From the NCBI RefSeq assembly GCF_001423125.1, contig NZ_LMNW01000012.1, positions 62,656-126,655 on the forward strand: a stretch of 64,000 bases of DNA, in the 5' to 3' direction. Positions within the stretch are counted from its first letter, which is position 1. Every line of letters begins with the position of its first letter. The notes beneath the pieces were generated by a model. The model ran no database searches and was not told where the DNA came from. It saw nothing but the letters and a program-made list of their open reading frames with translations. Made by a program: the position numbers and the translations under genes. Source of the DNA: Duganella sp. Leaf126. GTDB lineage: Bacteria; Pseudomonadota; Gammaproteobacteria; Burkholderiales; Burkholderiaceae_D. Below, in pieces: positions 1 to 64,000 of this stretch.

Positions 1-1
1 C

Positions 2-1153
2 GGCATCCGTTCGCTGCTGCTGGTGCTGGCGTCCTGGATCCTGCCGGTGGCGGTGGTCCTGATCGGCGGCTTCCTGTGCACCTTGCCCTTTACCGGCCTC
101 GATGGCCTGTGGAAAACGCGTTCGGCCACCGCGCTGCTGCTGACCACCGTGGCCGTGCTGGTCTTGCTGATCAATTGCGCCTTCCAGAACGGCCAGACCG
201 CCGCCACGCTGGCGATCCGCATTGCCGCGCGCATGGCAGCGATTTTGCTGCTGCCGCTGACCGGCATCGCCATCTATGCGCTGGGCTTGCGGGTGCACGA
301 ATACGGCTGGACCGTCGATCGCATCGTCGCTGCCGCCTGCCTGCTGGTGGCGTCGTGCTACGCGCTCGGCTACCAGTGGGCCGCGCACCGTTACGAAACC
401 TGGCTGGTGGAGATCGCGCCGGTCAATGTCGGCACCGCGTGCGTGGCCCTGGTGGTGCTGCTGGCGCTGTTTACGCCGCTCGCCGATCCGGCGCGTCTTG
501 CGGTCGCCAGCCAGGTTGGGCGCCTCGAGCGGGGGCTGGTGAAGGCCGACAAGTTCGATTACCACTTCCTACGCTTCGAGGGCCAGCGGTATGGCCAGCA
601 AGCGCTGCAGCAGCTGGCGCGCCAGGGAGTGGGACCGCAACCGGCACTGGTCGCCGCCGGGGCGGCGGCAGCGTTGAAGCGGACCAATCGCTGGAGCACC
701 GACAGCGGTCCTGCGACAGCAGCCACCATCGCCGCCAACATCACCGTGGTGCCGGCTGGCGACGCGCTGCCGGCCAGTTTCATCGGTCAGCAATGGAAAA
801 AGGGAAATGACCAGCCGCTGCCCGACTGCCTGAAAGACGCGGCGCAGCGATGCACAGCCTTGCTGCTGGACGCCGACGGCGACGGCCGGCGCGATGTCCT
901 GCTGCAGCCGTACGGTTACGGCGAGAGCTATTTGTACCAGCAGCAGCCGGACGGGCGATGGGTAGCGTCGGCGCGCATCGCCAGCTTCTGTCAGCCGGCA
1001 CTGGAACGACTGCGCGCGGGGCGCTACAAACTGGTGCAGCCGCCGATGAAAGCGATCGATGTCGACGGTATGCTGCTGTTGTTCCAGCCCGTGTTTTCGA
1101 CGGGCGACTGCAGAGCGCTCAAGTCTGCGCCTGCCGCTTCCGAAGGACGATAG
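2..1153 (+). CDS. DUF4153-type membrane protein, C-terminal part
   Basis: The frame is open from base 2 with no stop, so the gene begins before the window and only about 383 residues are seen. The visible N-terminal half is hydrophobic, with about four membrane helices of the Leu/Val/Ala-rich type. A soluble Ala/Arg-rich tail of about 220 residues follows, with an acidic stretch DADGDGRRD near the end that looks like a calcium-binding loop. The helices and the ETWLVEIAPVN segment fit the DUF4153 family of polytopic membrane proteins of unknown function. The family call is from memory of the fold pattern; the function is unknown. Confidence 0.6.
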   Translation, partial: GIRSLLLVLASWILPVAVVLIGGFLCTLPFTGLDGLWKTRSATALLLTTVAVLVLLINCAFQNGQTAATLAIRIAARMAAILLLPLTGIAIYALGLRVHEYGWTVDRIVAAACLLVASCYALGYQWAAHRYETWLVEIAPVNVGTACVALVVLLALFTPLADPARLAVASQVGRLERGLVKADKFDYHFLRFEGQRYGQQALQQLARQGVGPQPALVAAGAAAALKRTNRWSTDSGPATAATIAANITVVPAGDALPASFIGQQWKKGNDQPLPDCLKDAAQRCTALLLDADGDGRRDVLLQPYGYGESYLYQQQPDGRWVASARIASFCQPALERLRAGRYKLVQPPMKAIDVDGMLLLFQPVFSTGDCRALKSAPAASEGR

Positions 1154-1237
1154 CGGTCGCCCGGTCGGGTTGGACGGGTGAAGGGGCTTGGCGTATAGCG
1201 TATACTGTCGGGCCGTTATCCTCACACTCAGGCCACC

Positions 1238-2482
<1,245 letters not shown>

Positions 2483-2672
2483 CGCGCCCACCGCGGGCCG
2501 TGTGCCCACTGCCGCGTGCCGACTGCTGCGTGCCGCCGGCGCGGCCTGCTGCACGCAGCGGGCGCCCGGCTGGTGCTGGCGACCGGCGCGGCGGCCCACG
2601 CCGTGCCAGCCTCCCGACAGGCGTCATTCGCGCGCAGGCGGGAAGCGAGTCCTGCCGCGCGGCGCTGGCTTG

Positions 2673-3023
2673 TCAGCCGCCGATGCGCTTCGGGCTATAC
2701 CCCATCTTCTTCAGGTTCTCGATCACCAGGTCACAATGATCGCCCTGGATCTCGATCACGCCGTCCTTGACCGTCCCGCCCGCGCCGCAGGCGCTGCGCA
2801 GCTGTTTGCCCAGCGCCGCCAGCGCTGCGGCGTCCAGCGCCAGTCTGCGCACCAGCGTCACGGTCTTGCCGCCGCGTCCTTTCGATTCGCGCGCCACGCG
2901 CACATTGCCGTCGCCTTGCGGCCGTGCCCTGGCGGCGGCCTTACAGGCGCAGGCGCTCAAAGGCTGGCTGCAGTCCGGGCACAGGCGGCCGGTTTCGGTG
3001 GAGTAGACCAGCCGGCTGCTCAT
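2673..3023 (-). CDS. yciH: SUI1/eIF1-like translation factor YciH
   Basis: A 116-residue protein. The N-terminus has a small Cys cluster (CPDC and CACK) that could hold zinc. The C-terminal 70 residues are an SUI1 domain, with GRGGKTVTLVRRL, the glycine-rich LRSACGAGGTVKDG and the terminal helix ending in GYSPKRIGG. Bacterial YciH is thought to act at the start of translation like eIF1, influencing start-codon choice. The gene overlaps the nucleoside hydrolase by four bases (ATGA, 3020-3023): the yciH start is embedded in front of the hydrolase stop, so the two are probably translationally coupled. Confidence 0.88.
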   Translation of the reverse strand: MSSRLVYSTETGRLCPDCSQPLSACACKAAARARPQGDGNVRVARESKGRGGKTVTLVRRLALDAAALAALGKQLRSACGAGGTVKDGVIEIQGDHCDLVIENLKKMGYSPKRIGG

Positions 3024-4006
3024 GGCTGCTCCGCCAGCAGGCGGCCCATGAAAAGGCCGTAGAAGCGCGGCTGGTTCGACGTCAGGCAGACGGCGGCATT
3101 CGGCTTGCCGGCCGCCTCGCGCGTGTAGCCGTCATCGGTCACCACGATGCGTAATGGCGTGGTCGGACACACGGCGGGATCGAGCAGCCACGCCACCGGC
3201 ACCACGTCAAACAGCGACGGCATATTGCTGGACCATGGTTGGTAGGCGTTGATCCACTGGTGATACAGCAGCGCCAGCGCGTCGGTCACCGGCGCGCCAT
3301 GGCCGAGCAGGGCGTTGCGTTCGACTTCGTCGAGGCGGATCTGGGTCGAATCGACCGGCATCATCACGATCGGCACGCCGGACGCGAACAGCCGCTGCGC
3401 ACCGTTGACGTCGGAGGCGATGTTGTATTCCTTGTCGGCAGGGCGCGCCGGCACATACTGCGACTTGCGATAGCCGCTGCGCACCGAGCCGCCCATCATG
3501 ACCACCTGTTTCAGCTGGCCGAAGGTGGCCGGGTCGCGTGCGATGGCCGCGCCGACGTTGGTCAGCGGTCCCAGCGCCAGCAAGGTGATCTTGCCCGGCT
3601 GGCGCCTGACCTGGTCGAGCAGGAAGTCGACTGCCGGGATGTTCGGCACCGGCTTGCCGCGCTGTGCGTAGCGCGCCTGCGTAAATGGTTGCGGATTGCC
3701 GGTGGTGGCGATGCCGGTGGCGACCGGAATGCCGCTGTGGCCCGTCTCGCGCAGCATGCGCTCGACCAGGCGGGCGCGCAGCGCCGTATCGCCCCAGGCA
3801 GTGGTGATGCCGACGATCTCGATCTCCGGGCTTTGCAGCAGCAGCGCCAGCGCGAACGCGTCATCGATATCGTCGCCGATGTCCATGTCGACGATCACCG
3901 GCTGGCGGGCGGGGGCGGCTGCGTGCGCCGGCGACGCCAGCACGGCGGCACTGAACGCCAGCGCGGACAAGGCCGCGCGCAGCGGATGGAAAGGAGGGTA
4001 GGCCAT
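3020..4006 (-). CDS. exported nucleoside hydrolase (IUNH family)
   Basis: About 328 residues. The N-terminus is a signal peptide (Arg, then an Ala/Leu/Phe core, ending in ASPAHAAA), so the enzyme is probably periplasmic. Directly after it comes the family's metal-binding signature VDMDIGDDIDDA (DxDxGxDDxxA), which holds the calcium ion. Downstream, LLALGPLTN and VMMGGSV are typical of the inosine-uridine preferring nucleoside N-ribohydrolases. These hydrolyse the N-glycosidic bond to give ribose and a free base, so a salvage role for external nucleosides is likely. An ATG two codons further upstream (4012) is also possible. Confidence 0.85.
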   Translation of the reverse strand: MAYPPFHPLRAALSALAFSAAVLASPAHAAAPARQPVIVDMDIGDDIDDAFALALLLQSPEIEIVGITTAWGDTALRARLVERMLRETGHSGIPVATGIATTGNPQPFTQARYAQRGKPVPNIPAVDFLLDQVRRQPGKITLLALGPLTNVGAAIARDPATFGQLKQVVMMGGSVRSGYRKSQYVPARPADKEYNIASDVNGAQRLFASGVPIVMMPVDSTQIRLDEVERNALLGHGAPVTDALALLYHQWINAYQPWSSNMPSLFDVVPVAWLLDPAVCPTTPLRIVVTDDGYTREAAGKPNAAVCLTSNQPRFYGLFMGRLLAEQP

Positions 4007-4076
4007 GAACATCCCGACACGACAAAAGCCGGATTTTAGCAGAGGACCGGGGCCAGCCTGGAGCGAGAGCGGCAGT

Positions 4077-4754
4077 TCAGGTTTTCGGTTGCCCGGCCGC
4101 GAGGTCGATCCGGCGCTGCAGCCGCTGCGCTTCCTGCGTATCGCCAGCCTGCTGCGCGCGCATGACCTGCACGCCGAGCCAGGCCATCAGCGGCCGGCGC
4201 CAGCCCTGGTTCGAGGCCGTATCGACGGCGTCGCGCAAGGTCTGCGGCGTGGCTTTGCCGGCACGCATCAGCACACCGGAGGCGACCAGCCTGGCAAGCG
4301 GATCGGCGATCGCCTGCACGGCGGTCGCTGCTGCGCCATCGTTGCCGGCGCTCGCTGCGCTGGCGGCAGCGCGATGCTGTTCGGGCAGCAGTGCGGCGTC
4401 GGCCGCGGTGGCGCGGCCGGCCAGGTAGGCGGCGTAGGCGCGGTCGGCGGGACTGGCGTCCTGCGCCAGCTGGTCGAAGCCGGTGCACGGCTCGAACACC
4501 AGCGCGGCGACCCGCGTGGCGCAGCGCGTCAGTTCGGCGCGCAGCACCATGCTGGCCTGACCGGTGCTGGCCAGCGCCTCGCGGGCGCGCCGGAAGTCGG
4601 CGTCCTCGACCCGGCTGTTGCCGGTCAGGTAAGCGCTGGTAAAACGCTCGGTCGCGCTGTGCGCCGTCATCTTCCAGTCCGGTGCGGGCGGGGTATTGCC
4701 GCAGCCAGCCAAGCCGACGGCGGCGGCCAGCAGGAAGAAATGCTTCGCTATCAT
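4077..4754 (-). CDS. lipoprotein of the MCE transport cluster
   Basis: A 225-residue protein beginning with a lipoprotein signal: MIAKHFFLLAAAVG then lipobox LAGC, with Cys at residue 18. The rest is Ala-rich and helical, with no motif I recognise. An in-frame start 36 bases upstream would put extra residues before the signal peptide and is rejected. The start overlaps the MCE gene stop by four bases (4751-4754, ATGA), so the two are coupled. Position suggests the auxiliary lipoprotein of a lipid transporter, but the usual PqiC/auxiliary-lipoprotein motifs are not evident. Its role is inferred from context only. Confidence 0.75.
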   Translation of the reverse strand: MIAKHFFLLAAAVGLAGCGNTPPAPDWKMTAHSATERFTSAYLTGNSRVEDADFRRAREALASTGQASMVLRAELTRCATRVAALVFEPCTGFDQLAQDASPADRAYAAYLAGRATAADAALLPEQHRAAASAASAGNDGAAATAVQAIADPLARLVASGVLMRAGKATPQTLRDAVDTASNQGWRRPLMAWLGVQVMRAQQAGDTQEAQRLQRRIDLAAGQPKT

Positions 4755-5761
4755 GGCAGTTTGATCTCCGGGTCGCGCTTGAACGGCCATTTGCGGTTGA
4801 TTTCGTTGACCAGCTGCTCCACGCGGCGCAAGCTGCTTTCCACCTCGTTGCGCAGTGTGCCCAGGTCGGCCGTGGCTTCCTTGGCGTTGGCGCCGACGGC
4901 CTGCGCTTCCACCAGCACCGCGTCCATTTTCTTGAGGCTGTTGCGGGCATCGGCCAGCAGGCCGTTGAGCTGGACGATGGTCGCCTGGGCGTCGGTCATC
5001 ACGCCCTGCGGCCCGAACACCTGGCGGTCGGCATTGCCGACCAGGCTGTCGGCCTTGGCGGCCAGTGCGTTCACCGTGATCAGCAGCTTGTTGGCGCGCT
5101 CGGTCAGTTGCTGTGCATTTTTGTCGTCACCGGCAATCAGGCCCATGGCGCCCGATGGTCCATTGAGCTTGCCGGTCACACCCTGGACATTGGCCAGGCT
5201 GGCGGCCAGCGCCGAATTCTCGGCCGTCAGGGTATTGAGGTTTTGCAGCAGATCGCGCGCGGACGCCAGCAGGCGCGGGATTTCCGCGCCGGCGTCGCCG
5301 ACCAGCAGGGTGCGCGCGGCGCCGTCGGGCAGCGGCGGGTCGGTGGGAATGCCGCTAAAGGCGCGCAGCTTGGCGCCGCCCACCAGGCCGCGTTCGAGCG
5401 TGAAGATGCTCGAGGTGCGCAGCCAGTGGGCGTCGTCGCGCGGCACATCGACCAGCACCCGGGCCTTGCCCTCCTTGCTCAATTCGATGCGGCGCACGCG
5501 CCCGATCGGGAAGCCGGCAAACGTCACATCCATGCCGACCACCACGCCGTCGGAATCGTCGGCTTCGAGCACCAGGCGCTGCGTTGATTCGAACGCGCCG
5601 CGGGCATACATCAGGTACACGGCGGCGCCGGCAACCAGCAGCACCAGCATCGCCAGCAGCACGGCAGCCTTGAATTCGGCATTACGCACCGGCACCGGCG
5701 TTTCCGGTAGCGGTTCCTGCATCGCCTGGTTCGGCGATTCCTGGTGGGTGGGTTCTGTCAT
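4751..5761 (-). CDS. MlaD/MCE-domain lipid transport protein
   Basis: A 336-residue protein with one N-terminal membrane helix at about residues 30-50 (AVLLAMLVLLVAGAAVYLMY). An MCE domain follows at about 57-140, including GVVVGMDVTFAGFPIGRVRRIEL, the classic start of this beta-barrel fold. The remaining 190 residues are helical and coiled-coil-like (SARDLLQNLNTLTAENSALAA, ARNSLKKMDAVLVEAQ). MCE proteins form hexameric rings that shuttle lipids across the periplasm, and this one would sit anchored in the inner membrane beside the permease encoded 33 bases upstream. It is longer than E. coli MlaD (183 residues) and closer to the single-MCE proteins with a long helical needle. Confidence 0.85.
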   Translation of the reverse strand: MTEPTHQESPNQAMQEPLPETPVPVRNAEFKAAVLLAMLVLLVAGAAVYLMYARGAFESTQRLVLEADDSDGVVVGMDVTFAGFPIGRVRRIELSKEGKARVLVDVPRDDAHWLRTSSIFTLERGLVGGAKLRAFSGIPTDPPLPDGAARTLLVGDAGAEIPRLLASARDLLQNLNTLTAENSALAASLANVQGVTGKLNGPSGAMGLIAGDDKNAQQLTERANKLLITVNALAAKADSLVGNADRQVFGPQGVMTDAQATIVQLNGLLADARNSLKKMDAVLVEAQAVGANAKEATADLGTLRNEVESSLRRVEQLVNEINRKWPFKRDPEIKLP

Positions 5762-5794
5762 CGTTAAACCTGGTCGTCCTGAATTGATCTGTTT

Positions 5795-6583
5795 CTAGTA
5801 GTAGTTACCCATCAGCGATGCGATCTCGATCAGCAGGATCGCCGCAAACAGCCGCACCATGTCCGACAGGCCGTGCGTCACCTTGGCCCGGTAGCTGGCG
5901 CGGTAATAAAACGACGAAGCCATCGGGATCAGGCCCACTGCAAAGCTGAAGAAGATGATCTTGAGCGCCAGGATCATCGTCACCGCCGGGTTGAACACTT
6001 GGCCCACCACGCGCGTGTAGCCGGGCAGGGCGTACGGCGTGAAGCCGTACAGGGTCAGGTAGGCCAGCACCAGCGTGAGCACGCACGAGACGGCCGCCAG
6101 CATCCAGACGGCGAAGATGCCGGCCGCCACACGCGGGAAAAACACGCTGCGCATCTCGGCCACGGTGGCGACGGCGGCGCGCTGACGGTGCTGCGAAAAT
6201 TCGAGGCCGGCCGGCAGCGTGGTGCGCAAGGCCACGAAGGCAGCGGCGGTCAGCGGGATCAGTTCCAGCGTCAGCACGCGCACCACCAGGTCGAGCGCGT
6301 AGCGCGTCAAGCCGTAGCTTTGCGAGGTGACCAGCACGATGCGGATCAGCACCAGGCTGACCAGCGCCGACAGCACGCCGAACCAGGCCAGGTTCGGCGC
6401 GGTGTCGCGCACAAGGTGCTGCGCCAGCAGGCGGCGGTTGTCCTTGCGGTAGGTGGCCGGCAGCACGGCGATGGTCAGCATCAGCACCGAAAAATTCAGC
6501 AGCCGCCACCAGCTCAACAGCCACGACACTGCGCTCCGGTGCAGCCGGTGCGCGATGCCAGAATGTGATGGAAGAGCGTTCAT
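5795..6583 (-). CDS. MlaE-type ABC transporter permease
   Basis: A 262-residue polytopic protein with about five or six membrane helices. The core ELIPLTAAAFVALRTTLPAG matches the MlaE family signature, where the permease contacts the MCE ring and its ATPase. It heads a three-gene unit with the MCE protein and the lipoprotein, and is divergent from the M16 peptidase (116 bases apart). The partner ATPase (MlaF-like) is not in this cluster: only 33 bases separate permease and MCE genes, where the ATPase gene often lies in related clusters. It must be supplied from elsewhere or shared with another Mla system. Confidence 0.8.
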   Translation of the reverse strand: MNALPSHSGIAHRLHRSAVSWLLSWWRLLNFSVLMLTIAVLPATYRKDNRRLLAQHLVRDTAPNLAWFGVLSALVSLVLIRIVLVTSQSYGLTRYALDLVVRVLTLELIPLTAAAFVALRTTLPAGLEFSQHRQRAAVATVAEMRSVFFPRVAAGIFAVWMLAAVSCVLTLVLAYLTLYGFTPYALPGYTRVVGQVFNPAVTMILALKIIFFSFAVGLIPMASSFYYRASYRAKVTHGLSDMVRLFAAILLIEIASLMGNYY

Positions 6584-6698
6584 CTTGGCATCTTAGCATT
6601 CACGCTGCGCGGCAGGGCGTACGGATGGGCGACGATTCCTGCCGGGGACGGCCAATTCGGTGTAAGGTAGCTGGTTATCATAATCCAGTGCACCCCGA

Positions 6699-9539
6699 AT
6701 GAAGATCAGAACCATCCTGGCCGCCGTGCTGCTGTCGTGCGGCGCCATCGCGACGGCGCAAGTCGTTGTCCCCGCCAAGCCCGCTGCCAGCGCATCGGTA
6801 CCACTATCGAGCCACCTGCCCATCAGCCCCCTGGTCACGACCGGCAAGCTGGCCAATGGTCTGACCTATTACATCCATAAGAATCCACGCCCCGAAAACA
6901 AGCTCGAACTGCGGCTGGTGGTCAAGGCCGGGTCCATCCTCGAGGATGACGACCAGCAGGGCCTGGCCCACTTCACCGAGCACATGGCCTTCAACGGCTC
7001 CACCCATTTCAAGCGCAACGAGCTGGTATCTTATCTGCAGTCGATCGGCGTGAAATTCGGTGCCGACCTCAATGCCTACACCACGTTCGACGAGACCGTG
7101 TATATCCTGCCCATCCCGACCGACAACCCGGCCGTGGTGGAGCAGGGCTTCCAGGTGCTGGAAGACTGGGCCCACGGCCTGTCGATGAACGATGCCGATA
7201 TCGACAGCGAGCGCGGCATCGTGCTCGAGGAACTGCGCATCGGTAAAGGCGTCGATGACCGCATCAACAAGGTGCTGCTGCCCAAGATCCTCAACGGCTC
7301 GCGCTACGCCGAGCGGCTGCCGATCGGCAAAGAGCAGATCATCCGCCACTTCCAGTACGACGCCATCCGGCGCTTTTACCGCGACTGGTACCGCCCCGAC
7401 CTGATGGCGGTGGTGGCCGTGGGCGACATCGACCCGGACAAGGCGCAACAGCTGATCGAGCGCCATTTCGGCCGGCTGAACAATCCGGCCAACCCGCGCC
7501 CGCGCGTCTATGCGACGATTCCCGAGCGCCAGGCATCGGAGGGCGTCGTGGTCACCGACAAGGAGATGAGCACCAATAACGTCTTCATCCGCTATCCGAT
7601 CCAGCCCTGGCCGGCCGAGAACACGCTGGGCGACTACCGCCAGAAGCTGATCGAGAGTCTCGGTGCCTTTATCCTGAGCCAGCGCATGTATGAATTGACG
7701 CAGCAGGCCAACCCGCCATTCCTGCAGGGTGGCAGCGGCATGAGCAAGATCGTGCGCGGCTATCGCTCGTTCGGCGCCGGCGCGGTGCTCGGCAAGGGCG
7801 GCGTCGAGCCGGCCATCAAGGCGCTGGTGGCCGAAGACGAGCGCGCGCGCCAGTTCGGCTTCACGGTGTCGGAGCTGGAACGCGCCAAGAAAGGCATGCT
7901 GCGCAACTACGAGAACATGTACCAGGAGCGCGACAAGTCCGATTCGGCAGGTTTCGCGGCCGAATACATCCGCAATTTCCTCGAGGGCGAGTCGATTCCC
8001 GGCGTGGTGGCCGAGTACCAGTACGCGCAGCAGCTGATCCCCGGTATTTCGCTCGACGAGGTCAATGCGGCCATGCGCACGGCGATTCCCGACAACCAGA
8101 GCAAGCTGGTGGTCTACACCGGCATCGACAAACCGGGCGTGCAGCCGCCCAAGCCCGACGAGCTGCTGGCACTGGCCACCGCCGCCGAGAAGATCAGCGT
8201 CAAGGCCAATGCGGACAAGGCTTATGCCAGCCAGCTGATGCCGTCCAGGCCGGCGCCCGGCAGCATCGTCCAGCAGACCCGCAACGACAAACTCGGTACC
8301 ACCGAACTGGTACTGAGCAACGGCGTGCGCGTGGTGCTGCGTCCGACCGACTTCAACAACGACGAAGTGCTGATGGCCGGCGTGCGCTATGGCGGCTGGT
8401 CCCTGTTCGACGACCGCGACACCTTTGCCGGACACTATGCCAGCAGCATCGTCAACCAGATGGGCGTGCTCGATTACTCGCCCAACGACCTGGCCAAGAT
8501 CTTGGCCGGCAAGAGCGTCAGCGCCAACGCGCGCGTGAGCGCGCTCAATGAAGCGGTGCGCGGCGAATCGGGACGCGACGATATCGAAGCGATGCTGCAG
8601 CTGGCGTACCTGCAAATGACGCAGCCGCGCAAGGATCCGGTCCTCTACAAGGCGGTCGTCGACCGCCAGCGCGAACTGGCGCAGAACAACCTGGTGCGGC
8701 CGGAATCGGTGTTCTACGACACCGTCAACCGCACGCTGTACAACGACAACCCGCGCGTGCCGCACCTGGCCAGACCGGCCGATTTCGACCAGCTCTCGCT
8801 CGACCGGGTCTTCGACCTGTACACCAGCCGCATGGCAAGCGCGCGCGATTTCACCTTCTTCATCGTCGGCAGTTTCGACATCGAGAACATCAAGCCGCTG
8901 CTGACCACCTACCTGGCCAGCCTGCCCACCGCGCCGACCGCCACCGCCTTCCGCGACGAGGGCATCCGCCCGGTGCGCGGGGTGATCAAGAAGGAGGTGC
9001 ACGCGGGCACCGAGCAAAAGAGCGTGATCTCGTTGTCGTTTACCGGCGCGGCGCCGTACAGCCGCGACGACGCGCTGCGCATGCGCGTGCTGACCGAAGT
9101 CCTCAACATCAAGCTGATCGAGGTGCTGCGCGAGAAGATGGGGGCGATCTACAGCGCCGACCTGAGCGGCTCGCTCAACCGCGTGCCGTATCCGAACTAC
9201 GCCATCAACGCCAATCTGCCGTGCGCGCCGGAGAACGTGGACAAGGTGCTGGCGGCCACCTTTGCCGAGATCGACCGCATCAGGCAGCAGGGCGCGCAGC
9301 CGGCCGACCTGGACAAGGTCAAGGCAGCGATGCTGCGCGCCTACCGCAAGGGCATGCGCGAAAACGGCTTCTGGATGGGATCCCTGCAGAACGCCTTCGT
9401 CAACGGCACCAGCCCGGAAGAGATGCTGACCTTCGAGCAGCGCCTGGCCGCCGTCACGCCGGGCGACGTAGCGCAGGCGGCGCAGCGCTACTTCGACCTG
9501 TCCAATTACGTGCAGGTGGTGCTGTATCCGGCAAAGTAG
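6699..9539 (+). CDS. M16 family zinc metallopeptidase (insulinase/PqqL-like)
   Basis: A 946-residue protein with an N-terminal signal peptide (MKIRTILAAVLLSCGAIATAQ). The inverted zinc motif HxxEH is at residues 91-95 (HFTEH), and the third ligand Glu falls in the downstream ERGIVLEELR helix. The length fits two fused M16 halves forming a closed chamber; the second half starts near residue 540 (LSNGVRVVLRPTDFNND) and lacks the zinc motif, as usual. These periplasmic enzymes degrade short peptides. ATG 6699 has good signal-peptide context and is preferred. Confidence 0.88.
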   Translation: MKIRTILAAVLLSCGAIATAQVVVPAKPAASASVPLSSHLPISPLVTTGKLANGLTYYIHKNPRPENKLELRLVVKAGSILEDDDQQGLAHFTEHMAFNGSTHFKRNELVSYLQSIGVKFGADLNAYTTFDETVYILPIPTDNPAVVEQGFQVLEDWAHGLSMNDADIDSERGIVLEELRIGKGVDDRINKVLLPKILNGSRYAERLPIGKEQIIRHFQYDAIRRFYRDWYRPDLMAVVAVGDIDPDKAQQLIERHFGRLNNPANPRPRVYATIPERQASEGVVVTDKEMSTNNVFIRYPIQPWPAENTLGDYRQKLIESLGAFILSQRMYELTQQANPPFLQGGSGMSKIVRGYRSFGAGAVLGKGGVEPAIKALVAEDERARQFGFTVSELERAKKGMLRNYENMYQERDKSDSAGFAAEYIRNFLEGESIPGVVAEYQYAQQLIPGISLDEVNAAMRTAIPDNQSKLVVYTGIDKPGVQPPKPDELLALATAAEKISVKANADKAYASQLMPSRPAPGSIVQQTRNDKLGTTELVLSNGVRVVLRPTDFNNDEVLMAGVRYGGWSLFDDRDTFAGHYASSIVNQMGVLDYSPNDLAKILAGKSVSANARVSALNEAVRGESGRDDIEAMLQLAYLQMTQPRKDPVLYKAVVDRQRELAQNNLVRPESVFYDTVNRTLYNDNPRVPHLARPADFDQLSLDRVFDLYTSRMASARDFTFFIVGSFDIENIKPLLTTYLASLPTAPTATAFRDEGIRPVRGVIKKEVHAGTEQKSVISLSFTGAAPYSRDDALRMRVLTEVLNIKLIEVLREKMGAIYSADLSGSLNRVPYPNYAINANLPCAPENVDKVLAATFAEIDRIRQQGAQPADLDKVKAAMLRAYRKGMRENGFWMGSLQNAFVNGTSPEEMLTFEQRLAAVTPGDVAQAAQRYFDLSNYVQVVLYPAK

Positions 9540-9606
9540 GCAAGCACCGGGCGGGGCGCCTGTTACACTGGCGCCTCGTGTTCATCCCAAGCAGCAGAGG
9601 CTCATC

Positions 9607-9807
9607 ATGGCAAAGAAAAAAGAAGAACTGGACGAGGAAACCCTGGCGCTGATCCACTGGTGCATCGAGGTCGAAGGCTTCCTGGTCGCCGGCGGCGCCA
9701 CCCAGGACCAGGCGCAGGAACATATCGAGGAACAGATCGAATGGTTCACCGACCAGTTCTATGACGGCCTCACGCCCGAGGAAGCCGCCAAGGAGGCCCT
9801 TGCCTGA
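9607..9807 (+). CDS. small acidic hypothetical protein
   Basis: A 66-residue acidic protein (about a quarter Asp/Glu) with a single lysine patch at the start (MAKKKEELDEE). It has a predicted helical body around EGFLVAGGATQDQAQEHIEEQIEWF and a helix-like C-terminus TPEEAAKEALA. An AG-rich ribosome-binding site (AGCAGAGG) lies just upstream and base 9607 is a clear ATG. I do not recognise the family. It stands alone, 67 bases after the peptidase gene and converging on the TonB receptor. Confidence 0.65.
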   Translation: MAKKKEELDEETLALIHWCIEVEGFLVAGGATQDQAQEHIEEQIEWFTDQFYDGLTPEEAAKEALA

Positions 9808-9822
9808 GCATCGGCAGCCCGC

Positions 9823-12285
9823 TCACAAGGCGCCGCGCAGTTCGAGCGCGATGGTGCGCGGCGGCGTGACGATGCCATACGGCAGACCGAACGGCTTGGT
9901 CTGACCGTCGAGCGTGTTGACATAGCGCTGGTCGAACAGGTTGTTGACCAGCAGCGCCACGCCGAACTTTCCGCTGTCGTGGTCCCAGGCCAGCCGCAGG
10001 TCGGCCTTGGTGGTCGCAGTGCCGGTGCGCAGTGCCGGCGCATCCAGGCATTGCAGCGCGCGCGTGTCGTCGTTGCAGCGCAGGCGGCTGCGGTGCGTGC
10101 CCTGCAGCGTGGCGCTGATCCTGCCGCCCGGCCCATCCCAACTGGCATTCACACCGGCCATGCCGGTGAACGCGGGCGTGCCCACCGTCTGGCCCGACAG
10201 GTCCAGCGTCGCGCCATTGTCGGACGTGGTGCGGTAGCGGCGGTAGGTCTGGTCGATCAGCTCCAGGCCCCCGAACACGGTGAGCATCGGCGTGACGCGG
10301 ATGCGGCCGTCGAGATCGACGCCCTTGGCCTGCTGGTCGCTATTGACCACGTTGTAGGTAGGGATGGGGCCGGTGCCGCCGAGCCTGATGTCCTGCAGGT
10401 TCTTGAAGCGGTAGGCGAACAGCGAACCGTTCAGGGTGGCCCTGATGGCCGGCACATACAGCTTGAAGCCCGCTTCCAGGTTGGTCATTTTTTCGGGGGC
10501 GTAGCTGGGGTCGCGCTGGCGGGCATCGGTGGCGGCGCTGTTCGGTGGCGTAAACACGTTGTAGCCACCGGCCTGGTAGCCCTGCGAGAACGAGGAAAAC
10601 AGCATCAGGTCGGGCGTGAGCTTGTGGTCGAGCACCACGCGCGGACTCCAGTCGGTCCAGCGCTTGGTGGTGGTGACCGGTTGCGCTGCCAGCAGGCCGG
10701 CCGCGTAAAAGATCTGGTTGGCGGGCAGCGAGGCGGCGCTGAAGCCAGCCGGCGCGCCATAGGTGTCGAGCAGCTGGTCGAGCGCTGGCGACTGGCGCGG
10801 CGGCACCTGCCAGGTCATCTGCTTGCGGTCGCGGCTCCAGCGCAGCCCCAGCGTCAGGTTGGTGGCGGGCGTCACATGCCAGATCACGTCCTGGTACAGC
10901 GAGAACGCGCGCGTGCGCAGTACATTGTAGGTGGTCTCGCCCCACGGGAAACTGGACGTGCCATCCACGCCCGGCACCCCGGCCTGTCCGAGGCCGGCAA
11001 CCAGCGCGGCAAAATCGGCATTGCCGCCGCCGAGCAGGCTTACGCTGTCGAGCGTGGCGGTATTGAGTTGCGCGGTCGATGCCTGGCGCTCGCGGTTGTC
11101 GTAAAAGCTGGCGCCGGCAATCCAGTCGAGCGGACCTGTAGTGGCGGACAGCTTGAACTCCTGCTGCCAGTTCCACGATTGCTTGCGGTCGGTGTTGGCC
11201 AGCGAAAAATCGGGCCGCGCAGTGCCGTCGTTGTCGGTCAGGTTGGACGTGGCAAACGTGCGGTACGCGGTCATCGAGTGCAGGGTCGCGCTGCCGAGCG
11301 GCGCCTGCACCCGCGCCGTCAGGCCATCGAAGGTGCGCCGCTCGCTGCCACCGACATCGTTTTCCAGTGGTGCACTGCGCGGATCGACGAAGTTGGCGAC
11401 GTAGGCTGCGTCATACACGCCGCGAAAGCCGGCGAACGGCTGGGCCGGATCCTTCACCACGCCGAACGCCGGCCAGCCGCGCTGGCGCAGCTGTTCGTGT
11501 TCCCAGGACAGGTTGACGGTGGCGGCATCGAGTTTGTGCTTGAGCGAGAGCCGCGTGGCCCATGACTTGTCGCCGGCCGCGCGCTCGCCGGTCGTGCTGT
11601 TGCGCACCCAGCCCGCGCTGCCCGCACGCACGAACACGAAGCGCAGCGCCGTGCTGTCCGTCAGCGGCAGGTTGACCATGGCGTCCAGGTTGGCGCGCCG
11701 GTACTCGCCGAGCTTCAGGTGGCCGCTCATGTCGAATGCCGCTTCCGGCTCGTTGGTCACCACCGAGATGGCACCGGCAGCGCTGTTGCGGCCGAACAGC
11801 GTGCCTTGCGGTCCCTTGAGCACTTCCACCCGCTGCACGTCGACAAAATTCATCAGCGCGCCACCGGTCTTGCCGGTGTAGACGCCGTCCACATAGATCC
11901 CGACCGGCATGTCGGTGCCGATGCCGAAGTCGCCGGCCTGCACGCCGCGGATGCCGAACTGCGGCTGGGTGGGCTGGGTGGCGTCCACTTGCAGCCCCGG
12001 CAGATAACCGTTCAAGTCGCCGAGGTCGCGTGCGCCCAGGTTGCGGATGTCCTTGTCGGTCACCACCGCCATCGAGATCGGCACATCCTGCGCCGCCTGC
12101 GCCCGCAGCTGCGCGGTGACCACGACTTTTTGCACGTCGGCCGGGGCGTCGGCAGTCGGATCGCCGGCTGCCAGTGCGTGCTGCGGCAGCGCGACCGCGC
12201 CGCAAGTGCCCACGAAGGCGAGGGCGATGCTGCGGGCAAGGCGCCGCTGCGTGGGTTTCGGTGGAACGGCGAGGGCTCTTTTCAC
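9823..12285 (-). CDS. TonB-dependent outer-membrane receptor
   Basis: About 820 residues. The start is GTG 12285, chosen because AGGAG stands seven bases upstream and a signal peptide follows (RRLARSIALAFVGTCGAVAL...ALA). The upstream frame stays open for another 150 codons but reads as low-quality protein. A plug domain at about 45-170 has the expected VVVTAQLR start, the VPISMAVVTDKDIRNLGARDL segment and VEVLKGPQGTLFGRNSAAGAI. A 22-strand type barrel with Tyr/Arg-rich alternating strands follows. The sequence style is that of the FecA/CirA-like receptors common in sphingomonads and Oxalobacteraceae for sugars, aromatics or siderophores; the ligand is unknown. It is divergent from the monooxygenase operon (261 bases between), so uptake of that pathway's substrate is a reasonable guess. 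Confidence 0.88.
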   Translation of the reverse strand: MKRALAVPPKPTQRRLARSIALAFVGTCGAVALPQHALAAGDPTADAPADVQKVVVTAQLRAQAAQDVPISMAVVTDKDIRNLGARDLGDLNGYLPGLQVDATQPTQPQFGIRGVQAGDFGIGTDMPVGIYVDGVYTGKTGGALMNFVDVQRVEVLKGPQGTLFGRNSAAGAISVVTNEPEAAFDMSGHLKLGEYRRANLDAMVNLPLTDSTALRFVFVRAGSAGWVRNSTTGERAAGDKSWATRLSLKHKLDAATVNLSWEHEQLRQRGWPAFGVVKDPAQPFAGFRGVYDAAYVANFVDPRSAPLENDVGGSERRTFDGLTARVQAPLGSATLHSMTAYRTFATSNLTDNDGTARPDFSLANTDRKQSWNWQQEFKLSATTGPLDWIAGASFYDNRERQASTAQLNTATLDSVSLLGGGNADFAALVAGLGQAGVPGVDGTSSFPWGETTYNVLRTRAFSLYQDVIWHVTPATNLTLGLRWSRDRKQMTWQVPPRQSPALDQLLDTYGAPAGFSAASLPANQIFYAAGLLAAQPVTTTKRWTDWSPRVVLDHKLTPDLMLFSSFSQGYQAGGYNVFTPPNSAATDARQRDPSYAPEKMTNLEAGFKLYVPAIRATLNGSLFAYRFKNLQDIRLGGTGPIPTYNVVNSDQQAKGVDLDGRIRVTPMLTVFGGLELIDQTYRRYRTTSDNGATLDLSGQTVGTPAFTGMAGVNASWDGPGGRISATLQGTHRSRLRCNDDTRALQCLDAPALRTGTATTKADLRLAWDHDSGKFGVALLVNNLFDQRYVNTLDGQTKPFGLPYGIVTPPRTIALELRGAL

Positions 12286-12546
12286 GATATCTCCTGGTTT
12301 TTGTCGGCGCAGCGGGCGTGCGTCCTTGTGATTTGAATGTAGACGCGCGGCGCGGCCGGGCGGGGGCCGGATCGGACATCGACGGACCTTGGTACGGCCA
12401 ATTGCCGCCGATAGCAGCCCCCTTGCGGCCGGTCGGGCGCCAGCCAGCGTGGCCGGAAATGCACCCCTGCTGTCCCTTTGGCCCCCGTGGCGCCAGCGCT
12501 TTGTTTGCACAATGGTCCGGCATCCACAACACAACGGGAGACAACA

Positions 12547-13944
12547 ATGGAGCACGATCAAATCATCGACTGCGGTAACGCGGTTTGCGTGGTGGGCGCC
12601 GGGCCGGGCGGCCTGTCGGCAGCGCGCGCGCTCAAGGGCATGCAGCTCGCCTACGAACAGTTCGAACGGCATTCGGACGTGGGCGGCATCTGGGACATGC
12701 ACAATCCCGGCAGCCCGATCTACCAGTCGGCGCATTTCATTTCGTCGCGCGACCTGTCGGGCTTCATCGGCTTCCCGATGCCCAAGTCCTATCCTGACTA
12801 CCCGACCAACCAGCAGATCCTGGCCTACGTGCGCAGCTATGCCGACGCCTACGGCCTACGCGCGGCGATCCGCTTCAACACGCCGGTGCAGCACGTGCAG
12901 AAGCAGGACGACGGCCGCTGGCTGGTCACGCTCGGCGACGGCAGCCGGCGCCGCTACCTGGCCGTGATCTGCGCCACCGGCTGCAACTGGGATGCCAACA
13001 TGCCCGCCATCAAAGGACAGTTCAACGGCGAGATCCGCCATTCGGTCACCTACAAGCAGGCCGACGAATTTGCCGGCAAGCGCGTGATGATCGTCGGCGC
13101 CGGCAATTCCGGCGCCGACATCGCCTGCGACGCCGCCACCCGCGCCGGCAAGGCCTTTATCAGCATGCGGCGCGGCTACCACTTCATTCCGAAGCACCTG
13201 TTCGGCCTTCCGGCCGACCAGGTCGGCGAGAGCGGCCCGCAACTGCCGCTGTGGATCGCGCGCCCGGTCATGTCGGTGCTGCTCAAGATGTTCACCGGCG
13301 ACCTCACCCGCTTCGGCCTGCCCAAGCCCGATCACCGGCTGTTCGAGAGCCACCCGCTGCTCAATTCGCAGCTGCTGCACCATCTCCAGCACGGCAATAT
13401 CGCGGTGCGTCCCGACATTGCCCACTATGACGGCGACGACGTGGTCTTCGTCGATGGCAGCCGCGAGAAGCTGGACCTGGTGGTGTACGCCACCGGCTAC
13501 AAGTGGAGCTGCAAATACGCGGCCGACTACTTCGAGTGGCGCGGCGGCAGGCCGCAGCTGTACCTGTCGATGTTCAGCCGCGAGCACCGCAACCTGTTCG
13601 GCATCGGCTACGTGGAAACCAATTCCAGCGCCTATAAACTGTTCGACACCGAAGCCTTCATGATCGCCTGCTACCTGCGCGACCAGGTGAAGCAGCTGGG
13701 CGCTGCGCGCCGCTTCGACGCGCTGATCGCCAACGACAATCCCGACCTGTCCGGCGGGCTGAAGTTCGTGCAGTCGCAGCGGCACGAGGTTTACCTGGAA
13801 GCGCATGCGCTCAAGTCCTATCTGAAGCGGCTGCGCAAGCGCATGGGCTGGCCCGAGCTGACCGACACCTTTTACGATCACCTGCGCCAGCAGCCCGGCG
13901 CCGCCACCGCGCACGCGCCGGCGTCGTTGCGCGCAGCCGCATGA
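12547..13944 (+). CDS. flavin-containing monooxygenase
   Basis: A 465-residue protein. GAGPGG at 17-22 is the FAD-binding Rossmann motif, and GAGNSGADIACD in mid-protein is the NADPH site. Just before the latter, FNGEIRHSVTY matches the FMO fingerprint FxGxxxHxxxY/F, and ATGYKWS is the conserved C-terminal ATG motif. The enzyme would insert one oxygen atom into a soft nucleophile or, as a Baeyer-Villiger enzyme, a ketone. The ATG at 12547 follows GGGAG by about five bases; an open frame upstream to 12478 is ignored. The next gene starts within four bases of its end, so it heads a catabolic operon. Confidence 0.88.
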   Translation: MEHDQIIDCGNAVCVVGAGPGGLSAARALKGMQLAYEQFERHSDVGGIWDMHNPGSPIYQSAHFISSRDLSGFIGFPMPKSYPDYPTNQQILAYVRSYADAYGLRAAIRFNTPVQHVQKQDDGRWLVTLGDGSRRRYLAVICATGCNWDANMPAIKGQFNGEIRHSVTYKQADEFAGKRVMIVGAGNSGADIACDAATRAGKAFISMRRGYHFIPKHLFGLPADQVGESGPQLPLWIARPVMSVLLKMFTGDLTRFGLPKPDHRLFESHPLLNSQLLHHLQHGNIAVRPDIAHYDGDDVVFVDGSREKLDLVVYATGYKWSCKYAADYFEWRGGRPQLYLSMFSREHRNLFGIGYVETNSSAYKLFDTEAFMIACYLRDQVKQLGAARRFDALIANDNPDLSGGLKFVQSQRHEVYLEAHALKSYLKRLRKRMGWPELTDTFYDHLRQQPGAATAHAPASLRAAA

Positions 13945-13952
13945 GGACCCCC

Positions 13953-15488
13953 ATGGATAAAGACTATGCCTATTACCGCCAGCAGGCGGACCTGATCGTG
14001 CCCCGGCTCGAAACCCGGGCGCTGATCGGCGGCCGGTTCGTCGATGCCGCGTCCGGCGCGCGGCTCGACACCGTCAACCCCGCCACCGGCCGCATGATCG
14101 CCGCCATCGCCAGCTGCGACCAGGCCGACGTCGATCTGGCGGTGCGGGCAGCCCGCCTGGCCTTCGACCGCGGCGACTGGTCGCGCGCGGCGCCCAAGCA
14201 CCGCAAGAAGGTGCTGCTGCGCCTGGCCGACCTGGTGGAAGAGAACCTCGAAACGCTGGCCATCCTGGAAAGCCTGGATGCCGGCAAACCGGTGCGCGAC
14301 ACCCTCGGCACCGACCTGCCGGACATGATCGAGAGCCTGCGCTGGCACGCGGAAGCTGCCGATAAACTGTACGACCAGGTGGCGCCCACCGCGCCGGACG
14401 TGGTGGCGATGGTGGTGCGCGAACCGCTGGGCGTGGTCGGCGCCGTCCTGCCGTGGAATTTTCCGCTCTACCTGGCCGGCTGGAAGATCGGCCCGGCGCT
14501 TGCCAGCGGCAACTCGCTGATCATCAAGCCTGCCGAGCAGACCTCGCTCACCGCGCTGATGCTGGGACGGCTGGCGCTGGAGGCGGGCATCCCGGACGGC
14601 GTGCTGCAGGTGGTGCCCGGCACCGGCGAGACGGTGGGCCGCGCGCTGGGCCTGCATGGCGACATCGACGGCGTCAGTTTTACCGGTTCGGGCGAAGTGG
14701 GGCGGCTGTTCCTGCAGTATGCGGCGCAGTCCAACCTCAAGCGGGTGGTGCTCGAATGCGGCGGCAAGAGCCCGGCGCTGGTGCTGCCCGACGCGGTCGA
14801 TCTGCCCCGGGTGGCGGACCAGATCGCACTGGGCGCGCTGTTTTGCCAGGGCGAGAACTGCAGCGCCGGCTCGCGCCTGATCGTGCACCGCGCGCGCAAG
14901 GACGAACTGCTGGAGGAAGTCAAACGCGCATTCGACGCGTGGCGCGTCGGCGATCCGCTCGACCCGGCCACCCGCGTGGGCGCGCTGATCGAGCCGGGCC
15001 ACATGGCGCGCGTGCTCGGTTACATTGCCGGCGCCCGCGAGCAGGGCGCGCAGCTGGTGCACGGCGGCGCCCAGGTCCGGCGCGAGACGGGCGGCAGCTT
15101 CGTCGAGCCGACCATCTTCGACAATGTGCAGGCGTCGATGACGATCGCGCGCGAGGAAGTATTCGGGCCGGTGCTGGCGGTCACCGCCTACGACGCGCTG
15201 GCGCAGGGCGTGGCGATCGCCAACGACACCAGCTACGGCCTGGCCGCCTCGGTGTACACGGGCAGCCTCGACGCCGCACACGGCGTGGCCCGGGCGATCC
15301 GCGCCGGCACCGTGTCGGTCAACTGCTTTTCCGAAGGCGATACCGGCGTGCCGTTCGGCGGTTACAAGGAGTCGGGCTTCGGCGGCCGTGAAAAATCGCT
15401 GCTGGCGCACGACCAGTACACCGAAACCAAGACCATCTGGATCCAGCTCGGCGCTGCCGGCAGCACGGAATCGAAGGAGGGCCGATGA
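13953..15488 (+). CDS. aldehyde dehydrogenase (PuuC/betaine-aldehyde type)
   Basis: About 511 residues. Visible ALDH motifs are PWNFP (catalytic Asn), FTGSGEVG (NAD site), LECGGKSPALV (general base Glu), the nucleophile in GENCSAGSR, and EEVFGPVL. The GENCSAGSRLIV form resembles gamma-glutamyl-gamma-aminobutyraldehyde/betaine aldehyde dehydrogenases. The start is ATG 13953, which has AGGA five bases upstream; an ATG at 13941 overlapping the monooxygenase stop (ATGA) is the alternative. It oxidises an aldehyde to its acid with NAD(P)+, presumably a product of the neighbouring monooxygenase or SDR. Confidence 0.88.
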   Translation: MDKDYAYYRQQADLIVPRLETRALIGGRFVDAASGARLDTVNPATGRMIAAIASCDQADVDLAVRAARLAFDRGDWSRAAPKHRKKVLLRLADLVEENLETLAILESLDAGKPVRDTLGTDLPDMIESLRWHAEAADKLYDQVAPTAPDVVAMVVREPLGVVGAVLPWNFPLYLAGWKIGPALASGNSLIIKPAEQTSLTALMLGRLALEAGIPDGVLQVVPGTGETVGRALGLHGDIDGVSFTGSGEVGRLFLQYAAQSNLKRVVLECGGKSPALVLPDAVDLPRVADQIALGALFCQGENCSAGSRLIVHRARKDELLEEVKRAFDAWRVGDPLDPATRVGALIEPGHMARVLGYIAGAREQGAQLVHGGAQVRRETGGSFVEPTIFDNVQASMTIAREEVFGPVLAVTAYDALAQGVAIANDTSYGLAASVYTGSLDAAHGVARAIRAGTVSVNCFSEGDTGVPFGGYKESGFGGREKSLLAHDQYTETKTIWIQLGAAGSTESKEGR

Positions 15489-16351
15489 CATCGCATGCAT
15501 TTTCCGGCCGGGTGGCGCTGGTCACGGGCGGCGCGGGCGGCATCGGCCGCGCCGTGTGCCGCGGCTTCATCGAGCGCGGCATCGTCTGCGTGCTGGCCGA
15601 CCGCGACCAGGGCGCACTCGATCGCGCCACGGCCGAACTGGGGCCGTCGGCCGTGGGCGTGCAGGTCGATCTGACCGACCTCGACGCGCTGCCCGGACTG
15701 CTCGACGAGGTCCAGCAGCGCTACGGCCGGCTCGACATCCTGGTCAACAACGCCGCCATCACGGCGACCGGCCACTTCGAGGAGCGCTCGCTCGACAGCA
15801 TTGTGGGCGAGCTCAATATCAACCTGATTTCACCGATCGTGCTCACCCGGCTGGCGTTCGCTGCGCTGCAGCGCAGCGGCGACGGGCGCGTGATCAACAC
15901 CGTGTCGCTGGGCGGGATTTTTCCGCTGCCGGAGACCGGCATCTACTCGGCCACCAAGTTCGGGCTGCGCGGCATCATGCTGTGCCTGGGCATGGACCAT
16001 GAGCGGCACGGGGTGCGGGTCGGGAACGTGATGCCGTCGGCAACCGAAACCCCGATGCTGATGCGCGAGGCGGTCGAGGGCGGCAATACGCTGCAATTCA
16101 TGGACCCGCCGCAGCAGCCTGCCGACGTGGCGCGCCAGGTGATGCGCATGCTCGAGGCGCCGCGGCTCGAACGCTATCCGCGGCTGGGCGAATCGTGGTC
16201 GGTGCGCCTGGCCATGCTGCTGCCCAACCTGCTGCCCCGGCTGATCCCGCTGTTTCGCAAGAAAGGGGTGCGCGGCCATGCGCGCTACCTCGAGTCGCTG
16301 CGCCAGCGCGGACTGGTGCAGTTGCGCGAGGGACGCTGGGAAATGCTTTGA
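15485..16351 (+). CDS. short-chain dehydrogenase/reductase
   Basis: A 288-residue classical SDR: VTGGAGGIGRAV (TGxxxGIG cofactor motif) near residue 14, NNAAI near 90, and the YSATK catalytic Tyr/Lys. It overlaps the aldehyde dehydrogenase by four bases (ATGA), so both are probably translated together. The unusual C-terminal tail of about 60 residues (RLAMLLPNLLPRLIPLFRKKG) is hydrophobic and basic and could attach to the membrane. It likely interconverts an alcohol and ketone in the same pathway. Confidence 0.87.
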   Translation: MTSHAFSGRVALVTGGAGGIGRAVCRGFIERGIVCVLADRDQGALDRATAELGPSAVGVQVDLTDLDALPGLLDEVQQRYGRLDILVNNAAITATGHFEERSLDSIVGELNINLISPIVLTRLAFAALQRSGDGRVINTVSLGGIFPLPETGIYSATKFGLRGIMLCLGMDHERHGVRVGNVMPSATETPMLMREAVEGGNTLQFMDPPQQPADVARQVMRMLEAPRLERYPRLGESWSVRLAMLLPNLLPRLIPLFRKKGVRGHARYLESLRQRGLVQLREGRWEML

Positions 16352-16357
16352 ATATCG

Positions 16358-17404
16358 CTAGGCCAGCTCGCCATGCCGGCCGGCGTGGCGCGCCTGGTTG
16401 GGCAGCATGCCCGACCAGCGCTTGAACGCGCGGCGGAAGTTGCGCGCATCGGTAAAACCGGTGGCCATGGCGATATCGACCAGCGCCATGTCGCTGCGCC
16501 GCAGCAGGTCGAGCGCGCACTCGTAGCGCACCTGGTCGGCCAGCTTCTGGTACGAGGTATCGAGTTCGGCCAGCCGGCGGCGCAGCGTGCGTTCGCTCAG
16601 GTTCAGTTCCGCGCCCACGCTGGACAGGTCGGGCATGTCGTCCACCGCGGCGCGCAGCACGTTCATGATCGATTCCACCAGGTCGTTGCGCGGCGCTTCG
16701 GCGCACAGCATGTGGTCGATCTGCGCCTGCAGGCTGTCCTGCATGAAGCGGTCGTGGGTGGGCAGCGGGCAGTGGAACCAGCTCATGTCGCTGACCATGC
16801 GGTTGAGCGGCGCGTTGAATTCGATCGGGCAGCGGAAGTATTCGCTGTAGGCGCTGGCATAGGCCGGGCGCGGATAGCGCAGCTCGAGCCGGGTGGGGCG
16901 GAAATGCGAGCCGACCAGCGAGCGCGCCACTGCCGTACCGCTGACGAATATCTCCTCGATGAAGAATGGTTCGAGCTCCGGATCGTGGAAGCGGGTGGTG
17001 ACGCCGATGGCGAAATGGCGCTCGTCCACCGGAGTCAGTTCGTTGACCGTGAACGCGCCTGCCGCATGCTGGTAACGGATCAGGTATTGCAGCGCTTCGC
17101 CCAGCGTGGGGCAGGTCAGCATGCCCAGCCCCGGCAGCCCGAAGCACACCACGGTCTGGCGGGCGCCGGTGGCAATCCCGATGGCAGGGTCGCCCCAGCA
17201 CTGCATGGCGCGCCGCACCAGCGCGCTGGTCTGGCGGTACGATACCCGGAAGCTGGCGTCGCACAGATTGTCCGGCGTGAAGCCCAGCCCTTTGCACAGG
17301 CGCTCGGGCGAGTGGCCGCTGGCTGCCACCAGCTGCAGCACCTGGCGGATCACGTGCGGGGGCACGTCGGCGGCGGTATCGGGCAGGGGCGACTTGTTCG
17401 GCAT
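16358..17404 (-). CDS. AraC-family regulator with arabinose-binding-like sensor (OruR/VirS type)
   Basis: A 348-residue protein. The N-terminal 190 residues look like the PF12625-type ligand-binding domain (VIRQVLQLVAASGHSPERLC, LGMLTCPTLGEALQYLIRYQ). The C-terminal 100 residues are an AraC double helix-turn-helix (LNLSERTLRRRLAELDTSYQKL and IAMATGFTDARNFRRAFKRWSG). ATG 17404 has GGAG six bases upstream; an upstream TTG/ATG frame exists to 17434. It ends seven bases from the end of the SDR gene and converges on the operon. This arrangement suggests it regulates that operon, as VirS does for the mymA operon of mycobacteria. The effector is unknown. Confidence 0.85.
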   Translation of the reverse strand: MPNKSPLPDTAADVPPHVIRQVLQLVAASGHSPERLCKGLGFTPDNLCDASFRVSYRQTSALVRRAMQCWGDPAIGIATGARQTVVCFGLPGLGMLTCPTLGEALQYLIRYQHAAGAFTVNELTPVDERHFAIGVTTRFHDPELEPFFIEEIFVSGTAVARSLVGSHFRPTRLELRYPRPAYASAYSEYFRCPIEFNAPLNRMVSDMSWFHCPLPTHDRFMQDSLQAQIDHMLCAEAPRNDLVESIMNVLRAAVDDMPDLSSVGAELNLSERTLRRRLAELDTSYQKLADQVRYECALDLLRRSDMALVDIAMATGFTDARNFRRAFKRWSGMLPNQARHAGRHGELA

Positions 17405-17548
17405 GGCGGCTCCGGATCGGCGTGACAGGATCACAGGCTAGCATAAGCGATGTGACGGCCGGCGACACCGGTGTCGAAATGGCCGCGACTGTCGCTTTTT
17501 TGGCCGCTGCGGCCCCCTGCAATGCGGCGCAGGCCGTATGCTGGTGCG

Positions 17549-18757
17549 ATGAAAACCGTTCACGCCTCCGCCCGCCCAGCGCGCCAGCACGCGCCCACCG
17601 CCATCCTGTCGTGCGCCTGGGCGCTGGGCATCACCGGCACCACGCTGATGCCGCTGCTGGTGACCAACGCCATGGCGCGCCTGCACCTGGACGAAGGGCA
17701 GGCCACCATGATCAGCGGGCTGGAAATGGTGGGCATGCTGGCGGGCTGCATCGTCCTGCCGCCACTGGCGCGGCGCCGTCCGGCCGCCACCACGGCCGTC
17801 GCACTGCTGCTGCTGGCGGCATGCCAGGCGCTGACGGCGTGGGCCGGCCAGCTGGCGCTGTTCGGCATGCTGCGTGCGGTGGCCGGCGTCTGCGAAGCGC
17901 AGCTGGTGGTCATGGTGGGCATCTGCCTGGCCTGCCATCGCGATGCGGAGCGGCTGTGGGGCTGGGTGCTGCTGTGGTCCGGGCTGATCGCGGCCGGGGC
18001 ATTTACCGTGCTCTCGCTGTTCCCGGCCGTGGCGGCCGACGCCCGGCTCTGGAGCGCGCTGGCCGTGCTGACGCTGGTGCTGGCGACCGTGGCGCTGCGG
18101 GTGCCGGCGCTGGTGCCGGTGCGCCTGCCTGCCGTCCGGCCGGCGCCAGCTTCGGCAAGTTCAGCAGATTCGGCGCCGCGGATCGGCGCCGATGTCTGGA
18201 TGGCGTGGGGCGTGTTCGTGGGCGCCTACAGCGTGCAGGCCGGGGTGTGGGCGGTGTCGGCCCTGCAGGGCGAGCGCCTGGGCTTGCCATTGCCCGTGAT
18301 CGGCACGCTGCTGGCGCTGTCGTCGCTGCTCGGTTTTTTTGGCGCGCTGGCGCCGGCGCTTCCGGCACTGGCCGGACGACGCGGCCTCACCATGGCCGCT
18401 GCGCTGGCGGTGATGGGCGCGTCGGTTGCGTGCTTTTTCACTGCCCGCTCGGCCACGATGTTCTTCGTGTCGCAGACGCTGCTCAATGCCGGCTTCTACG
18501 CCGTCATGGCCCTCCTCAACGGGTTCATTTCGGCGCGCGACCGCGACGGCACGCTGTTGTCGCAGTCGGTCATCGTCACGTTCGCGGCCGTTGCGGCAGG
18601 CACAGTCGGAGCAGGGGAGTTGTTCCAGGACGCCGGCGCCGTCGGCGTGATCGTGTTCGCGCTGCTGGCGCTGGCGGCCAGCGCCCCGCTGGGGCTGGGC
18701 GCCCTGCGCGCGCGCAGCGGTACCGGCGCCGTGGTCAACTCGTCATCAGCGCCTTGA
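17549..18757 (+). CDS. MFS transporter
   Basis: A 402-residue, 12-helix major facilitator. The N-terminus is short and basic and helices are Leu/Ala/Val-rich throughout, with a loop between helices 6 and 7 around residues 195-225 (VRPAPASASSADSAPRIG). The ATG at 17549 was taken because the upstream 26 codons lack a hydrophobic segment. Located beside the AraC regulator and the monooxygenase operon, it may move a substrate or product of that pathway. Its last 23 bases overlap the convergent GGDEF gene. Confidence 0.75.
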   Translation: MKTVHASARPARQHAPTAILSCAWALGITGTTLMPLLVTNAMARLHLDEGQATMISGLEMVGMLAGCIVLPPLARRRPAATTAVALLLLAACQALTAWAGQLALFGMLRAVAGVCEAQLVVMVGICLACHRDAERLWGWVLLWSGLIAAGAFTVLSLFPAVAADARLWSALAVLTLVLATVALRVPALVPVRLPAVRPAPASASSADSAPRIGADVWMAWGVFVGAYSVQAGVWAVSALQGERLGLPLPVIGTLLALSSLLGFFGALAPALPALAGRRGLTMAAALAVMGASVACFFTARSATMFFVSQTLLNAGFYAVMALLNGFISARDRDGTLLSQSVIVTFAAVAAGTVGAGELFQDAGAVGVIVFALLALAASAPLGLGALRARSGTGAVVNSSSAP

Positions 18758-20093
18758 TCGCCTCGAGCGCCGCGCTGCCGGTATTGGTGCAGCACACCTG
18801 GTTGCGGCCTCGTTCCTTGGCCGCGTACATGGCGCGGTCGGCGGCGACGAACAGCGATTCGGTATTGTCCAGCTGGTGCGGCAAGATGGTGGCCACGCCG
18901 ATGCTCACCGTCAGCCACGCCGAGGTGGTCGAGCGCGGATGCGGTATCTGCAGCGCCTCGACATGGGCCCGCACTGCCTCGGCCAGCGTGCAGGCAGCGT
19001 CGGACGGCGTTTCGGCAAACAGCATCACGAATTCCTCGCCGCCGTAGCGCGCCGCCAGGTCGGTGGTGCGCATCGCGTGCGAGGCGATGGCCTGCGCCAC
19101 CTGCTGCAGGCAGGCGTCGCCTGCCGGGTGGCCCAGCGTATCGTTGTACAGCTTGAAGTGATCGACATCGAGCACGACCAGCGACAGCGGCTGGCCGCTG
19201 CGCATGGAACGCTGCCACTCCTGTTCCAGGAAACTGTCGAAGTGGCGGCGGTTGGCGATCTTGGTCAGCGGATCGATCATGGCCGCGCGCTGCAGCGCAT
19301 CTTCCGAGCGCTTGTGGTGGGTGATGTCGTGCAGCAGGCCGATGAACAGCGGCTGGCGCAGATACATGGGCGTGAGCGTCAGGTCCATGCACACCGGGCT
19401 GCCGCTGCGCTGGCGGATGATCACCTCGCGCGTGCCATGGTGGTGGGTGACGCCGGGCGCACTGGCGTAGCGGCTGAAGTACTCGAGATACTCCTGCACC
19501 ACGGCAGGGTTGAGCAGATCCGAGATATGGTAGCCGGCCAGCGCATTGTCCGCGTAGCCCAGGTGCCGGTTGCAGGCCGGATTGGCAAACTGGATGCGGC
19601 CGTCCGCCTCGATGATCAGCAGGCCCTCGGCCATGTTGTTGACAATTGTGCGCAGGCGCTCTGCCTGTTCTTCCTGCGACTCGGCGTTGACCCGGATCTG
19701 CAACTGGGTGCGCACCCGTGCCCGCACCTCGGCCAGGCGCAGCGGCTTGCTGATGTAATCGACCGCGCCGAGGTCGAAGCCGGCCACCACGTCGTCGGTC
19801 TCGGTGCGCGCGCTCATGAAAATGACGGGAATGCGCGCCGTGGCGGCGCTGCCCTTGAGCTGGCGGCAGGTTTCGAAACCGTCCATCCCCGGCATCATCA
19901 CGTCGAGCAGGATCAGGTCGGGATGGGCGCGCCGCGCGATCTTGAGGGCGCGCTCGCCCGAATTGGCGACAAAGGTCTGGTAACCCTGTTCCACCATCAG
20001 CTTGCGCAGCACGGCCAGGTTTTCCGGCGCGTCATCGACGATCAGGACGGCGGCGTCGCGCCGGCCTGCAATGTTCATCGATGCGGGCATCAT
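18735..20093 (-). CDS. response regulator with PAS and GGDEF domains
   Basis: A 452-residue protein. A receiver domain spans about 15-130 (VLIVDDAPEN acid pocket, phosphoacceptor Asp in LILLDVMMPGMDGF, Lys in SKPL). A PAS domain spans about 145-265 (IVNNMAEGLLIIEADGRIQFANPA). A GGDEF diguanylate cyclase domain spans about 285-450, with active site GGEEF and an intact I-site (RTTD five residues before it). It should make c-di-GMP, with product inhibition through the I-site, in response to phosphorylation by an unknown kinase. No cognate histidine kinase is adjacent. The 3' ends of this gene and the MFS gene overlap by 23 bases. Confidence 0.88.
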   Translation of the reverse strand: MMPASMNIAGRRDAAVLIVDDAPENLAVLRKLMVEQGYQTFVANSGERALKIARRAHPDLILLDVMMPGMDGFETCRQLKGSAATARIPVIFMSARTETDDVVAGFDLGAVDYISKPLRLAEVRARVRTQLQIRVNAESQEEQAERLRTIVNNMAEGLLIIEADGRIQFANPACNRHLGYADNALAGYHISDLLNPAVVQEYLEYFSRYASAPGVTHHHGTREVIIRQRSGSPVCMDLTLTPMYLRQPLFIGLLHDITHHKRSEDALQRAAMIDPLTKIANRRHFDSFLEQEWQRSMRSGQPLSLVVLDVDHFKLYNDTLGHPAGDACLQQVAQAIASHAMRTTDLAARYGGEEFVMLFAETPSDAACTLAEAVRAHVEALQIPHPRSTTSAWLTVSIGVATILPHQLDNTESLFVAADRAMYAAKERGRNQVCCTNTGSAALEAIKALMTS

Positions 20094-20430
20094 GGCGCAT
20101 CGACTGCTGTCAGGGTAGGACGGCGATCGGCGAGGAGGTATGCGCGGATGAACAATGGTAGACCTTGGTTGAGGGATGGGAGCTACCGTGAATCATACAA
20201 CTTTGACTGCAGGAAATGTGAGATTTAGCGGGACCGCTGTACGCCAGTGCCACATGAATACGGTTGAACACGGCCGATCCATCGGCTGCATTCATTATGG
20301 ATGGCGAATTGGCAAATGATTTGGTGGTTTTTACCACAGTCTGTCACTGCCAATTACCTATTGGGAACTCGTAAGTGTTGTATTTCTGCAAGTCCAAACG
20401 GGCGGCCCATGCCGCCCGCAGCGCGGTGAC
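20094..20430. other. intergenic region, 337 bases, no gene seen
   Basis: This stretch is richer in A and T than its neighbours. The only structured element I see is a hairpin at 20400-20417 (GGGCGGC-ccat-GCCGCCC), just downstream of the aminotransferase stop on the minus strand, which could end that transcript. The rest should contain the promoter of the GGDEF gene, but no convincing -35/-10 pair was found. Confidence 0.5.
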
Positions 20431-21624
20431 CTAGATTTTGGCGGCAATCAGTCTGGCCAGGATTTCGATGCCGGCACGGATGCGTTCCGGCGCCACCGTC
20501 ACGAACGACAGGCGCAGCGTGTTGGTGGCCGGATCGTTGGCGTAGAACGGCGCGCCCGGCACGAACGCCACTTTCTGGGCGATCGCTTCATCGAGCAGGG
20601 CGATGGCGTTGATGTGCTTGGGCAGCGTCACCCAGATGAACATGCCGCCTTCGGGACGGGTCCACTCCACGCCGGCCGGGAAGTACTGGGCCATGGCGTC
20701 GAGCATGACCTGGCACTGGTTGCCGTACAGGCTGCGGATTTTCGGGATGTGGTGCTGCAGGAAGCCATCCTTGACCACTTCGTGCACGACCATCTGGGTC
20801 AGCTGCGACGTGTGCAGATCGGCCGCCTGCTTGGCCAGTTCGAGGCGGCGCACCAGCGGCAGCGGCGCCACCACGTAACCGAGGCGGATGCCCGGGGTCA
20901 GCACCTTGGAGAACGAGCCCATGTAGATCACGCCGTCCGGGTTCATCGCCACCATCTTCGGCAGCGGGTCGCCTTTGTAGCTGAGGGCGCCGTACGGATC
21001 GTCCTCGATCAGCGGCAGGCCCAGGCGGGCGCAGGTTTCCACCAGTTCCAGGCGGCGCTCGACCGACAGCGTGCGGCCGGTGGGGTTCTGGAAGTTCGGC
21101 AGCGCGTACAGCAGGCGCGCGCCTTCGGCAACGGCCGCCAGCGACGACGGCACCAGGCCGTGGTCGTCGGTGTCCACCGACTTGAATTCGGGACGATAGA
21201 CCGAAAACGCCTGCAGGGCGCCCAGGTACGACGGCGTTTCCACCAGCACGCGGCTGCCTTCGTCGATCAGCACCTTGCCCAGCAGGTCCAGCGCCTGCTG
21301 CGAGCCGGACGTCATCAAGACCTGCTCCGGCACGATGCGGGCGCCTTCGGTGGACAGCGAATCGGCGATCCACTGGCGCAGCGGCAGGTAGCCGTCGGTG
21401 GGGCCGTATTGCAGCGCCACCTTGCCGTTGTCGCGCAGGACCTTGTCGTAGGCCGCCTGCATTTCTTCGACCGGGAAGGTCAGCGGCGACGGCAGGCCAC
21501 CCGCGAACGAAATGATTTCAGGCTGCTGGGTGATCTTGAGGATCTCGCGGATGAACGAGGCTTGCAGCTGGTCTGCGCGCTCGGCAAAGCGCCACTGGAT
21601 AGGATTCGGGTTTTCGATTTTCAT
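20431..21624 (-). CDS. PLP-dependent class I/II aminotransferase (2-aminoadipate/valine-pyruvate group)
   Basis: A 397-residue fold-type I aminotransferase. LLYALPNFQNPTG is the substrate/cofactor loop, LIEDDPYGALSY carries the PLP Asp/Tyr, and GSFSKVLTPGIRLGY holds the PLP lysine. The family is that of MocR-related LysN-type enzymes (2-aminoadipate aminotransferase, multisubstrate). It lies 82 bases downstream of a RidA protein, which clears reactive enamine/imine intermediates made by PLP enzymes, and both are divergent from a MocR regulator. The substrate is not determined by sequence. Confidence 0.85.
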   Translation of the reverse strand: MKIENPNPIQWRFAERADQLQASFIREILKITQQPEIISFAGGLPSPLTFPVEEMQAAYDKVLRDNGKVALQYGPTDGYLPLRQWIADSLSTEGARIVPEQVLMTSGSQQALDLLGKVLIDEGSRVLVETPSYLGALQAFSVYRPEFKSVDTDDHGLVPSSLAAVAEGARLLYALPNFQNPTGRTLSVERRLELVETCARLGLPLIEDDPYGALSYKGDPLPKMVAMNPDGVIYMGSFSKVLTPGIRLGYVVAPLPLVRRLELAKQAADLHTSQLTQMVVHEVVKDGFLQHHIPKIRSLYGNQCQVMLDAMAQYFPAGVEWTRPEGGMFIWVTLPKHINAIALLDEAIAQKVAFVPGAPFYANDPATNTLRLSFVTVAPERIRAGIEILARLIAAKI

Positions 21625-21706
21625 ACGGGTCTCACTGTGGTGGATACAATGCGCGCTGGTGCGCTTCTGCTATGCGTTTTGGCTGCGGGACGCCGGCCGG
21701 TGCCGG

Positions 21707-22168
21707 TCAAGCCACTTCGGCGATCAGTTCGATTTCCACGCAGGCGCCCATCGGGATCTGCGCCACGCCGAAGGCCGAACGGGCATGCTTGCCGGCGTCG
21801 CCGAACACCTCGCCCAGCAGCTCGGAAGCGCCGTTGGTGACCAGGTGCTGCTCGGTGTAGTCGCCGGTGGAATTGACCAGGCTCATGACCTTGACGATGC
21901 GCTTGACGCGGGTGAGATCGCCGCCGACGGCCGCCTGCAGGGTGCCGATCAGGTCGATGGCGATCGCGCGCGCGGCCTGCTTGCCTTCGGCGGTATCGAT
22001 GTTCTTGCCCAGCTGGCCGGTCCAGACGCTGCCGTCGGCGCGCTTGGCAATATGACCCGACAGGAACACCAGGTTGCCGGTCTGGGCGTACATGACGTAG
22101 GCGGCAGCCGGCGTTGCCGGGGCGGCCAGGGTGATATCGAGCGCTTTCAGTTTTTCGTAGACAGACAT
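21707..22168 (-). CDS. RidA-family enamine/imine deaminase
   Basis: A 153-residue protein of the YjgF/RidA superfamily: VFLSGHIAKRADGS at the N-terminal strand, KIVKVMSLVNSTGDY, and HARSAFGVAQIPMGACVEIELIAEVA. The Arg in ARSA is the conserved active-site arginine. The protein is longer than RidA (about 128) and its Trp/Gly pattern is closer to the Rid subgroup with a 25-residue N-terminal extension. The ATG four codons inside the open frame (MSVYEK) is preferred. It is likely in one transcript with the aminotransferase and would hydrolyse its reactive imine products. Confidence 0.87.
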   Translation of the reverse strand: MSVYEKLKALDITLAAPATPAAAYVMYAQTGNLVFLSGHIAKRADGSVWTGQLGKNIDTAEGKQAARAIAIDLIGTLQAAVGGDLTRVKRIVKVMSLVNSTGDYTEQHLVTNGASELLGEVFGDAGKHARSAFGVAQIPMGACVEIELIAEVA

Positions 22169-22505
22169 GGGCTTATCCAAACGTGATGAAAAAATTTAAT
22201 CGGTGATCCGGTATTGTACCCGCGCTGCCGGCTGTGCCTGCAAAGCGGGCAAAAACCAGATAGTCCACGGTTTCAACGCGGTTTTACCCCCGTTTAGCCT
22301 TCGGCGCCCGCTGTGACGGCCACGGCGATTGCGAAAATGGTGCTGTGGAAGCAAGCGCCTGGTGGCAATCCGCCCCATCCTGCGCGGCGCCCTGGCCGCA
22401 GACGACCGGGGACCTTGCCGGGAACGCCGATTCCTATAATAAGTGACAAAGCCAGTACAGTGCCGGTACACTTTGCCAGATAAGGACTTGTACTGTCATG
22501 GTGAT
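22169..22505. promoter_or_regulatory. divergent control region between ridA-type gene and MocR gene
   Basis: These 337 bases hold no gene I can support. At 22435-22440 is a perfect TATAAT that could be the -10 of the MocR gene; its -35 is poor. Just downstream are CAGTACA (22453-22459), GGTACAC (22465-22471) and TGTACTG (22489-22495). The outer two are exact inverted repeats 36 bases apart centre to centre. Their place right after the -10 suggests an autorepression operator of MocR type. This is a reading of motifs only. Confidence 0.4.
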
Positions 22506-24338
22506 ATGAGCAATACGAAAAACCGGCCCTCGATGCTGGGCGCCGCTGCGTCCCGCGCTGCGGCTGCCGTGGCCGAAGCGCTGGCGGCGCAGGCCGAGCG
22601 CGCTGCCGCGGGCGCGCAGAAGCAAGCGCCGGTTGCAGAAGCAGGTAGAGCGGCAAGCAACGGGGCCGATACAGGGGTAAGCACACGCCCAGGCGACGGG
22701 GCAGACGCGCGGTCAGGCAACGGGGCAGGTGCATGGTCAGGCAGCGATGCCAGCACACGGTCAGGCACTGGTGACAGCGCAGTGGCGGTCACGACAACGC
22801 ATGCGTTTTCAGCGCTGCAGGCGGCAGTCAGGCCGTCTTTGGCAGCGACCGCAGCAGCGGTGACATCGCCGCCGGCTGCGCGGCCGTCAGCGGGCGCCAT
22901 GCTGGGGCCGCTATCGCGCGACGCCGGGATCACCCTGATCGACCAGATCGTCGGTTCGGTCATCAGCCGCATCGACGAGCGCCTGCTGCGCGGCGGCGCG
23001 CGCATGCCGTCGATCCGCGCGTTTGCGACCAGCAATGGGGTTTCGCCGTTCACCGTGGTGGCCAGCTACGACAAGCTGGTGGCGGCCGGCTACCTGGAAT
23101 CGCGGCGCGGCGCCGGCTTTTTTGTCCGCGAACGCTTGCCGATGGCGCTCAGCGGCGCCGAGCCCGGGGCAGGGCGCGCGGCGGCGTCGGCTGCGGACGC
23201 CTGCCCGGCAGCCAAGCCGATCGACGTGGTCTGGCTGGTCCGTAATATGTTCCGCCAGCTGCCGCACCAGCACATGCCCGGCACCGGCGTGCTGCCGACC
23301 GACTGGCTCGACGGCGCAGCGGTCGCCAATGCGCTGCGCGCCGTCAGCCGCCAGCATCCGGGTTTGCTGCTCAGCTATGGTGTGCCGCAGGGCTTTTTGC
23401 CGCTGCGCCAGCAGTTGCAGAACAAGCTGGCCGAGCTCGAAATTGCCGCCGCACCGGAGCAGATCGTCACAACGGCCGGGGTGACCCAGGCGCTGGACCT
23501 GGTGGCGCGCGAATTCACGCGTCCCGGCGACACCATCTTCGTCGACGACCCCGCCTGGTTCCTGATGTTCGGCTCGTTTGCGGCGCTGGGCGCCAAGGTG
23601 ATCGGCATCCCGCGCCTCGGCGACGGTCCCGACGTGGCCAGGCTGGCCGAGCTGGCCGCGATCCACCGGCCGCGGCTGTACATCATCAACTCGGTGCTGC
23701 ACAACCCCAGCTCGACGTCGCTGTCGGCAGCCAAGGCGTTCCAGGTCCTCAAACTGGCCGAAGAGCACGACTTCATCCTGGTCGAGGACGATATCTATTG
23801 CGATCTGCACCCGGGCAGCGCGGTGCAAGCGGCAACGCGGCTGGCCGCCCTCGACCAGTTGCAGCGCGTGATCTACCTCGGCGGCTTTTCCAAGACCATG
23901 GCGGCCAATCTGCGGGTCGGTTTTATTGCGACCTCGCCCGGGCGGGCCGAACGGCTGGCCGACCGCAAGATGCTGTCCACGCTGACTACCAGCGATATCG
24001 GCGAGCGCGTGGTCTATAAAGTGCTGTCCGAGGGCTCGTACCGCAAGCACGCCGACCGCGTGCGAGCCAGGCTCGACAGCGTTCGCGCCAGGACCCTGCG
24101 CCAGATGGAGCGGGTGGGGCTGAAGCCGGTGCAGGCCGCCCCGGCCGGTATGTTCGTGTGGGTCGATACCGGCTGCGACACCAACGTCCTGGCCGAGCGC
24201 GCCATGGCGGAGCAGCTGTTGCTGGCCCCCGGCAGCCTGTTTTCGCCGAGCCAGCGGCCATCGACCTTCATGCGCGTCAACGTGGCAGCCATGCAGGAGC
24301 CGGCCGTCTGGCGGTTCCTGGAGAAGACGCTGCCGTAA
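22506..24338 (+). CDS. MocR-family transcriptional regulator (GntR HTH fused to aminotransferase domain)
   Basis: About 610 residues. A winged-helix GntR domain lies at about 139-205 (LIDQIVGSVISRIDERLLRGGARMPSIRAFA, ...YDKLVAAGYLESRRGAGFFV). A fold-type I aminotransferase domain follows, with YIINSVLHNPSSTSLS and the PLP-lysine loop GGFSKTMAANLRVGF. MocR proteins use PLP as a sensor and are usually next to their targets; here the divergent ridA-type and aminotransferase genes fit. Unusually, the first 130 residues are a low-complexity, Ala/Gly/Ser-rich extension with imperfect repeats (GDGADARSGNGAGAWSG). MocR proteins normally start near the HTH. A later start would be possible, for example at the Met beginning MLGPLSRDAG. 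Confidence 0.85.
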   Translation: MSNTKNRPSMLGAAASRAAAAVAEALAAQAERAAAGAQKQAPVAEAGRAASNGADTGVSTRPGDGADARSGNGAGAWSGSDASTRSGTGDSAVAVTTTHAFSALQAAVRPSLAATAAAVTSPPAARPSAGAMLGPLSRDAGITLIDQIVGSVISRIDERLLRGGARMPSIRAFATSNGVSPFTVVASYDKLVAAGYLESRRGAGFFVRERLPMALSGAEPGAGRAAASAADACPAAKPIDVVWLVRNMFRQLPHQHMPGTGVLPTDWLDGAAVANALRAVSRQHPGLLLSYGVPQGFLPLRQQLQNKLAELEIAAAPEQIVTTAGVTQALDLVAREFTRPGDTIFVDDPAWFLMFGSFAALGAKVIGIPRLGDGPDVARLAELAAIHRPRLYIINSVLHNPSSTSLSAAKAFQVLKLAEEHDFILVEDDIYCDLHPGSAVQAATRLAALDQLQRVIYLGGFSKTMAANLRVGFIATSPGRAERLADRKMLSTLTTSDIGERVVYKVLSEGSYRKHADRVRARLDSVRARTLRQMERVGLKPVQAAPAGMFVWVDTGCDTNVLAERAMAEQLLLAPGSLFSPSQRPSTFMRVNVAAMQEPAVWRFLEKTLP

Positions 24339-24362
24339 AATCACTGCTGAAAATATTTTGCT

Positions 24363-24390
24363 CTTGAAAACATTTATCTGATCCCCACTT
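24363..24390 (+). promoter_or_regulatory. sigma-32 (heat-shock) promoter of htpG
   Basis: CTTGAAA at 24363-24369 and CCCCACTT at 24383-24390 are separated by 13 bases. The E. coli sigma-32 consensus is CTTGAAA, 11-16 bases, CCCCATNT. This lies about 73 bases before the htpG ATG, as expected for a heat-shock chaperone. Confidence 0.78.
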
Positions 24391-24462
24391 CCCGCACACC
24401 AGCGGTTTCGCGACCGCGCGACCCACGTATTTTTCATCTTAGACTTAGAGGTTGACGACAAC

Positions 24463-26376
24463 ATGGCAGACAACGATAAACAAACCCTTGGTTTTCAGGC
24501 CGAAGTAAAACAGCTGCTGCAGCTGATGATCCACTCGCTGTATTCGAACAAGGAAATCTTCCTGCGCGAGCTGATCTCGAACGCTTCGGACGCTGCGGAC
24601 AAGCTGCGCTTCGAGGCGATCAACAACGACGCCCTGTACGGCAACGACCACGAGCTGAAAATCAAGGTCGGCTTCGACAAGGCCGCGCGCACCATCACCA
24701 TCTCGGACAACGGCATCGGCATGAGCCGTGACGAGGCCGTCTCGCACCTGGGCACCATCGCCAAGTCCGGCACCAAGGAGTTCTTCGGCAAGTTGTCGGG
24801 CGACCAGCAGAAAGATGCAGCCCTGATCGGCCAGTTCGGCGTCGGCTTCTATTCGGGCTTCATCATCGCCGACAAGATCACCGTCGAAACCCGCCGCGCC
24901 GGCCTGGACGCGTCGCAAGGCGTGCGCTGGGAATCGACCGGCGAGGGCGACTACTCGATCGAGCAGATCGAAAAAACCGGCCGCGGCACCGACATCATCC
25001 TGCACCTGCGCGAAGGCGAGGACGAGTTCCTGTCGTCGTGGAAGATCAAATCGATCATCCGCAAGTACTCGGACCACATCTCGCTGCCGATCGTGATGCA
25101 CAAGGAAGAGTACGACGACGAGAAGAAGGAAACCGTCCTCAAGGACGAGACCGAGACCGTCAACCAGGCCAGCGCGCTGTGGGCCCGCAACAAGTCCGAC
25201 ATCACGCCGGAACAATACGACGAGTTCTACAAGCACGTCTCGCACGACTTCCAGGCGCCGCTGACCTACACCCACAACCGCGTGGAAGGCCGCAGCGAGT
25301 ACACCCAGCTGCTGTACATCCCGGCCAAGGCGCCGTTCGACCTGTGGGACCGCAACAAGCGTGGCGGCCTCAAGCTGTACGTCAAGCGCGTGTTCATCAT
25401 GGACGACGCCGAACAGCTGATGCCGACCTACCTGCGCATGGTCAAGGGCGTGATCGACTCGGCTGACCTGCCGCTGAACGTGTCGCGCGAAATCCTGCAG
25501 GAGTCGCGCGACGTGCGCGTGATCCGCGAAGGCTCGACCAAGCGCGTGATCGGCATGCTCGAAGAGCTGGCCAATGCGGACGAACAGGACAAGAAAGACA
25601 AGTACGCCACCTTCTGGACCGAATTCGGCCAGGTACTGAAAGAAGGCATCGGCGAGGACGCGGCCAACAAGGACCGCCTGGCCAAGCTGCTGCGCTTCGC
25701 CTCCACCGCCAACGACAGCGACGCGCAGTCGGTCTCGCTGGAACAGTACCTGGCGCGCGCCAAGGAAGGCCAGGACAAGATTTACTACGTCACGGCCGAC
25801 AACTATGTCGCCGCCAAGAACAGCCCGCACCTGGAAATCTTCCGCAAGAAGGGCGTGGAAGTGCTGCTGCTGACCGACCGCGTCGATGAATGGATGTTGT
25901 CGTTCCTGACCGAGTTCGAGGGCAAGGAACTGGTATCGGTGGCCAAGGGCGGCCTCGACCTGGGCGCACTGGAAGACGAAGCCGAGAAGAAAGAGCACGA
26001 AGAAACCCAGACCTCGTACCAGGACCTGGTCGGCAAGATGAAGGAAGCGCTGGCCGACAAGGCCAAGGACGTGCGCGTCACGTTCCGCCTGACCGATTCG
26101 CCAGCCTGCCTGGTGGCCGACGAGAACGAACTGTCGGGCAACCTGCTGCGCATGCTGAAGGCGGCCGGCCAGAATGCGCCGGAGTCGAAGCCTATCCTGG
26201 AAATCAACCCCGACCACCCGCTGGTGCAGCGCCTCAAAGCGGAAGACGTGGCCAGCTCGTTCAACGACTGGGCCAACATCCTGTTCGACCAGGCCCTGCT
26301 GGCCGAAGGCGGTTCGCTGACCGATCCGGCGTCGTTCGTCAAGCGCCTGAACGAGTTGCTGTTGAGCGCGAAGTAA
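24463..26376 (+). CDS. htpG: molecular chaperone HtpG (Hsp90)
   Basis: A 637-residue Hsp90. GHKL ATPase motifs are in the N-terminal domain: [19 protein letters not shown] (E and N of motif N1), DNGIGM (N2) and [11 protein letters not shown] (glycine lid). The middle domain follows from about residue 230 and a dimerisation domain forms the end (ADEN...LRMLKAAGQ). The length matches bacterial HtpG (about 630). It is a cytosolic dimer assisting folding of client proteins with ATP. An AG-rich leader (AGAGGTTGACGACAAC) precedes the ATG. Confidence 0.97.
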
Positions 26377-26422
26377 TTTTGCTGCGCCCAAAAGGCAGTT
26401 TCTAAAAACCGTAGCAATGAAT

Positions 26423-26450
26423 AGCTCATCGTACCAAGGTGCGATGAGCT
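26423..26450. repeat. perfect inverted repeat after htpG
   Basis: AGCTCATCG and CGATGAGCT (nine-base arms) flank a ten-base centre that also pairs partly. There is no following T-run, so it is not a classical intrinsic terminator. It may still end or protect the htpG transcript, and it marks the border of the AT-rich islet. Confidence 0.5.
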
Positions 26451-26543
26451 GCCGAACTCGAACTCCGGTAAAGTTTAGTCGTTCTATGCGTGATTTTAGT
26501 GGCTGGCCCGTTTTTGAGGGACAGTGAGGTGATGGACGCTCGC

Positions 26544-27610
26544 TTACATAATCATTATATGGTGCATGCCCACATCATGATGGCCGACTAGTGTCACTTC
26601 CACCGGTGCATAATGCTGGGTTTCGGTGACGCTAATATCTCACCGATTGCCTCAACAGCAATCACCGTTTCCCACTGCACCAAGCCGTTTCCGCTGTCGT
26701 GGCGCACTGCCACCTGTTTGCCGAGCAAGTCAGGCGCCAGCACCAAACCTTCGGGAGTCGGTATAGGAGCAGTATCGGAGCACTTGAGGCTGGTACCGCT
26801 CTCGGTGGTAATCCGGAAGCCCGCTGCGGTTTTAATTTGTGAATAACTGACCACACCGCGCCCAGGCTCCAGCATGCGTTCATCGGCCAGTTGCAGTTCA
26901 TCGCCCACCACGATTTCACCGGCTAACCTCCCATCAGGCAGGATGGAGTCAATACTGACGCAGGCCCCGAGGCTTCCACCACCATCGCCATCGCTACTTC
27001 CACCTGGATCATCAGGATCACTATCAGTGCCGTTCCAGTTATCGTTAAAACCATCCGCTTGCGTCGAAGATCTGACCTGCCCGTCCGACCCTACTTCGAC
27101 CCATTTACCTTCGGCCGTATGCTCGGTAGGGTTGTTTACAGCAACGTAGTCACCGGAGTGATTGGTACGTCCTTCCTCGCCCAGTGGAACGATGATGGAG
27201 TTTGTTCTCTCGGTAGCGATCCTTTCTGCGACGAACTCATATTGAGCATCGGGGGTGGTTGACGTAGTCGCGAGGTCCTTATCGGCCGCATGCGACATTT
27301 CATGAAACAGATTCGCAGCTGGGGATTCATAGTTGCTGATATTTCCGTCCGCATCTGTGACAGCAATAGCAGTGTTCGGGTCCCAAGTGATGGTGATCTG
27401 CCCATCCGGGCTGATTGAGGTTTGATTAAGGCCGGTGTGGTCGATTACAAGGTCGACGTGCTGTTGAGACGTATCGCGCAACAGCTGAATTCCTTGCGCA
27501 TTTTGACTTCCGTAACTTAATGCACTCTGAAGTTTTTCCAGATCAGCACCGTTGTTATTTTCTATGGTTCTGAATATTCCATTGATGGGAATAATTTTCC
27601 AAACTGTCTT
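26544..27610 (-). pseudogene. 5'-truncated M91-like metallopeptidase/Hint protein (polymorphic toxin remnant)
   Basis: The frame is open from 27610 down to the stop at 26594, with no ATG at its head. A TTG at 27481 has AAGGA nine bases upstream and is the only plausible start. The sequence then gives ITWDPNTAIAV and NLFHEMSHAAD (HExxH, codons at 27290-27304), the pattern of M91-type effector peptidases in Rhs/polymorphic toxins. An Asp/Gly-rich linker leads to a Hint-like domain starting at Cys (codon 26960-26962): GACVSIDSILPDGRLAGEIVVGDEL and LKCSDTAPIPTPEGLVLAPDLLG. Near 26633-26638 the expected Hint ending continues in another frame (ISVTETQHYAPVEV...), stopping at 26544. This suggests a frameshift. 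Confidence 0.55.
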
Positions 27611-27617
27611 CTAATAA

Positions 27618-28121
27618 TCAAAGGAGATCGCAAGGAGATGACGCATGTTCATTGATTTGTGCGAATTTTCCGCCTTTAATTACTTCGCGAATTTCAGCGA
27701 CTACTTCATCGCGAAGTAATATTGGCTGCGTATTCCAGGTCGCATTTACATAGGGCTGGTTCAGAAATTTTTGACCGAATTCTACAGAAACATCCTCGCT
27801 GTTCTTAAAATGAAAAATTATTTTATTTCTAACTTCAAATTTTTTTCTTGAAATTAATTGATCTTGAGGTAAATCACGCGCTGTGAGTAGAATTTTCAGT
27901 AGTTGAAAAGATTTATCCGGACCATCGATAAAATATTTACATCCAATTTTTTGCAAAATTGCATCATTAATATGTGTTCCAAATAATAGTCTTGCGGGAA
28001 TAAAGGCTGCATCTGCGGACACGGGATTATCTAACTTTCCCGTGTCCATATTAGGATCCGCAAAACTCGCTAAAGGTAAGAGCGAAGCTACTGTGAATAG
28101 CGAAAATAGTAGATTTTTCAT
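27618..28121 (-). CDS. secreted protein of unknown function in the AT-rich islet
   Basis: A 167-residue protein. A clear signal peptide (MKNLLFSLFTVASLLPLASFADP) shows export. The mature part has two Cys residues (IGCKYF near the middle, SPCDLL at the very end) that could form a disulfide, and otherwise no motif I know. Codon use is AT-rich (many TTT, AAA, ATT), unlike the surrounding chromosome. It sits directly upstream of the metallopeptidase/Hint remnant on the same strand (8 bases between its stop and that open frame). It could be a periplasmic immunity or adaptor protein, but that is inference from position only. Confidence 0.7.
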   Translation of the reverse strand: MKNLLFSLFTVASLLPLASFADPNMDTGKLDNPVSADAAFIPARLLFGTHINDAILQKIGCKYFIDGPDKSFQLLKILLTARDLPQDQLISRKKFEVRNKIIFHFKNSEDVSVEFGQKFLNQPYVNATWNTQPILLRDEVVAEIREVIKGGKFAQINEHASSPCDLL

Positions 28122-28232
28122 GTGCTTGTAAAAATATGGAACTCCAAAACAGACATGTTCGGTGTTTGAGCGTCACCATTCTGATTCGGTCAATGATGAA
28201 GTACTCTACGTGTCAAAAAATACAATATCAAA

Positions 28233-28616
28233 TCATTTTGTGTAAGTTAACGTAACGCCATGTTTCATTGTATTTCCGTTATCGCATGTAGCTGATGCAC
28301 CGGTAGCAGAAGTGGTTGGATATGGAGGCGTTGAAATTAGGTCCTTAAATCCTTCGACGTCCTCAACGCGCCTATAATCCTTGCGAGAGTCGGACGGAGG
28401 AGTCAGAGCAGACTTCCGCGATCAACCATAGCCTTTTAGCTGTTGGTAGCTCGAGCAGCTCACGACCAGGCCGGAAGCTTTACTGTTGCCAAAGCCTTCT
28501 GCTGGATAGCTGGTGCGCTTGCTACTGATTGGCGGTTTTACACTCCGAGCGACTAACAGGGATAATTCAAGCTGATGCGTCCTTTGAATGTCCACGGTTT
28601 GTCTTGCTGTAGCAAA
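28233..28616 (-). pseudogene. coding remnant with internal stop
   Basis: One frame runs from after a TAG at 28617-28619 to TGA at 28233-28235, broken by a single TGA at 28422-28424. The first part reads LSLLVARSVKPPISSKRTSY and PAEGFGNSKASGLVVSCSS. The second part reads DSRKDYRRVEDVEGFKDL, then TPPYPTTSATGASATCDNG, ending GVTLTYTK. Composition is balanced and protein-like on both sides of the stop. There is no start codon with a ribosome-binding site. I do not recognise the family. Confidence 0.4.
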
Positions 28617-28705
28617 CTACTTGCTCCAGCGTGCCTTTGCTCTATGTCGATCGTTACCTGTTCAGATAGTTTGTAGTCAGCCACCACGTAGCGATGATCG
28701 GCCAC
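28553..28705 (-). pseudogene. 50-codon coding fragment
   Basis: Starting at a GTG (28703-28705) immediately after a stop, the frame reads VADHRYVVADYKLSEQVTID, then EQRHAGASSLLQQDKPW, and stops at 28553. It overlaps the other remnant in a different frame, which fits a frameshifted or rearranged old gene. The evidence is only that the reading looks like protein; it could also be chance. Confidence 0.3.
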
Positions 28706-28923
28706 TCAGGCACATGAGCTTTAAACAGTCCAAGATGCTGCTAAGTCAAGCGAAAACCTGGCCTCGGCAGTCTGAGTATTGCATCTGTGAAGTCGAGGGC
28801 GAATTTCCACCTATACCCGGCTACGTTCGCAAGATTCAGGTTACTGCGCTCGCGACCGTTTGCCGAAGCAGGAAGACGGGGATCCAAAAGTTAAAATATA
28901 AAAATTGCAAGCATGCTCGGAAT

Positions 28924-29472
28924 TTATCGATCACCGAGCCCGGCGCAAAACTCGTCGAACAATGCCAGCCCTTCAGGCCAAGGGCCATAGCCGGCGTCGC
29001 CGTTGATGTGGCCGGCGTTGCCGATCTCGATGCAGGTGCTGCCCCAGGCCGATGCGAACTGGCGGGCGCGGGTGATGTCGACATACGGATCGTTGCTGCT
29101 GGCGACGATCAGCGTCGGGAAGGGCAGCGGCGCCAGTTGCATCGGCTGGAAGCCGGTGGTGCAGTCGGGGTAGGTGGGGGCGTCGGTGTCGGAAGGGGCG
29201 ACCAGGAAGGCGCCGGCCGCCTTGTACTGCGAGCCCGATGCGGCCCAGCGCGTGATCAGTGCGCAGCTCAGGCTGTGGGCGACCAGTACCGGCGGCTCGG
29301 CGCAGCGGCCGATGGCGGCGTCGAGCTCGGCCACCCAGGTGCCGGCGTCCGGCGTTTCCCAGTCGCTGTGTTCCACCCGCCGCCAGTCCGGGCGCTGCTG
29401 CTGCCACTGGCTTTGCCAGTGCGCGGGACCTGAATTCCATAATCCTGCCAGCACCAATACCTGTTGCGCCAT
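28924..29472 (-). CDS. RBBP9/YdeN-family serine hydrolase
   Basis: A 182-residue small alpha/beta hydrolase. LVLAGLWNSGPAHWQSQW at the start and the nucleophile elbow VAHSLSC (Ser in HSLS) are typical of the RBBP9/YdeN family. SSNDPYVDITRARQFA provides the acid, and NAGHINGDAGYGPWPEG provides the His. The true start is ATG 29472, which has GGAGAGG eight bases upstream. A longer open frame to 29616 includes an AT-rich Phe run and is not coding. The substrate is unknown. Confidence 0.85.
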   Translation of the reverse strand: MAQQVLVLAGLWNSGPAHWQSQWQQQRPDWRRVEHSDWETPDAGTWVAELDAAIGRCAEPPVLVAHSLSCALITRWAASGSQYKAAGAFLVAPSDTDAPTYPDCTTGFQPMQLAPLPFPTLIVASSNDPYVDITRARQFASAWGSTCIEIGNAGHINGDAGYGPWPEGLALFDEFCAGLGDR

Positions 29473-29557
29473 GTCCGCCTCTCCCGTCGCGTCGTAGCAA
29501 CATGATAACCGAGGCAGGGAGCAGTGCGGCAATTGCCTAAATGGCATGGGCTGCGTA

Positions 29558-29590
29558 TCGAAAAAAAATCGAAAAAAAATCGAAAAATAA
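29558..29590. repeat. phased A-tracts (three 11-base units)
   Basis: TCGAAAAAAAA occurs at 29558-29568 and 29569-29579, and a third unit starts at 29580 (TCGAAAAATAA). The 11-base period is close to one helical turn, so the A-tracts lie on one face and should bend the DNA. They end just before the first sigma-28-like motif. Confidence 0.75.
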
Positions 29591-29603
29591 TTCGGAAAAA
29601 CCC

Positions 29604-29630
29604 TCAAGTTACCCAAAACGCTGCCGTTAC
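29604..29630 (+). promoter_or_regulatory. sigma-28 (FliA)-like promoter motif, copy 1
   Basis: TCAAGTT (29604-29610), 12 bases, GCCGTTAC (29623-29630). The enterobacterial FliA consensus is TAAAGTTT, 11 bases, GCCGATAA, so spacing is exact and most positions agree. It points toward flhD, 419 bases away. Confidence 0.5.
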
Positions 29631-29732
29631 CAGGTTCAGGATACGGGGAAATGGGTCTGAAAAGGCGCAGGTCGCCGTCCCGGGTTGCAAAAAGGTAGTT
29701 AAAAATAATTGAAAATTTTTTCGTGGAAACCC

Positions 29733-29759
29733 TAAAGTTCCCGAAAATGCTGCCGTAAC
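29733..29759 (+). promoter_or_regulatory. sigma-28 (FliA)-like promoter motif, copy 2
   Basis: TAAAGTT (29733-29739), 12 bases, GCCGTAAC (29752-29759). It has the same spacing as copy 1 and lies 129 bases downstream. Flanks are also alike: AAATAATT upstream, AAACCCT just before, and CCAG..TCAG after. The two are therefore one duplicated promoter segment. Confidence 0.55.
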
Positions 29760-30049
29760 CAGCTCAGATGTAGCAAAAAAGCGTCGCTCGCAACAAGATT
29801 TTTGGGCCGGTTTCATCACCTTTCCAGGATTTTTTTGAAGACTGTCAGCCGCCAAATGCCTACGCCGCAAGGGCGTAGACCCCCGATCTGCATGTGTTTG
29901 TAAGACAAACACGGACAGGTCGCGTTCGCTATTTCCCGACGGAAAATACGGAGGTGCACCTCTACTCGTATTTTTGTTGCTCCCGCAGAATGTATCTCAC
30001 TGGAAACGTAATTCCGCAGTGAAACACACGAACGAACTGGGAGATGGAA

Positions 30050-30367
30050 ATGACCGCAAACGACATGATGGCTGAGATCCGCGATGCTAACCTGAGCTAC
30101 CTGATGCTCGCGCAGCAAATGATTCGCGCTGACAAAGTCACCGCGATCTTCCGCCTCGGCATCGCTGCCGAAATCGCCGAACTGATCGAAGGCATGAGCA
30201 ATGCCCAGATCCTCAAGCTCGCAGGCGGCAACATGATGCTGGCCCGTTTCCGCTTCGACGACAGCGCCATCCTGTCGATGCTGACCAACTATAATAAAGA
30301 CCGCAACCTGGCGCAGTCGCACGCCGCCATCCTGATGGCCGGCCAGGCCGTTGAAGAAATCGCGTAA
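30050..30367 (+). CDS. flhD: flagellar master regulator subunit FlhD
   Basis: A 105-residue FlhD: LSYLMLAQQMIRADKVTAIFRLGI and FRFDDSAILSMLTNY are typical. FlhD forms the FlhD4C2 complex that activates class II flagellar operons with sigma-70. The ATG at 30050 is chosen over the one at 30044 because GGGAG (30039-30043) would sit directly against the latter but six bases from the former. flhC follows 51 bases later in the same transcript. Confidence 0.95.
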   Translation: MTANDMMAEIRDANLSYLMLAQQMIRADKVTAIFRLGIAAEIAELIEGMSNAQILKLAGGNMMLARFRFDDSAILSMLTNYNKDRNLAQSHAAILMAGQAVEEIA

Positions 30368-30418
30368 TCAGACCACGATACGTCGCCACCTATCTATCAG
30401 CAGCCGGGAGCCCAGATC

Positions 30419-30988
30419 ATGACCAAGAAAAGCGTAGTCTCCGAAGCCCAGGAAATCCAGCTGGCCATCGAACTGATCCAACTGGGCGCGCGCCTGCAGT
30501 TGCTCGAATCGGAAGTCTCGCTGTCGCGCGAGCGCCTGCTCAAGCTGTATAAAGAGTTGCGCGGCGTGTCGCCGCCGAAGGGTATGCTGCCGTTTTCGAC
30601 CGACTGGTTCCTGACCTGGCAGCCGAACATCCATAGCTCGCTGTTCATCAACATCCACCAGTTCCTGGTCACCCACGCTGGCGCTTCCGGCATCCAGGCC
30701 GTGATGAAGGCTTACCAGCTCTACCTCGAGCAGATGCCGCCGGCCCCGGGCGAAGAGCCGCTGCTGTCGCTGACCCGTGCCTGGACCCTGGTGCGCTTCT
30801 TCAGCAGCAAGATGCTGGAAACGGCCCACTGCGGCAAATGCCAGGGCAAGTTCGTGGTCAATGCCATGGATCTGCACGGCAGCTATGTCTGCGGCCTGTG
30901 CCACATGCCTTCGCGCGCCGGCAAGACCAAGGCGGCGCAAAAAGCACGCGACGCCGAACTGGTTGACGGCGACGCCCTGGCTGCGTGA
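30419..30988 (+). CDS. flhC: flagellar master regulator subunit FlhC
   Basis: A 189-residue FlhC. The zinc-binding four-cysteine cluster is present (C138, C141, C158, C161 in CGKC...CGLC) at the DNA-binding end. The central [12 protein letters not shown] segment is conserved in the family. It binds DNA with FlhD upstream of flagellar class II genes. The stop overlaps the next gene's GTG start (GTGA), coupling it to the methyltransferase. Confidence 0.95.
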
Positions 30989-31791
30989 CCCGCCCACCTT
31001 CCTCCATTCTCTCCCGCCTGGTCCGCACGCCTGCCGTGCGGGCCCTGCTGATCCAGTGCGGCGCTGCGCCGCTGACGCTGGTCCTGGTCTATCTGCTAGC
31101 CTCGCTGCGCCTGAGCTGGTTGTATCCGGTCAGCTATCTGACCGTGGCCGTGGTCCACGGGCTGGTCGCGGCTGCCATCACCTGGCGCGCCGGACTGGCG
31201 CCGTGGTGGCGCCTGATCGAGCTGCTGTTTCCGCTGGCCGTGCTGGCGGCGCTGGCGCTGCAGCTGCCGTCGTGGATCTTCCTGCTGGTCTTTCTCGTCC
31301 TGCTGGGCTGGTACTGGTCCACGTTCCGCACCCAGGTGCCGTATTTTCCGTCCAGCCCCGGCGTGTGGGATGCCGTGCGCCAGCAACTGCCCGAACCGCG
31401 CGCCGGCGGCGGGCGCCTGCGCGTGATCGATATCGGCAGCGGGCTGGGCGGCTTTGTGCTGTACCTGGCGCGCGTGCGGCCCGATGTCGACGTGGTCGGC
31501 ATCGAGCTGGCCCCGCTGCCGTGGCTGACCAGCTGGCTGCGCGCCCGGCTGTCCGGCAGCCGCGCGCAGTTCCTCCGCGGCGACTACGAGCAGCTCGATT
31601 TCGGCCAGTTCGACCTGGTCTTCGCGTATCTGTCGCCGGCCGCGATGGGGCAATTGTGGCGCAAGGCGCAGGCTGAAATGTGTCCTGGTAGCAATTTAAT
31701 AAGCTATGAATTTGACATCTGCGGCAAGCCGCCCGATCTCGTCATTCACGCCACAAACGACACGACTCCCCTCTATAAATGGTACTTTTAA
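30985..31791 (+). CDS. membrane-anchored SAM-dependent methyltransferase in the flhC-motA gap
   Basis: A 268-residue protein. The first 120 residues hold about four membrane helices ([35 protein letters not shown]). The rest is a class I methyltransferase: [16 protein letters not shown] (motif I, SAM binding), VVGIELAP (acidic ribose ligand), [13 protein letters not shown] (motif IV). The start is GTG overlapping the flhC stop by four bases. The family is known only as a conserved membrane methyltransferase. Its setting suggests a link to motility, but no target is evident. Confidence 0.8.
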
Positions 31792-31920
31792 GCATCATTT
31801 GGCGTTATTCGCTTGCCCGGGGGCACTGAGACAAGCTATTGTAGTTCTACACGTAAATTTTATGAAATCGGGCCGCCGCGAGTTAATGTTTTGGCCCTTT
31901 TTCTTTTTCGGGAGCCTTTC

Positions 31921-32781
31921 TTGTTTGTCATCATCGGTTATGTAGTCATCATGGTCGGCGTCTTTGGCGGTTACGCCATGGCGGGCGGGCACCTGGCTGC
32001 GCTGTTCCAGCCGCTCGAACTGGTGATGATCGGCGGCGGCGCATTCGGCGCTTTCATTGCCGGCAATAATGCCAAGACCATCAAGGCCACCATGGGCGCG
32101 CTGCCCAAGCTGTTAAAAGGGTCCAAGTTCAACAAGGACCTGTACATGGAGCTCATGTCGCTGATGTTCGACGTGCTGTCCAAGGTCCGCAAGGAAGGCC
32201 TGATGTCGATCGAAGGCGATATCGACAGCCCCGAACAGAGCCCCGTGTTCAGCAAGTATCCGAGCGTGCTGGCCGACCACCACGTGGTCGAATTCATCAC
32301 CGATTACCTGCGCCTGATGGTGTCCGGGAATATGGATGCGTTCCAGATCGAAAACCTGATGGACAACGAGATCGACACTCACCACCACGAGGGCGCCGCG
32401 CCGGCCCACGCCATCGCCCGTCTCGGCGACGGCATGCCGGCCTTCGGTATCGTGGCGGCGGTGATGGGCGTGGTCCACACGATGGAAAACGTCGGCCTGC
32501 CGCCGGCCGAACTGGGCATCCTGATCGCCCACGCGCTGGTCGGTACCTTCCTCGGTATTCTGCTGGCCTACGGTTTCGTGGCGCCGCTGGCCAGCCTGCA
32601 CGAACAGAAGCTGGAAGAAGAAGCCAAGATGTACCAGTGCGTGAAGGTCATCCTGCTGGCCAGCCTGAACGGTTACGCGCCGGCGCTGGCGGTGGAGTTC
32701 GGTCGCAAGGTGCTGTACTCGACCGAGCGTCCGACCTTCGGCGAGCTGGAAGACCACATCAAGAAATCGAAATCCAAGTAA
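31921..32781 (+). CDS. motA: flagellar stator protein MotA
   Basis: A 286-residue MotA with four membrane helices and the cytoplasmic loop between helices 2 and 3. GDGMPAFGIVAAVMGVV contains the conserved Pro of helix 3, and GTFLGILLAYGFVAPLA is helix 4. The start is TTG 31921 because GGGAG lies six bases upstream and the first residues (FVIIGYVV) match the usual MotA N-terminus; an open frame from 31813 only adds non-homologous residues. MotA5B2 makes the proton channel that drives the flagellar rotor. Confidence 0.93.
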   Translation: MFVIIGYVVIMVGVFGGYAMAGGHLAALFQPLELVMIGGGAFGAFIAGNNAKTIKATMGALPKLLKGSKFNKDLYMELMSLMFDVLSKVRKEGLMSIEGDIDSPEQSPVFSKYPSVLADHHVVEFITDYLRLMVSGNMDAFQIENLMDNEIDTHHHEGAAPAHAIARLGDGMPAFGIVAAVMGVVHTMENVGLPPAELGILIAHALVGTFLGILLAYGFVAPLASLHEQKLEEEAKMYQCVKVILLASLNGYAPALAVEFGRKVLYSTERPTFGELEDHIKKSKSK

Positions 32782-32814
32782 TGGGTTACCCGATGTCCGG
32801 CTCAAGGAACCGAA

Positions 32815-33777
32815 ATGGCTGAAGAAGGCTTACGCCCGATTATCGTCAAGCGCATCAAGAAACACGGCGGCGGTCACCACGGCGGCGCGTGGAAGATCGC
32901 CTATGCCGACTTCGTGACGGCGATGATGGCGTTTTTCCTGCTCATGTGGCTGCTCGGCTCCACCACCAAGGGCGATTTGAACGGCATCTCCGAATACTTT
33001 AAAACGCCGTTGAAGGTGGCGATGCAGGGCGGCTCGGGCAGCGGCGACAGCAGCTCGGTGATCCAGGGCGGCGGCACCGACTTGACGCGCAAGACCGGCC
33101 AGGTCAAGGCCAGCGATGCGCCGACCGAACAGAAGACCTACAACCTCAACGCGGCCAAGAAGGCGCTCGAAGCCGAGGAAAAAGACCGCCTGAAAAATCT
33201 CAAGCAGAAGATCGAGCAGAAGATCGACGCCAACCCGGTGCTGACCAAGTTCAAGAACCAGCTGCTGCTCGACATTACCAGCGAAGGCTTGCGGATCCAG
33301 ATCGTCGACGAACAGAACCGGCCGATGTTCAATTCGGCGCGCGCCGAGCTGCAGCCGTATTTCAAGGACATCCTGCACGAGATCGGTTTTGTGCTGAACG
33401 ATGTGCCGAACCGCATCGGCCTCACCGGCCACACCGATTCGACGCCGTATATGAGCGAGACCGGCTACAGCAACTGGGAATTGTCGGCCGACCGCGCCAA
33501 TGCCTCGCGCCGCGAACTGATTGCGGGCGGCATGTCCGACGCCAAGGTGCTGCGGGTGACCGGCCTGGCGTCGGCCGCCAACCTCGACAAGGCTGATCCG
33601 TTCAATCCGATCAACCGCCGCATCAGCATCCTGGTGATGAACAAGCGTACCGAGGAAAGCGTGATCCGCGACGGCGGCCGCCAGATCGAGGTCGGCGCCG
33701 AGGAGGGCACGGTCGAAGACGGTCCGGCAGCACCGCCGGCAACGGCGGCGCCGGCGGGACCGCCGGTACGCAAATGA
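32815..33777 (+). CDS. motB: flagellar stator protein MotB
   Basis: A 320-residue MotB. The single membrane helix includes the proton-carrying Asp in YADFVTAMMAFFLLMWL (about residue 33). The C-terminal OmpA-like domain binds peptidoglycan (LTGHTDSTPY and NWELSADRANASRREL). Between them is a plug/linker region of charged residues (EAEEKDRLKNLKQKIEQKI). The tail is Ala/Pro-rich. Its ATG lies 33 bases after motA, preceded by CAAGGA. Confidence 0.95.
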   Translation: MAEEGLRPIIVKRIKKHGGGHHGGAWKIAYADFVTAMMAFFLLMWLLGSTTKGDLNGISEYFKTPLKVAMQGGSGSGDSSSVIQGGGTDLTRKTGQVKASDAPTEQKTYNLNAAKKALEAEEKDRLKNLKQKIEQKIDANPVLTKFKNQLLLDITSEGLRIQIVDEQNRPMFNSARAELQPYFKDILHEIGFVLNDVPNRIGLTGHTDSTPYMSETGYSNWELSADRANASRRELIAGGMSDAKVLRVTGLASAANLDKADPFNPINRRISILVMNKRTEESVIRDGGRQIEVGAEEGTVEDGPAAPPATAAPAGPPVRK

Positions 33778-33829
33778 TGCGACGCCACGAATTTACGCAG
33801 CCAGCAGCAAGAGTAATCACGAGACTTAT

Positions 33830-34378
33830 ATGACGAGAAAAAAAATCCTGGGGTCGCATGTCAAACGCCTGATGTCGGGCGTGTCCGACCACGGGCTCAA
33901 GCATCTGACCGAGGTCGAAACCGACTTGATCCAGACCCGGCTGCTGCTGGAGGAGGCGATCGACAAGCTGTCGTTCAACTTCATGGCCATCCACCAGGCA
34001 GTGACGGGCGAACAGGCCACCATCGACCGCCTGCTCGCGGGCGCCGACATCACGGCCGACCAGCGCGCCCGGCTCGAGGCCCTGCCCGGGCAGCTGGGCA
34101 CGTATGTGAATGCGGCCGTGGTCAGCCTGCAGTTCCAGGACATGACCGGCCAGCTGCTCGACCGCACGCTCAAGCGCGTGAACGGCTTGCGCGATTTCCT
34201 CGGCAAGCTGGGCGAGCATGGCGCGGAAATGACGGCCGAGAGCGAGGATGAGAAAATCGTCGAACTGCTCGGCAAGGTCAGCATTGCGCTGACCGTCCAG
34301 AGCCTGGAATTGAGCAGCGTGCTGCGCAAGGCCGTACATCAGCAACACATGGAGAGCGGCGACATCGAACTGTTCTGA
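33830..34378 (+). CDS. CheZ-like CheY-P phosphatase
   Basis: A 182-residue all-helical protein. LQFQDMTGQLLDRTLKRV matches the catalytic helix of CheZ (DLTGQ), with Asp104 and Gln108 as the DxxxQ pair. This is the chemistry residue set by which CheZ speeds CheY-P hydrolysis. A long N-terminal helix pair and a helical C-terminus follow the CheZ plan. The C-terminal end is SGDIELF, close to the end of CheD in this same cluster (GGEIDLF). The gene lies between motB and the first cheY, and no other CheZ follows the second cheY. I therefore think it is this organism's CheZ, although identity to E. coli CheZ is low. Confidence 0.68.
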   Translation: MTRKKILGSHVKRLMSGVSDHGLKHLTEVETDLIQTRLLLEEAIDKLSFNFMAIHQAVTGEQATIDRLLAGADITADQRARLEALPGQLGTYVNAAVVSLQFQDMTGQLLDRTLKRVNGLRDFLGKLGEHGAEMTAESEDEKIVELLGKVSIALTVQSLELSSVLRKAVHQQHMESGDIELF

Positions 34379-34460
34379 ACCGCGCGTGAAAATCGCCCGA
34401 GCAGCGCCGATACGACCCTGATATGCCGGAACACCGGCAATAATTTTAGTGAGAACCAAG

Positions 34461-34826
34461 ATGGCCAAGACAATACTTGCAGTTGATGATTCCAGTTCCC
34501 AGCGCCAGATGGTGGCCTTCAGCCTGAAGGCGGCCGGCTACGACGTGGTCGAAGCCGTGGACGGCATGGACGGCCTGGAAAAAGCGCGGCTGCAACAGGT
34601 CGACATGGTGTTGACCGACCAGAATATGCCGCGCATGGACGGCCTGGAACTGATCAGGATGCTGCGTCAGCTGCCCAGCTACGCCAAGACCCCGATTTTG
34701 ATGCTGACGACCGAGTCGTCGGACGAGATGAAGAACAAGGGCCGCGCTGCCGGCGCCAACGGCTGGCTGGTCAAGCCGTTCGATCCGCAGCGGCTCAACG
34801 AGGTGGTGAAGAAAGTCATCGGCTGA
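34461..34826 (+). CDS. CheY-like response regulator (first copy)
   Basis: A 121-residue single receiver domain: acidic pair in AVDDSSSQ, phosphoacceptor Asp53 in LTDQNMPRMDGL, Thr in MLTTESS and Lys in VKPFDP. ATG 34461 is preferred over the GTG at 34449. It lies 46 bases before cheA. Compared with the second CheY (42273) it diverges around the activation loop and may be the kinase-sink or a non-motor partner; which one binds FliM cannot be told from sequence alone. Confidence 0.88.
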   Translation: MAKTILAVDDSSSQRQMVAFSLKAAGYDVVEAVDGMDGLEKARLQQVDMVLTDQNMPRMDGLELIRMLRQLPSYAKTPILMLTTESSDEMKNKGRAAGANGWLVKPFDPQRLNEVVKKVIG

Positions 34827-34871
34827 CAGGACGTATGCAATGATGCTGAGCGAACTTTACGGAGTAGCACC

Positions 34872-37079
34872 ATGACCATCGATATAAGCCAGTTTTTCCA
34901 GGTCTTTTTCGATGAGGCCGAGGAACTGCTGGCTGAAATGGAACGGTTGTTGCTGGCGGTCGATGTCGACGCGCCCGACGCCGAAGATCTCAATGCGATT
35001 TTCCGCACCGCCCATTCCGTCAAGGGCGGCGCCTCCACGTTCGGCGTGACCGACATGGCGGAAGTGACGCACATCCTGGAAACCCTGCTCGACCGCATCC
35101 GCAAAGGCGAAATGGCGCTGACGTCGGAGCACGTGGACGCCTTCCTGGCCGCCAAGGACATCCTCAAGATGCAGCTCGACGGCCATCGCCATGGCGCCGA
35201 GGTGGACCAGGATGCGGTCGGCAATATCCGCATGGTGCTCCATTCGCTGACGGAAAACGTGCCGGTGGCGGCGCTGTCGCCGGTGGCCGTGGCCTCGTTC
35301 GGCGTGGCCGAGACGCCGGTCGTCGATCACAGCGGCGGCCGCCGTTACCGGCTCGAGCTGCCGGTGATGGACCACCGCGAAGTGACCGCGCTCGGCGCCG
35401 AGCTGGGCCTGATGGGACACGTCTCCATCACGCCGCTCGACAAGGACCGCAACGCCATGGTGGTCACCACCCACGAAAGCCTGGACGACATCATTGCCAT
35501 CTGCTCGTTCGTGCTGAACCCGGACGAGATGCGGGTGACCGAACTGCCGGCGCTCGACGCCGCCCAGCAGCAGCTCGAAGACGCGGCCCGCAGCAAGGTC
35601 GAGAACGAACTCGGATACGGCTTCTTCGACGCCGTGCCGCTGCACCCGCAGCAGGGCGCCGGCGGCGCCGGTGCCGTCGAGGGTTACGGCTTCTTCCAGC
35701 CGCTCGAGGAAATCCGCGCCAATGCGCAGGCGGCCAGCGACGATGCGCGCGGCTACGGTTTCTTCCAGCCGCTGGAACAGATCCGCGCGGCCGCCGGCAT
35801 CGTGACCGATCCGGCCACCGTGCAGGAAGAAGAAAAGAAGGCGGCCAAGAAGGAAGAGAAGGAAAAAGAGAAAGCATCCCACGCCGGCGCCGAATCGTCG
35901 TCGATCCGCGTCTCGATCGAAAAGGTGGACCAGCTGATCAACCTGGTGGGCGAACTGGTGATCACGCAGGCCATGATCGAGCAGCGCGTCGATACGCTCG
36001 ACCCGATGAAGCACGAGCGCCTGCTCAACAGCGTGAGCCAGCTGACCCGCAATACGCGCGACCTGCAGGAAGCGGTGATGTCGATCCGCATGATGCCGAT
36101 GGACTTCGTGTTCTCGCGCTTCCCGCGCATGGTGCGCGACCTGGCTGCCAAGCTCGGCAAGAAAGTCGATTTCATCACCAACGGCGCGGCCACCGAACTC
36201 GACAAGGGCCTGATCGAACGCATCGTCGATCCCCTGACGCACCTGGTGCGCAACTCGATCGACCACGGCATCGAAATGCCCGAGGTGCGGCGCGCTGCCG
36301 GCAAGAGCGACGCCGGCCGCCTGTTCCTGTCGGCGTCCCACCAGGGCGGCAACATCATCATCGAGGTGTCCGATGACGGCGGCGGCCTGAACCGGGAAAA
36401 AATCCTGGCCAAGGCCATGCAGAGCGGCCTGGCCGCCAGCGACACCATGACCGATGCCGAAGTGTGGCAGCTGATCTTCGCGCCCGGTTTTTCCACGGCC
36501 GACGCGGTCACCGACGTGTCGGGCCGCGGCGTGGGCATGGACGTCGTCAAGCGCAACATCACGGCCATGGGCGGGGTGGTCGATATCCGCTCGGCCAAGG
36601 GTTTCGGCACCACGATCTCGATCTCGTTGCCGCTGACGCTGGCGATCCTGGACGGCATGTCGATCAAGGTGGGCGAGGAAGTCTACATCCTGCCGCTGGG
36701 GTTTGTGATCGAATCGCTGCAGCCGACGCCGGAAGACGTCAAGGAAATCAGCGGCAAGGGCCGCGTGATCAAGGTGCGCGGCGAGTACCTGCCGCTGGTG
36801 CCGCTGTACCAGATGTTCGATATCGTGCCGCGGTTTACCGACCCCAGCCAGGGTATCGTGGTGATCATCGAGACCGAGGGCCGCAAGGCCGGGCTGTTCA
36901 TCGACGACCTGGTCGGTCAGCAGCAGGTGGTGGTGAAAAACCTGGAATCGAATTACCGCAAGGTGGCCGGCATTTCCGGCGCCACCATCCTGGGCGACGG
37001 CGGCGTCTCCCTGATTCTCGACGTTGCAGCGCTGATACGCTCGTCGCGCCAGCTGGCCGACGAACAGATTTTTTCGTAG
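34872..37079 (+). CDS. cheA: chemotaxis histidine kinase CheA
   Basis: A 735-residue CheA. P1 has the phosphoacceptor His48 (FRTAHSVKGG). P2-like is at about 158-225 (LELPVMDHREV...ICSFVLNPDEMRV). The dimerisation domain P3 starts at about 344 (SIRVSIEKVDQLINLVGELV). The P4 ATPase follows (LVRNSIDHGIE N-box, DDGGGL and GRGVGMDVV), and the CheW-like P5 begins at about 585. The linker between P2 and P3 carries GYGFF three times at 248, 271 and 294, exactly 23 residues apart. cheW follows 12 bases later. Confidence 0.96.
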   Translation: MTIDISQFFQVFFDEAEELLAEMERLLLAVDVDAPDAEDLNAIFRTAHSVKGGASTFGVTDMAEVTHILETLLDRIRKGEMALTSEHVDAFLAAKDILKMQLDGHRHGAEVDQDAVGNIRMVLHSLTENVPVAALSPVAVASFGVAETPVVDHSGGRRYRLELPVMDHREVTALGAELGLMGHVSITPLDKDRNAMVVTTHESLDDIIAICSFVLNPDEMRVTELPALDAAQQQLEDAARSKVENELGYGFFDAVPLHPQQGAGGAGAVEGYGFFQPLEEIRANAQAASDDARGYGFFQPLEQIRAAAGIVTDPATVQEEEKKAAKKEEKEKEKASHAGAESSSIRVSIEKVDQLINLVGELVITQAMIEQRVDTLDPMKHERLLNSVSQLTRNTRDLQEAVMSIRMMPMDFVFSRFPRMVRDLAAKLGKKVDFITNGAATELDKGLIERIVDPLTHLVRNSIDHGIEMPEVRRAAGKSDAGRLFLSASHQGGNIIIEVSDDGGGLNREKILAKAMQSGLAASDTMTDAEVWQLIFAPGFSTADAVTDVSGRGVGMDVVKRNITAMGGVVDIRSAKGFGTTISISLPLTLAILDGMSIKVGEEVYILPLGFVIESLQPTPEDVKEISGKGRVIKVRGEYLPLVPLYQMFDIVPRFTDPSQGIVVIIETEGRKAGLFIDDLVGQQQVVVKNLESNYRKVAGISGATILGDGGVSLILDVAALIRSSRQLADEQIFS

Positions 37080-37091
37080 AAAGGAATTACC

Positions 37092-37580
37092 ATGTCCGAA
37101 GCATTGACCACAGGCGCCAACGAAATCGCCGGCCACGAATACCTGGCCTTCAAGCTGGGCTCGGAAGAGTACGGCATCGACATTTTGAAGGTGCAGGAAA
37201 TTCGCGGCTACGAAGCCGTGACCCGCATCGCCAACGCGCCCGAGTTCATCAAGGGCGTGATCAACCTGCGCGGCATCATCATCCCGGTGGTGGACATGCG
37301 CATCAAGTTCAACCTGGGTGAGCCGATCTATGACCAGTTCACGGTCGTGATCATCCTGAACATCAGCGGCCGCATCGTCGGCATGGTGGTCGATTCGGTG
37401 TCCGACGTCACCACGCTGACCCCGGAGCAAGTGAAGCCCGCGCCCGAGATGGGCACCGCCTTCAGCTCCGACTACATGATCGGCCTGGGCACCATCGACG
37501 AGCGCATGCTGATCCTGGTAAATATCGACAAATTGATGTTGAGCCCCGAAATGGGCTTGATGGAACAACTGGCGGCCTGA
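37092..37580 (+). CDS. cheW: chemotaxis coupling protein CheW
   Basis: A 162-residue Che[22 protein letters not shown], the [15 protein letters not shown] signature, and [10 protein letters not shown] are all present. It bridges receptors and CheA P5 in the array. Only 12 bases separate it from cheA. Confidence 0.95.
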
Positions 37581-37710
37581 ACCCAGCCCCAAAGCGGTAC
37601 GCGTCCCTGCCCGCGGCGTGCCCCACAGAGGGCGTGCCAGAAGAAACTAGCAGCACCACCGGATGGACGTTTTCGGTGGCGTATAACAATGGAGCAACGG
37701 GGTAACAGCG

Positions 37711-39504
37711 ATGAATTTACGCGATGTAACGATTGGTACGCGTCTGCGTGCCGGCTTTGGCGCCATTCTGGCGATCCTGGTAGCGATGGTCCTGCTGACC
37801 AACTACCTGAACTACAACAACAGCAAGCGCCTGGAAGACGGCCTGACCGTGGCCAATGCCAAGAGTCTGCAGGCGAGCCTGATGAAAAGCGCGATGCTGG
37901 AAACCGGCATCGCCATGCGCAATATCGGCCTGCAATCGGATGTCAGCCTGATGCAGAAGGAAGAGCAAAAGGTCAAGGACCAGCGTGCGCTGTACGAAAA
38001 GGCCGTGAAAGACCTGCAGGCGCTGGGCTTGTCCGGCGAAGAGCAGGGTGTGCTGGCCGAAATCGGCAAGCTCGACGCCCAGACCGACAGCGCCTTCAAG
38101 GAAGCGCTGGCGCAGATCCTGGCGTTCAATTCGGAAGGCGCAGCCAAGATCCTGTCGGGCCGCATCGATCCGCTGAGCCAGCAAACCCTGAGCCAGATCA
38201 ATAAGCTGGTCAACCTGCAGCTGGCCAGTTCCGACCAGGTGATCGGCAGCTCGGAGGGCGCCGTGCGCTCGCTGATGTACCTGCTGTTCGGCCTCGGCGC
38301 TGCAGCCGTGGCGCTGGGCGTGGTGTGCGCGGTGGCGATCACCCGCTCGATCACGGCACCGCTGGCCGGTGCCGTGGTGGTGGCGCAGCGCGTCGCTTCC
38401 GGCGAACTGAGCTCGGAAGTGGTGGTGGTGGGCCGCGACGAAACCAGCGAACTGCTGCAGGCGCTGCACGACATGAACGAGAGCCTGGCCAAGACGGTGG
38501 GCGAGGTGCGCGCCGGTTCCGAACTGATTACCACGGCCGCCCAGGAAATCGCGGCCGGCAATGCCGACCTGTCGGCACGCACCGAAACCCAGGCCAGCTC
38601 GCTGGAAGAGACGGCGTCCTCGATGGAAGAACTGACCAGCACCGTGCGCCAGAACGCCGACAATGCGCGCCAGGCCAACCAGCTGGCGGTCTCCGCCTCG
38701 TCGGTGGCGGAAAAGGGCGGCAACGTGGTGTCGCAGGTGGTCTCCACCATGGGCTCGATCAAGGAAAGCTCGAGCCGCATCGTGGACATCATCGGCGTGA
38801 TCGACGGCATCGCGTTCCAGACCAATATCCTGGCCCTGAATGCGGCCGTGGAAGCGGCCCGCGCAGGCGAGCAGGGCCGTGGCTTTGCCGTGGTGGCGTC
38901 CGAGGTGCGCAACTTGGCGCAGCGCTCGGCCGGCGCCGCGCGCGAAATCAAGGAGCTGATCAACGACTCGGTGGAAAAGGTCGATACTGGCAGCCGCCTC
39001 GTCGATGAAGCGGGCCAGACCATGGAAGTGGTGGTGACCTCGATCCGCCAGGTGGCCGACATCATGGGCGAGATCACTGCCGCCACGCAGGAGCAGAGCA
39101 GCGGCATCGAGGAAGTCAACCAGGCCATCACCCAGATGGATGAGATGACCCAGCAGAACGCCGCACTGGTTGAAGAAGCGGCCGCTGCCGCCGAAAGCAT
39201 GAACGAGCAGGCCGAGATCCTGGCGCGCGCGGTCAGCATCTTCAAGCTCGCCAGCGACGGCGGATACCGCGCCGCGTCGGCCCCGGCACCGGCCGCGTCA
39301 CGCCCGGCGGCAATGGTTGCCCGTCCGGCGGCGCGGCCTGCTGCCCGCCTGCCCGGCGCCGTCAAGCCGGCTGCGCCGGCCGCAGCCGCGCCGGCGCCCA
39401 AGGCCGCACCGAATGCTGCACCGAATGCTGCACCTAAGCCGCCCGCAAAGCCTGTCGCCAAGCCTGTCGCCAAGCCGCTGGCCGACGAATGGGAAGAATT
39501 TTGA
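37711..39504 (+). CDS. methyl-accepting chemotaxis protein with C-terminal tether
   Basis: A 597-residue receptor. One membrane helix lies at about 10-32, followed by a four-helix-bundle periplasmic ligand domain (about 33-190) of the Tar type. A second helix ([21 protein letters not shown]) follows, then a HAMP domain and the kinase-control region with the conserved tip [20 protein letters not shown]. The end is an Ala/Pro tail with short repeats ([20 protein letters not shown]). It finishes in WEEF, a match to the xWxxF pentapeptide that recruits CheR and CheB. cheR is 66 bases downstream. Confidence 0.94.
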
Positions 39505-39570
39505 ACGCCGTGATGGACGCGCCCGGCGCAACGCGCAGCGCAACAAGCCATGCTGGATCGAGGACACACC

Positions 39571-40437
39571 ATGCCGCACACTAAGGATACCGTTAAAGAA
39601 TTCGATTTCAATGCCCGGGACTTCGAGCGCGTGCGCGGACTCATCTACAAGCGGGCCGGCATCTCGCTGGCCGACAGCAAGCAGGAGATGGTGTACAGCC
39701 GCCTGGCGCGGCGCCTGCGCGCCACCGGCATCGGCTCGTTCGCCAGGTACCTGGACGACCTGGAAGCGGGCCGCCTCGGCGACGAGTGGGAAGCGTTTAC
39801 CAATGCGCTGACCACCAACCTGACGTCGTTCTTCCGCGAGGCGCACCACTTCCCGCTGCTGGCCGACCACGTCAAGGGCAAGCGCGAGACGCTCAATATC
39901 TGGTGCTCGGCCTCGTCCACCGGCGAGGAGCCGTATTCGATCGCCATGACCGTCTGCGAAGCGTTCAACACGCTCACGCCGAACTGCCAGATCATCGCCA
40001 CCGACATCGACACCAACGTGCTGGCCCACGCGGCCAACGGCGTGTACACGATGGACCGGCTCGACAAGATGACCCCGGAGCGCAGCCGCCGCTTTTTCCT
40101 GAAAGGCAAGGGTGAGCGCGAGGGCCAGGCGCGCGTGCGCCAGGAGCTGCGCAATATGATCACCTTCAAGCCGCTCAATCTGCTGGCCGACAGCTGGCCC
40201 GTGAGCGGCCAGTTCGACGTGATCTTTTGCCGCAACGTGATGATTTATTTTGACAAGGACACGCAGCGCAAGATCCTGTCGCGCTTCGTGCCGCTGATGA
40301 AGCCCGATGCGCTGCTGTTCGCCGGCCACTCCGAGAACTTCCTCTACGTGTCCGATGCGCTCAAGCTGCGCGGCAAGACCGTGTACGAGCTCGACGACAA
40401 ACACCGGGCCGCTGCCAAGTCCCCGCACCGCGCCTAG
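39571..40437 (+). CDS. cheR: chemotaxis methyltransferase CheR
   Basis: A 288-residue CheR: an N-terminal helical domain (DFERVRGLIYKRAGISLADS) and a SAM-binding core with WCSASSTGEEPYSIAM, IIATDIDTNVL and FDVIFCRNVMIYFD. It methylates receptor glutamates using SAM. ATG 39571 has GAGG seven bases upstream and is preferred over the ATG at 39550. Confidence 0.95.
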   Translation: MPHTKDTVKEFDFNARDFERVRGLIYKRAGISLADSKQEMVYSRLARRLRATGIGSFARYLDDLEAGRLGDEWEAFTNALTTNLTSFFREAHHFPLLADHVKGKRETLNIWCSASSTGEEPYSIAMTVCEAFNTLTPNCQIIATDIDTNVLAHAANGVYTMDRLDKMTPERSRRFFLKGKGEREGQARVRQELRNMITFKPLNLLADSWPVSGQFDVIFCRNVMIYFDKDTQRKILSRFVPLMKPDALLFAGHSENFLYVSDALKLRGKTVYELDDKHRAAAKSPHRA

Positions 40438-40446
40438 GGAACAGTC

Positions 40447-41043
40447 ATGGACCTCGAACAATTTGCCACGAACCTGTATTACGACCGCACCTTCGACTGC
40501 GAAGCGGCCAAGATCCTGCCTGGCGAATATTATTTCACCAACAAGGACATGCTGATCGTGACCGTGCTCGGGTCGTGCGTATCGGCCTGCATCCGCGACC
40601 GCACCACGGGCCTGGGCGGCATGAACCACTTCATGCTGCCCGATGGCGGCGGCGACGGCAGCCCGGTCTCGGCCTCGGCGCGCTACGGCACCTATGCAAT
40701 GGAAGTGCTGATCAACGACCTGCTCAAGGCTGGCGCCAAGCGCGAGAACCTGGAAGCGAAGGTGTTCGGCGGCGGCGCCGTGCTCAAGGGTTTTACGGCG
40801 ATCAACGTCGGCGAACGCAACGCGGCGTTCGTGCTCAATTTCCTGAAGACCGAGCGCATCCGCGTGGTGGCCGAAGACCTGAACGACATCCACCCGCGCA
40901 AGGTGTATTTCTTCCCCCGCACCGGCAAGGTGCTGGTGAAAAAGCTGATGCAGACCCATAACGATACGCTGGCCAAACGTGAAGTGGAATACGCGAGCCG
41001 CCTGAAGAAGGCGCCGGTGGGCGGCGAAATCGACTTGTTTTAA
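40447..41043 (+). CDS. cheD: chemoreceptor glutamine deamidase CheD
   Basis: A 198-residue CheD with the catalytic Cys in VLGSCVSACIRD and the His in GGMNHFMLP. FGGGAVLKG and NIGERN-like NVGERNAAFV are also family hallmarks. It deamidates receptor glutamines and, where CheC/CheZ-type phosphatases are present, can modulate them. The C-terminus GGEIDLF resembles the end of the CheZ-like protein at 33830-34378. Confidence 0.95.
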   Translation: MDLEQFATNLYYDRTFDCEAAKILPGEYYFTNKDMLIVTVLGSCVSACIRDRTTGLGGMNHFMLPDGGGDGSPVSASARYGTYAMEVLINDLLKAGAKRENLEAKVFGGGAVLKGFTAINVGERNAAFVLNFLKTERIRVVAEDLNDIHPRKVYFFPRTGKVLVKKLMQTHNDTLAKREVEYASRLKKAPVGGEIDLF

Positions 41044-41061
41044 TCCGTAGAAAGCACCCGT

Positions 41062-42138
41062 ATGAAGATCAAGGTTCTCATCGTCGACGACTCTGCGCTG
41101 ATCCGCAGCGTCATGAGCGAGATCATCAACAGTCAACCCGACATGGAAGTGGTGGCGACCGCCCCCGATCCGCTGGTGGCGCGCGAGCTGATCAAGCAGC
41201 ATAACCCGGACGTGCTGACGCTCGACGTCGAGATGCCGAAGATGGACGGTCTCGATTTCCTGGAAAAGCTGATGCGCCTGCGCCCGATGCCGGTGGTGAT
41301 GGTCTCGTCGCTGACCGAGCGCGGTTCCGAGATCACCATGCGCGCGCTGGAACTGGGGGCAGTCGATTTCGTCACCAAGCCGAAGATTTCGATCCAGGCC
41401 GGGATGCGCGAATATACCGAGCTCATCTCCGACAAGATCCGCGCGGCTGCCAAGGCCCGCGTGCGCGCCCGCACGCTGCCGCCGGCCGGCGCTGCTGCGC
41501 CGGGCAGCGCGCCGCTGTCGGCGCTGCGCAACCCGCTGCTGTCGTCGGAAAAGCTGATCATCGTCGGTGCGTCGACCGGCGGCACCGAGGCGATCCGCGA
41601 ATTTCTGATGCAGATGCCGTCGGACTGCCCCGGCATCCTGATCGCCCAGCACATGCCCGAAGGCTTTACGCGCTCGTTTGCCAAGCGGCTCGACTCGCTG
41701 TGCAAGATCTCGGTGCAGGAAGCGCAGGGCAACGAGCGGGTGCTGCCCGGCCACGCCTACATCGCGCCCGGCCACTCGCACCTGTACCTGACCCGCAGCG
41801 GCGCCAACTACATGACCCGCATCGACCAGGCCGATCCGGTCAACCGTCACCGGCCGTCGGTGGACGTGCTGTTCCGCTCGGCAGCGCAGGCGGCCGGCAA
41901 GAACGCGGTCGGCGTGATCCTGACCGGCATGGGCAAGGATGGCGCTGCAGGCATGCTGGAAATGAAGACCGCAGGCGCCCATAATTTTGCCCAGGACGAG
42001 GCCAGCTGCGTGGTGTTCGGCATGCCGCGCGAGGCGATCGCCGTGGGCGCCACGCACGAGGTTGGTGCACTGACCGCACTGCCTGGCATGGTACTAGGGT
42101 ACCTGGCGCAACACGGCATGCGTGCCTTGAGGGTCTAA
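41062..42138 (+). CDS. cheB: chemotaxis methylesterase CheB
   Basis: A 358-residue CheB: receiver domain with Asp in [13 protein letters not shown], a linker at about 135-165, and a methylesterase domain with the triad Ser (VGASTGG), His (QHMPEGF) and Asp (MGKDGAAG). It demethylates receptors when phosphorylated by CheA. The spacing from cheD is 18 bases. Confidence 0.96.
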
Positions 42139-42272
42139 AGGCGCTAATTGTGGTTGCAGTGACGTTTTACTGCGACTTTGTTCGCCTTGGAGCAACGAAA
42201 ATGCTATCCTACAACTTGCTTGGAGTTTGTAGGCAATATTAACAACCGCGTAAAGAAACAACGGAGTAATTC

Positions 42273-42662
42273 ATGGCTGATCCGAAGATGAAATTTTTAG
42301 TTGTTGACGATTTTTCGACGATGCGTCGCATCGTCCGAAATCTGTTGAAAGAACTGGGTTATGCCAATGTCGATGAGGCGGAAGACGGCGTCATGGCGCT
42401 GGCCAAGCTGCGCGCCGAGTCGTTCGACTTCGTCGTCTCGGACTGGAACATGCCCAATATGGACGGCCTGACGATGTTGCAGAACATTCGTGCCGATCCC
42501 GCCCTGGCCAAGCTGCCGGTGCTGATGGTGACCGCCGAGGCGAAGAAGGAAAACATCATTGCCGCCGCCCAGGCCGGCGCCAACGGTTACGTGGTCAAGC
42601 CGTTCACGGCCGCCACCCTGGACGAAAAGCTGAACAAGATTTTCGAAAAGCTCAACGCTTAA
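42273..42662 (+). CDS. cheY: chemotaxis response regulator CheY (second copy)
   Basis: A 129-residue CheY, close to E. coli CheY in layout: Asp pair in [10 protein letters not shown], Asp57 in [12 protein letters not shown], Thr in [10 protein letters not shown], and Lys in VVKPF. This is likely the regulator that binds the flagellar switch. It stands 134 bases after cheB with its own AGGAG-like site (ACGGAGTAATTC). Confidence 0.94.
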
Positions 42663-42809
42663 TTTGCTGTAGCACTATCGTCACGAACGGAACCCTCACG
42701 CCAGCGTGGCGGTTCCGGTGTTTGTTGCCTATCGGTTGCAACAGCCGGGCATGGAGAGCTTTACGCGGTCTCGGCCCGGCCACCAGCCACTGCCTGCCCA
42801 CGGACGGCC

Positions 42810-44042
42810 ATGCACCATACCCATTTCCTGGTTCGCGAGCCGTTGCTCGATCCGCAGCAGCGGGTGGTCGGCTACGAACTGTCCTGGCAGCAGCCTGCGC
42901 CACACGCAGCAGCGCCCACGTCCCCCGCGCCGGTGATCGCACTCGAATCGCTGCTGACCTTTGTGGCCAGCCACGTGATCGGCGGCGAGGACGGCGACAC
43001 CTGGCTGCTGCGCGACAAAACCCTGTTTCTCGAAGCCGTGCCCGAGATGCTGTCGGCCGACGCGCTGCACCGCATGCCACCCGCGCGCACGGTGCTGTCG
43101 CTGCCCGCCGCCGTGCTGGCCGATCCCGATACCCTGCAAGCGGTCCACGCGCTGCGCGCCGGCGGCGTGGGCATCCTGCTGCGGCATGTGTCCCGCGCGC
43201 CGGCCGGCCTGCGCCTGTCGTCGCTGGCCTCCTACGTGGAAGTGCGGTTCAGCGGCGCCGACGTCGCCACCCAGGCGCGCGCCTACGCTGCGCTCAAGCA
43301 GTCGGGCCTGACCATGGTGGCGCGCCCGGTCAGCAACTGGACCGACTTCGACGCCTGCGCCGCGCTGGGTCTGAACGCCTTTGTCGGCAAGCTGCACCTG
43401 ACACCGCGCCCGGGCAGCAGCGCGCGCGGCCTCAACCCGGCCCAGACCTTCATCGTCCAGCTGATGCAGATGGTGCGCGAGAATGCCGACCTGGCGCAGA
43501 TCGAGGCCGTGCTGCGGCGCGACCCGACGCTGTCGTACAAGCTGCTGCGCTTCATTAACTCGGCCGGATTCGGCGCCGGGCGCGAGGTGCAGTCGCTGCG
43601 CCAGGCGCTGACCCTGCTCGGCTACGCGCCGCTGCAGCGCTGGCTGACCTTGCTGTTGGCGACTGCCAGCAGCAATGGCTATTCGCCGGTGCTGCTGGAA
43701 ACAGCCGTGGTGCGCGGCCGCCTGGCCGAGCTGCTGGCGCGCGACACGCTCGGCAAGAGCGAAGCCGAACAGGTCTTCGTGGCCGGCATGTTCTCGCTGC
43801 TGGACCGCCTGCTGGGCATGACGATGGAAGAGGTGCTGGGCGCCGTCCAGCTGCCGGACGGCGTGATCGAAGCCTTGCTGACCCGCAGCGGACGCTACGG
43901 CCCTTACCTGGCCCTGGCCGAAGCGTGCGAACTCAATTCCGACCTGGTGGCGGCGCTGGCCATTGCCCTCAAGCTGCGCCCGGAGGACATCAACCGGGCG
44001 CATCTGCAAGCGCTGGCCTGGGCCCAGCAGATGGCCGGGTAG
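42810..44042 (+). CDS. HDOD-domain signalling protein with degenerate EAL domain
   Basis: A 410-residue protein. The N-terminal part (FLVREPLLDPQQRVVGYELSW) has the start of an EAL fold but the EAL signature is lost, so it should not hydrolyse c-di-GMP. From about residue 195 an HDOD domain follows (QTFIVQLMQMVRENADLAQIEAVLRRDPTLSYKLLRFINSA), a YuxH/CdgJ-type arrangement. In other bacteria such proteins tie c-di-GMP or chemotaxis signals to motility. It is placed directly after cheY, where cheZ is found in many relatives. Confidence 0.85.
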   Translation: MHHTHFLVREPLLDPQQRVVGYELSWQQPAPHAAAPTSPAPVIALESLLTFVASHVIGGEDGDTWLLRDKTLFLEAVPEMLSADALHRMPPARTVLSLPAAVLADPDTLQAVHALRAGGVGILLRHVSRAPAGLRLSSLASYVEVRFSGADVATQARAYAALKQSGLTMVARPVSNWTDFDACAALGLNAFVGKLHLTPRPGSSARGLNPAQTFIVQLMQMVRENADLAQIEAVLRRDPTLSYKLLRFINSAGFGAGREVQSLRQALTLLGYAPLQRWLTLLLATASSNGYSPVLLETAVVRGRLAELLARDTLGKSEAEQVFVAGMFSLLDRLLGMTMEEVLGAVQLPDGVIEALLTRSGRYGPYLALAEACELNSDLVAALAIALKLRPEDINRAHLQALAWAQQMAG

Positions 44043-44065
44043 GCGCCTGCGCCGGCCTGAGCCCC

Positions 44066-45795
<1,730 letters not shown>

Positions 45796-45813
45796 GCGTG
45801 GCGTCCGCCGTGA

Positions 45814-46023
45814 TCAGAGCTTGTTCTGGTACACGTAGGCTTGCTGCTTGACGGCAGACTTCAGCTGGCGTTCCTGCTCGTCGAGCGAGATCGGCGGACG
45901 ATCCCACAGCAAGGCGCGGCCCTGTTGCTGACCTGCTTCGATACCCGGATTCTTCGCCTTGAGTTCCTTGATGAACAGGGTGTGGTCGGATTCGTACATC
46001 GAATGTTGTTTGGAGAGTTTCAT
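45814..46023 (-). CDS. DUF3460 family small protein
   Basis: A 69-residue protein (MYESDHTLFIKELKAKNPGI...LLWDRPPISLDEQERQLKS). The pattern and its place before scpA match the DUF3460 family of betaproteobacteria, whose function is unknown. It is basic and helical, ends YVYQNKL, and its start has an in-phase Met two residues before SKQHS. Confidence 0.8.
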   Translation of the reverse strand: MKLSKQHSMYESDHTLFIKELKAKNPGIEAGQQQGRALLWDRPPISLDEQERQLKSAVKQQAYVYQNKL

Positions 46024-46214
46024 AGCGTTGGTATGAGTGGATAGTCAACGTCTATTTTACCGCGTCAACGCCGCTCGGGGCGAATTTGATCGCTGCTGCG
46101 GCCAAGTCTTTTTGCGCTGGCGGTCCGTCGCGCCAGCGTAGTGCGGCCATGAACGGCAAAGGCCGCACCGGCATGCCGGGCGGCCTCGCGCGCTTGCTGC
46201 ACGGTGACGGGCGA

Positions 46215-46610
46215 TCAGCGCACCATCGGCTGCGCGTTCGGGCGCATGCAGTCGGCTTTCGCCAGGCGGTTGTCGTGCTTGCCTGCGTGGGCGGCGGTTT
46301 GCGCCGGTGGCGTGGCAACGCCGGCGTCGACGCAGCCCGCATCGGTCATGCGCTGGGCGCTGGCCATCTTGGCATCTTCACGGGTCTGGTAGCGTTGCTG
46401 CGGATCGGTCTGGGTGGCGGCGTGGCTAGGCAGGGTAGGGTGCAGTTCGCCGGTGGTCGATTTCGCCTGCAGCGATTCCGAGGTGACCGGCGCCGCTTCT
46501 TGCGGGCTCAGCTGGTTCGGGGTCAGGGCGGCGTTTTGCGCATACACGCTGGCGCTCAGGCACAGGGTAGCAAACAGGGCAGTCATCTTGGCGGTGGTCT
46601 TGGTGTTCAT
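46215..46610 (-). CDS. small periplasmic protein of unknown function
   Basis: A 131-residue protein with a signal peptide (MNTKTTAKMTALFATLCLSASVYAQ, cleavage after VYA). The mature part is rich in Gln, Ala and Thr with two Cys residues (DAGCVD, ADCMRP) that could pair. ATG 46610 has GAGGAGCTGAC upstream, an excellent ribosome-binding site; the open frame continues upstream to 46820 but is non-coding. I do not recognise the family. Confidence 0.72.
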   Translation of the reverse strand: MNTKTTAKMTALFATLCLSASVYAQNAALTPNQLSPQEAAPVTSESLQAKSTTGELHPTLPSHAATQTDPQQRYQTREDAKMASAQRMTDAGCVDAGVATPPAQTAAHAGKHDNRLAKADCMRPNAQPMVR

Positions 46611-46764
46611 GTCAGCTCCTCGTATTGCGTTGAATGAGGCTTGATTATTCCATCGGGTACCGAATTCATCCGTAGGACACACTCTCATGGCAACGTCGGA
46701 CTGTATGGTGTCGATTTGCCATCCTGCAGCCATCGAAAAGTGACATTCTGTTAACTGATGGGCG

Positions 46765-46803
46765 AAAAAAAGCCGCCATGGCGTCGGAAAGCGCCATGGC
46801 GGC
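46765..46803 (-). terminator. intrinsic terminator of the esterase gene
   Basis: GCCGCCATGGCG and CGCCATGGCGGC are 12-base perfect arms with an eight-base loop. On the minus strand the stem is followed by seven T (46771-46765). It lies 42 bases after the esterase stop codon. Confidence 0.85.
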
Positions 46804-46844
46804 CGGGAAATGCCACGCACATCATGCGTGGGCGCTGGCGGGAT

Positions 46845-48581
46845 TTATGGGCAGTTACCGACCTTGTAGAAGTCCTGCGCAGTCTGCGCCAGCGTGGTGC
46901 GGAAGAACACCGTTGACAGGCCCATCAGGTCGTTCGAACCGTTGGCGTACGCCAGGCCGAACTTGACCGTGGCGCGGCCCGCCTGGACATGGGCATAGTT
47001 TGTGGCGGTGACCGTGGTGCAGGTCCAGCCGCCGTTGCCGGCGCTGGTGGTGACCGACAGCGGCGACGACTGCGCGCTCTCGCCGCCATTGCCCACCGAA
47101 GACACGGTGATGGTGTAAGCGGTGTTGGCAGTCAGGCCGGTGACCGTGTAGCTGGTGGCGGTCACCGGCGTGCTGGTGACGCGGGCGCCGTTCACGTATA
47201 CGTTGTAGCCGGTGGCGGCACCGGCAGCATTCCAGGTCAGCGGCACCGAGCTGTCCGTGACGGCGCCGGCCGCGACGTTGGTCGGCGGCGTCAGGGCAGG
47301 CGCCGTACCGACCGAGAACGGCGCGATGCTGCAGGCAGCCGAGTTGCGGTTGGCGCTGTCGGTGGCGGTCACCGTGCCGCTGTAGTTGCCGGCGGCCAGG
47401 TTGTAGGTGCGGCTGAAATTGCTGCCGCTGCCGGCTGCGCTGTCGTTGACGGCGGTGGGGCCGTTCAGCACCACCGTGTAGTTCTTGACCTCGCCGGTGG
47501 CGGCGCCGCTGACCGTGGCGCTGGTGGTGCTGATGCCGGCTGCCGAGCACGACGTCATTTCCGGACCGGTGCTGGTGCCGATGCGCAGGTTGTTCTTGTA
47601 CCAGAAATCCATCACGAAGGCAGGGTAATTGATCTTGGTGTTGTCCACGAAATTGGTGTTCTGGCCGCCGGGGCCGGCAGGCCAGGCGTGACCCAGGCCG
47701 GTCACCGTGATTTCGTGGGTGCGCACCTTGCGGTTGCTGTCGAGGTAAGGGATGTTGACGCCGCCGCCGGGGATGTTTTCAGCGGCGCCACGGGTAAACG
47801 TGCCGCCGTAGATGATGCGCATCGCCTCCGTGGCCAGCGGACCGTACTTCTGGTCGACCGTGTAGTCGAACGTACCCCACACCGCGCCGGCGATCTGCGT
47901 GCTGAACTTGTCCGCCGCGCTGCCGGCCATGGCCTTGCAGCGCGATGCTGCCGTGGCCGCCGTATAGCCGGTGGGGACGCCGCCGATCTGGATCGTGGTG
48001 GTGCCCGGGGTGGGGCCGGCGTTGATGCCGACACCGGCAAACACGTCCGGCGCCAGGCAGCCCATCACCATCGTTTCGCCGCCACCCGACGACAGGCCGG
48101 TCACGTACACCTGGTTGGGATCGATCTGGTACTGCGGATTCTTGACGAAGCGATCCACCAGGTCGAGCAGCACCTTGTCGTGGCCGCCGCCGCTGCGGGT
48201 GTGGCTGGTGTTGGCATAGTCCCAGCAGTGGTTGTAATAGACATTGCCGGGCGCGTTCGGCGCCAGGATGACGGCGCCGTACTTGTCGCCCATGGCCGCC
48301 CAGTTGTAGCCGCCGTCGTTGGCGTCGATGACGTCGCTGGCGGCGGTCTGTTTGCAGCCGTGCAGGACCAGCACCAGCGCGCGTTTGCCACCGATGGTCG
48401 GTTCGCTGGCGGGCCAGTAAAAGAAGCCGGTGAGGTTGCCGCCGTTGACGCTGTCGGCTGCCCAGGATTGTTGCGCGCTCCACTTGCCGGGACCGGGCGT
48501 GGCGCTCCATGCGGGCCAGGCCCAGCAGAGAAGAATACAGACGAGCGCGTGCCACAGCGTGCGCTGGAGGTGGTGAGTCAT
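46845..48581 (-). CDS. extracellular PHB-depolymerase family esterase with FnIII module
   Basis: A 578-residue secreted enzyme. A signal peptide (ALVCILLCWAWPAWSA) leads into an alpha/beta hydrolase domain to about residue 345, with oxyanion loop VLHGCKQT, lipase box GLSSGGG, and His in GLGHAWPAG. Two Ser/Thr-rich beta-modules follow. The second is an FnIII-type domain (PLTWNAAGAATGYNVYVNG...TVTGLTANTAYTITVSSVG). A 60-residue module ends it (WTCTTVTATNYAHVQAGRATVKFGLAYANGS). Related proteins degrade poly-3-hydroxybutyrate or feruloyl esters; the C-terminal modules may bind the polymer. Confidence 0.82.
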   Translation of the reverse strand: MTHHLQRTLWHALVCILLCWAWPAWSATPGPGKWSAQQSWAADSVNGGNLTGFFYWPASEPTIGGKRALVLVLHGCKQTAASDVIDANDGGYNWAAMGDKYGAVILAPNAPGNVYYNHCWDYANTSHTRSGGGHDKVLLDLVDRFVKNPQYQIDPNQVYVTGLSSGGGETMVMGCLAPDVFAGVGINAGPTPGTTTIQIGGVPTGYTAATAASRCKAMAGSAADKFSTQIAGAVWGTFDYTVDQKYGPLATEAMRIIYGGTFTRGAAENIPGGGVNIPYLDSNRKVRTHEITVTGLGHAWPAGPGGQNTNFVDNTKINYPAFVMDFWYKNNLRIGTSTGPEMTSCSAAGISTTSATVSGAATGEVKNYTVVLNGPTAVNDSAAGSGSNFSRTYNLAAGNYSGTVTATDSANRNSAACSIAPFSVGTAPALTPPTNVAAGAVTDSSVPLTWNAAGAATGYNVYVNGARVTSTPVTATSYTVTGLTANTAYTITVSSVGNGGESAQSSPLSVTTSAGNGGWTCTTVTATNYAHVQAGRATVKFGLAYANGSNDLMGLSTVFFRTTLAQTAQDFYKVGNCP

Positions 48582-49023
48582 GATGGTCTCCGTTATAGAA
48601 AAAATGATGTGCTAAGCCAGCCCAAAACATGAGTGGCTGGGGAAATATTAGTCCACGAAAATTTTCATACAAGCACCCCCGTAGTTCTACTGTTGCGTGC
48701 GCGCTTGGCGCAACTCAACGAAATGCTGTAAAGGAGAAATTGAAAGCGCGCCTTGTGGCATAAGGCGGTCTGAGCAGTTGGCGCATTCGTGGGACAGCAT
48801 GCGGCGCCGTGTAAGCCTGGTGGGAACAGGTCTCGTGCTTTTTACTGCAGAGTGCGCTTGGGTCGCAAGCCGGCATCTCAATTTCGGGCTCGGCCCCACC
48901 TTTTGGATGGAGCCACCGCGCAGTATTTCACGAGCCTCGAGGGGAATCAGTAGGAGGGTGGCTCGTGCGCGAGTGGGAACGCTGCCAACCGCCGCCAGGG
49001 CGGTTGGCAAGAGGGGGGGGTGA
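48582..49023. other. intergenic region, 442 bases
   Basis: No gene is supported here. The left end should hold the esterase promoter. A 10-base perfect hairpin GCCAACCGCC-gccag-GGCGGTTGGC lies at 48984-49008, 16 bases after the metG stop, without a T-run. A weak open frame across 48697-49023 lacks a ribosome-binding site and normal composition. Confidence 0.5.
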
Positions 49024-51222
49024 TCAGCGGATGCGCATGCCGGGCGCAGCGCCCGGCCACGGGTTGAGGATGTAGATGCCGGGGTTGGCCTTTTCATCCT
49101 TGGCCGAACCAGCCAATACCATGCCTTCGGACACGCCGAACTTCATCTTGCGCGGCGCCAGGTTGGCCACCATGACGGTCAGCTTGCCTACCAGCTCTTC
49201 CGGCTGGTACATCGACTTGATGCCCGAGAAGACATTGCGCAGGCGGCCTTCGCCGACGTCGAGTGTCAGGCGCAGCAGCTTGTCCGAGCCGTCCACGTGC
49301 TCGCAGTTGACGATCTGCGCCACGCGCAGGTCGATCTTGACGAAGTCGTCGATCGAAATCTGCGGCGCCAGTTCTTCCACGCCTTCGGGCATCGGCACCG
49401 CAGGCGCTGCAGCAACGGCAGCGGGCGCGGCCTGCCTGGCAGCCTTGGCCGGCTTTTCGGCCGGCGCAGGCTGGGCGGCCGCAGCGGCCTGCTGGCCCGG
49501 TGCGTCGAACAGTTCTTCGATCATCTTGGCGTCCACGCGCGTCATCAGGTGCGTGTAGGCGCCGATGGTGCGGCCGAGCATGGCCTGCGACACGACGCCG
49601 CTGGCGACATCGGTGTCGGCCCAGACCAGCTGGCTGTCACCGAGGAACTTGGTGACGTTGGCAGCCACGCCCGGCAGCACCGGCGAGAGCAGGATGGTGA
49701 GCTGGCGGAACAGGATCAGGGCGGCCGTGCACACGTCGTGCAGCTCGGCGGTTTTCGCCTCGTCCTTGGCCAGGATCCACGGCTTGTTCTCGTCGACGTA
49801 CTGGTTGGTGATGTCGGCGATCTCCATGATCTCGCGCAGCGCCTTGCCGTACTCGCGGGCCTCGAAGTTGGCGGCGATATTGGCCTGGCGCTCCACGCCT
49901 TCGGACGTGACCAGTGCGCGCTGTATCCATTGCTGCGCGCCGGGCGACAGCGTGTCGGCCAGCTTGCCGTCGAATTTCTTGGCGATGAAACCGGCGCAGC
50001 GGCTGGCGATGTTGACGAATTTGCCGATCAGGTCGCTATTCACGCGCGCCACGAAATCGTCGCCGGTGAAGTCCAGGTCCTCGACCTTGGAGTTCAGCTT
50101 GAAGGCGATGTAGTAGCGCAGCCATTCCGGGTTCATGCCCAGGTTCAGGTAGCGCAGCGGCGAGATGCCGGTGCCGCGCGACTTCGACATTTTTTCGTTG
50201 TTGACGGTCAGGTGGCCATGCACGTTGACTTTCAGCTTGTCGATCACCGGGTGGCCGGCAAACTTCAGCATGGCCGGCCAGAACAGCAGGTGGAACGAGA
50301 CGATGTCCTTGCCGATGAAGTGGATCTGCTCGGTGGCAGGATCGTTCAGCAGGGCGTCGAAGTCGATGCCCTGCTTGGCGCAGTAGTTTTTCAGGCTGGC
50401 CAGGTAGCCGACCGGCGCGTCGAGCCAGACATAGAAGAACTTGCCCGGTGCATCGGGAATCGGGATGCCGAAGTATGGCGCGTCGCGCGAGATATCCCAG
50501 TCGGCCAGCTTTTCGCCGGACTCGCCCAGCCATTCGCTGACCTTGTTGACCATCTCCGGCTGCAGGCGGCCCGGCGTATTGAGCCAGTCCTTGAGGAACT
50601 GGTAGCAGCGCGGGTCGGACAGCTTGAAGAAATACTGTTCCGAATCCTTGAGCACCGGCGTGGCGTTGGTAAACACCGAGAACGGGTTGATCAGTTCGGT
50701 GGGCTGGTAGGCCGCGCCGCATACTTCGCAGTTGTCGCCGTACTGGTCCTTTGCGTGGCACACCGGGCATTCGCCCTTGATGTTGCGGTCGGCCAGGAAC
50801 ATGCCCTTCACCGGGTCGTAGAAGCGCGGCACGATCTTGGTCTGGATCAGGCCCGCATCGCGCAGCTTGCGGTAAATGCCCTGCGACAGCTCGACGTTTT
50901 CCGGCGAGTCGGTCGAGTACCAGTTATCGAAGGCGATGTGGAAGCCGTCCAGGTACTGGGCGCGGCCGGCAGCGATCTTGGCGACGAATTCCTGCGGCGT
51001 GATGCCTTCCTTTTCAGCAGCGATCATGATCGGCGTGCCGTGGGTATCGTCCGCGCCCACGAAGTGCACCTCGCGGGGCCGACGCTGGTCGCCCTCACCG
51101 TCGCGCTGCATGCGCTGGAACCGGACCCAGATATCGGCCTGGATGTATTCCATCATGTGGCCTATATGGAAAGCGGCGTTGGCGTAGGGCAGGGCAGTGG
51201 TGACAAACAGCTTGCGGGTCAT
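49024..51222 (-). CDS. metG: methionyl-tRNA synthetase
   Basis: A 732-residue class I enzyme: FHIGHMMEY (HIGH) at the N-terminus, four Cys zinc knuckles (CPVCH...CEVCG), KMSKS in [12 protein letters not shown], an anticodon-binding helical domain, and a C-terminal OB-fold tRNA-binding domain. That last domain covers about the final 110 residues ([22 protein letters not shown]). The start is ATG 51222, leaving out 11 codons of upstream open frame. It is divergent from apbC, a common betaproteobacterial order. Confidence 0.96.
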
Positions 51223-51354
51223 GGTTGATGCACTTTGTGGGTGGAAAAGAAGCATTTTAACAGCGGTTCGGCCGGGCAGTCATCCGGGCGGGCCGCCAGC
51301 CGGGGAATTTTGCCGCGATGCGCTAGAATGGGCGCATATTTCACGGAGAGCCTC

Positions 51355-52443
51355 ATGAGCATCACAGCAGAAGCAGTCAAAGCCGCCCTGGCGCAGGTAA
51401 TCGACCCCAATACCGGTAAGGATTTTGTCAGCGGCAAGGCCGTGAAGAACCTGAAGGTCGAAGATGGCGACATTTCGCTCGACATCGAACTCGGCTATCC
51501 AGCCAAAAGCCAGATCGACGGCATCCGCAAGACCGTCATCGCCGCCCTCAAGGCCCTGCCTGGCGCCGGCAATATCAGCGTGGGCGTGAGCGCGAAGATC
51601 ATTGCCCATACCGTGCAGCGCGGCGTCAAGCTGATGCCGAACGTGAAGAACATCATTGCCGTCGCCTCGGGCAAGGGCGGCGTCGGCAAATCGACCACCG
51701 CCGTCAACCTGGCGCTGGCGCTGGCCGCCGAGGGCGCGGCAGTCGGCCTGCTCGACGCCGACATTTACGGCCCGTCGCAGCCGATGATGCTGGGCGTCTC
51801 CGGCCGTCCGCAGACGGTCGACGGCAAATCGATGGAACCGATGGAAAACCACGGCGTGCAGGTGTCGTCGATCGGCTTCCTGATCGACCCGGACGAACCG
51901 ATGGTGTGGCGCGGTCCGATGGTCACGCAGGCGCTGCAGCAGCTGCTCGAGCAGACCAACTGGCGCGACCTCGACTACCTGATCGTCGACATGCCGCCCG
52001 GCACCGGCGACATCCAGCTGACGCTGTCGCAGAAAGTGCCGGTCACCGGCGCCGTGATCGTCACCACGCCGCAGGACATCGCGCTGCTCGACGCGCGCAA
52101 GGGCCTGAAAATGTTCGAAAAGGTCGGCATCCCGATCCTGGGCATCGTGGAAAACATGAGCACCCATATCTGCTCGAACTGCGGCCACGAAGAACACATC
52201 TTCGGCGCCGGCGGCGGCGAAAAGATGTGCAAGGACTTCCACGTCGACTTCCTCGGCGCGCTGCCGCTGACCATGGCGATCCGCGAACAGGCCGATGCCG
52301 GCAGGCCGACCGTGGTGGCCGACCCCGACGGCCCGGTGGCAGCCATCTATAAAGACATCGCCCGCAAGATCGCGGTGCAGGTGGCGGAAAAGGCCAAGGA
52401 CATGAGCAGCAAGTTCCCGAGCATTGTCATCAAGAACGACTGA
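51355..52443 (+). CDS. apbC: Fe-S cluster carrier ATPase Mrp/ApbC
   Basis: A 362-residue protein: an N-terminal MIP18/DUF59 domain (residues 1-90), then a ParA-type P-loop GKGGVGKSTTAVNL, the Walker B-like LIVDMPPGTGD, and the CxxC pair CSNCG that carries a [4Fe-4S] cluster. It loads Fe-S clusters onto apo-proteins. ATG 51355 follows CGGAGAG; an upstream in-frame ATG exists but reads as non-coding. Confidence 0.94.
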   Translation: MSITAEAVKAALAQVIDPNTGKDFVSGKAVKNLKVEDGDISLDIELGYPAKSQIDGIRKTVIAALKALPGAGNISVGVSAKIIAHTVQRGVKLMPNVKNIIAVASGKGGVGKSTTAVNLALALAAEGAAVGLLDADIYGPSQPMMLGVSGRPQTVDGKSMEPMENHGVQVSSIGFLIDPDEPMVWRGPMVTQALQQLLEQTNWRDLDYLIVDMPPGTGDIQLTLSQKVPVTGAVIVTTPQDIALLDARKGLKMFEKVGIPILGIVENMSTHICSNCGHEEHIFGAGGGEKMCKDFHVDFLGALPLTMAIREQADAGRPTVVADPDGPVAAIYKDIARKIAVQVAEKAKDMSSKFPSIVIKND

Positions 52444-52554
52444 ACAAGAACGACTGGACGTCAGCGCGCCACCGGCGCGCCAGCTGGCGTCTGCTCACCT
52501 CTCGTGATCAAGGCTGTAAAATAGCGGTCTTTATAGCTCAGCTTTCCGATCACG

Positions 52555-53964
52555 ATGACCAACGCACCAGCCAAACCCGTCCGCACCCGTTTCGCTCCCA
52601 GCCCGACCGGCTATCTCCATCTGGGCGGCGCCCGCACGGCGCTGTACTCGTGGGCCTTTGCGCGCCACTTCGGCGGCACCTTCGTGCTGCGGATCGAAGA
52701 CACGGACCTGGAACGCTCCACGCCTGCCGCAGTGCAGGCCATCATCGACGGCATGCAGTGGCTGGGCCTGAGCCACGACGAAGGCCCGTTCTACCAGATG
52801 CAGCGCATGGACCGCTACCGCGAAGTGCTGGCGCAGATGCTGGCAGCGGGCACCGCCTACCAGTGCTACTCGTCGCCCGAAGAAGTGCAGGCCATGCGCG
52901 AGCGCGCCACCGCCGCCGGCGACAAGCCGCGCTACGACGGCACCTGGCGCCCGGAGCCGGGCAAGACCCTGCCGGCCATTCCCGAGGGCCGCAAGCCGGT
53001 GCTGCGTTTCAAGAATCCGCTCGACGGCGAAGTGACCTGGAACGATTTCGTCAAGGGCTCAATCACGATCGCCAATAAAGAGCTGGACGACCTGGTGATC
53101 GCGCGCCCGGATGGCACGCCGACCTACAACTTCTGCGTGGCCATCGACGACCTCGACATGGAAATCAGCCATGTGCTGCGCGGCGACGATCACGTCAACA
53201 ACACGCCGCGCCAGATCAACATCCTGCGCGCCATCGGCGCACCGCTGCCCGAGTACGGCCACCTGCCGATGATCCTCGGCTCGGACGGCGCCAAGATGTC
53301 CAAGCGTAAGGACGCCGTCAACGTGATGGACTACCCGGCGCAGGGCTACCTGCCGGAAGCGATCCTCAATTACCTGGCGCGCCTGGGCTGGAGCCACGGC
53401 GACGAGGAAGTGTTCTCGATGGAACAGATGATCGCCTGGTTCGACGGCAGCCACCTGTCCAATTCGGCCGCGCAGTTCAATATCGAAAAACTGAACTGGC
53501 TCAACAACCACTATATCAAGCAGGCCGACAACGACCGCCTGGCCGAGCTGGCCCGCCCGCGCATGCTGGACAACGGCGCCGACTTCGACGGCGCGCCGGC
53601 GCTGCCGGTGGTGCTGGGCCTGATGAAGGAGCGCACCAACACCGTCAACGAGCTGGCCGATGCCGCCATGCTGTTCTTCCGCACGCCGCAGCCCGATCCC
53701 GCACTGCTGGCCCAGCACGTGACCGACGCGGTCAAGCCGGCGCTGGCGCAGTTTGCCGAGCGTTGCCGGACGGTGGAGTGGAACAAGGCGGCGCTGGCGG
53801 CGATGCTCAAGGAAGTGCTGGCTGCGCATGGCCTGAAGATGCCGCAGATCGCCATGCCGCTGCGCCTGTTCCTGACCGGCCAGCTGCAAACGCCGGCCAT
53901 CGACGCGGTACTGGAAATCTTCGGGCGCGACACCGTTGTGGCGCGCGTGACGAAGTTTATTTAA
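52555..53964 (+). CDS. gltX: glutamyl-tRNA synthetase
   Basis: A 469-residue Glu[18 protein letters not shown] (HIGH-like), IEDTDLERS, and KMSKRKDAV (KMSKS-like), followed by an anticodon-binding C-terminal domain. It charges tRNA-Glu. The five tRNA-Glu genes of the cluster start 195 bases downstream, putting enzyme and substrate side by side. Confidence 0.96.
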
Positions 53965-54003
53965 GCAGCAGTCGATTGCAGGGGCAAAGTTGCAAAAAGG
54001 TAT

Positions 54004-54031
54004 TTGCATAATGCGGCGCCTCTGCTATACT
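54004..54031 (+). promoter_or_regulatory. promoter of the tRNA-Ala/Glu cluster
   Basis: TTGCAT (54004-54009), 16 bases, TATACT (54026-54031). It ends 18 bases before the first tRNA, with a GC-rich discriminator (CTCGCGC), as is usual for stable RNA genes. Confidence 0.7.
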
Positions 54032-54049
54032 CTTGTCTCTCGCGCAAAC

Positions 54050-54125
<76 letters not shown>

Positions 54126-54158
54126 GTTTGCAGGGTAGTGTAGTACCGTAGTGCCAAG

Positions 54159-54234
54159 GTCCCCATCGTCTAGAGGCCTAGGACATCACCCTTTCACGGT
54201 GAGTACGGGGGTTCGAATCCCCCTGGGGACGCCA
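54159..54234 (+). tRNA. tRNA-Glu (UUC)
   Basis: A 76-base cloverleaf with CCA encoded. Loop CTTTCAC has anticodon TTC. Acceptor stem GTCCCCA / TGGGGAC. Confidence 0.97.
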
Positions 54235-54287
54235 GCTTCGCCAACGCTGGTAGCAGTAAAAGTAGTCGCAGTTTGTTTTTGCGCCCG

Positions 54288-54363
<76 letters not shown>

Positions 54364-54410
54364 ACAGCGCAGGGACGAATTGATATAAATAGTTTTACCG
54401 TAGCGCCAAG

Positions 54411-54486
54411 GTCCCCATCGTCTAGAGGCCTAGGACATCACCCTTTCACGGTGAGTACGGGGGTTCGAATCCCCCTGGGGACGCCA
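54411..54486 (+). tRNA. tRNA-Glu (UUC)
   Basis: This is identical to the copy at 54159, preceded by the same GCCAAG context. Confidence 0.97.
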
Positions 54487-54545
54487 GCCTTGCTGGCAGC
54501 AGTAAAAAAAGTAGTAGATGTACGACAGAAGACTTTCTGCGCCCG

Positions 54546-54621
<76 letters not shown>

Positions 54622-54643
54622 CTGCGTAGAGAGCACAGACACT

Positions 54644-54719
54644 GTCCCCATCGTCTAGAGGCCTAGGACATCACCCTTTCACGGTGAGTACGGGGGTTCG
54701 AATCCCCCTGGGGACGCCA
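54644..54719 (+). tRNA. tRNA-Glu (UUC)
   Basis: Identical to the first two Glu copies; last gene of the first transcription unit. A terminator follows 23 bases later. Confidence 0.97.
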
Positions 54720-54742
54720 GGTAATGACTGCAAGGTCATGGC

Positions 54743-54767
54743 AAAGCCGCTCGATGAGCGGCTTTTT
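54743..54767 (+). terminator. intrinsic terminator inside the tRNA cluster
   Basis: GCCGCTC-gat-GAGCGGC is followed by five T and preceded by three A. It separates the first six tRNA genes from the last two. Confidence 0.85.
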
Positions 54768-54824
54768 GCTATGCGCGATAGTTTTCTGGCTTTCAAAATA
54801 TCCTGTGAAAACAACGGTTTGTTG

Positions 54825-54853
54825 TTGCGCCGACGGTCAGACACTGCTATGAT
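54825..54853 (+). promoter_or_regulatory. promoter of the last two tRNA-Glu genes
   Basis: TTGCGC (54825-54830), 17 bases, TATGAT (54848-54853), 15 bases before the fourth tRNA-Glu. It follows the terminator at 54743-54767, so these genes form their own unit. Confidence 0.6.
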
Positions 54854-54868
54854 TCGCGCCTTGGAAAT

Positions 54869-54944
54869 GTCCCCATCGTCTAGAGGCCTAGGACATCACC
54901 CTTTCACGGTGAGTACGGGGGTTCGAATCCCCCTGGGGACGCCA
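54869..54944 (+). tRNA. tRNA-Glu (UUC)
   Basis: Same sequence as the first three Glu copies. First gene of the second transcription unit. Confidence 0.97.
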
Positions 54945-54989
54945 GACATTTCCAGTTACGGTAACACCAGGTCAGTACGACAGATTTCT

Positions 54990-55065
54990 GTCTCCATCGT
55001 CTAGAGGCCTAGGACATCACCCTTTCACGGTGAGTACCGGGGTTCGAATCCCCGTGGAGACGCCA
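54990..55065 (+). tRNA. tRNA-Glu (UUC), variant copy
   Basis: It has the same anticodon TTC as the other copies but differs at two stems, both compensated. Acceptor stem GTCTCCA / TGGAGAC (C4-G69 changed to T-A); T-stem CGGGG / CCCCG (G49-C65 changed to C-G). The fold is intact, so it should be functional. Confidence 0.95.
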
Positions 55066-55077
55066 GACAGCAACAGG

Positions 55078-55104
55078 AAAAAGCCGCCGCGTGCGGCTTT
55101 TTTT
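55078..55104 (+). terminator. intrinsic terminator after the tRNA cluster
   Basis: GCCGC-cgcgt-GCGGC with seven T following and A before it. It closes the tRNA unit just ahead of earP. Confidence 0.85.
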
Positions 55105-55130
55105 CATTTCGCCTTACTTTTTTTCCGACC

Positions 55131-56276
55131 ATGACCTTGCGCCTCGACCTGTTTTGCCGCGTTATCGACAACTATGGCGACATCGGCATCTGCTGGCGCC
55201 TGGCGCGCCAGCTGCACGCCGAGCACGGCATCGCCGTGCGGCTGTGGGTCGATGACCTGGCCAGCTTCAGCCGCCTGCAGCCCGACGTCGATACCGGCGC
55301 CGAGCACCAGCTGGTGCAGGGCGTGGCCGTGCGCCACTGGCGCGGCCAGGACGGTGCGTTCACACCCGCCGATGTGGCCGACATCGTCATCGAATTTTTC
55401 GCGGTGGACCTGCCGCCCGCTTACGTCGCGGCCATGGCGCAGTGCACGCCGCGCCCGGTCTGGCTCAACTTCGAAGGGTTGACGGCAGAGGAGTGGGTCG
55501 AGGGCTGTCACCGCCTGACTTCGCCCCATCCGCAACTGCCATTGCTCAAGCATTTCTTCTTCCCCGGCTACACGGACAAGACTGGCGGCCTGCTGCGCGA
55601 GGCCGCGCTGGACGAGCAGCGGCGCGCCTTCCTGGCCGACCCGGCCACCGCCGACAACTTCTTGCGCGCGCTCGGCGCCACCGGGGCCGAACTGGCAGCA
55701 ACGCGCGTCTCGCTGTTTTGCTACCCGTTCGCGCCGGTGGCGCCGCTGTTCGACGCGTGGCGCGACAGCGACGACGCGGTGACCTGTTTCGTGCCCGAAG
55801 GCGTGGCGACCGAGGCGGTGCAAGGCTTTCTGGGCGGTCCCGCGCGGGCCGGCGCTGTCGCCACGCGCGGCCGGCTGACCGTGCGCGTGCTGCCGTTCGT
55901 GCCGCAGACGGATTACGACAAGCTGCTGTGGGCCTGCGACGTGAACCTGGTGCGCGGCGAAGACTCCTGGGTGCGCGCGCAGTGGGCCGGCAAGCCGTTC
56001 GTCTGGCATATCTATGCGCAGGACGACCATCTGCACCACAAGAAATTGCGCGCCTTCCTGCAACGCTACGCGAACGGACTGCCGGCCTTAAGCGCGTTCA
56101 CGCTGGCCTGGAACGGGGTGCAGCAGCACGCCGACTGGCCCGCCCTGTGGCACGCCTTGCGCGCCGAGGCGCCGCAGATCGCCGCCCATGCGATCACGTG
56201 GCAGGACCAGGTCGCCGCGCATGGCGACCTGACCGGCAAGCTGCTGGCTTTTGTGCACACACTGCGCGGCGCCTGA
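55131..56276 (+). CDS. earP: EF-P arginine rhamnosyltransferase EarP
   Basis: A 381-residue GT104-type enzyme. FCRVIDNYGDIGICWRLARQL at the N-terminus and VRGEDSWVRAQWAGKPFVWHIYAQ near the C-terminus are the EarP signatures; the latter holds dTDP-rhamnose. EarP adds rhamnose to Arg32 of EF-P so that it can rescue ribosomes stalled at polyproline. The efp gene lies 149 bases downstream and its Arg32 is present. Confidence 0.93.
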   Translation: MTLRLDLFCRVIDNYGDIGICWRLARQLHAEHGIAVRLWVDDLASFSRLQPDVDTGAEHQLVQGVAVRHWRGQDGAFTPADVADIVIEFFAVDLPPAYVAAMAQCTPRPVWLNFEGLTAEEWVEGCHRLTSPHPQLPLLKHFFFPGYTDKTGGLLREAALDEQRRAFLADPATADNFLRALGATGAELAATRVSLFCYPFAPVAPLFDAWRDSDDAVTCFVPEGVATEAVQGFLGGPARAGAVATRGRLTVRVLPFVPQTDYDKLLWACDVNLVRGEDSWVRAQWAGKPFVWHIYAQDDHLHHKKLRAFLQRYANGLPALSAFTLAWNGVQQHADWPALWHALRAEAPQIAAHAITWQDQVAAHGDLTGKLLAFVHTLRGA

Positions 56277-56312
56277 GCCACGGCCAAGTTAGGTTCCGCC
56301 GGAAAAGCCGGG

Positions 56313-56318
56313 TATAAT
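56313..56318 (+). promoter_or_regulatory. -10 element of efp
   Basis: A perfect TATAAT, about 107 bases before the efp ATG. The -35 is weak (TTAGGT at 56289-56294, spacing 18), so efp probably has its own promoter in addition to read-through from earP. Confidence 0.45.
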
Positions 56319-56425
56319 GCCGGGTTAATTTCTAGAACATTTTTTACCCTGATCAATCGTGAGCTGATGGCCCCGCGCCCGGCGCAGATGATTTTTTACG
56401 CAACTTAAATTTTTAAGTAACTACT

Positions 56426-57001
56426 ATGAAACCAGCAAAAGAAATTCGTGTCGGCAATATCATCATGGTCGATGCCAAGCCATTCATCGTGCTGCGCTCG
56501 GACGTCAACGGTTCGAGCCGTACCGGCTTCACCTACAAGTGGAAGATGAAGAATCTTCTGACCAACAGCCCGCTGGAAAACGTGTTCCGCGGCGACGACA
56601 AGTTCGACGTCGTCGTGCTGGACAAGAAGCCGGTCACCTACTCGTACTTCGCCGATCCGCTGTACGTGTTCATGGACGCCGACTACGAACAGTACGAAAT
56701 CGAAGAAGAAAACCTGGGCGACGCCCTGAACTACCTGAAAGACGGCATGGAATGCGAAGCAGTCTTCTACGATGGCAAAGCCATCTCGGTCGAACTGCCA
56801 ACCACCATCCAGCGCAAGATCGTGTACTCGGAGCCTGCAGTCAAGGGCAACACCTCGGGTAACGTGCTGAAAGAAGCGCGCATCGAGAACGCCATCGAAT
56901 CGAAGCAGCACACCGTGCAAGTGCCACTGTTCGTGAGCCAGGACGATGTCATCGAGATCGACACCCGCACCAACGAATACAAGAAAATCGTCCGTAACTG
57001 A
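56426..57001 (+). CDS. efp: translation elongation factor P
   Basis: A 191-residue EF-P: KOW-like N-terminal domain with [14 protein letters not shown] at the tip, where Arg32 is the site EarP rhamnosylates, and two OB-like domains ([32 protein letters not shown]). It binds between P and E sites and eases peptide bond formation at proline runs. The Arg at position 32, not Lys, fits the EarP branch of EF-P. Confidence 0.97.
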
Positions 57002-57021
57002 TCGCCAGCGGTCAGCAACGC

Positions 57022-57051
57022 AAAAAAACGCCCCGCGGGGCGTTTTTTTTT
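57022..57051 (+). terminator. intrinsic terminator of efp
   Basis: CGCCCC-gc-GGGGCG with A-run before and nine T after, 21 bases past the efp stop. Confidence 0.88.
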
Positions 57052-57101
57052 GCGCTGTGCCGTCATCGCTGCAGGGCCGGCGTGGCGTGGCCCGGCCGGC
57101 C

Positions 57102-57842
57102 TTACCGGCCGATCACGTGGCGCAGCGTCGGCTCGATCTGACGGCGGTGCAGTTCCGCCACGATCTGTTCCAGCGTGGCCTCGCCGAGCAGCACGCCTGC
57201 GGGCGCAGGCTGGCGCATCTGCGCCGTGGGCGGCGCGGGCTCGGCCGCTGGTCCCGCTGCCTGCAGTTCGAGCTGCTGCAAGGCCTGCGCGAACTGCTCG
57301 GCGCTGATGCTGTCGAGACCTTGCAGGAATGCCGCCTGCGCGCTGACCGGCGGCGGCAACTCCAGTCCCAGGTCGTCGGCCAGCGCAGCGCCCATGGCGG
57401 GGTTGATGAAGGCTGCCCACAAGCCGCTTGCCTGGTGCCGGCACGGCGGCAGCGCCACCTCCGTGGCGTCGGGCGCCGCGCCGAGGTCGGGGCAATACGC
57501 CTGCTGCAGCAAGGTGCGAAAACGGCGCAGCTGCGCCAGCGGCTGCGCCGGCGAAAACGACAGCCACAGCGTGAAGCGGTCGGCGCCGTTGACGCTGACG
57601 GCCGGCGCCGGCAACGTCAGGTCCTGTTGCAAGGCGTTGGCGACGTCGCACAGCAGCAGCCAGTGGCGGTCGTCGGCAGCGCGCGGAAAATCGAGCGCCA
57701 TGGCCCGCGCCGTGCCGGCCTCGCCGGCCAGGTCGACGGTCAACGTGGTGCTGCCGTGCAGGTGGTCTTCCAGCGCGGCGGTGGACGGGTGCTGGGGGTC
57801 GGGCAGGTAGAGCCTGCGCAATTCGGCAATCAGTTTTTCCAT
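57102..57842 (-). CDS. conserved hypothetical protein
   Basis: A 246-residue protein, Ala/Leu-rich, with no signal peptide or membrane helix. It has a leading helix (MEKLIAELRRLYLP) and a globular middle (RFTLWLSFSPAQPLAQLRRFRTLLQQAYCPDLG). A Pro/Ala linker follows at about 195-215, with a C-terminal helix ending LRHVIGR. It stands between efp and an AraC regulator. I do not recognise the family and offer no function. Confidence 0.62.
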   Translation of the reverse strand: MEKLIAELRRLYLPDPQHPSTAALEDHLHGSTTLTVDLAGEAGTARAMALDFPRAADDRHWLLLCDVANALQQDLTLPAPAVSVNGADRFTLWLSFSPAQPLAQLRRFRTLLQQAYCPDLGAAPDATEVALPPCRHQASGLWAAFINPAMGAALADDLGLELPPPVSAQAAFLQGLDSISAEQFAQALQQLELQAAGPAAEPAPPTAQMRQPAPAGVLLGEATLEQIVAELHRRQIEPTLRHVIGR

Positions 57843-57870
57843 GGTGGCAGCATTGTAGTGGATGGCGGCG

Positions 57871-58692
57871 CTACAGTGTCTGCAGCGGCGCGCGCCATTC
57901 GGTCAGGTAGTGCTGCGGTGTCTTGCCCAGGATGCGGCGGAACATGGCGGTGAATGCACTGGGGCTGGCATAGCCGAGCGCCGCGGCGATCGCGCCCACG
58001 CTGTGGCCCTGTGCCAGCCGCCCGAACGCTTCGGCCAGGTGCACCTGCTGCATCCACTGGCGGTAGTGCAGGCCGGTCTCCTGCGGGAACAGGCGGATCA
58101 GCGTGCGCGCACTGGCCCCCACCTCGGCCGCATGGTCCTCGATGGTGCGCGTGCTGCCGGGATCGGCCACGATGGCGTTGCACACGGCCACCAGGCGGCG
58201 GTCGCGCGGCCACGGTATCGCGATCGGCACCGTTTCCGCTGCCGCCAGCTCGGACAGGATCAGCATGGCCAGGTGTTCGCCGCGGCCGGGAATTGGATAC
58301 TCGACCGGTTCCTGCAGCAGCGCCAGGATCAGCTGGCGCAGCAGGGCGCTGACTTCGATCACGCGGCAGGCGTTGCCGTACTGGCGCGCCGCGCCCGCCT
58401 CGATGTAGATGGTGCGCATGGCCACCTTGCCGATCGAGGTCCAGTGGTGCACCACGCCGGGCGGGATGAACAGCGCGCGGCGCGGCGGCAGGATCCACAC
58501 GCCGAGGTCGGTGACGACCCGCATCAGGCCCGCAGTCGCGTACAGCAGCTGCGCGCGCGCGTGGCTGTGCGGCGGCGCGGTCATGCCGTGGCCGGTGTCG
58601 CGCGCCATGGCCGTGATCACGCGCGGCACGTTCTGGTAGTCGCGGTGGTCGCTGCTGCGCTGCGCGAGCTCGATGGCGGGCGGCGCGGTCAT
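57871..58692 (-). CDS. AraC-family regulator
   Basis: About 273 residues. The N-terminal cupin-like sensor (HSHARAQLLYATAGLMRVVT, ALFIPPGVVHHWTSIG) binds an effector, and the C-terminal AraC domain has two helix-turn-helix units (GASARTLIRLFPQETGLHYRQW and GAIAAALGYASPSAFTAMFRRILG). The ATG at 58692 is preferred; a GTG six codons upstream also fits. It is divergent from the MFS pump gene, which it probably regulates. Confidence 0.83.
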   Translation of the reverse strand: MTAPPAIELAQRSSDHRDYQNVPRVITAMARDTGHGMTAPPHSHARAQLLYATAGLMRVVTDLGVWILPPRRALFIPPGVVHHWTSIGKVAMRTIYIEAGAARQYGNACRVIEVSALLRQLILALLQEPVEYPIPGRGEHLAMLILSELAAAETVPIAIPWPRDRRLVAVCNAIVADPGSTRTIEDHAAEVGASARTLIRLFPQETGLHYRQWMQQVHLAEAFGRLAQGHSVGAIAAALGYASPSAFTAMFRRILGKTPQHYLTEWRAPLQTL

Positions 58693-58785
58693 GTCGATAA
58701 ACTTTGTCACTTGGTAGACGAAGAATGGAATATCCGGGTATGCCGGCCATCATACACTGTCGGTTCCTCATCAAAAGACTCTGCC

Positions 58786-60009
58786 ATGAATTCCACTGCT
58801 GCCACAGCCGCGGCGCGTCCTGCAAGCGCCCCCGCTCCCCAGACCCAGACCGTGATGCAGATACTGGGTGCAGTCGCCTTTGCGCACCTGCTCAACGACC
58901 TGGTGCAGGCCATGCTGCCGTCGATTTACCCGCTGCTCAAGGCCGAATTCGGCCTGTCGTTTGCCCAGGTCGGCCTGATCACGCTGACATTCCAGTGCAC
59001 GGCGTCGCTGCTGCAACCGTGGATCGGCCTGTACACCGACCGCCACCCCATGCCCTACCTGCTGCCGGCCGGGATGGTGTCCACCTTCATCGGCGTACTG
59101 CTGATGGCGGTCGCGCACAGCTTCCCGGCGCTGCTGGTGGCGGCCGCGCTGATCGGCGTCGGTTCGTCGACCTTCCATCCGGAGGCGTCGCGCGTGGCGC
59201 GGGTGGCGTCGGGCGGACGTTTCGGCTTTGCGCAGTCGCTGTTCCAGGTCGGCGGCAATGTCGGTTCGGCGCTGGGACCGGTGCTGGCGGCAGCCATCAT
59301 CATCGGGCGGGGGCAGGGCAATATCGGCTGGTTCGCGGTGCTGACGGCACTGGCGTTCGGCGTGCTGGTGTACGTGAGCCGCTGGCACAGCGCCCACCTG
59401 GCCGGCCTGCCGCGCAAGAAAGCGGTGGCGGCCGAGTCGCCGCTGCCGAAGTCGCGCGTTTATGGGGCGCTGGCCGTGCTGGCGCTGCTGGTGTTCTCGA
59501 AGTACATCTATATGTCCAGCCTGAGCAGCTACTACACGTTCTACCTGATCGATAAATTCGGCGTCTCGGTGGCGTCGGCGCAGATGTATCTGTTCCTGTT
59601 CCTGGCAGCGGTGGCGGCCGGCACCTTCATGGGCGGCCCGATCGGCGACCGCATCGGCCGCAAGCGCGTGATCTGGATGTCGATCCTGGGCGCCGCGCCG
59701 TTCACGCTTGCGCTGCCGTACGTGGACCTGTTCTGGACCGCCGTGCTGACGGTGGTGATCGGCTTCGTGATTTCGTCGGCGTTTTCCGCCATCGTGGTGT
59801 TCGCGCAGGAACTCATGCCGGGCAAGGTGGGCATGGTCGCCGGCATCTTCTTCGGCCTGATGTTCGGCGTCAGCGGCATCGGCGCGGCCGCCATGGGCCA
59901 CCTGGCCGACGTGGCGGGCATCGCCTACGTGTACAAGCTGTGTTCCTACCTGCCGTTGCTGGGCATCTTGACGGTGTTGTTGCCGGATATGGAAAAGCAC
60001 AAGCACTAG
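58786..60009 (+). CDS. MFS efflux pump, fosmidomycin-resistance (Fsr) type
   Basis: A 407-residue, 12-helix major facilitator. FAHLLNDLVQAMLPSIYPLLKAEF, GVGSSTFHPEASRVARVASGGRFGFAQSLFQVGGNVGSALGP and ELMPGKVGMVAGIFFGLMFG are hallmarks of the Fsr group, which exports fosmidomycin and related compounds. The ATG at 58786 follows an Ala/Thr-rich cytoplasmic tail of about 22 residues. A divergent AraC regulator lies 93 bases away. Confidence 0.85.
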   Translation: MNSTAATAAARPASAPAPQTQTVMQILGAVAFAHLLNDLVQAMLPSIYPLLKAEFGLSFAQVGLITLTFQCTASLLQPWIGLYTDRHPMPYLLPAGMVSTFIGVLLMAVAHSFPALLVAAALIGVGSSTFHPEASRVARVASGGRFGFAQSLFQVGGNVGSALGPVLAAAIIIGRGQGNIGWFAVLTALAFGVLVYVSRWHSAHLAGLPRKKAVAAESPLPKSRVYGALAVLALLVFSKYIYMSSLSSYYTFYLIDKFGVSVASAQMYLFLFLAAVAAGTFMGGPIGDRIGRKRVIWMSILGAAPFTLALPYVDLFWTAVLTVVIGFVISSAFSAIVVFAQELMPGKVGMVAGIFFGLMFGVSGIGAAAMGHLADVAGIAYVYKLCSYLPLLGILTVLLPDMEKHKH

Positions 60010-60011
60010 TC

Positions 60012-60045
60012 AAAAAAAAAGCCGGCGGTGCCGGCATTTTTTTTT
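60012..60045. terminator. bidirectional terminator between the MFS pump and dbpA
   Basis: GCCGGC-ggt-GCCGGC with nine A before and nine T after, so it can stop transcripts from both sides. It touches the dbpA stop codon. Confidence 0.85.
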
Positions 60046-61490
60046 CAGACCTCGATGAAACGCATCTTGAAGTTGCGTCCCTTGATCGTGCCGAAGTCGC
60101 CGCCGAGCGGGTTGTTCCGGCTCAGGCGGTCGAATGCTTCGTAGGCCACGCGGCGGTCGAGCGCCACGTAGGTCTGGAACTCGAACACGTTGATCTTGCC
60201 GACCTGCTCCTTGCTGAGGCCGGCGTCGCCGGTCAGGGCGCCCAGCAGGTCGCCGGGGCGCAGCTTGTCTTTCTTGCCGCCGCTGATCACCAGCGTCATC
60301 ATCGGCGCCGGATCGACGCCGTAGTCGCCGTCATCGAGGCTGGCCAGGTCGTACCAGTCGACCGGCGCGCCCTGGTATTCCTCGATCAGCTTGACCCATT
60401 TCTTTTCGTTCGGCGCACACAGCGACAGCGCCAGGCCTTTTTCGCCGCCGCGGCCGGTGCGGCCCACGCGGTGGATGTGGACTTCGGTGTCTTTCGAGAC
60501 ATCGACGTTGATCACTGCTTCCAGGTTGGGAATATCGAGGCCACGGGCGGCGACGTCGGTGGCCACCAGCACCGAGCAGCTGCGGTTGGCGAACAGCACC
60601 AGGATCTCGTCGCGCTCGCGCTGTTCCAGCTCGCCGTACAGCGCCAGCGCCGTGAAGCCCTGTTCGCGCAGGTGGTCGGTCAGTTCGCGGCACTGCACCT
60701 TGGTATTGCAGAAGGCGATTGCCGACACCGGCTTGTAATGGCCCAGCAGCGTGGCCACGGCCTGGTTGCGGTTGTCGAAGCCGATCTCGAAGAACAGCTG
60801 CTCGATCTGGCTGTTGTCGTGCTGCGCTTCGACCGTCACTTCGACCGGATCGGCCAGGAAGGAGTCGGTGGCGCGGCGGATGTCGTCCGGGTAGGTGGCC
60901 GAGAACAGCAAGGTCTGGCGCCGCTTGGGGCAGGCGCTGACGATGCCGGCGATCTCGTCGTAGAAGCCCATGTCGGTCATGCGGTCCGCCTCGTCCAGCA
61001 CCAGGGTCTGCACCTTGGACAGATCGAGCGTGTTGCGGCCCAGGTGGTCGCGCACGCGGCCCGGCGTGCCGACCACGATGTGGGCGCCGTGTTCGAGCGA
61101 GGCGATTTGCGGGCGCATCGGCGAACCGCCGGTCAGCACCAGCACCTTGACGTTGCCGGTGCTGCGCGCCAGGCGCCGCAATTCGTTGGCGACCTGGTCG
61201 GCCAGCTCGCGGGTCGGGCAGAGCACCAGCGCCTGCACGGCAAACCACGCCGGGTTGAGCTTGTGCAGGATGCCGAGGCCGAAGGCAGCGGTCTTGCCGC
61301 TGCCGGTTTTGGCCTGGGCGATCAGGTCGCGGCCGGCGAGCACCGCTGGCAGGCTTTGCGCCTGGATCGCGGTCATCTGCCTGTAGCCGAGCGTGTCGAG
61401 GTTTTCCAGCAGCGCGGGAGCGAGCGCCAGGCTGGCAAAGGAGGTCGAACCGGCCTGCTGGTCGGGCGCGGTGGTGTCGGTGGATGTCAT
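60045..61490 (-). CDS. dbpA: ATP-dependent RNA helicase DbpA
   Basis: A 481-residue DEAD-box protein: Q motif at 18-43, motif I AKTGSGKT near 60, DEAD in VLDEADRMTDMGF, SAT in LLFSATYP, and HRVGRTGR. The last 80 residues (MTLVISGGKKDKLRPGDLLGALTG...KGRNFKMRFIEV) form the DbpA RNA-binding domain that grips 23S rRNA helix 92. This domain distinguishes it from the RhlE-type helicase at 1238-2482. It assists 50S assembly. Start ATG 61490 is inside a slightly longer frame. Confidence 0.93.
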   Translation of the reverse strand: MTSTDTTAPDQQAGSTSFASLALAPALLENLDTLGYRQMTAIQAQSLPAVLAGRDLIAQAKTGSGKTAAFGLGILHKLNPAWFAVQALVLCPTRELADQVANELRRLARSTGNVKVLVLTGGSPMRPQIASLEHGAHIVVGTPGRVRDHLGRNTLDLSKVQTLVLDEADRMTDMGFYDEIAGIVSACPKRRQTLLFSATYPDDIRRATDSFLADPVEVTVEAQHDNSQIEQLFFEIGFDNRNQAVATLLGHYKPVSAIAFCNTKVQCRELTDHLREQGFTALALYGELEQRERDEILVLFANRSCSVLVATDVAARGLDIPNLEAVINVDVSKDTEVHIHRVGRTGRGGEKGLALSLCAPNEKKWVKLIEEYQGAPVDWYDLASLDDGDYGVDPAPMMTLVISGGKKDKLRPGDLLGALTGDAGLSKEQVGKINVFEFQTYVALDRRVAYEAFDRLSRNNPLGGDFGTIKGRNFKMRFIEV

Positions 61491-61587
61491 GGTGTCAGAC
61501 CTGTTCAAAAAGGACGTTGGCACAGTCTAACAGGCTGCGTTCCGGCCCGATGCTGTGTGGGAAATGCTGAAGGTAATACGGGGACTG

Positions 61588-61827
61588 CTAATCTGGCTTA
61601 ACGTCATCGGGCGCCCACACGGGCAGGCCGGTAAGATCGAGCTTGTCGTCGCGCACCCAGACCGGCAGGCCGGTGGTGTCGGTCGGTTCCAGCAGTTCGA
61701 GTTGCTCCTGCCGGGCGCCGGTGCGCCGGGCGCGCGGTGCCGGCGGTCGCTTGGCTTCCGGCTCGAGCGGCGCCGCCCGGCCGAAACCGGGCAGGTCGAA
61801 CGTGGCGTTGTCTTTTTTGTCTCTCAT
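61588..61827 (-). CDS. small repeat-containing hypothetical protein
   Basis: A 79-residue protein with charged N-terminus (MRDKKDNATFDLPGFGRAAP), an Arg/Pro-rich middle and a tail with two near-copies of TGLPVW followed by charged residues (TTGLPVWVRDDK, LTGLPVWAPDD). The open frame runs much further upstream, but that part is the shadow of the phosphoesterase gene. I do not recognise a family. Confidence 0.5.
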   Translation of the reverse strand: MRDKKDNATFDLPGFGRAAPLEPEAKRPPAPRARRTGARQEQLELLEPTDTTGLPVWVRDDKLDLTGLPVWAPDDVKPD

Positions 61828-61946
61828 TGCGCAATCTCGTGCCCACGACGCGTCGATAAAATGCGTCGCGCAAAACAAAAGCCCGGCTGCGGGAGTCGGG
61901 CTCAGTGAAGCGCGCAGTGTATCACAAAGCGCAGCGGCAAAAAACC

Positions 61947-63641
61947 TCAGCGGAAGCTCAGGGCGCCGGTCAGGTCGCCCGGCGGCAGCGCGTGGTTGGC
62001 GGCGAATGCCTCGTTGCGCACCTTCAGCCCTTGCAGCAGCGGCAGGTCGTGCAGGCGCGTGATGAAGCGCAGGATCGAGGTCGTATCGTAGAAGCTGTGA
62101 TCGACCTGGCCCTTCTTCGCAAACGGCGAGACCACGATGGCCGGAATGCGCGAGCCCGGACCCCAGCGGTCGCCTTTCGGCGGCGCCACGTGGTCCCACC
62201 AGCCGCCGTTCTCGTCGAAGGTGATCACCACCACCATATTGCTCCACTGCGGCGACTTCTTCAGGTGCTCGATCACGTTGGCGATGTGGGCGTCGCCGGA
62301 CTCGATGTCCGAGTAGCCGGCGTGCAGGTTCAGATTCCCCTGCGGCTTGTAGAACGTCACGGCCGGCAGCTTGCCTGCCACGGCGGCAGCGATGAACTTG
62401 TTCGAGATCGGACTGTCGCCGAGGCCGCCATCGCGCAGGTGTTCCGCACGCGCGGCGGTGCCGGGCGCGAACTGCTTGAAGTAATTGAACGGCTGGTGGT
62501 GGAACTGGAAGTTCGGCTTGCTGCCGCCGCCCTTGCTGTCGAGCGCCGCCTGCCAGCCGCCGCCATACCAGGCCCAGCTCACGCCCTTGCGCGAGAGCAG
62601 GTCGCCGATGGTGTCGTAGGTTTGCGGCGGCAGCGTGTTGGCGTCGGCCGGATCGGCCGCCAGCGGATCGCCGTTGTAGGCGGGGCGGATGTAGCTGGGC
62701 TGGTACGGCGGCGCCATGGTGTTGACCACGTAGCCGTCCGGCGTGATGGCGCCATCGTTGACGTAATGGGGCTTGCCGTCGAGCGCAGACTTGGGCGAGT
62801 CCGGCGCGACGGCCAGGCGCACGCCTTGCGGGCCGTCTTCCAGCACCGCGATCTTCTTTTTGGCGGCCGTCTCGGCGGCATTGAAATACTCGTTGGCGCG
62901 GCCCGTGATCAGGAACTGGTGGTTCATGTACGAACCGCCGAAGGCCGCCATGAAGAAGTTGTCGCACAGCGTGTACTGCAGCGCGATCTGCCACAGGTTG
63001 AGATTCTTCGAGGTCTCGCCGTAGCGGCCCATGACCAGGCCGCCGCTGTCGGCCCAGGCGGCAAAACCGTCGTTCTTGCCGCCGTTGATCTGCATCTGGT
63101 TGTTATAGAAGCGGTGCACGAGGTCGCGCGTGACGATCGCCTCGGGCAGCGGTTTGCCGGCGGCGTCGCTCAGTTTGAACGGCGCATTGGGCAGGCCGGA
63201 AATCTGGTCTTCCTTGATCAGGTAATCGGTGCCGCCGATATTCTGCTGCTCGGGCACCATGCCGCCCCAGACCTTGGGCAGCGTGGCCAGCACCGAACCA
63301 TCGCGGTCGCGCTGCACGTAGGCAGCGGCCGGCACCTCGGACAGCGGCTTGGCGGTGCCGGGGAAATTGGCAAACAGGTTGTTGAAGCTGCGGTTTTCGA
63401 GATAGATCACGACCACGTTCTTGACGTTGGCCTTGAGCTTGGCGTCCAGCGAGCCCTTGCTGGCGGCGTTGGCGCCGTTACCCTTGGCGGGGCTGGTCGC
63501 CGCGTCGGCCATCATCGGCAGGGTCGTGGCGATGCCGGTGGCGGCGACTGCCTGAAAAATGCGCCGGCGCGACGGGCTGGCAGGCGCGTCCTGCTGCGCT
63601 GCCGAGTGTGCTGGTCCCAGTTGCTTGTCCTGATCGTTCAC
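61947..63641 (-). CDS. Tat-exported AcpA-type phosphoesterase (acid phosphatase/phospholipase C family)
   Basis: A 564-residue enzyme. The start is GTG 63641 with GGAAGGAG upstream. A twin-arginine signal (SRRRIFQAVAATG) around residue 24 marks folded export. The core matches the alkaline-phosphatase-like PLC/AcpA family: VVVIYLENRSFNNLFANFPG, TLCDNFFMAAFGGSYMNHQFLI, ESGDAHIANVIEHLKKS and FDENGGWWDHVAPP, where the acidic residues bind metal. Substrates in relatives include phospholipids and phosphate monoesters. The 29 codons upstream of GTG are not used. Confidence 0.85.
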   Translation of the reverse strand: MNDQDKQLGPAHSAAQQDAPASPSRRRIFQAVAATGIATTLPMMADAATSPAKGNGANAASKGSLDAKLKANVKNVVVIYLENRSFNNLFANFPGTAKPLSEVPAAAYVQRDRDGSVLATLPKVWGGMVPEQQNIGGTDYLIKEDQISGLPNAPFKLSDAAGKPLPEAIVTRDLVHRFYNNQMQINGGKNDGFAAWADSGGLVMGRYGETSKNLNLWQIALQYTLCDNFFMAAFGGSYMNHQFLITGRANEYFNAAETAAKKKIAVLEDGPQGVRLAVAPDSPKSALDGKPHYVNDGAITPDGYVVNTMAPPYQPSYIRPAYNGDPLAADPADANTLPPQTYDTIGDLLSRKGVSWAWYGGGWQAALDSKGGGSKPNFQFHHQPFNYFKQFAPGTAARAEHLRDGGLGDSPISNKFIAAAVAGKLPAVTFYKPQGNLNLHAGYSDIESGDAHIANVIEHLKKSPQWSNMVVVITFDENGGWWDHVAPPKGDRWGPGSRIPAIVVSPFAKKGQVDHSFYDTTSILRFITRLHDLPLLQGLKVRNEAFAANHALPPGDLTGALSFR

Positions 63642-63793
63642 CGTGCGCTCCTTCCAGTTGCTGAAAGCAGCGATTGTGACAGTTTTGCGGTGGTTTGGAT
63701 ATGTGCGGAAGGCATCGTGAGGAGGCATGCCGGGTCAGGCGCCGACCATGCGGGCCGCATCGCATCGCCTCGCCGGCGCAGGGTTCCCAGATG

Positions 63794-63831
63794 CAAAAAA
63801 ACCGTTGATTTCCTGAAGAAAATCAACGGTT
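63794..63831 (-). terminator. intrinsic terminator of tRNA-fMet
   Basis: AACCGTTGATTT and AAATCAACGGTT are 12-base arms with an eight-base loop, followed on the minus strand by six T (63799-63794). It begins 10 bases past the tRNA end. Confidence 0.9.
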
Positions 63832-63840
63832 TGCCGTATC

Positions 63841-63917
63841 TGGTTGCGGGGACAGGATTTGAACCTGTGACCTTCGGGTTATGAGCCCGACGAGCTGCCA
63901 GACTGCTCCACCCCGCG
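63841..63917 (-). tRNA. initiator tRNA-fMet (CAU)
   Basis: A 77-base cloverleaf with CCA encoded. The anticodon is CAT. It is the initiator because C1 faces A72 unpaired and the anticodon stem has three stacked G-C pairs (TCGGG / CCCGA). Confidence 0.96.
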
Positions 63918-63929
63918 TCTGAGACATAG

Positions 63930-63958
63930 ATTATATACAGGTTCAGCCAAGGATGCAA
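63930..63958 (-). promoter_or_regulatory. promoter of tRNA-fMet
   Basis: On the minus strand: TTGCAT (63958-63953), 17 bases, TATAAT (63935-63930), 12 bases before the tRNA. This is a near-consensus sigma-70 promoter. Confidence 0.85.
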
Positions 63959-64000
63959 GCGCCAGGCCGAAGTTTGCTTTATCTCAATGATCAGGCCGCT

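What the first reader, a model, noticed from the sequence alone, without database searches (positions are those of the whole stretch)
29583..29766. Duplicated sigma-28-like promoters in front of the flagellar master operon flhDC
Two motifs with identical spacing (TCAAGTT-12-GCCGTTAC and TAAAGTT-12-GCCGTAAC) lie 129 bases apart with matching flanks, all pointing to flhD. In the textbook cascade sigma-28 acts below FlhDC, so FliA promoters upstream of flhDC would make a feedback loop from late flagellar genes to the master regulator. The motif match is seen in the sequence; the feedback is inference.
Basis: partly seen in the sequence, partly recalled or inferred. Interest (0 to 1): 0.72.

Follow-up and report, generated by a model that had tools for sequence, protein, structure and literature searches.

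The report
Flagellar sigma-factor promoters before master operon
In this bacterium and many of its relatives, the operon that switches on flagellum building carries conserved promoter sites for the sigma factor that it itself turns on later, which suggests a direct self-reinforcing loop in flagellar control.

Summary
Two 27-nt sites (TMAAGTT-12-GCCGWWAC) face flhD, ending 413 and 284 nt before it. The exact motif occurs three times in the 5.3 Mb genome: these two and one before flgK. A weight matrix from relatives' flgM promoters ranks them first and second in the window. Of the 80 closest named flhD loci (Massilia, Duganella, Janthinobacterium and kin), 78 carry two or three copies within 560 nt of flhD; none lies elsewhere in those loci. 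Of 100 unnamed loci of the same order, 42 carry it; control patterns hit 0 to 2. The sites persist in 13 loci where motA has its own, and in one where motA does not follow. Best reading: sigma-28 (FliA) promoters through which FliA re-activates flhDC directly. Promoter identity is strongly supported by comparison; transcription, FliA dependence and net feedback are untested. Many relatives lack the sites, including 11 of 11 of one genus. Known Salmonella loops act through FliZ, and E. coli shows no such site. No report of these promoters appeared in eight capped paper searches.

The parts
29604..29630 (+). distal sigma-28-type promoter (-35 TCAAGTT, 12-nt spacer, -10 GCCGTTAC)
   Evidence: exact match; flgM-derived matrix score 22.5, rank 2 of the window, both strands; two or more copies upstream of flhD in 78 of 80 named loci
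29733..29759 (+). proximal sigma-28-type promoter (-35 TAAAGTT, 12-nt spacer, -10 GCCGTAAC); start of transcription inferred a few bases downstream, near 29767
   Evidence: exact match; flgM-derived matrix score 24.1, rank 1; conserved in relatives
29760..30043 (+). long leader with conserved blocks between the proximal promoter and flhD; it may also hold the ordinary (housekeeping) flhDC promoter (inferred, not identified)
   Evidence: alignment with 79 relatives; no Rfam match at E up to 1; fold z-score -1.5, 7 of 200 shuffles fold as well
29898..29917 (.). conserved inverted-repeat element TTGTAAGACAAACACGGACA, probable operator (a NarL/FixJ-type regulator is a guess from memory)
   Evidence: alignment and comparison; only match in the own genome at up to 1 mismatch
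30044..30367 (+). flhD, master flagellar regulator subunit
   Evidence: PF05247 E = 8.5e-43
30419..30988 (+). flhC, master flagellar regulator subunit
   Evidence: PF05280 E = 1.7e-87
30985..31791 (+). methyltransferase-like gene between flhC and motA
   Evidence: PF13649 29.9 bits, cut-off 27; tblastn match in all 81 loci compared
31831..31860 (+). conserved block before motA (ACAAGCTATTGTAGTTCTACACGTAAATTT); at most a degraded sigma-28-like site in this genome
   Evidence: alignment of motA upstream regions
31921..32781 (+). motA, first gene of the downstream motor and chemotaxis cluster (start chosen from the sequence; named from reading the translation)
   Evidence: ORF list and tblastn comparison

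Best explanation
The two sites are tandem sigma-28 (FliA) promoters of flhDC. Another promoter, probably within the conserved block nearer flhD, starts FlhDC synthesis; FlhDC turns on the middle genes including fliA and flgM; when the hook is finished FlgM is exported, free FliA-polymerase uses the two upstream sites and makes more flhDC transcript, closing a direct positive loop gated by hook completion. Shown here: presence, orientation, spacing, sigma-28 identity by comparison, and conservation. From established flagellar knowledge: the FlhDC-FliA-FlgM order. Inferred: the other promoter, transcription from the sites, dependence on FliA, translation of the long transcript, and the net effect on FlhDC. 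FliT, whose gene also has a one-mismatch sigma-28 site here, could be the brake (it binds FlhDC in Salmonella, PMC5809477, passages).
For: Exact motif 3 times in 5.3 Mb, two here and one before flgK. Sites also precede flgM and a YjfB-type motility gene (no mismatch if the last base may be T), and fliD and fliT (1 mismatch) in the same genome (flgK and fliD named from reading the translations). Two FliA genes over the family cut-off, one 2.4 kb from flgM. flgM of 30 relatives (30 fetched of 67 genomes with a match): site in 30 of 30 at up to 2 mismatches, 27 at up to 1. A matrix from 28 of those flgM sites finds two or more sites in 600 nt upstream of flhD in 78 of 79 named loci, and any site in 0 of 395 shuffles. 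In the 80 named loci 163 copies lie within 560 nt upstream of flhD and none in the other 957 kb scanned, both strands counted. Wider order: 42 of 100 loci; reversed, complementary, reverse-complement and off-spacing controls 0 to 2 loci. E. coli K-12, 12 kb scanned the same way at up to 2 mismatches: sites at motA and tar, none upstream of flhD, in line with the FliA ChIP table rows that I saw (PMC4183435, passages). In 13 of 42 loci with the flhD site motA has its own site too, and L250 keeps three flhD sites although motA does not follow.
Against: No transcript or mutant data. The motifs end 284 and 413 nt before flhD, so the leader is long and may be poorly translated; in Salmonella the class 3 fliA transcript is inefficiently translated (PMC4173784, passage). 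Both fliC sites in this genome are degraded, and fliD, fliT and the better fliC site fall below the matrix threshold used for the flhD test (17.8, 18.8 and 18.9 against 19.07). 10 of 40 loci of the own family and 48 of 60 of other families lack the flhD site, and one genus of the own family (g27) has it in 0 of 11 loci, so it is not needed for flagella in general. Genome-wide one-mismatch hits are no more frequent than in the reversed control. The flgM sites for the matrix were picked with the motif pattern, so that test is not wholly independent. The 80 named loci are the closest of 536 relatives found.
Confidence: 0.7

Rival explanations
1. The sites are real sigma-28 promoters, but their main task is to transcribe the downstream motor and chemotaxis genes as one long late transcript; extra FlhDC is a by-product.
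For: A motA match lies in the stretch together with flhC in 79 of 81 loci compared. In this clade motA has no good site of its own: none at up to 3 mismatches in the window, and 2 or 3 mismatches in 5 of 79 loci, so the flhD sites could serve the whole cluster.
Against: 13 of 42 loci with flhD sites have a separate motA site within 260 nt. L250 keeps three flhD sites with no motA in the stretch fetched after flhD; a convergent gene that reads like a TonB receptor follows instead. Of 45 other-family loci with motA close behind flhD, 34 have no flhD site. A conserved block before motA suggests that it has its own control.
Confidence: 0.12
2. FliA transcribes from these sites, but the product is a leader RNA or small RNA, or a message that is translated poorly, so there is little feedback on FlhDC protein.
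For: Leader of about 280 nt with conserved blocks and predicted hairpins. Precedents: MotR, a sigma-28-dependent RNA from the E. coli motA leader (PMC10578931, passages), and the inefficiently translated class 3 fliA transcript of Salmonella (PMC4173784, passage).
Against: No Rfam match at E up to 1; the fold is not unusually stable (z = -1.5). The one terminator-like site in the leader is no more than chance predicts for the region (3 found, 2.9 expected). The conserved repeat reads, to me, more like a DNA operator than an RNA stem; covariation was not tested.
Confidence: 0.14
3. The motif belongs to another regulator or sigma factor, or is chance.
For: The -10 boxes (GCCGTTAC, GCCGTAAC) differ from E. 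coli GCCGATAA at two or three of the last four bases. The genome has a second FliA on C23 that could be the partner. Imperfect matches are common by chance.
Against: The same motif precedes flgM, flgK, fliD and fliT; chance is excluded by conservation and controls. G001 and G003 have a single FlgM match yet carry the flhD sites, so a second flagellar set is probably not required.
Confidence: 0.04

Closest known systems
Class III (sigma-28/FliA) promoters of E. coli, e.g. tar and motA
   Same: Same -35 box and spacing; the scan finds the E. coli tar site exactly and the motA site with one mismatch. Published site sequences such as TAAAGTTTCCCCCCTCCTTGCCGATAAC (PMC4183435, passages).
   Different: There they drive late genes; the table rows seen list no FliA site upstream of flhDC. 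Here they face the master operon itself, and the -10 ends differ.
FliA/FliZ positive loops on FlhDC in Salmonella (through YdiV or HilD)
   Same: Late regulator output feeds back positively on FlhDC (PMC5809477, PMC4173784, PMC3946378; passages).
   Different: Those loops are indirect, through FliZ; here a direct sigma-28 promoter is proposed. Whether FliZ exists in this genome was not tested.
Autogenous control of Salmonella flhD (Kutsukake 1997)
   Same: From memory, FliA has a positive effect on flhD expression there.
   Different: Only the title was seen, in reference lists; no direct sigma-28 promoter is known to me there.
B. subtilis sigD loop
   Different: The gene driven there is the sigma factor; here it is the activator one step above it.
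Azotobacter vinelandii flhDC
   Same: flhDC master operon followed by motAB with a FliA consensus between them (PMC2885672, passages).
   Different: flhDC there is listed with a putative sigma-70 promoter; [quoted passage not shown]

Membership tests
sigma-28 (FliA) promoter | -35 TMAAGTT and -10 GCCGNNAM with a 12-nt gap | tested here: met
   both sites exact; gaps of 10, 11, 13 or 14 give 0 or 1 hit upstream of flhD in the 100 loci (a 13-nt gap gives 7 hits downstream, against 29 for the 12-nt gap)
sigma-28 (FliA) promoter | same motif at undisputed FliA targets of the same genome or clade | tested here: met
   flgK and flgM without mismatch, fliD and fliT with 1 in the own genome; flgM in 30 of 30 relatives at up to 2 mismatches; but both fliC sites are degraded
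sigma-28 (FliA) promoter | a FliA protein is encoded | tested here: met
   TIGR02479 over cut-off at C30:303609 and C23:248611
sigma-28 (FliA) promoter | boxes conserved in position while the spacer is free | tested here: met
   the 90-91% box identity is inflated because copies were selected by their boxes, the 49-54% spacer identity is not
sigma-28 (FliA) promoter | transcription start mapped and lost in a fliA mutant | not testable with these tools
   needs RNA work
late (class III) operon only | gene has no other, FliA-independent promoter | tested here: inconclusive
   conserved blocks between the sites and flhD suggest another promoter, but none was identified; the sigma-70 scan gave only a 9-of-12 match overlapping the proximal site
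FliZ-type indirect feedback | fliZ in the fliA operon | not tested
   no search was made

The most novel reading that the evidence does not exclude
In a large part of the Burkholderiales the flagellar master operon is at once an early and a late operon: FliA, released by hook completion, directly re-fires flhDC through (often tandem) promoters, making an autocatalytic commitment switch that does not need FliZ and is gated by FlgM export.
Probability: 0.5. Interest if true: 0.75.

Novelty: new variant of a known kind. Interest (0 to 1): 0.64.

Why it matters
Textbook control has FlhDC only at the top of the cascade. Direct FliA promoters on flhDC would turn the cascade into a loop gated by hook assembly, which bears on flagellar number, cell-to-cell heterogeneity and memory in bacteria outside the enterics. 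The sites are short and easy to mutate, so the idea is directly testable in harmless soil and water strains such as Janthinobacterium or Duganella.

Tried and rejected
Rejected: chance; a recent duplication as the cause of the pair (tandem sites with diverged spacers across genera); a known Rfam leader element; an unusually stable leader fold. Weakened: promoters mainly for mot-che.

Led nowhere or against: the genome-wide one-mismatch search gave fewer hits than its reversed control; by my reading 5 of its 9 one-mismatch hits lie before a gene start (flgM, YjfB-type, FliT, DUF5610, a repeat protein) and 4 do not or are unclear. No sigma-28 site at up to 3 mismatches in the 400 nt before motA of the window. 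Paper searches on FliA and flhDC control, with Janthinobacterium, Burkholderia, Ralstonia, Herbaspirillum, Cupriavidus or Chromobacterium among the terms, gave no report of FliA promoters at flhDC in the listings; listings were capped (for example 25 of 337) and subscription papers are mostly not held.

Rows dropped: FlhD was matched in 165 of 195 genomes of the family search and 88 of 250 of the order search. 100 places were fetched for the main count (40 own family, 60 other families, a few per genus); order-level matches weaker than about 1e-30 and family places cut from the listing were not fetched. 58 short stretches (30 and 28) were scanned apart: by my count 27 have a site at up to 1 mismatch, with 0 of 11 in genus g27; they overlap the other sets and are not added to the totals. 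L105 is cut 289 nt upstream of flhD. In one search two flgM loci (L159, L163) were scanned at a wrong place and redone. An earlier count gave slightly wrong coordinates for the two conserved blocks; 29898-29917 and 31837-31847 are right.

Full report
What is there. The window carries flhD (30044-30367) and flhC (30419-30988), then a methyltransferase-like gene, motA, motB and a chemotaxis cluster (mot and che genes named from reading the translations). Upstream of flhD, on its strand, lie TCAAGTT-12-GCCGTTAC (29604-29630) and TAAAGTT-12-GCCGTAAC (29733-29759), 129 nt apart, with 413 and 284 nt between motif end and flhD start.

More than chance. With up to one mismatch the window has 3 matches (the third inside cheW) against a shuffle mean of 0.04; none of 100 shuffles reached 3. 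In the whole 5.31 Mb genome the exact pattern occurs 3 times, the reversed control 0 times: these two and one 26 nt before flgK. Allowing one mismatch genome-wide gives 12 hits against 18 in the reversed control, so imperfect hits need other support.

Sigma-28 identity. In the same genome the motif precedes flgK, flgM and a YjfB-type motility gene (no mismatch, the last base allowed to be T), and fliD, fliT and a DUF5610 gene (one mismatch) (flgK and fliD from reading, the others by Pfam). The two large fliC genes carry only degraded versions. Two FliA genes pass the family cut-off, one 2.4 kb from flgM and one in a second flagellar set on contig C23. The anti-sigma gene flgM, in the 30 relatives fetched of 67 with a match, has the motif in 30 of 30 at up to two mismatches, 27 at up to one. 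A matrix from 28 of those sites (themselves picked with the pattern) ranks the two window sites first and second over both strands of 64 kb: 24.1 and 22.5, next 16.2. The same pattern recovers the E. coli K-12 motA and tar promoters and finds nothing upstream of E. coli flhD at up to 2 mismatches.

Conservation. A search for flhD in named genomes found 536 relatives and returned the best 80, from Massilia, Duganella, Janthinobacterium, Rugamonas, Pseudoduganella and a few without a genus name. Of these 78 have two or three copies at up to one mismatch within 560 nt upstream of flhD (73 with two, 5 with three); L087 has one, and L105, with one, is cut. The 163 copies contrast with 0 in the remaining 957 kb scanned, both strands counted. 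Box positions are 90-91% identical between genomes (inflated, since copies were chosen by their boxes), spacers 49-54%; the two copies nearest flhD start 74-236 nt apart. With the flgM matrix at the third-lowest flgM score (19.07), 79 of 79 uncut loci have at least one site in 600 nt and 78 at least two, against 0 of 395 shuffles; at that threshold the own fliD, fliT and fliC sites would be missed.

Range. In 100 fetched loci 42 carry the motif in 1000 nt upstream of flhD: 30 of 40 in the own family (24 with two or more) and 12 of 60 in other families (f24 3 of 4, f25 2 of 4, f29 1 of 1, f34 3 of 3, f42 2 of 2, f48 1 of 2; 0 in the 44 loci of the remaining families). Reversed, reverse-complement and complement controls hit 1, 2 and 0 loci, off-spacing controls 0 or 1. 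In genus g27 of the own family 0 of 11 loci have it. In 8 loci of a more distant family (f58, enteric-like by its FlhD sequence; L308 is cut) the motif lies near the end of flhC, before motA, in 8 of 8, and upstream of flhD in 1 of 8, 797 nt away; in 6 other loci, of f49, f60, f68 and f71, it is upstream of flhD in 0.

What it does. The most likely mechanism is a direct loop: FlhDC makes FliA, FlgM export frees FliA, and FliA-polymerase fires flhDC again. Two facts argue that flhDC itself, and not only the downstream motor genes, is the target: 13 of the 42 loci have a separate motA site, and L250 keeps three flhD sites although motA does not follow. The rest is inference. A long leader could make the message weak or yield an RNA product; Salmonella's class 3 fliA message is a warning (PMC4173784, passage) and MotR a precedent (PMC10578931, passages).

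What is known. E. coli FliA ChIP data list (flhC)motAB, tar, fliA, fliC and others; the rows seen around flhDC show no peak before it (PMC4183435, passages). Salmonella has indirect FliZ loops (PMC5809477, PMC4173784, PMC3946378; passages). A. vinelandii flhDC was assigned a putative sigma-70 promoter (PMC2885672, passages). Kutsukake 1997 on autogenous flhD control was seen only as a reference. The passages seen of four further papers (PMC7060138, PMC7608950, PMC2262085, PMC2229837) mention no sigma-28 promoter at flhDC. Eight paper searches, with capped listings in a limited library, gave no such report.

Verdict.

Noticed in passing
window 29898-29917: A conserved inverted-repeat element about 150 nt upstream of flhD (forms such as TTGTAAGACAAAC.CCTAC and TTGTAGGA-N5-TCCTACAA) recurs in several families of the order and has a single match at up to 1 mismatch in the own genome; probably an operator of an unidentified regulator.
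   Followed up: partly
window 31837-31847: A strongly conserved block TATTGTAGTTC before motA in this clade, near the place where other genera carry a sigma-28 site; it may be a sigma-28 promoter that changed its regulator.
   Followed up: partly
G000 contig C23 (L046, L047, L303): A second flagellar set with its own FliA, FlgM-like protein and flagellin; the 12-nt-gap motif was not found at up to one mismatch in the stretches scanned (L137, L138, L303).
   Followed up: partly
window 30985-31791: A methyltransferase-like gene whose N-terminal part reads as membrane-bound sits between flhC and motA; a homologue is found in all 81 loci compared. Its role is unknown.
   Followed up: no
L141:8660 (C35:193660), L134:11018, L139:2359: Sigma-28-like sites with one mismatch precede a long repeat protein, a DUF5610 protein and a protein without Pfam match at E up to 0.01: possible new late flagellar genes.
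   Followed up: partly
L315, 797 nt upstream of flhD: One enteric-like genome has an exact sigma-28 motif far upstream of flhD, facing it, with no ORF of 50 codons or more starting between on that strand except one that runs into flhD.
   Followed up: partly
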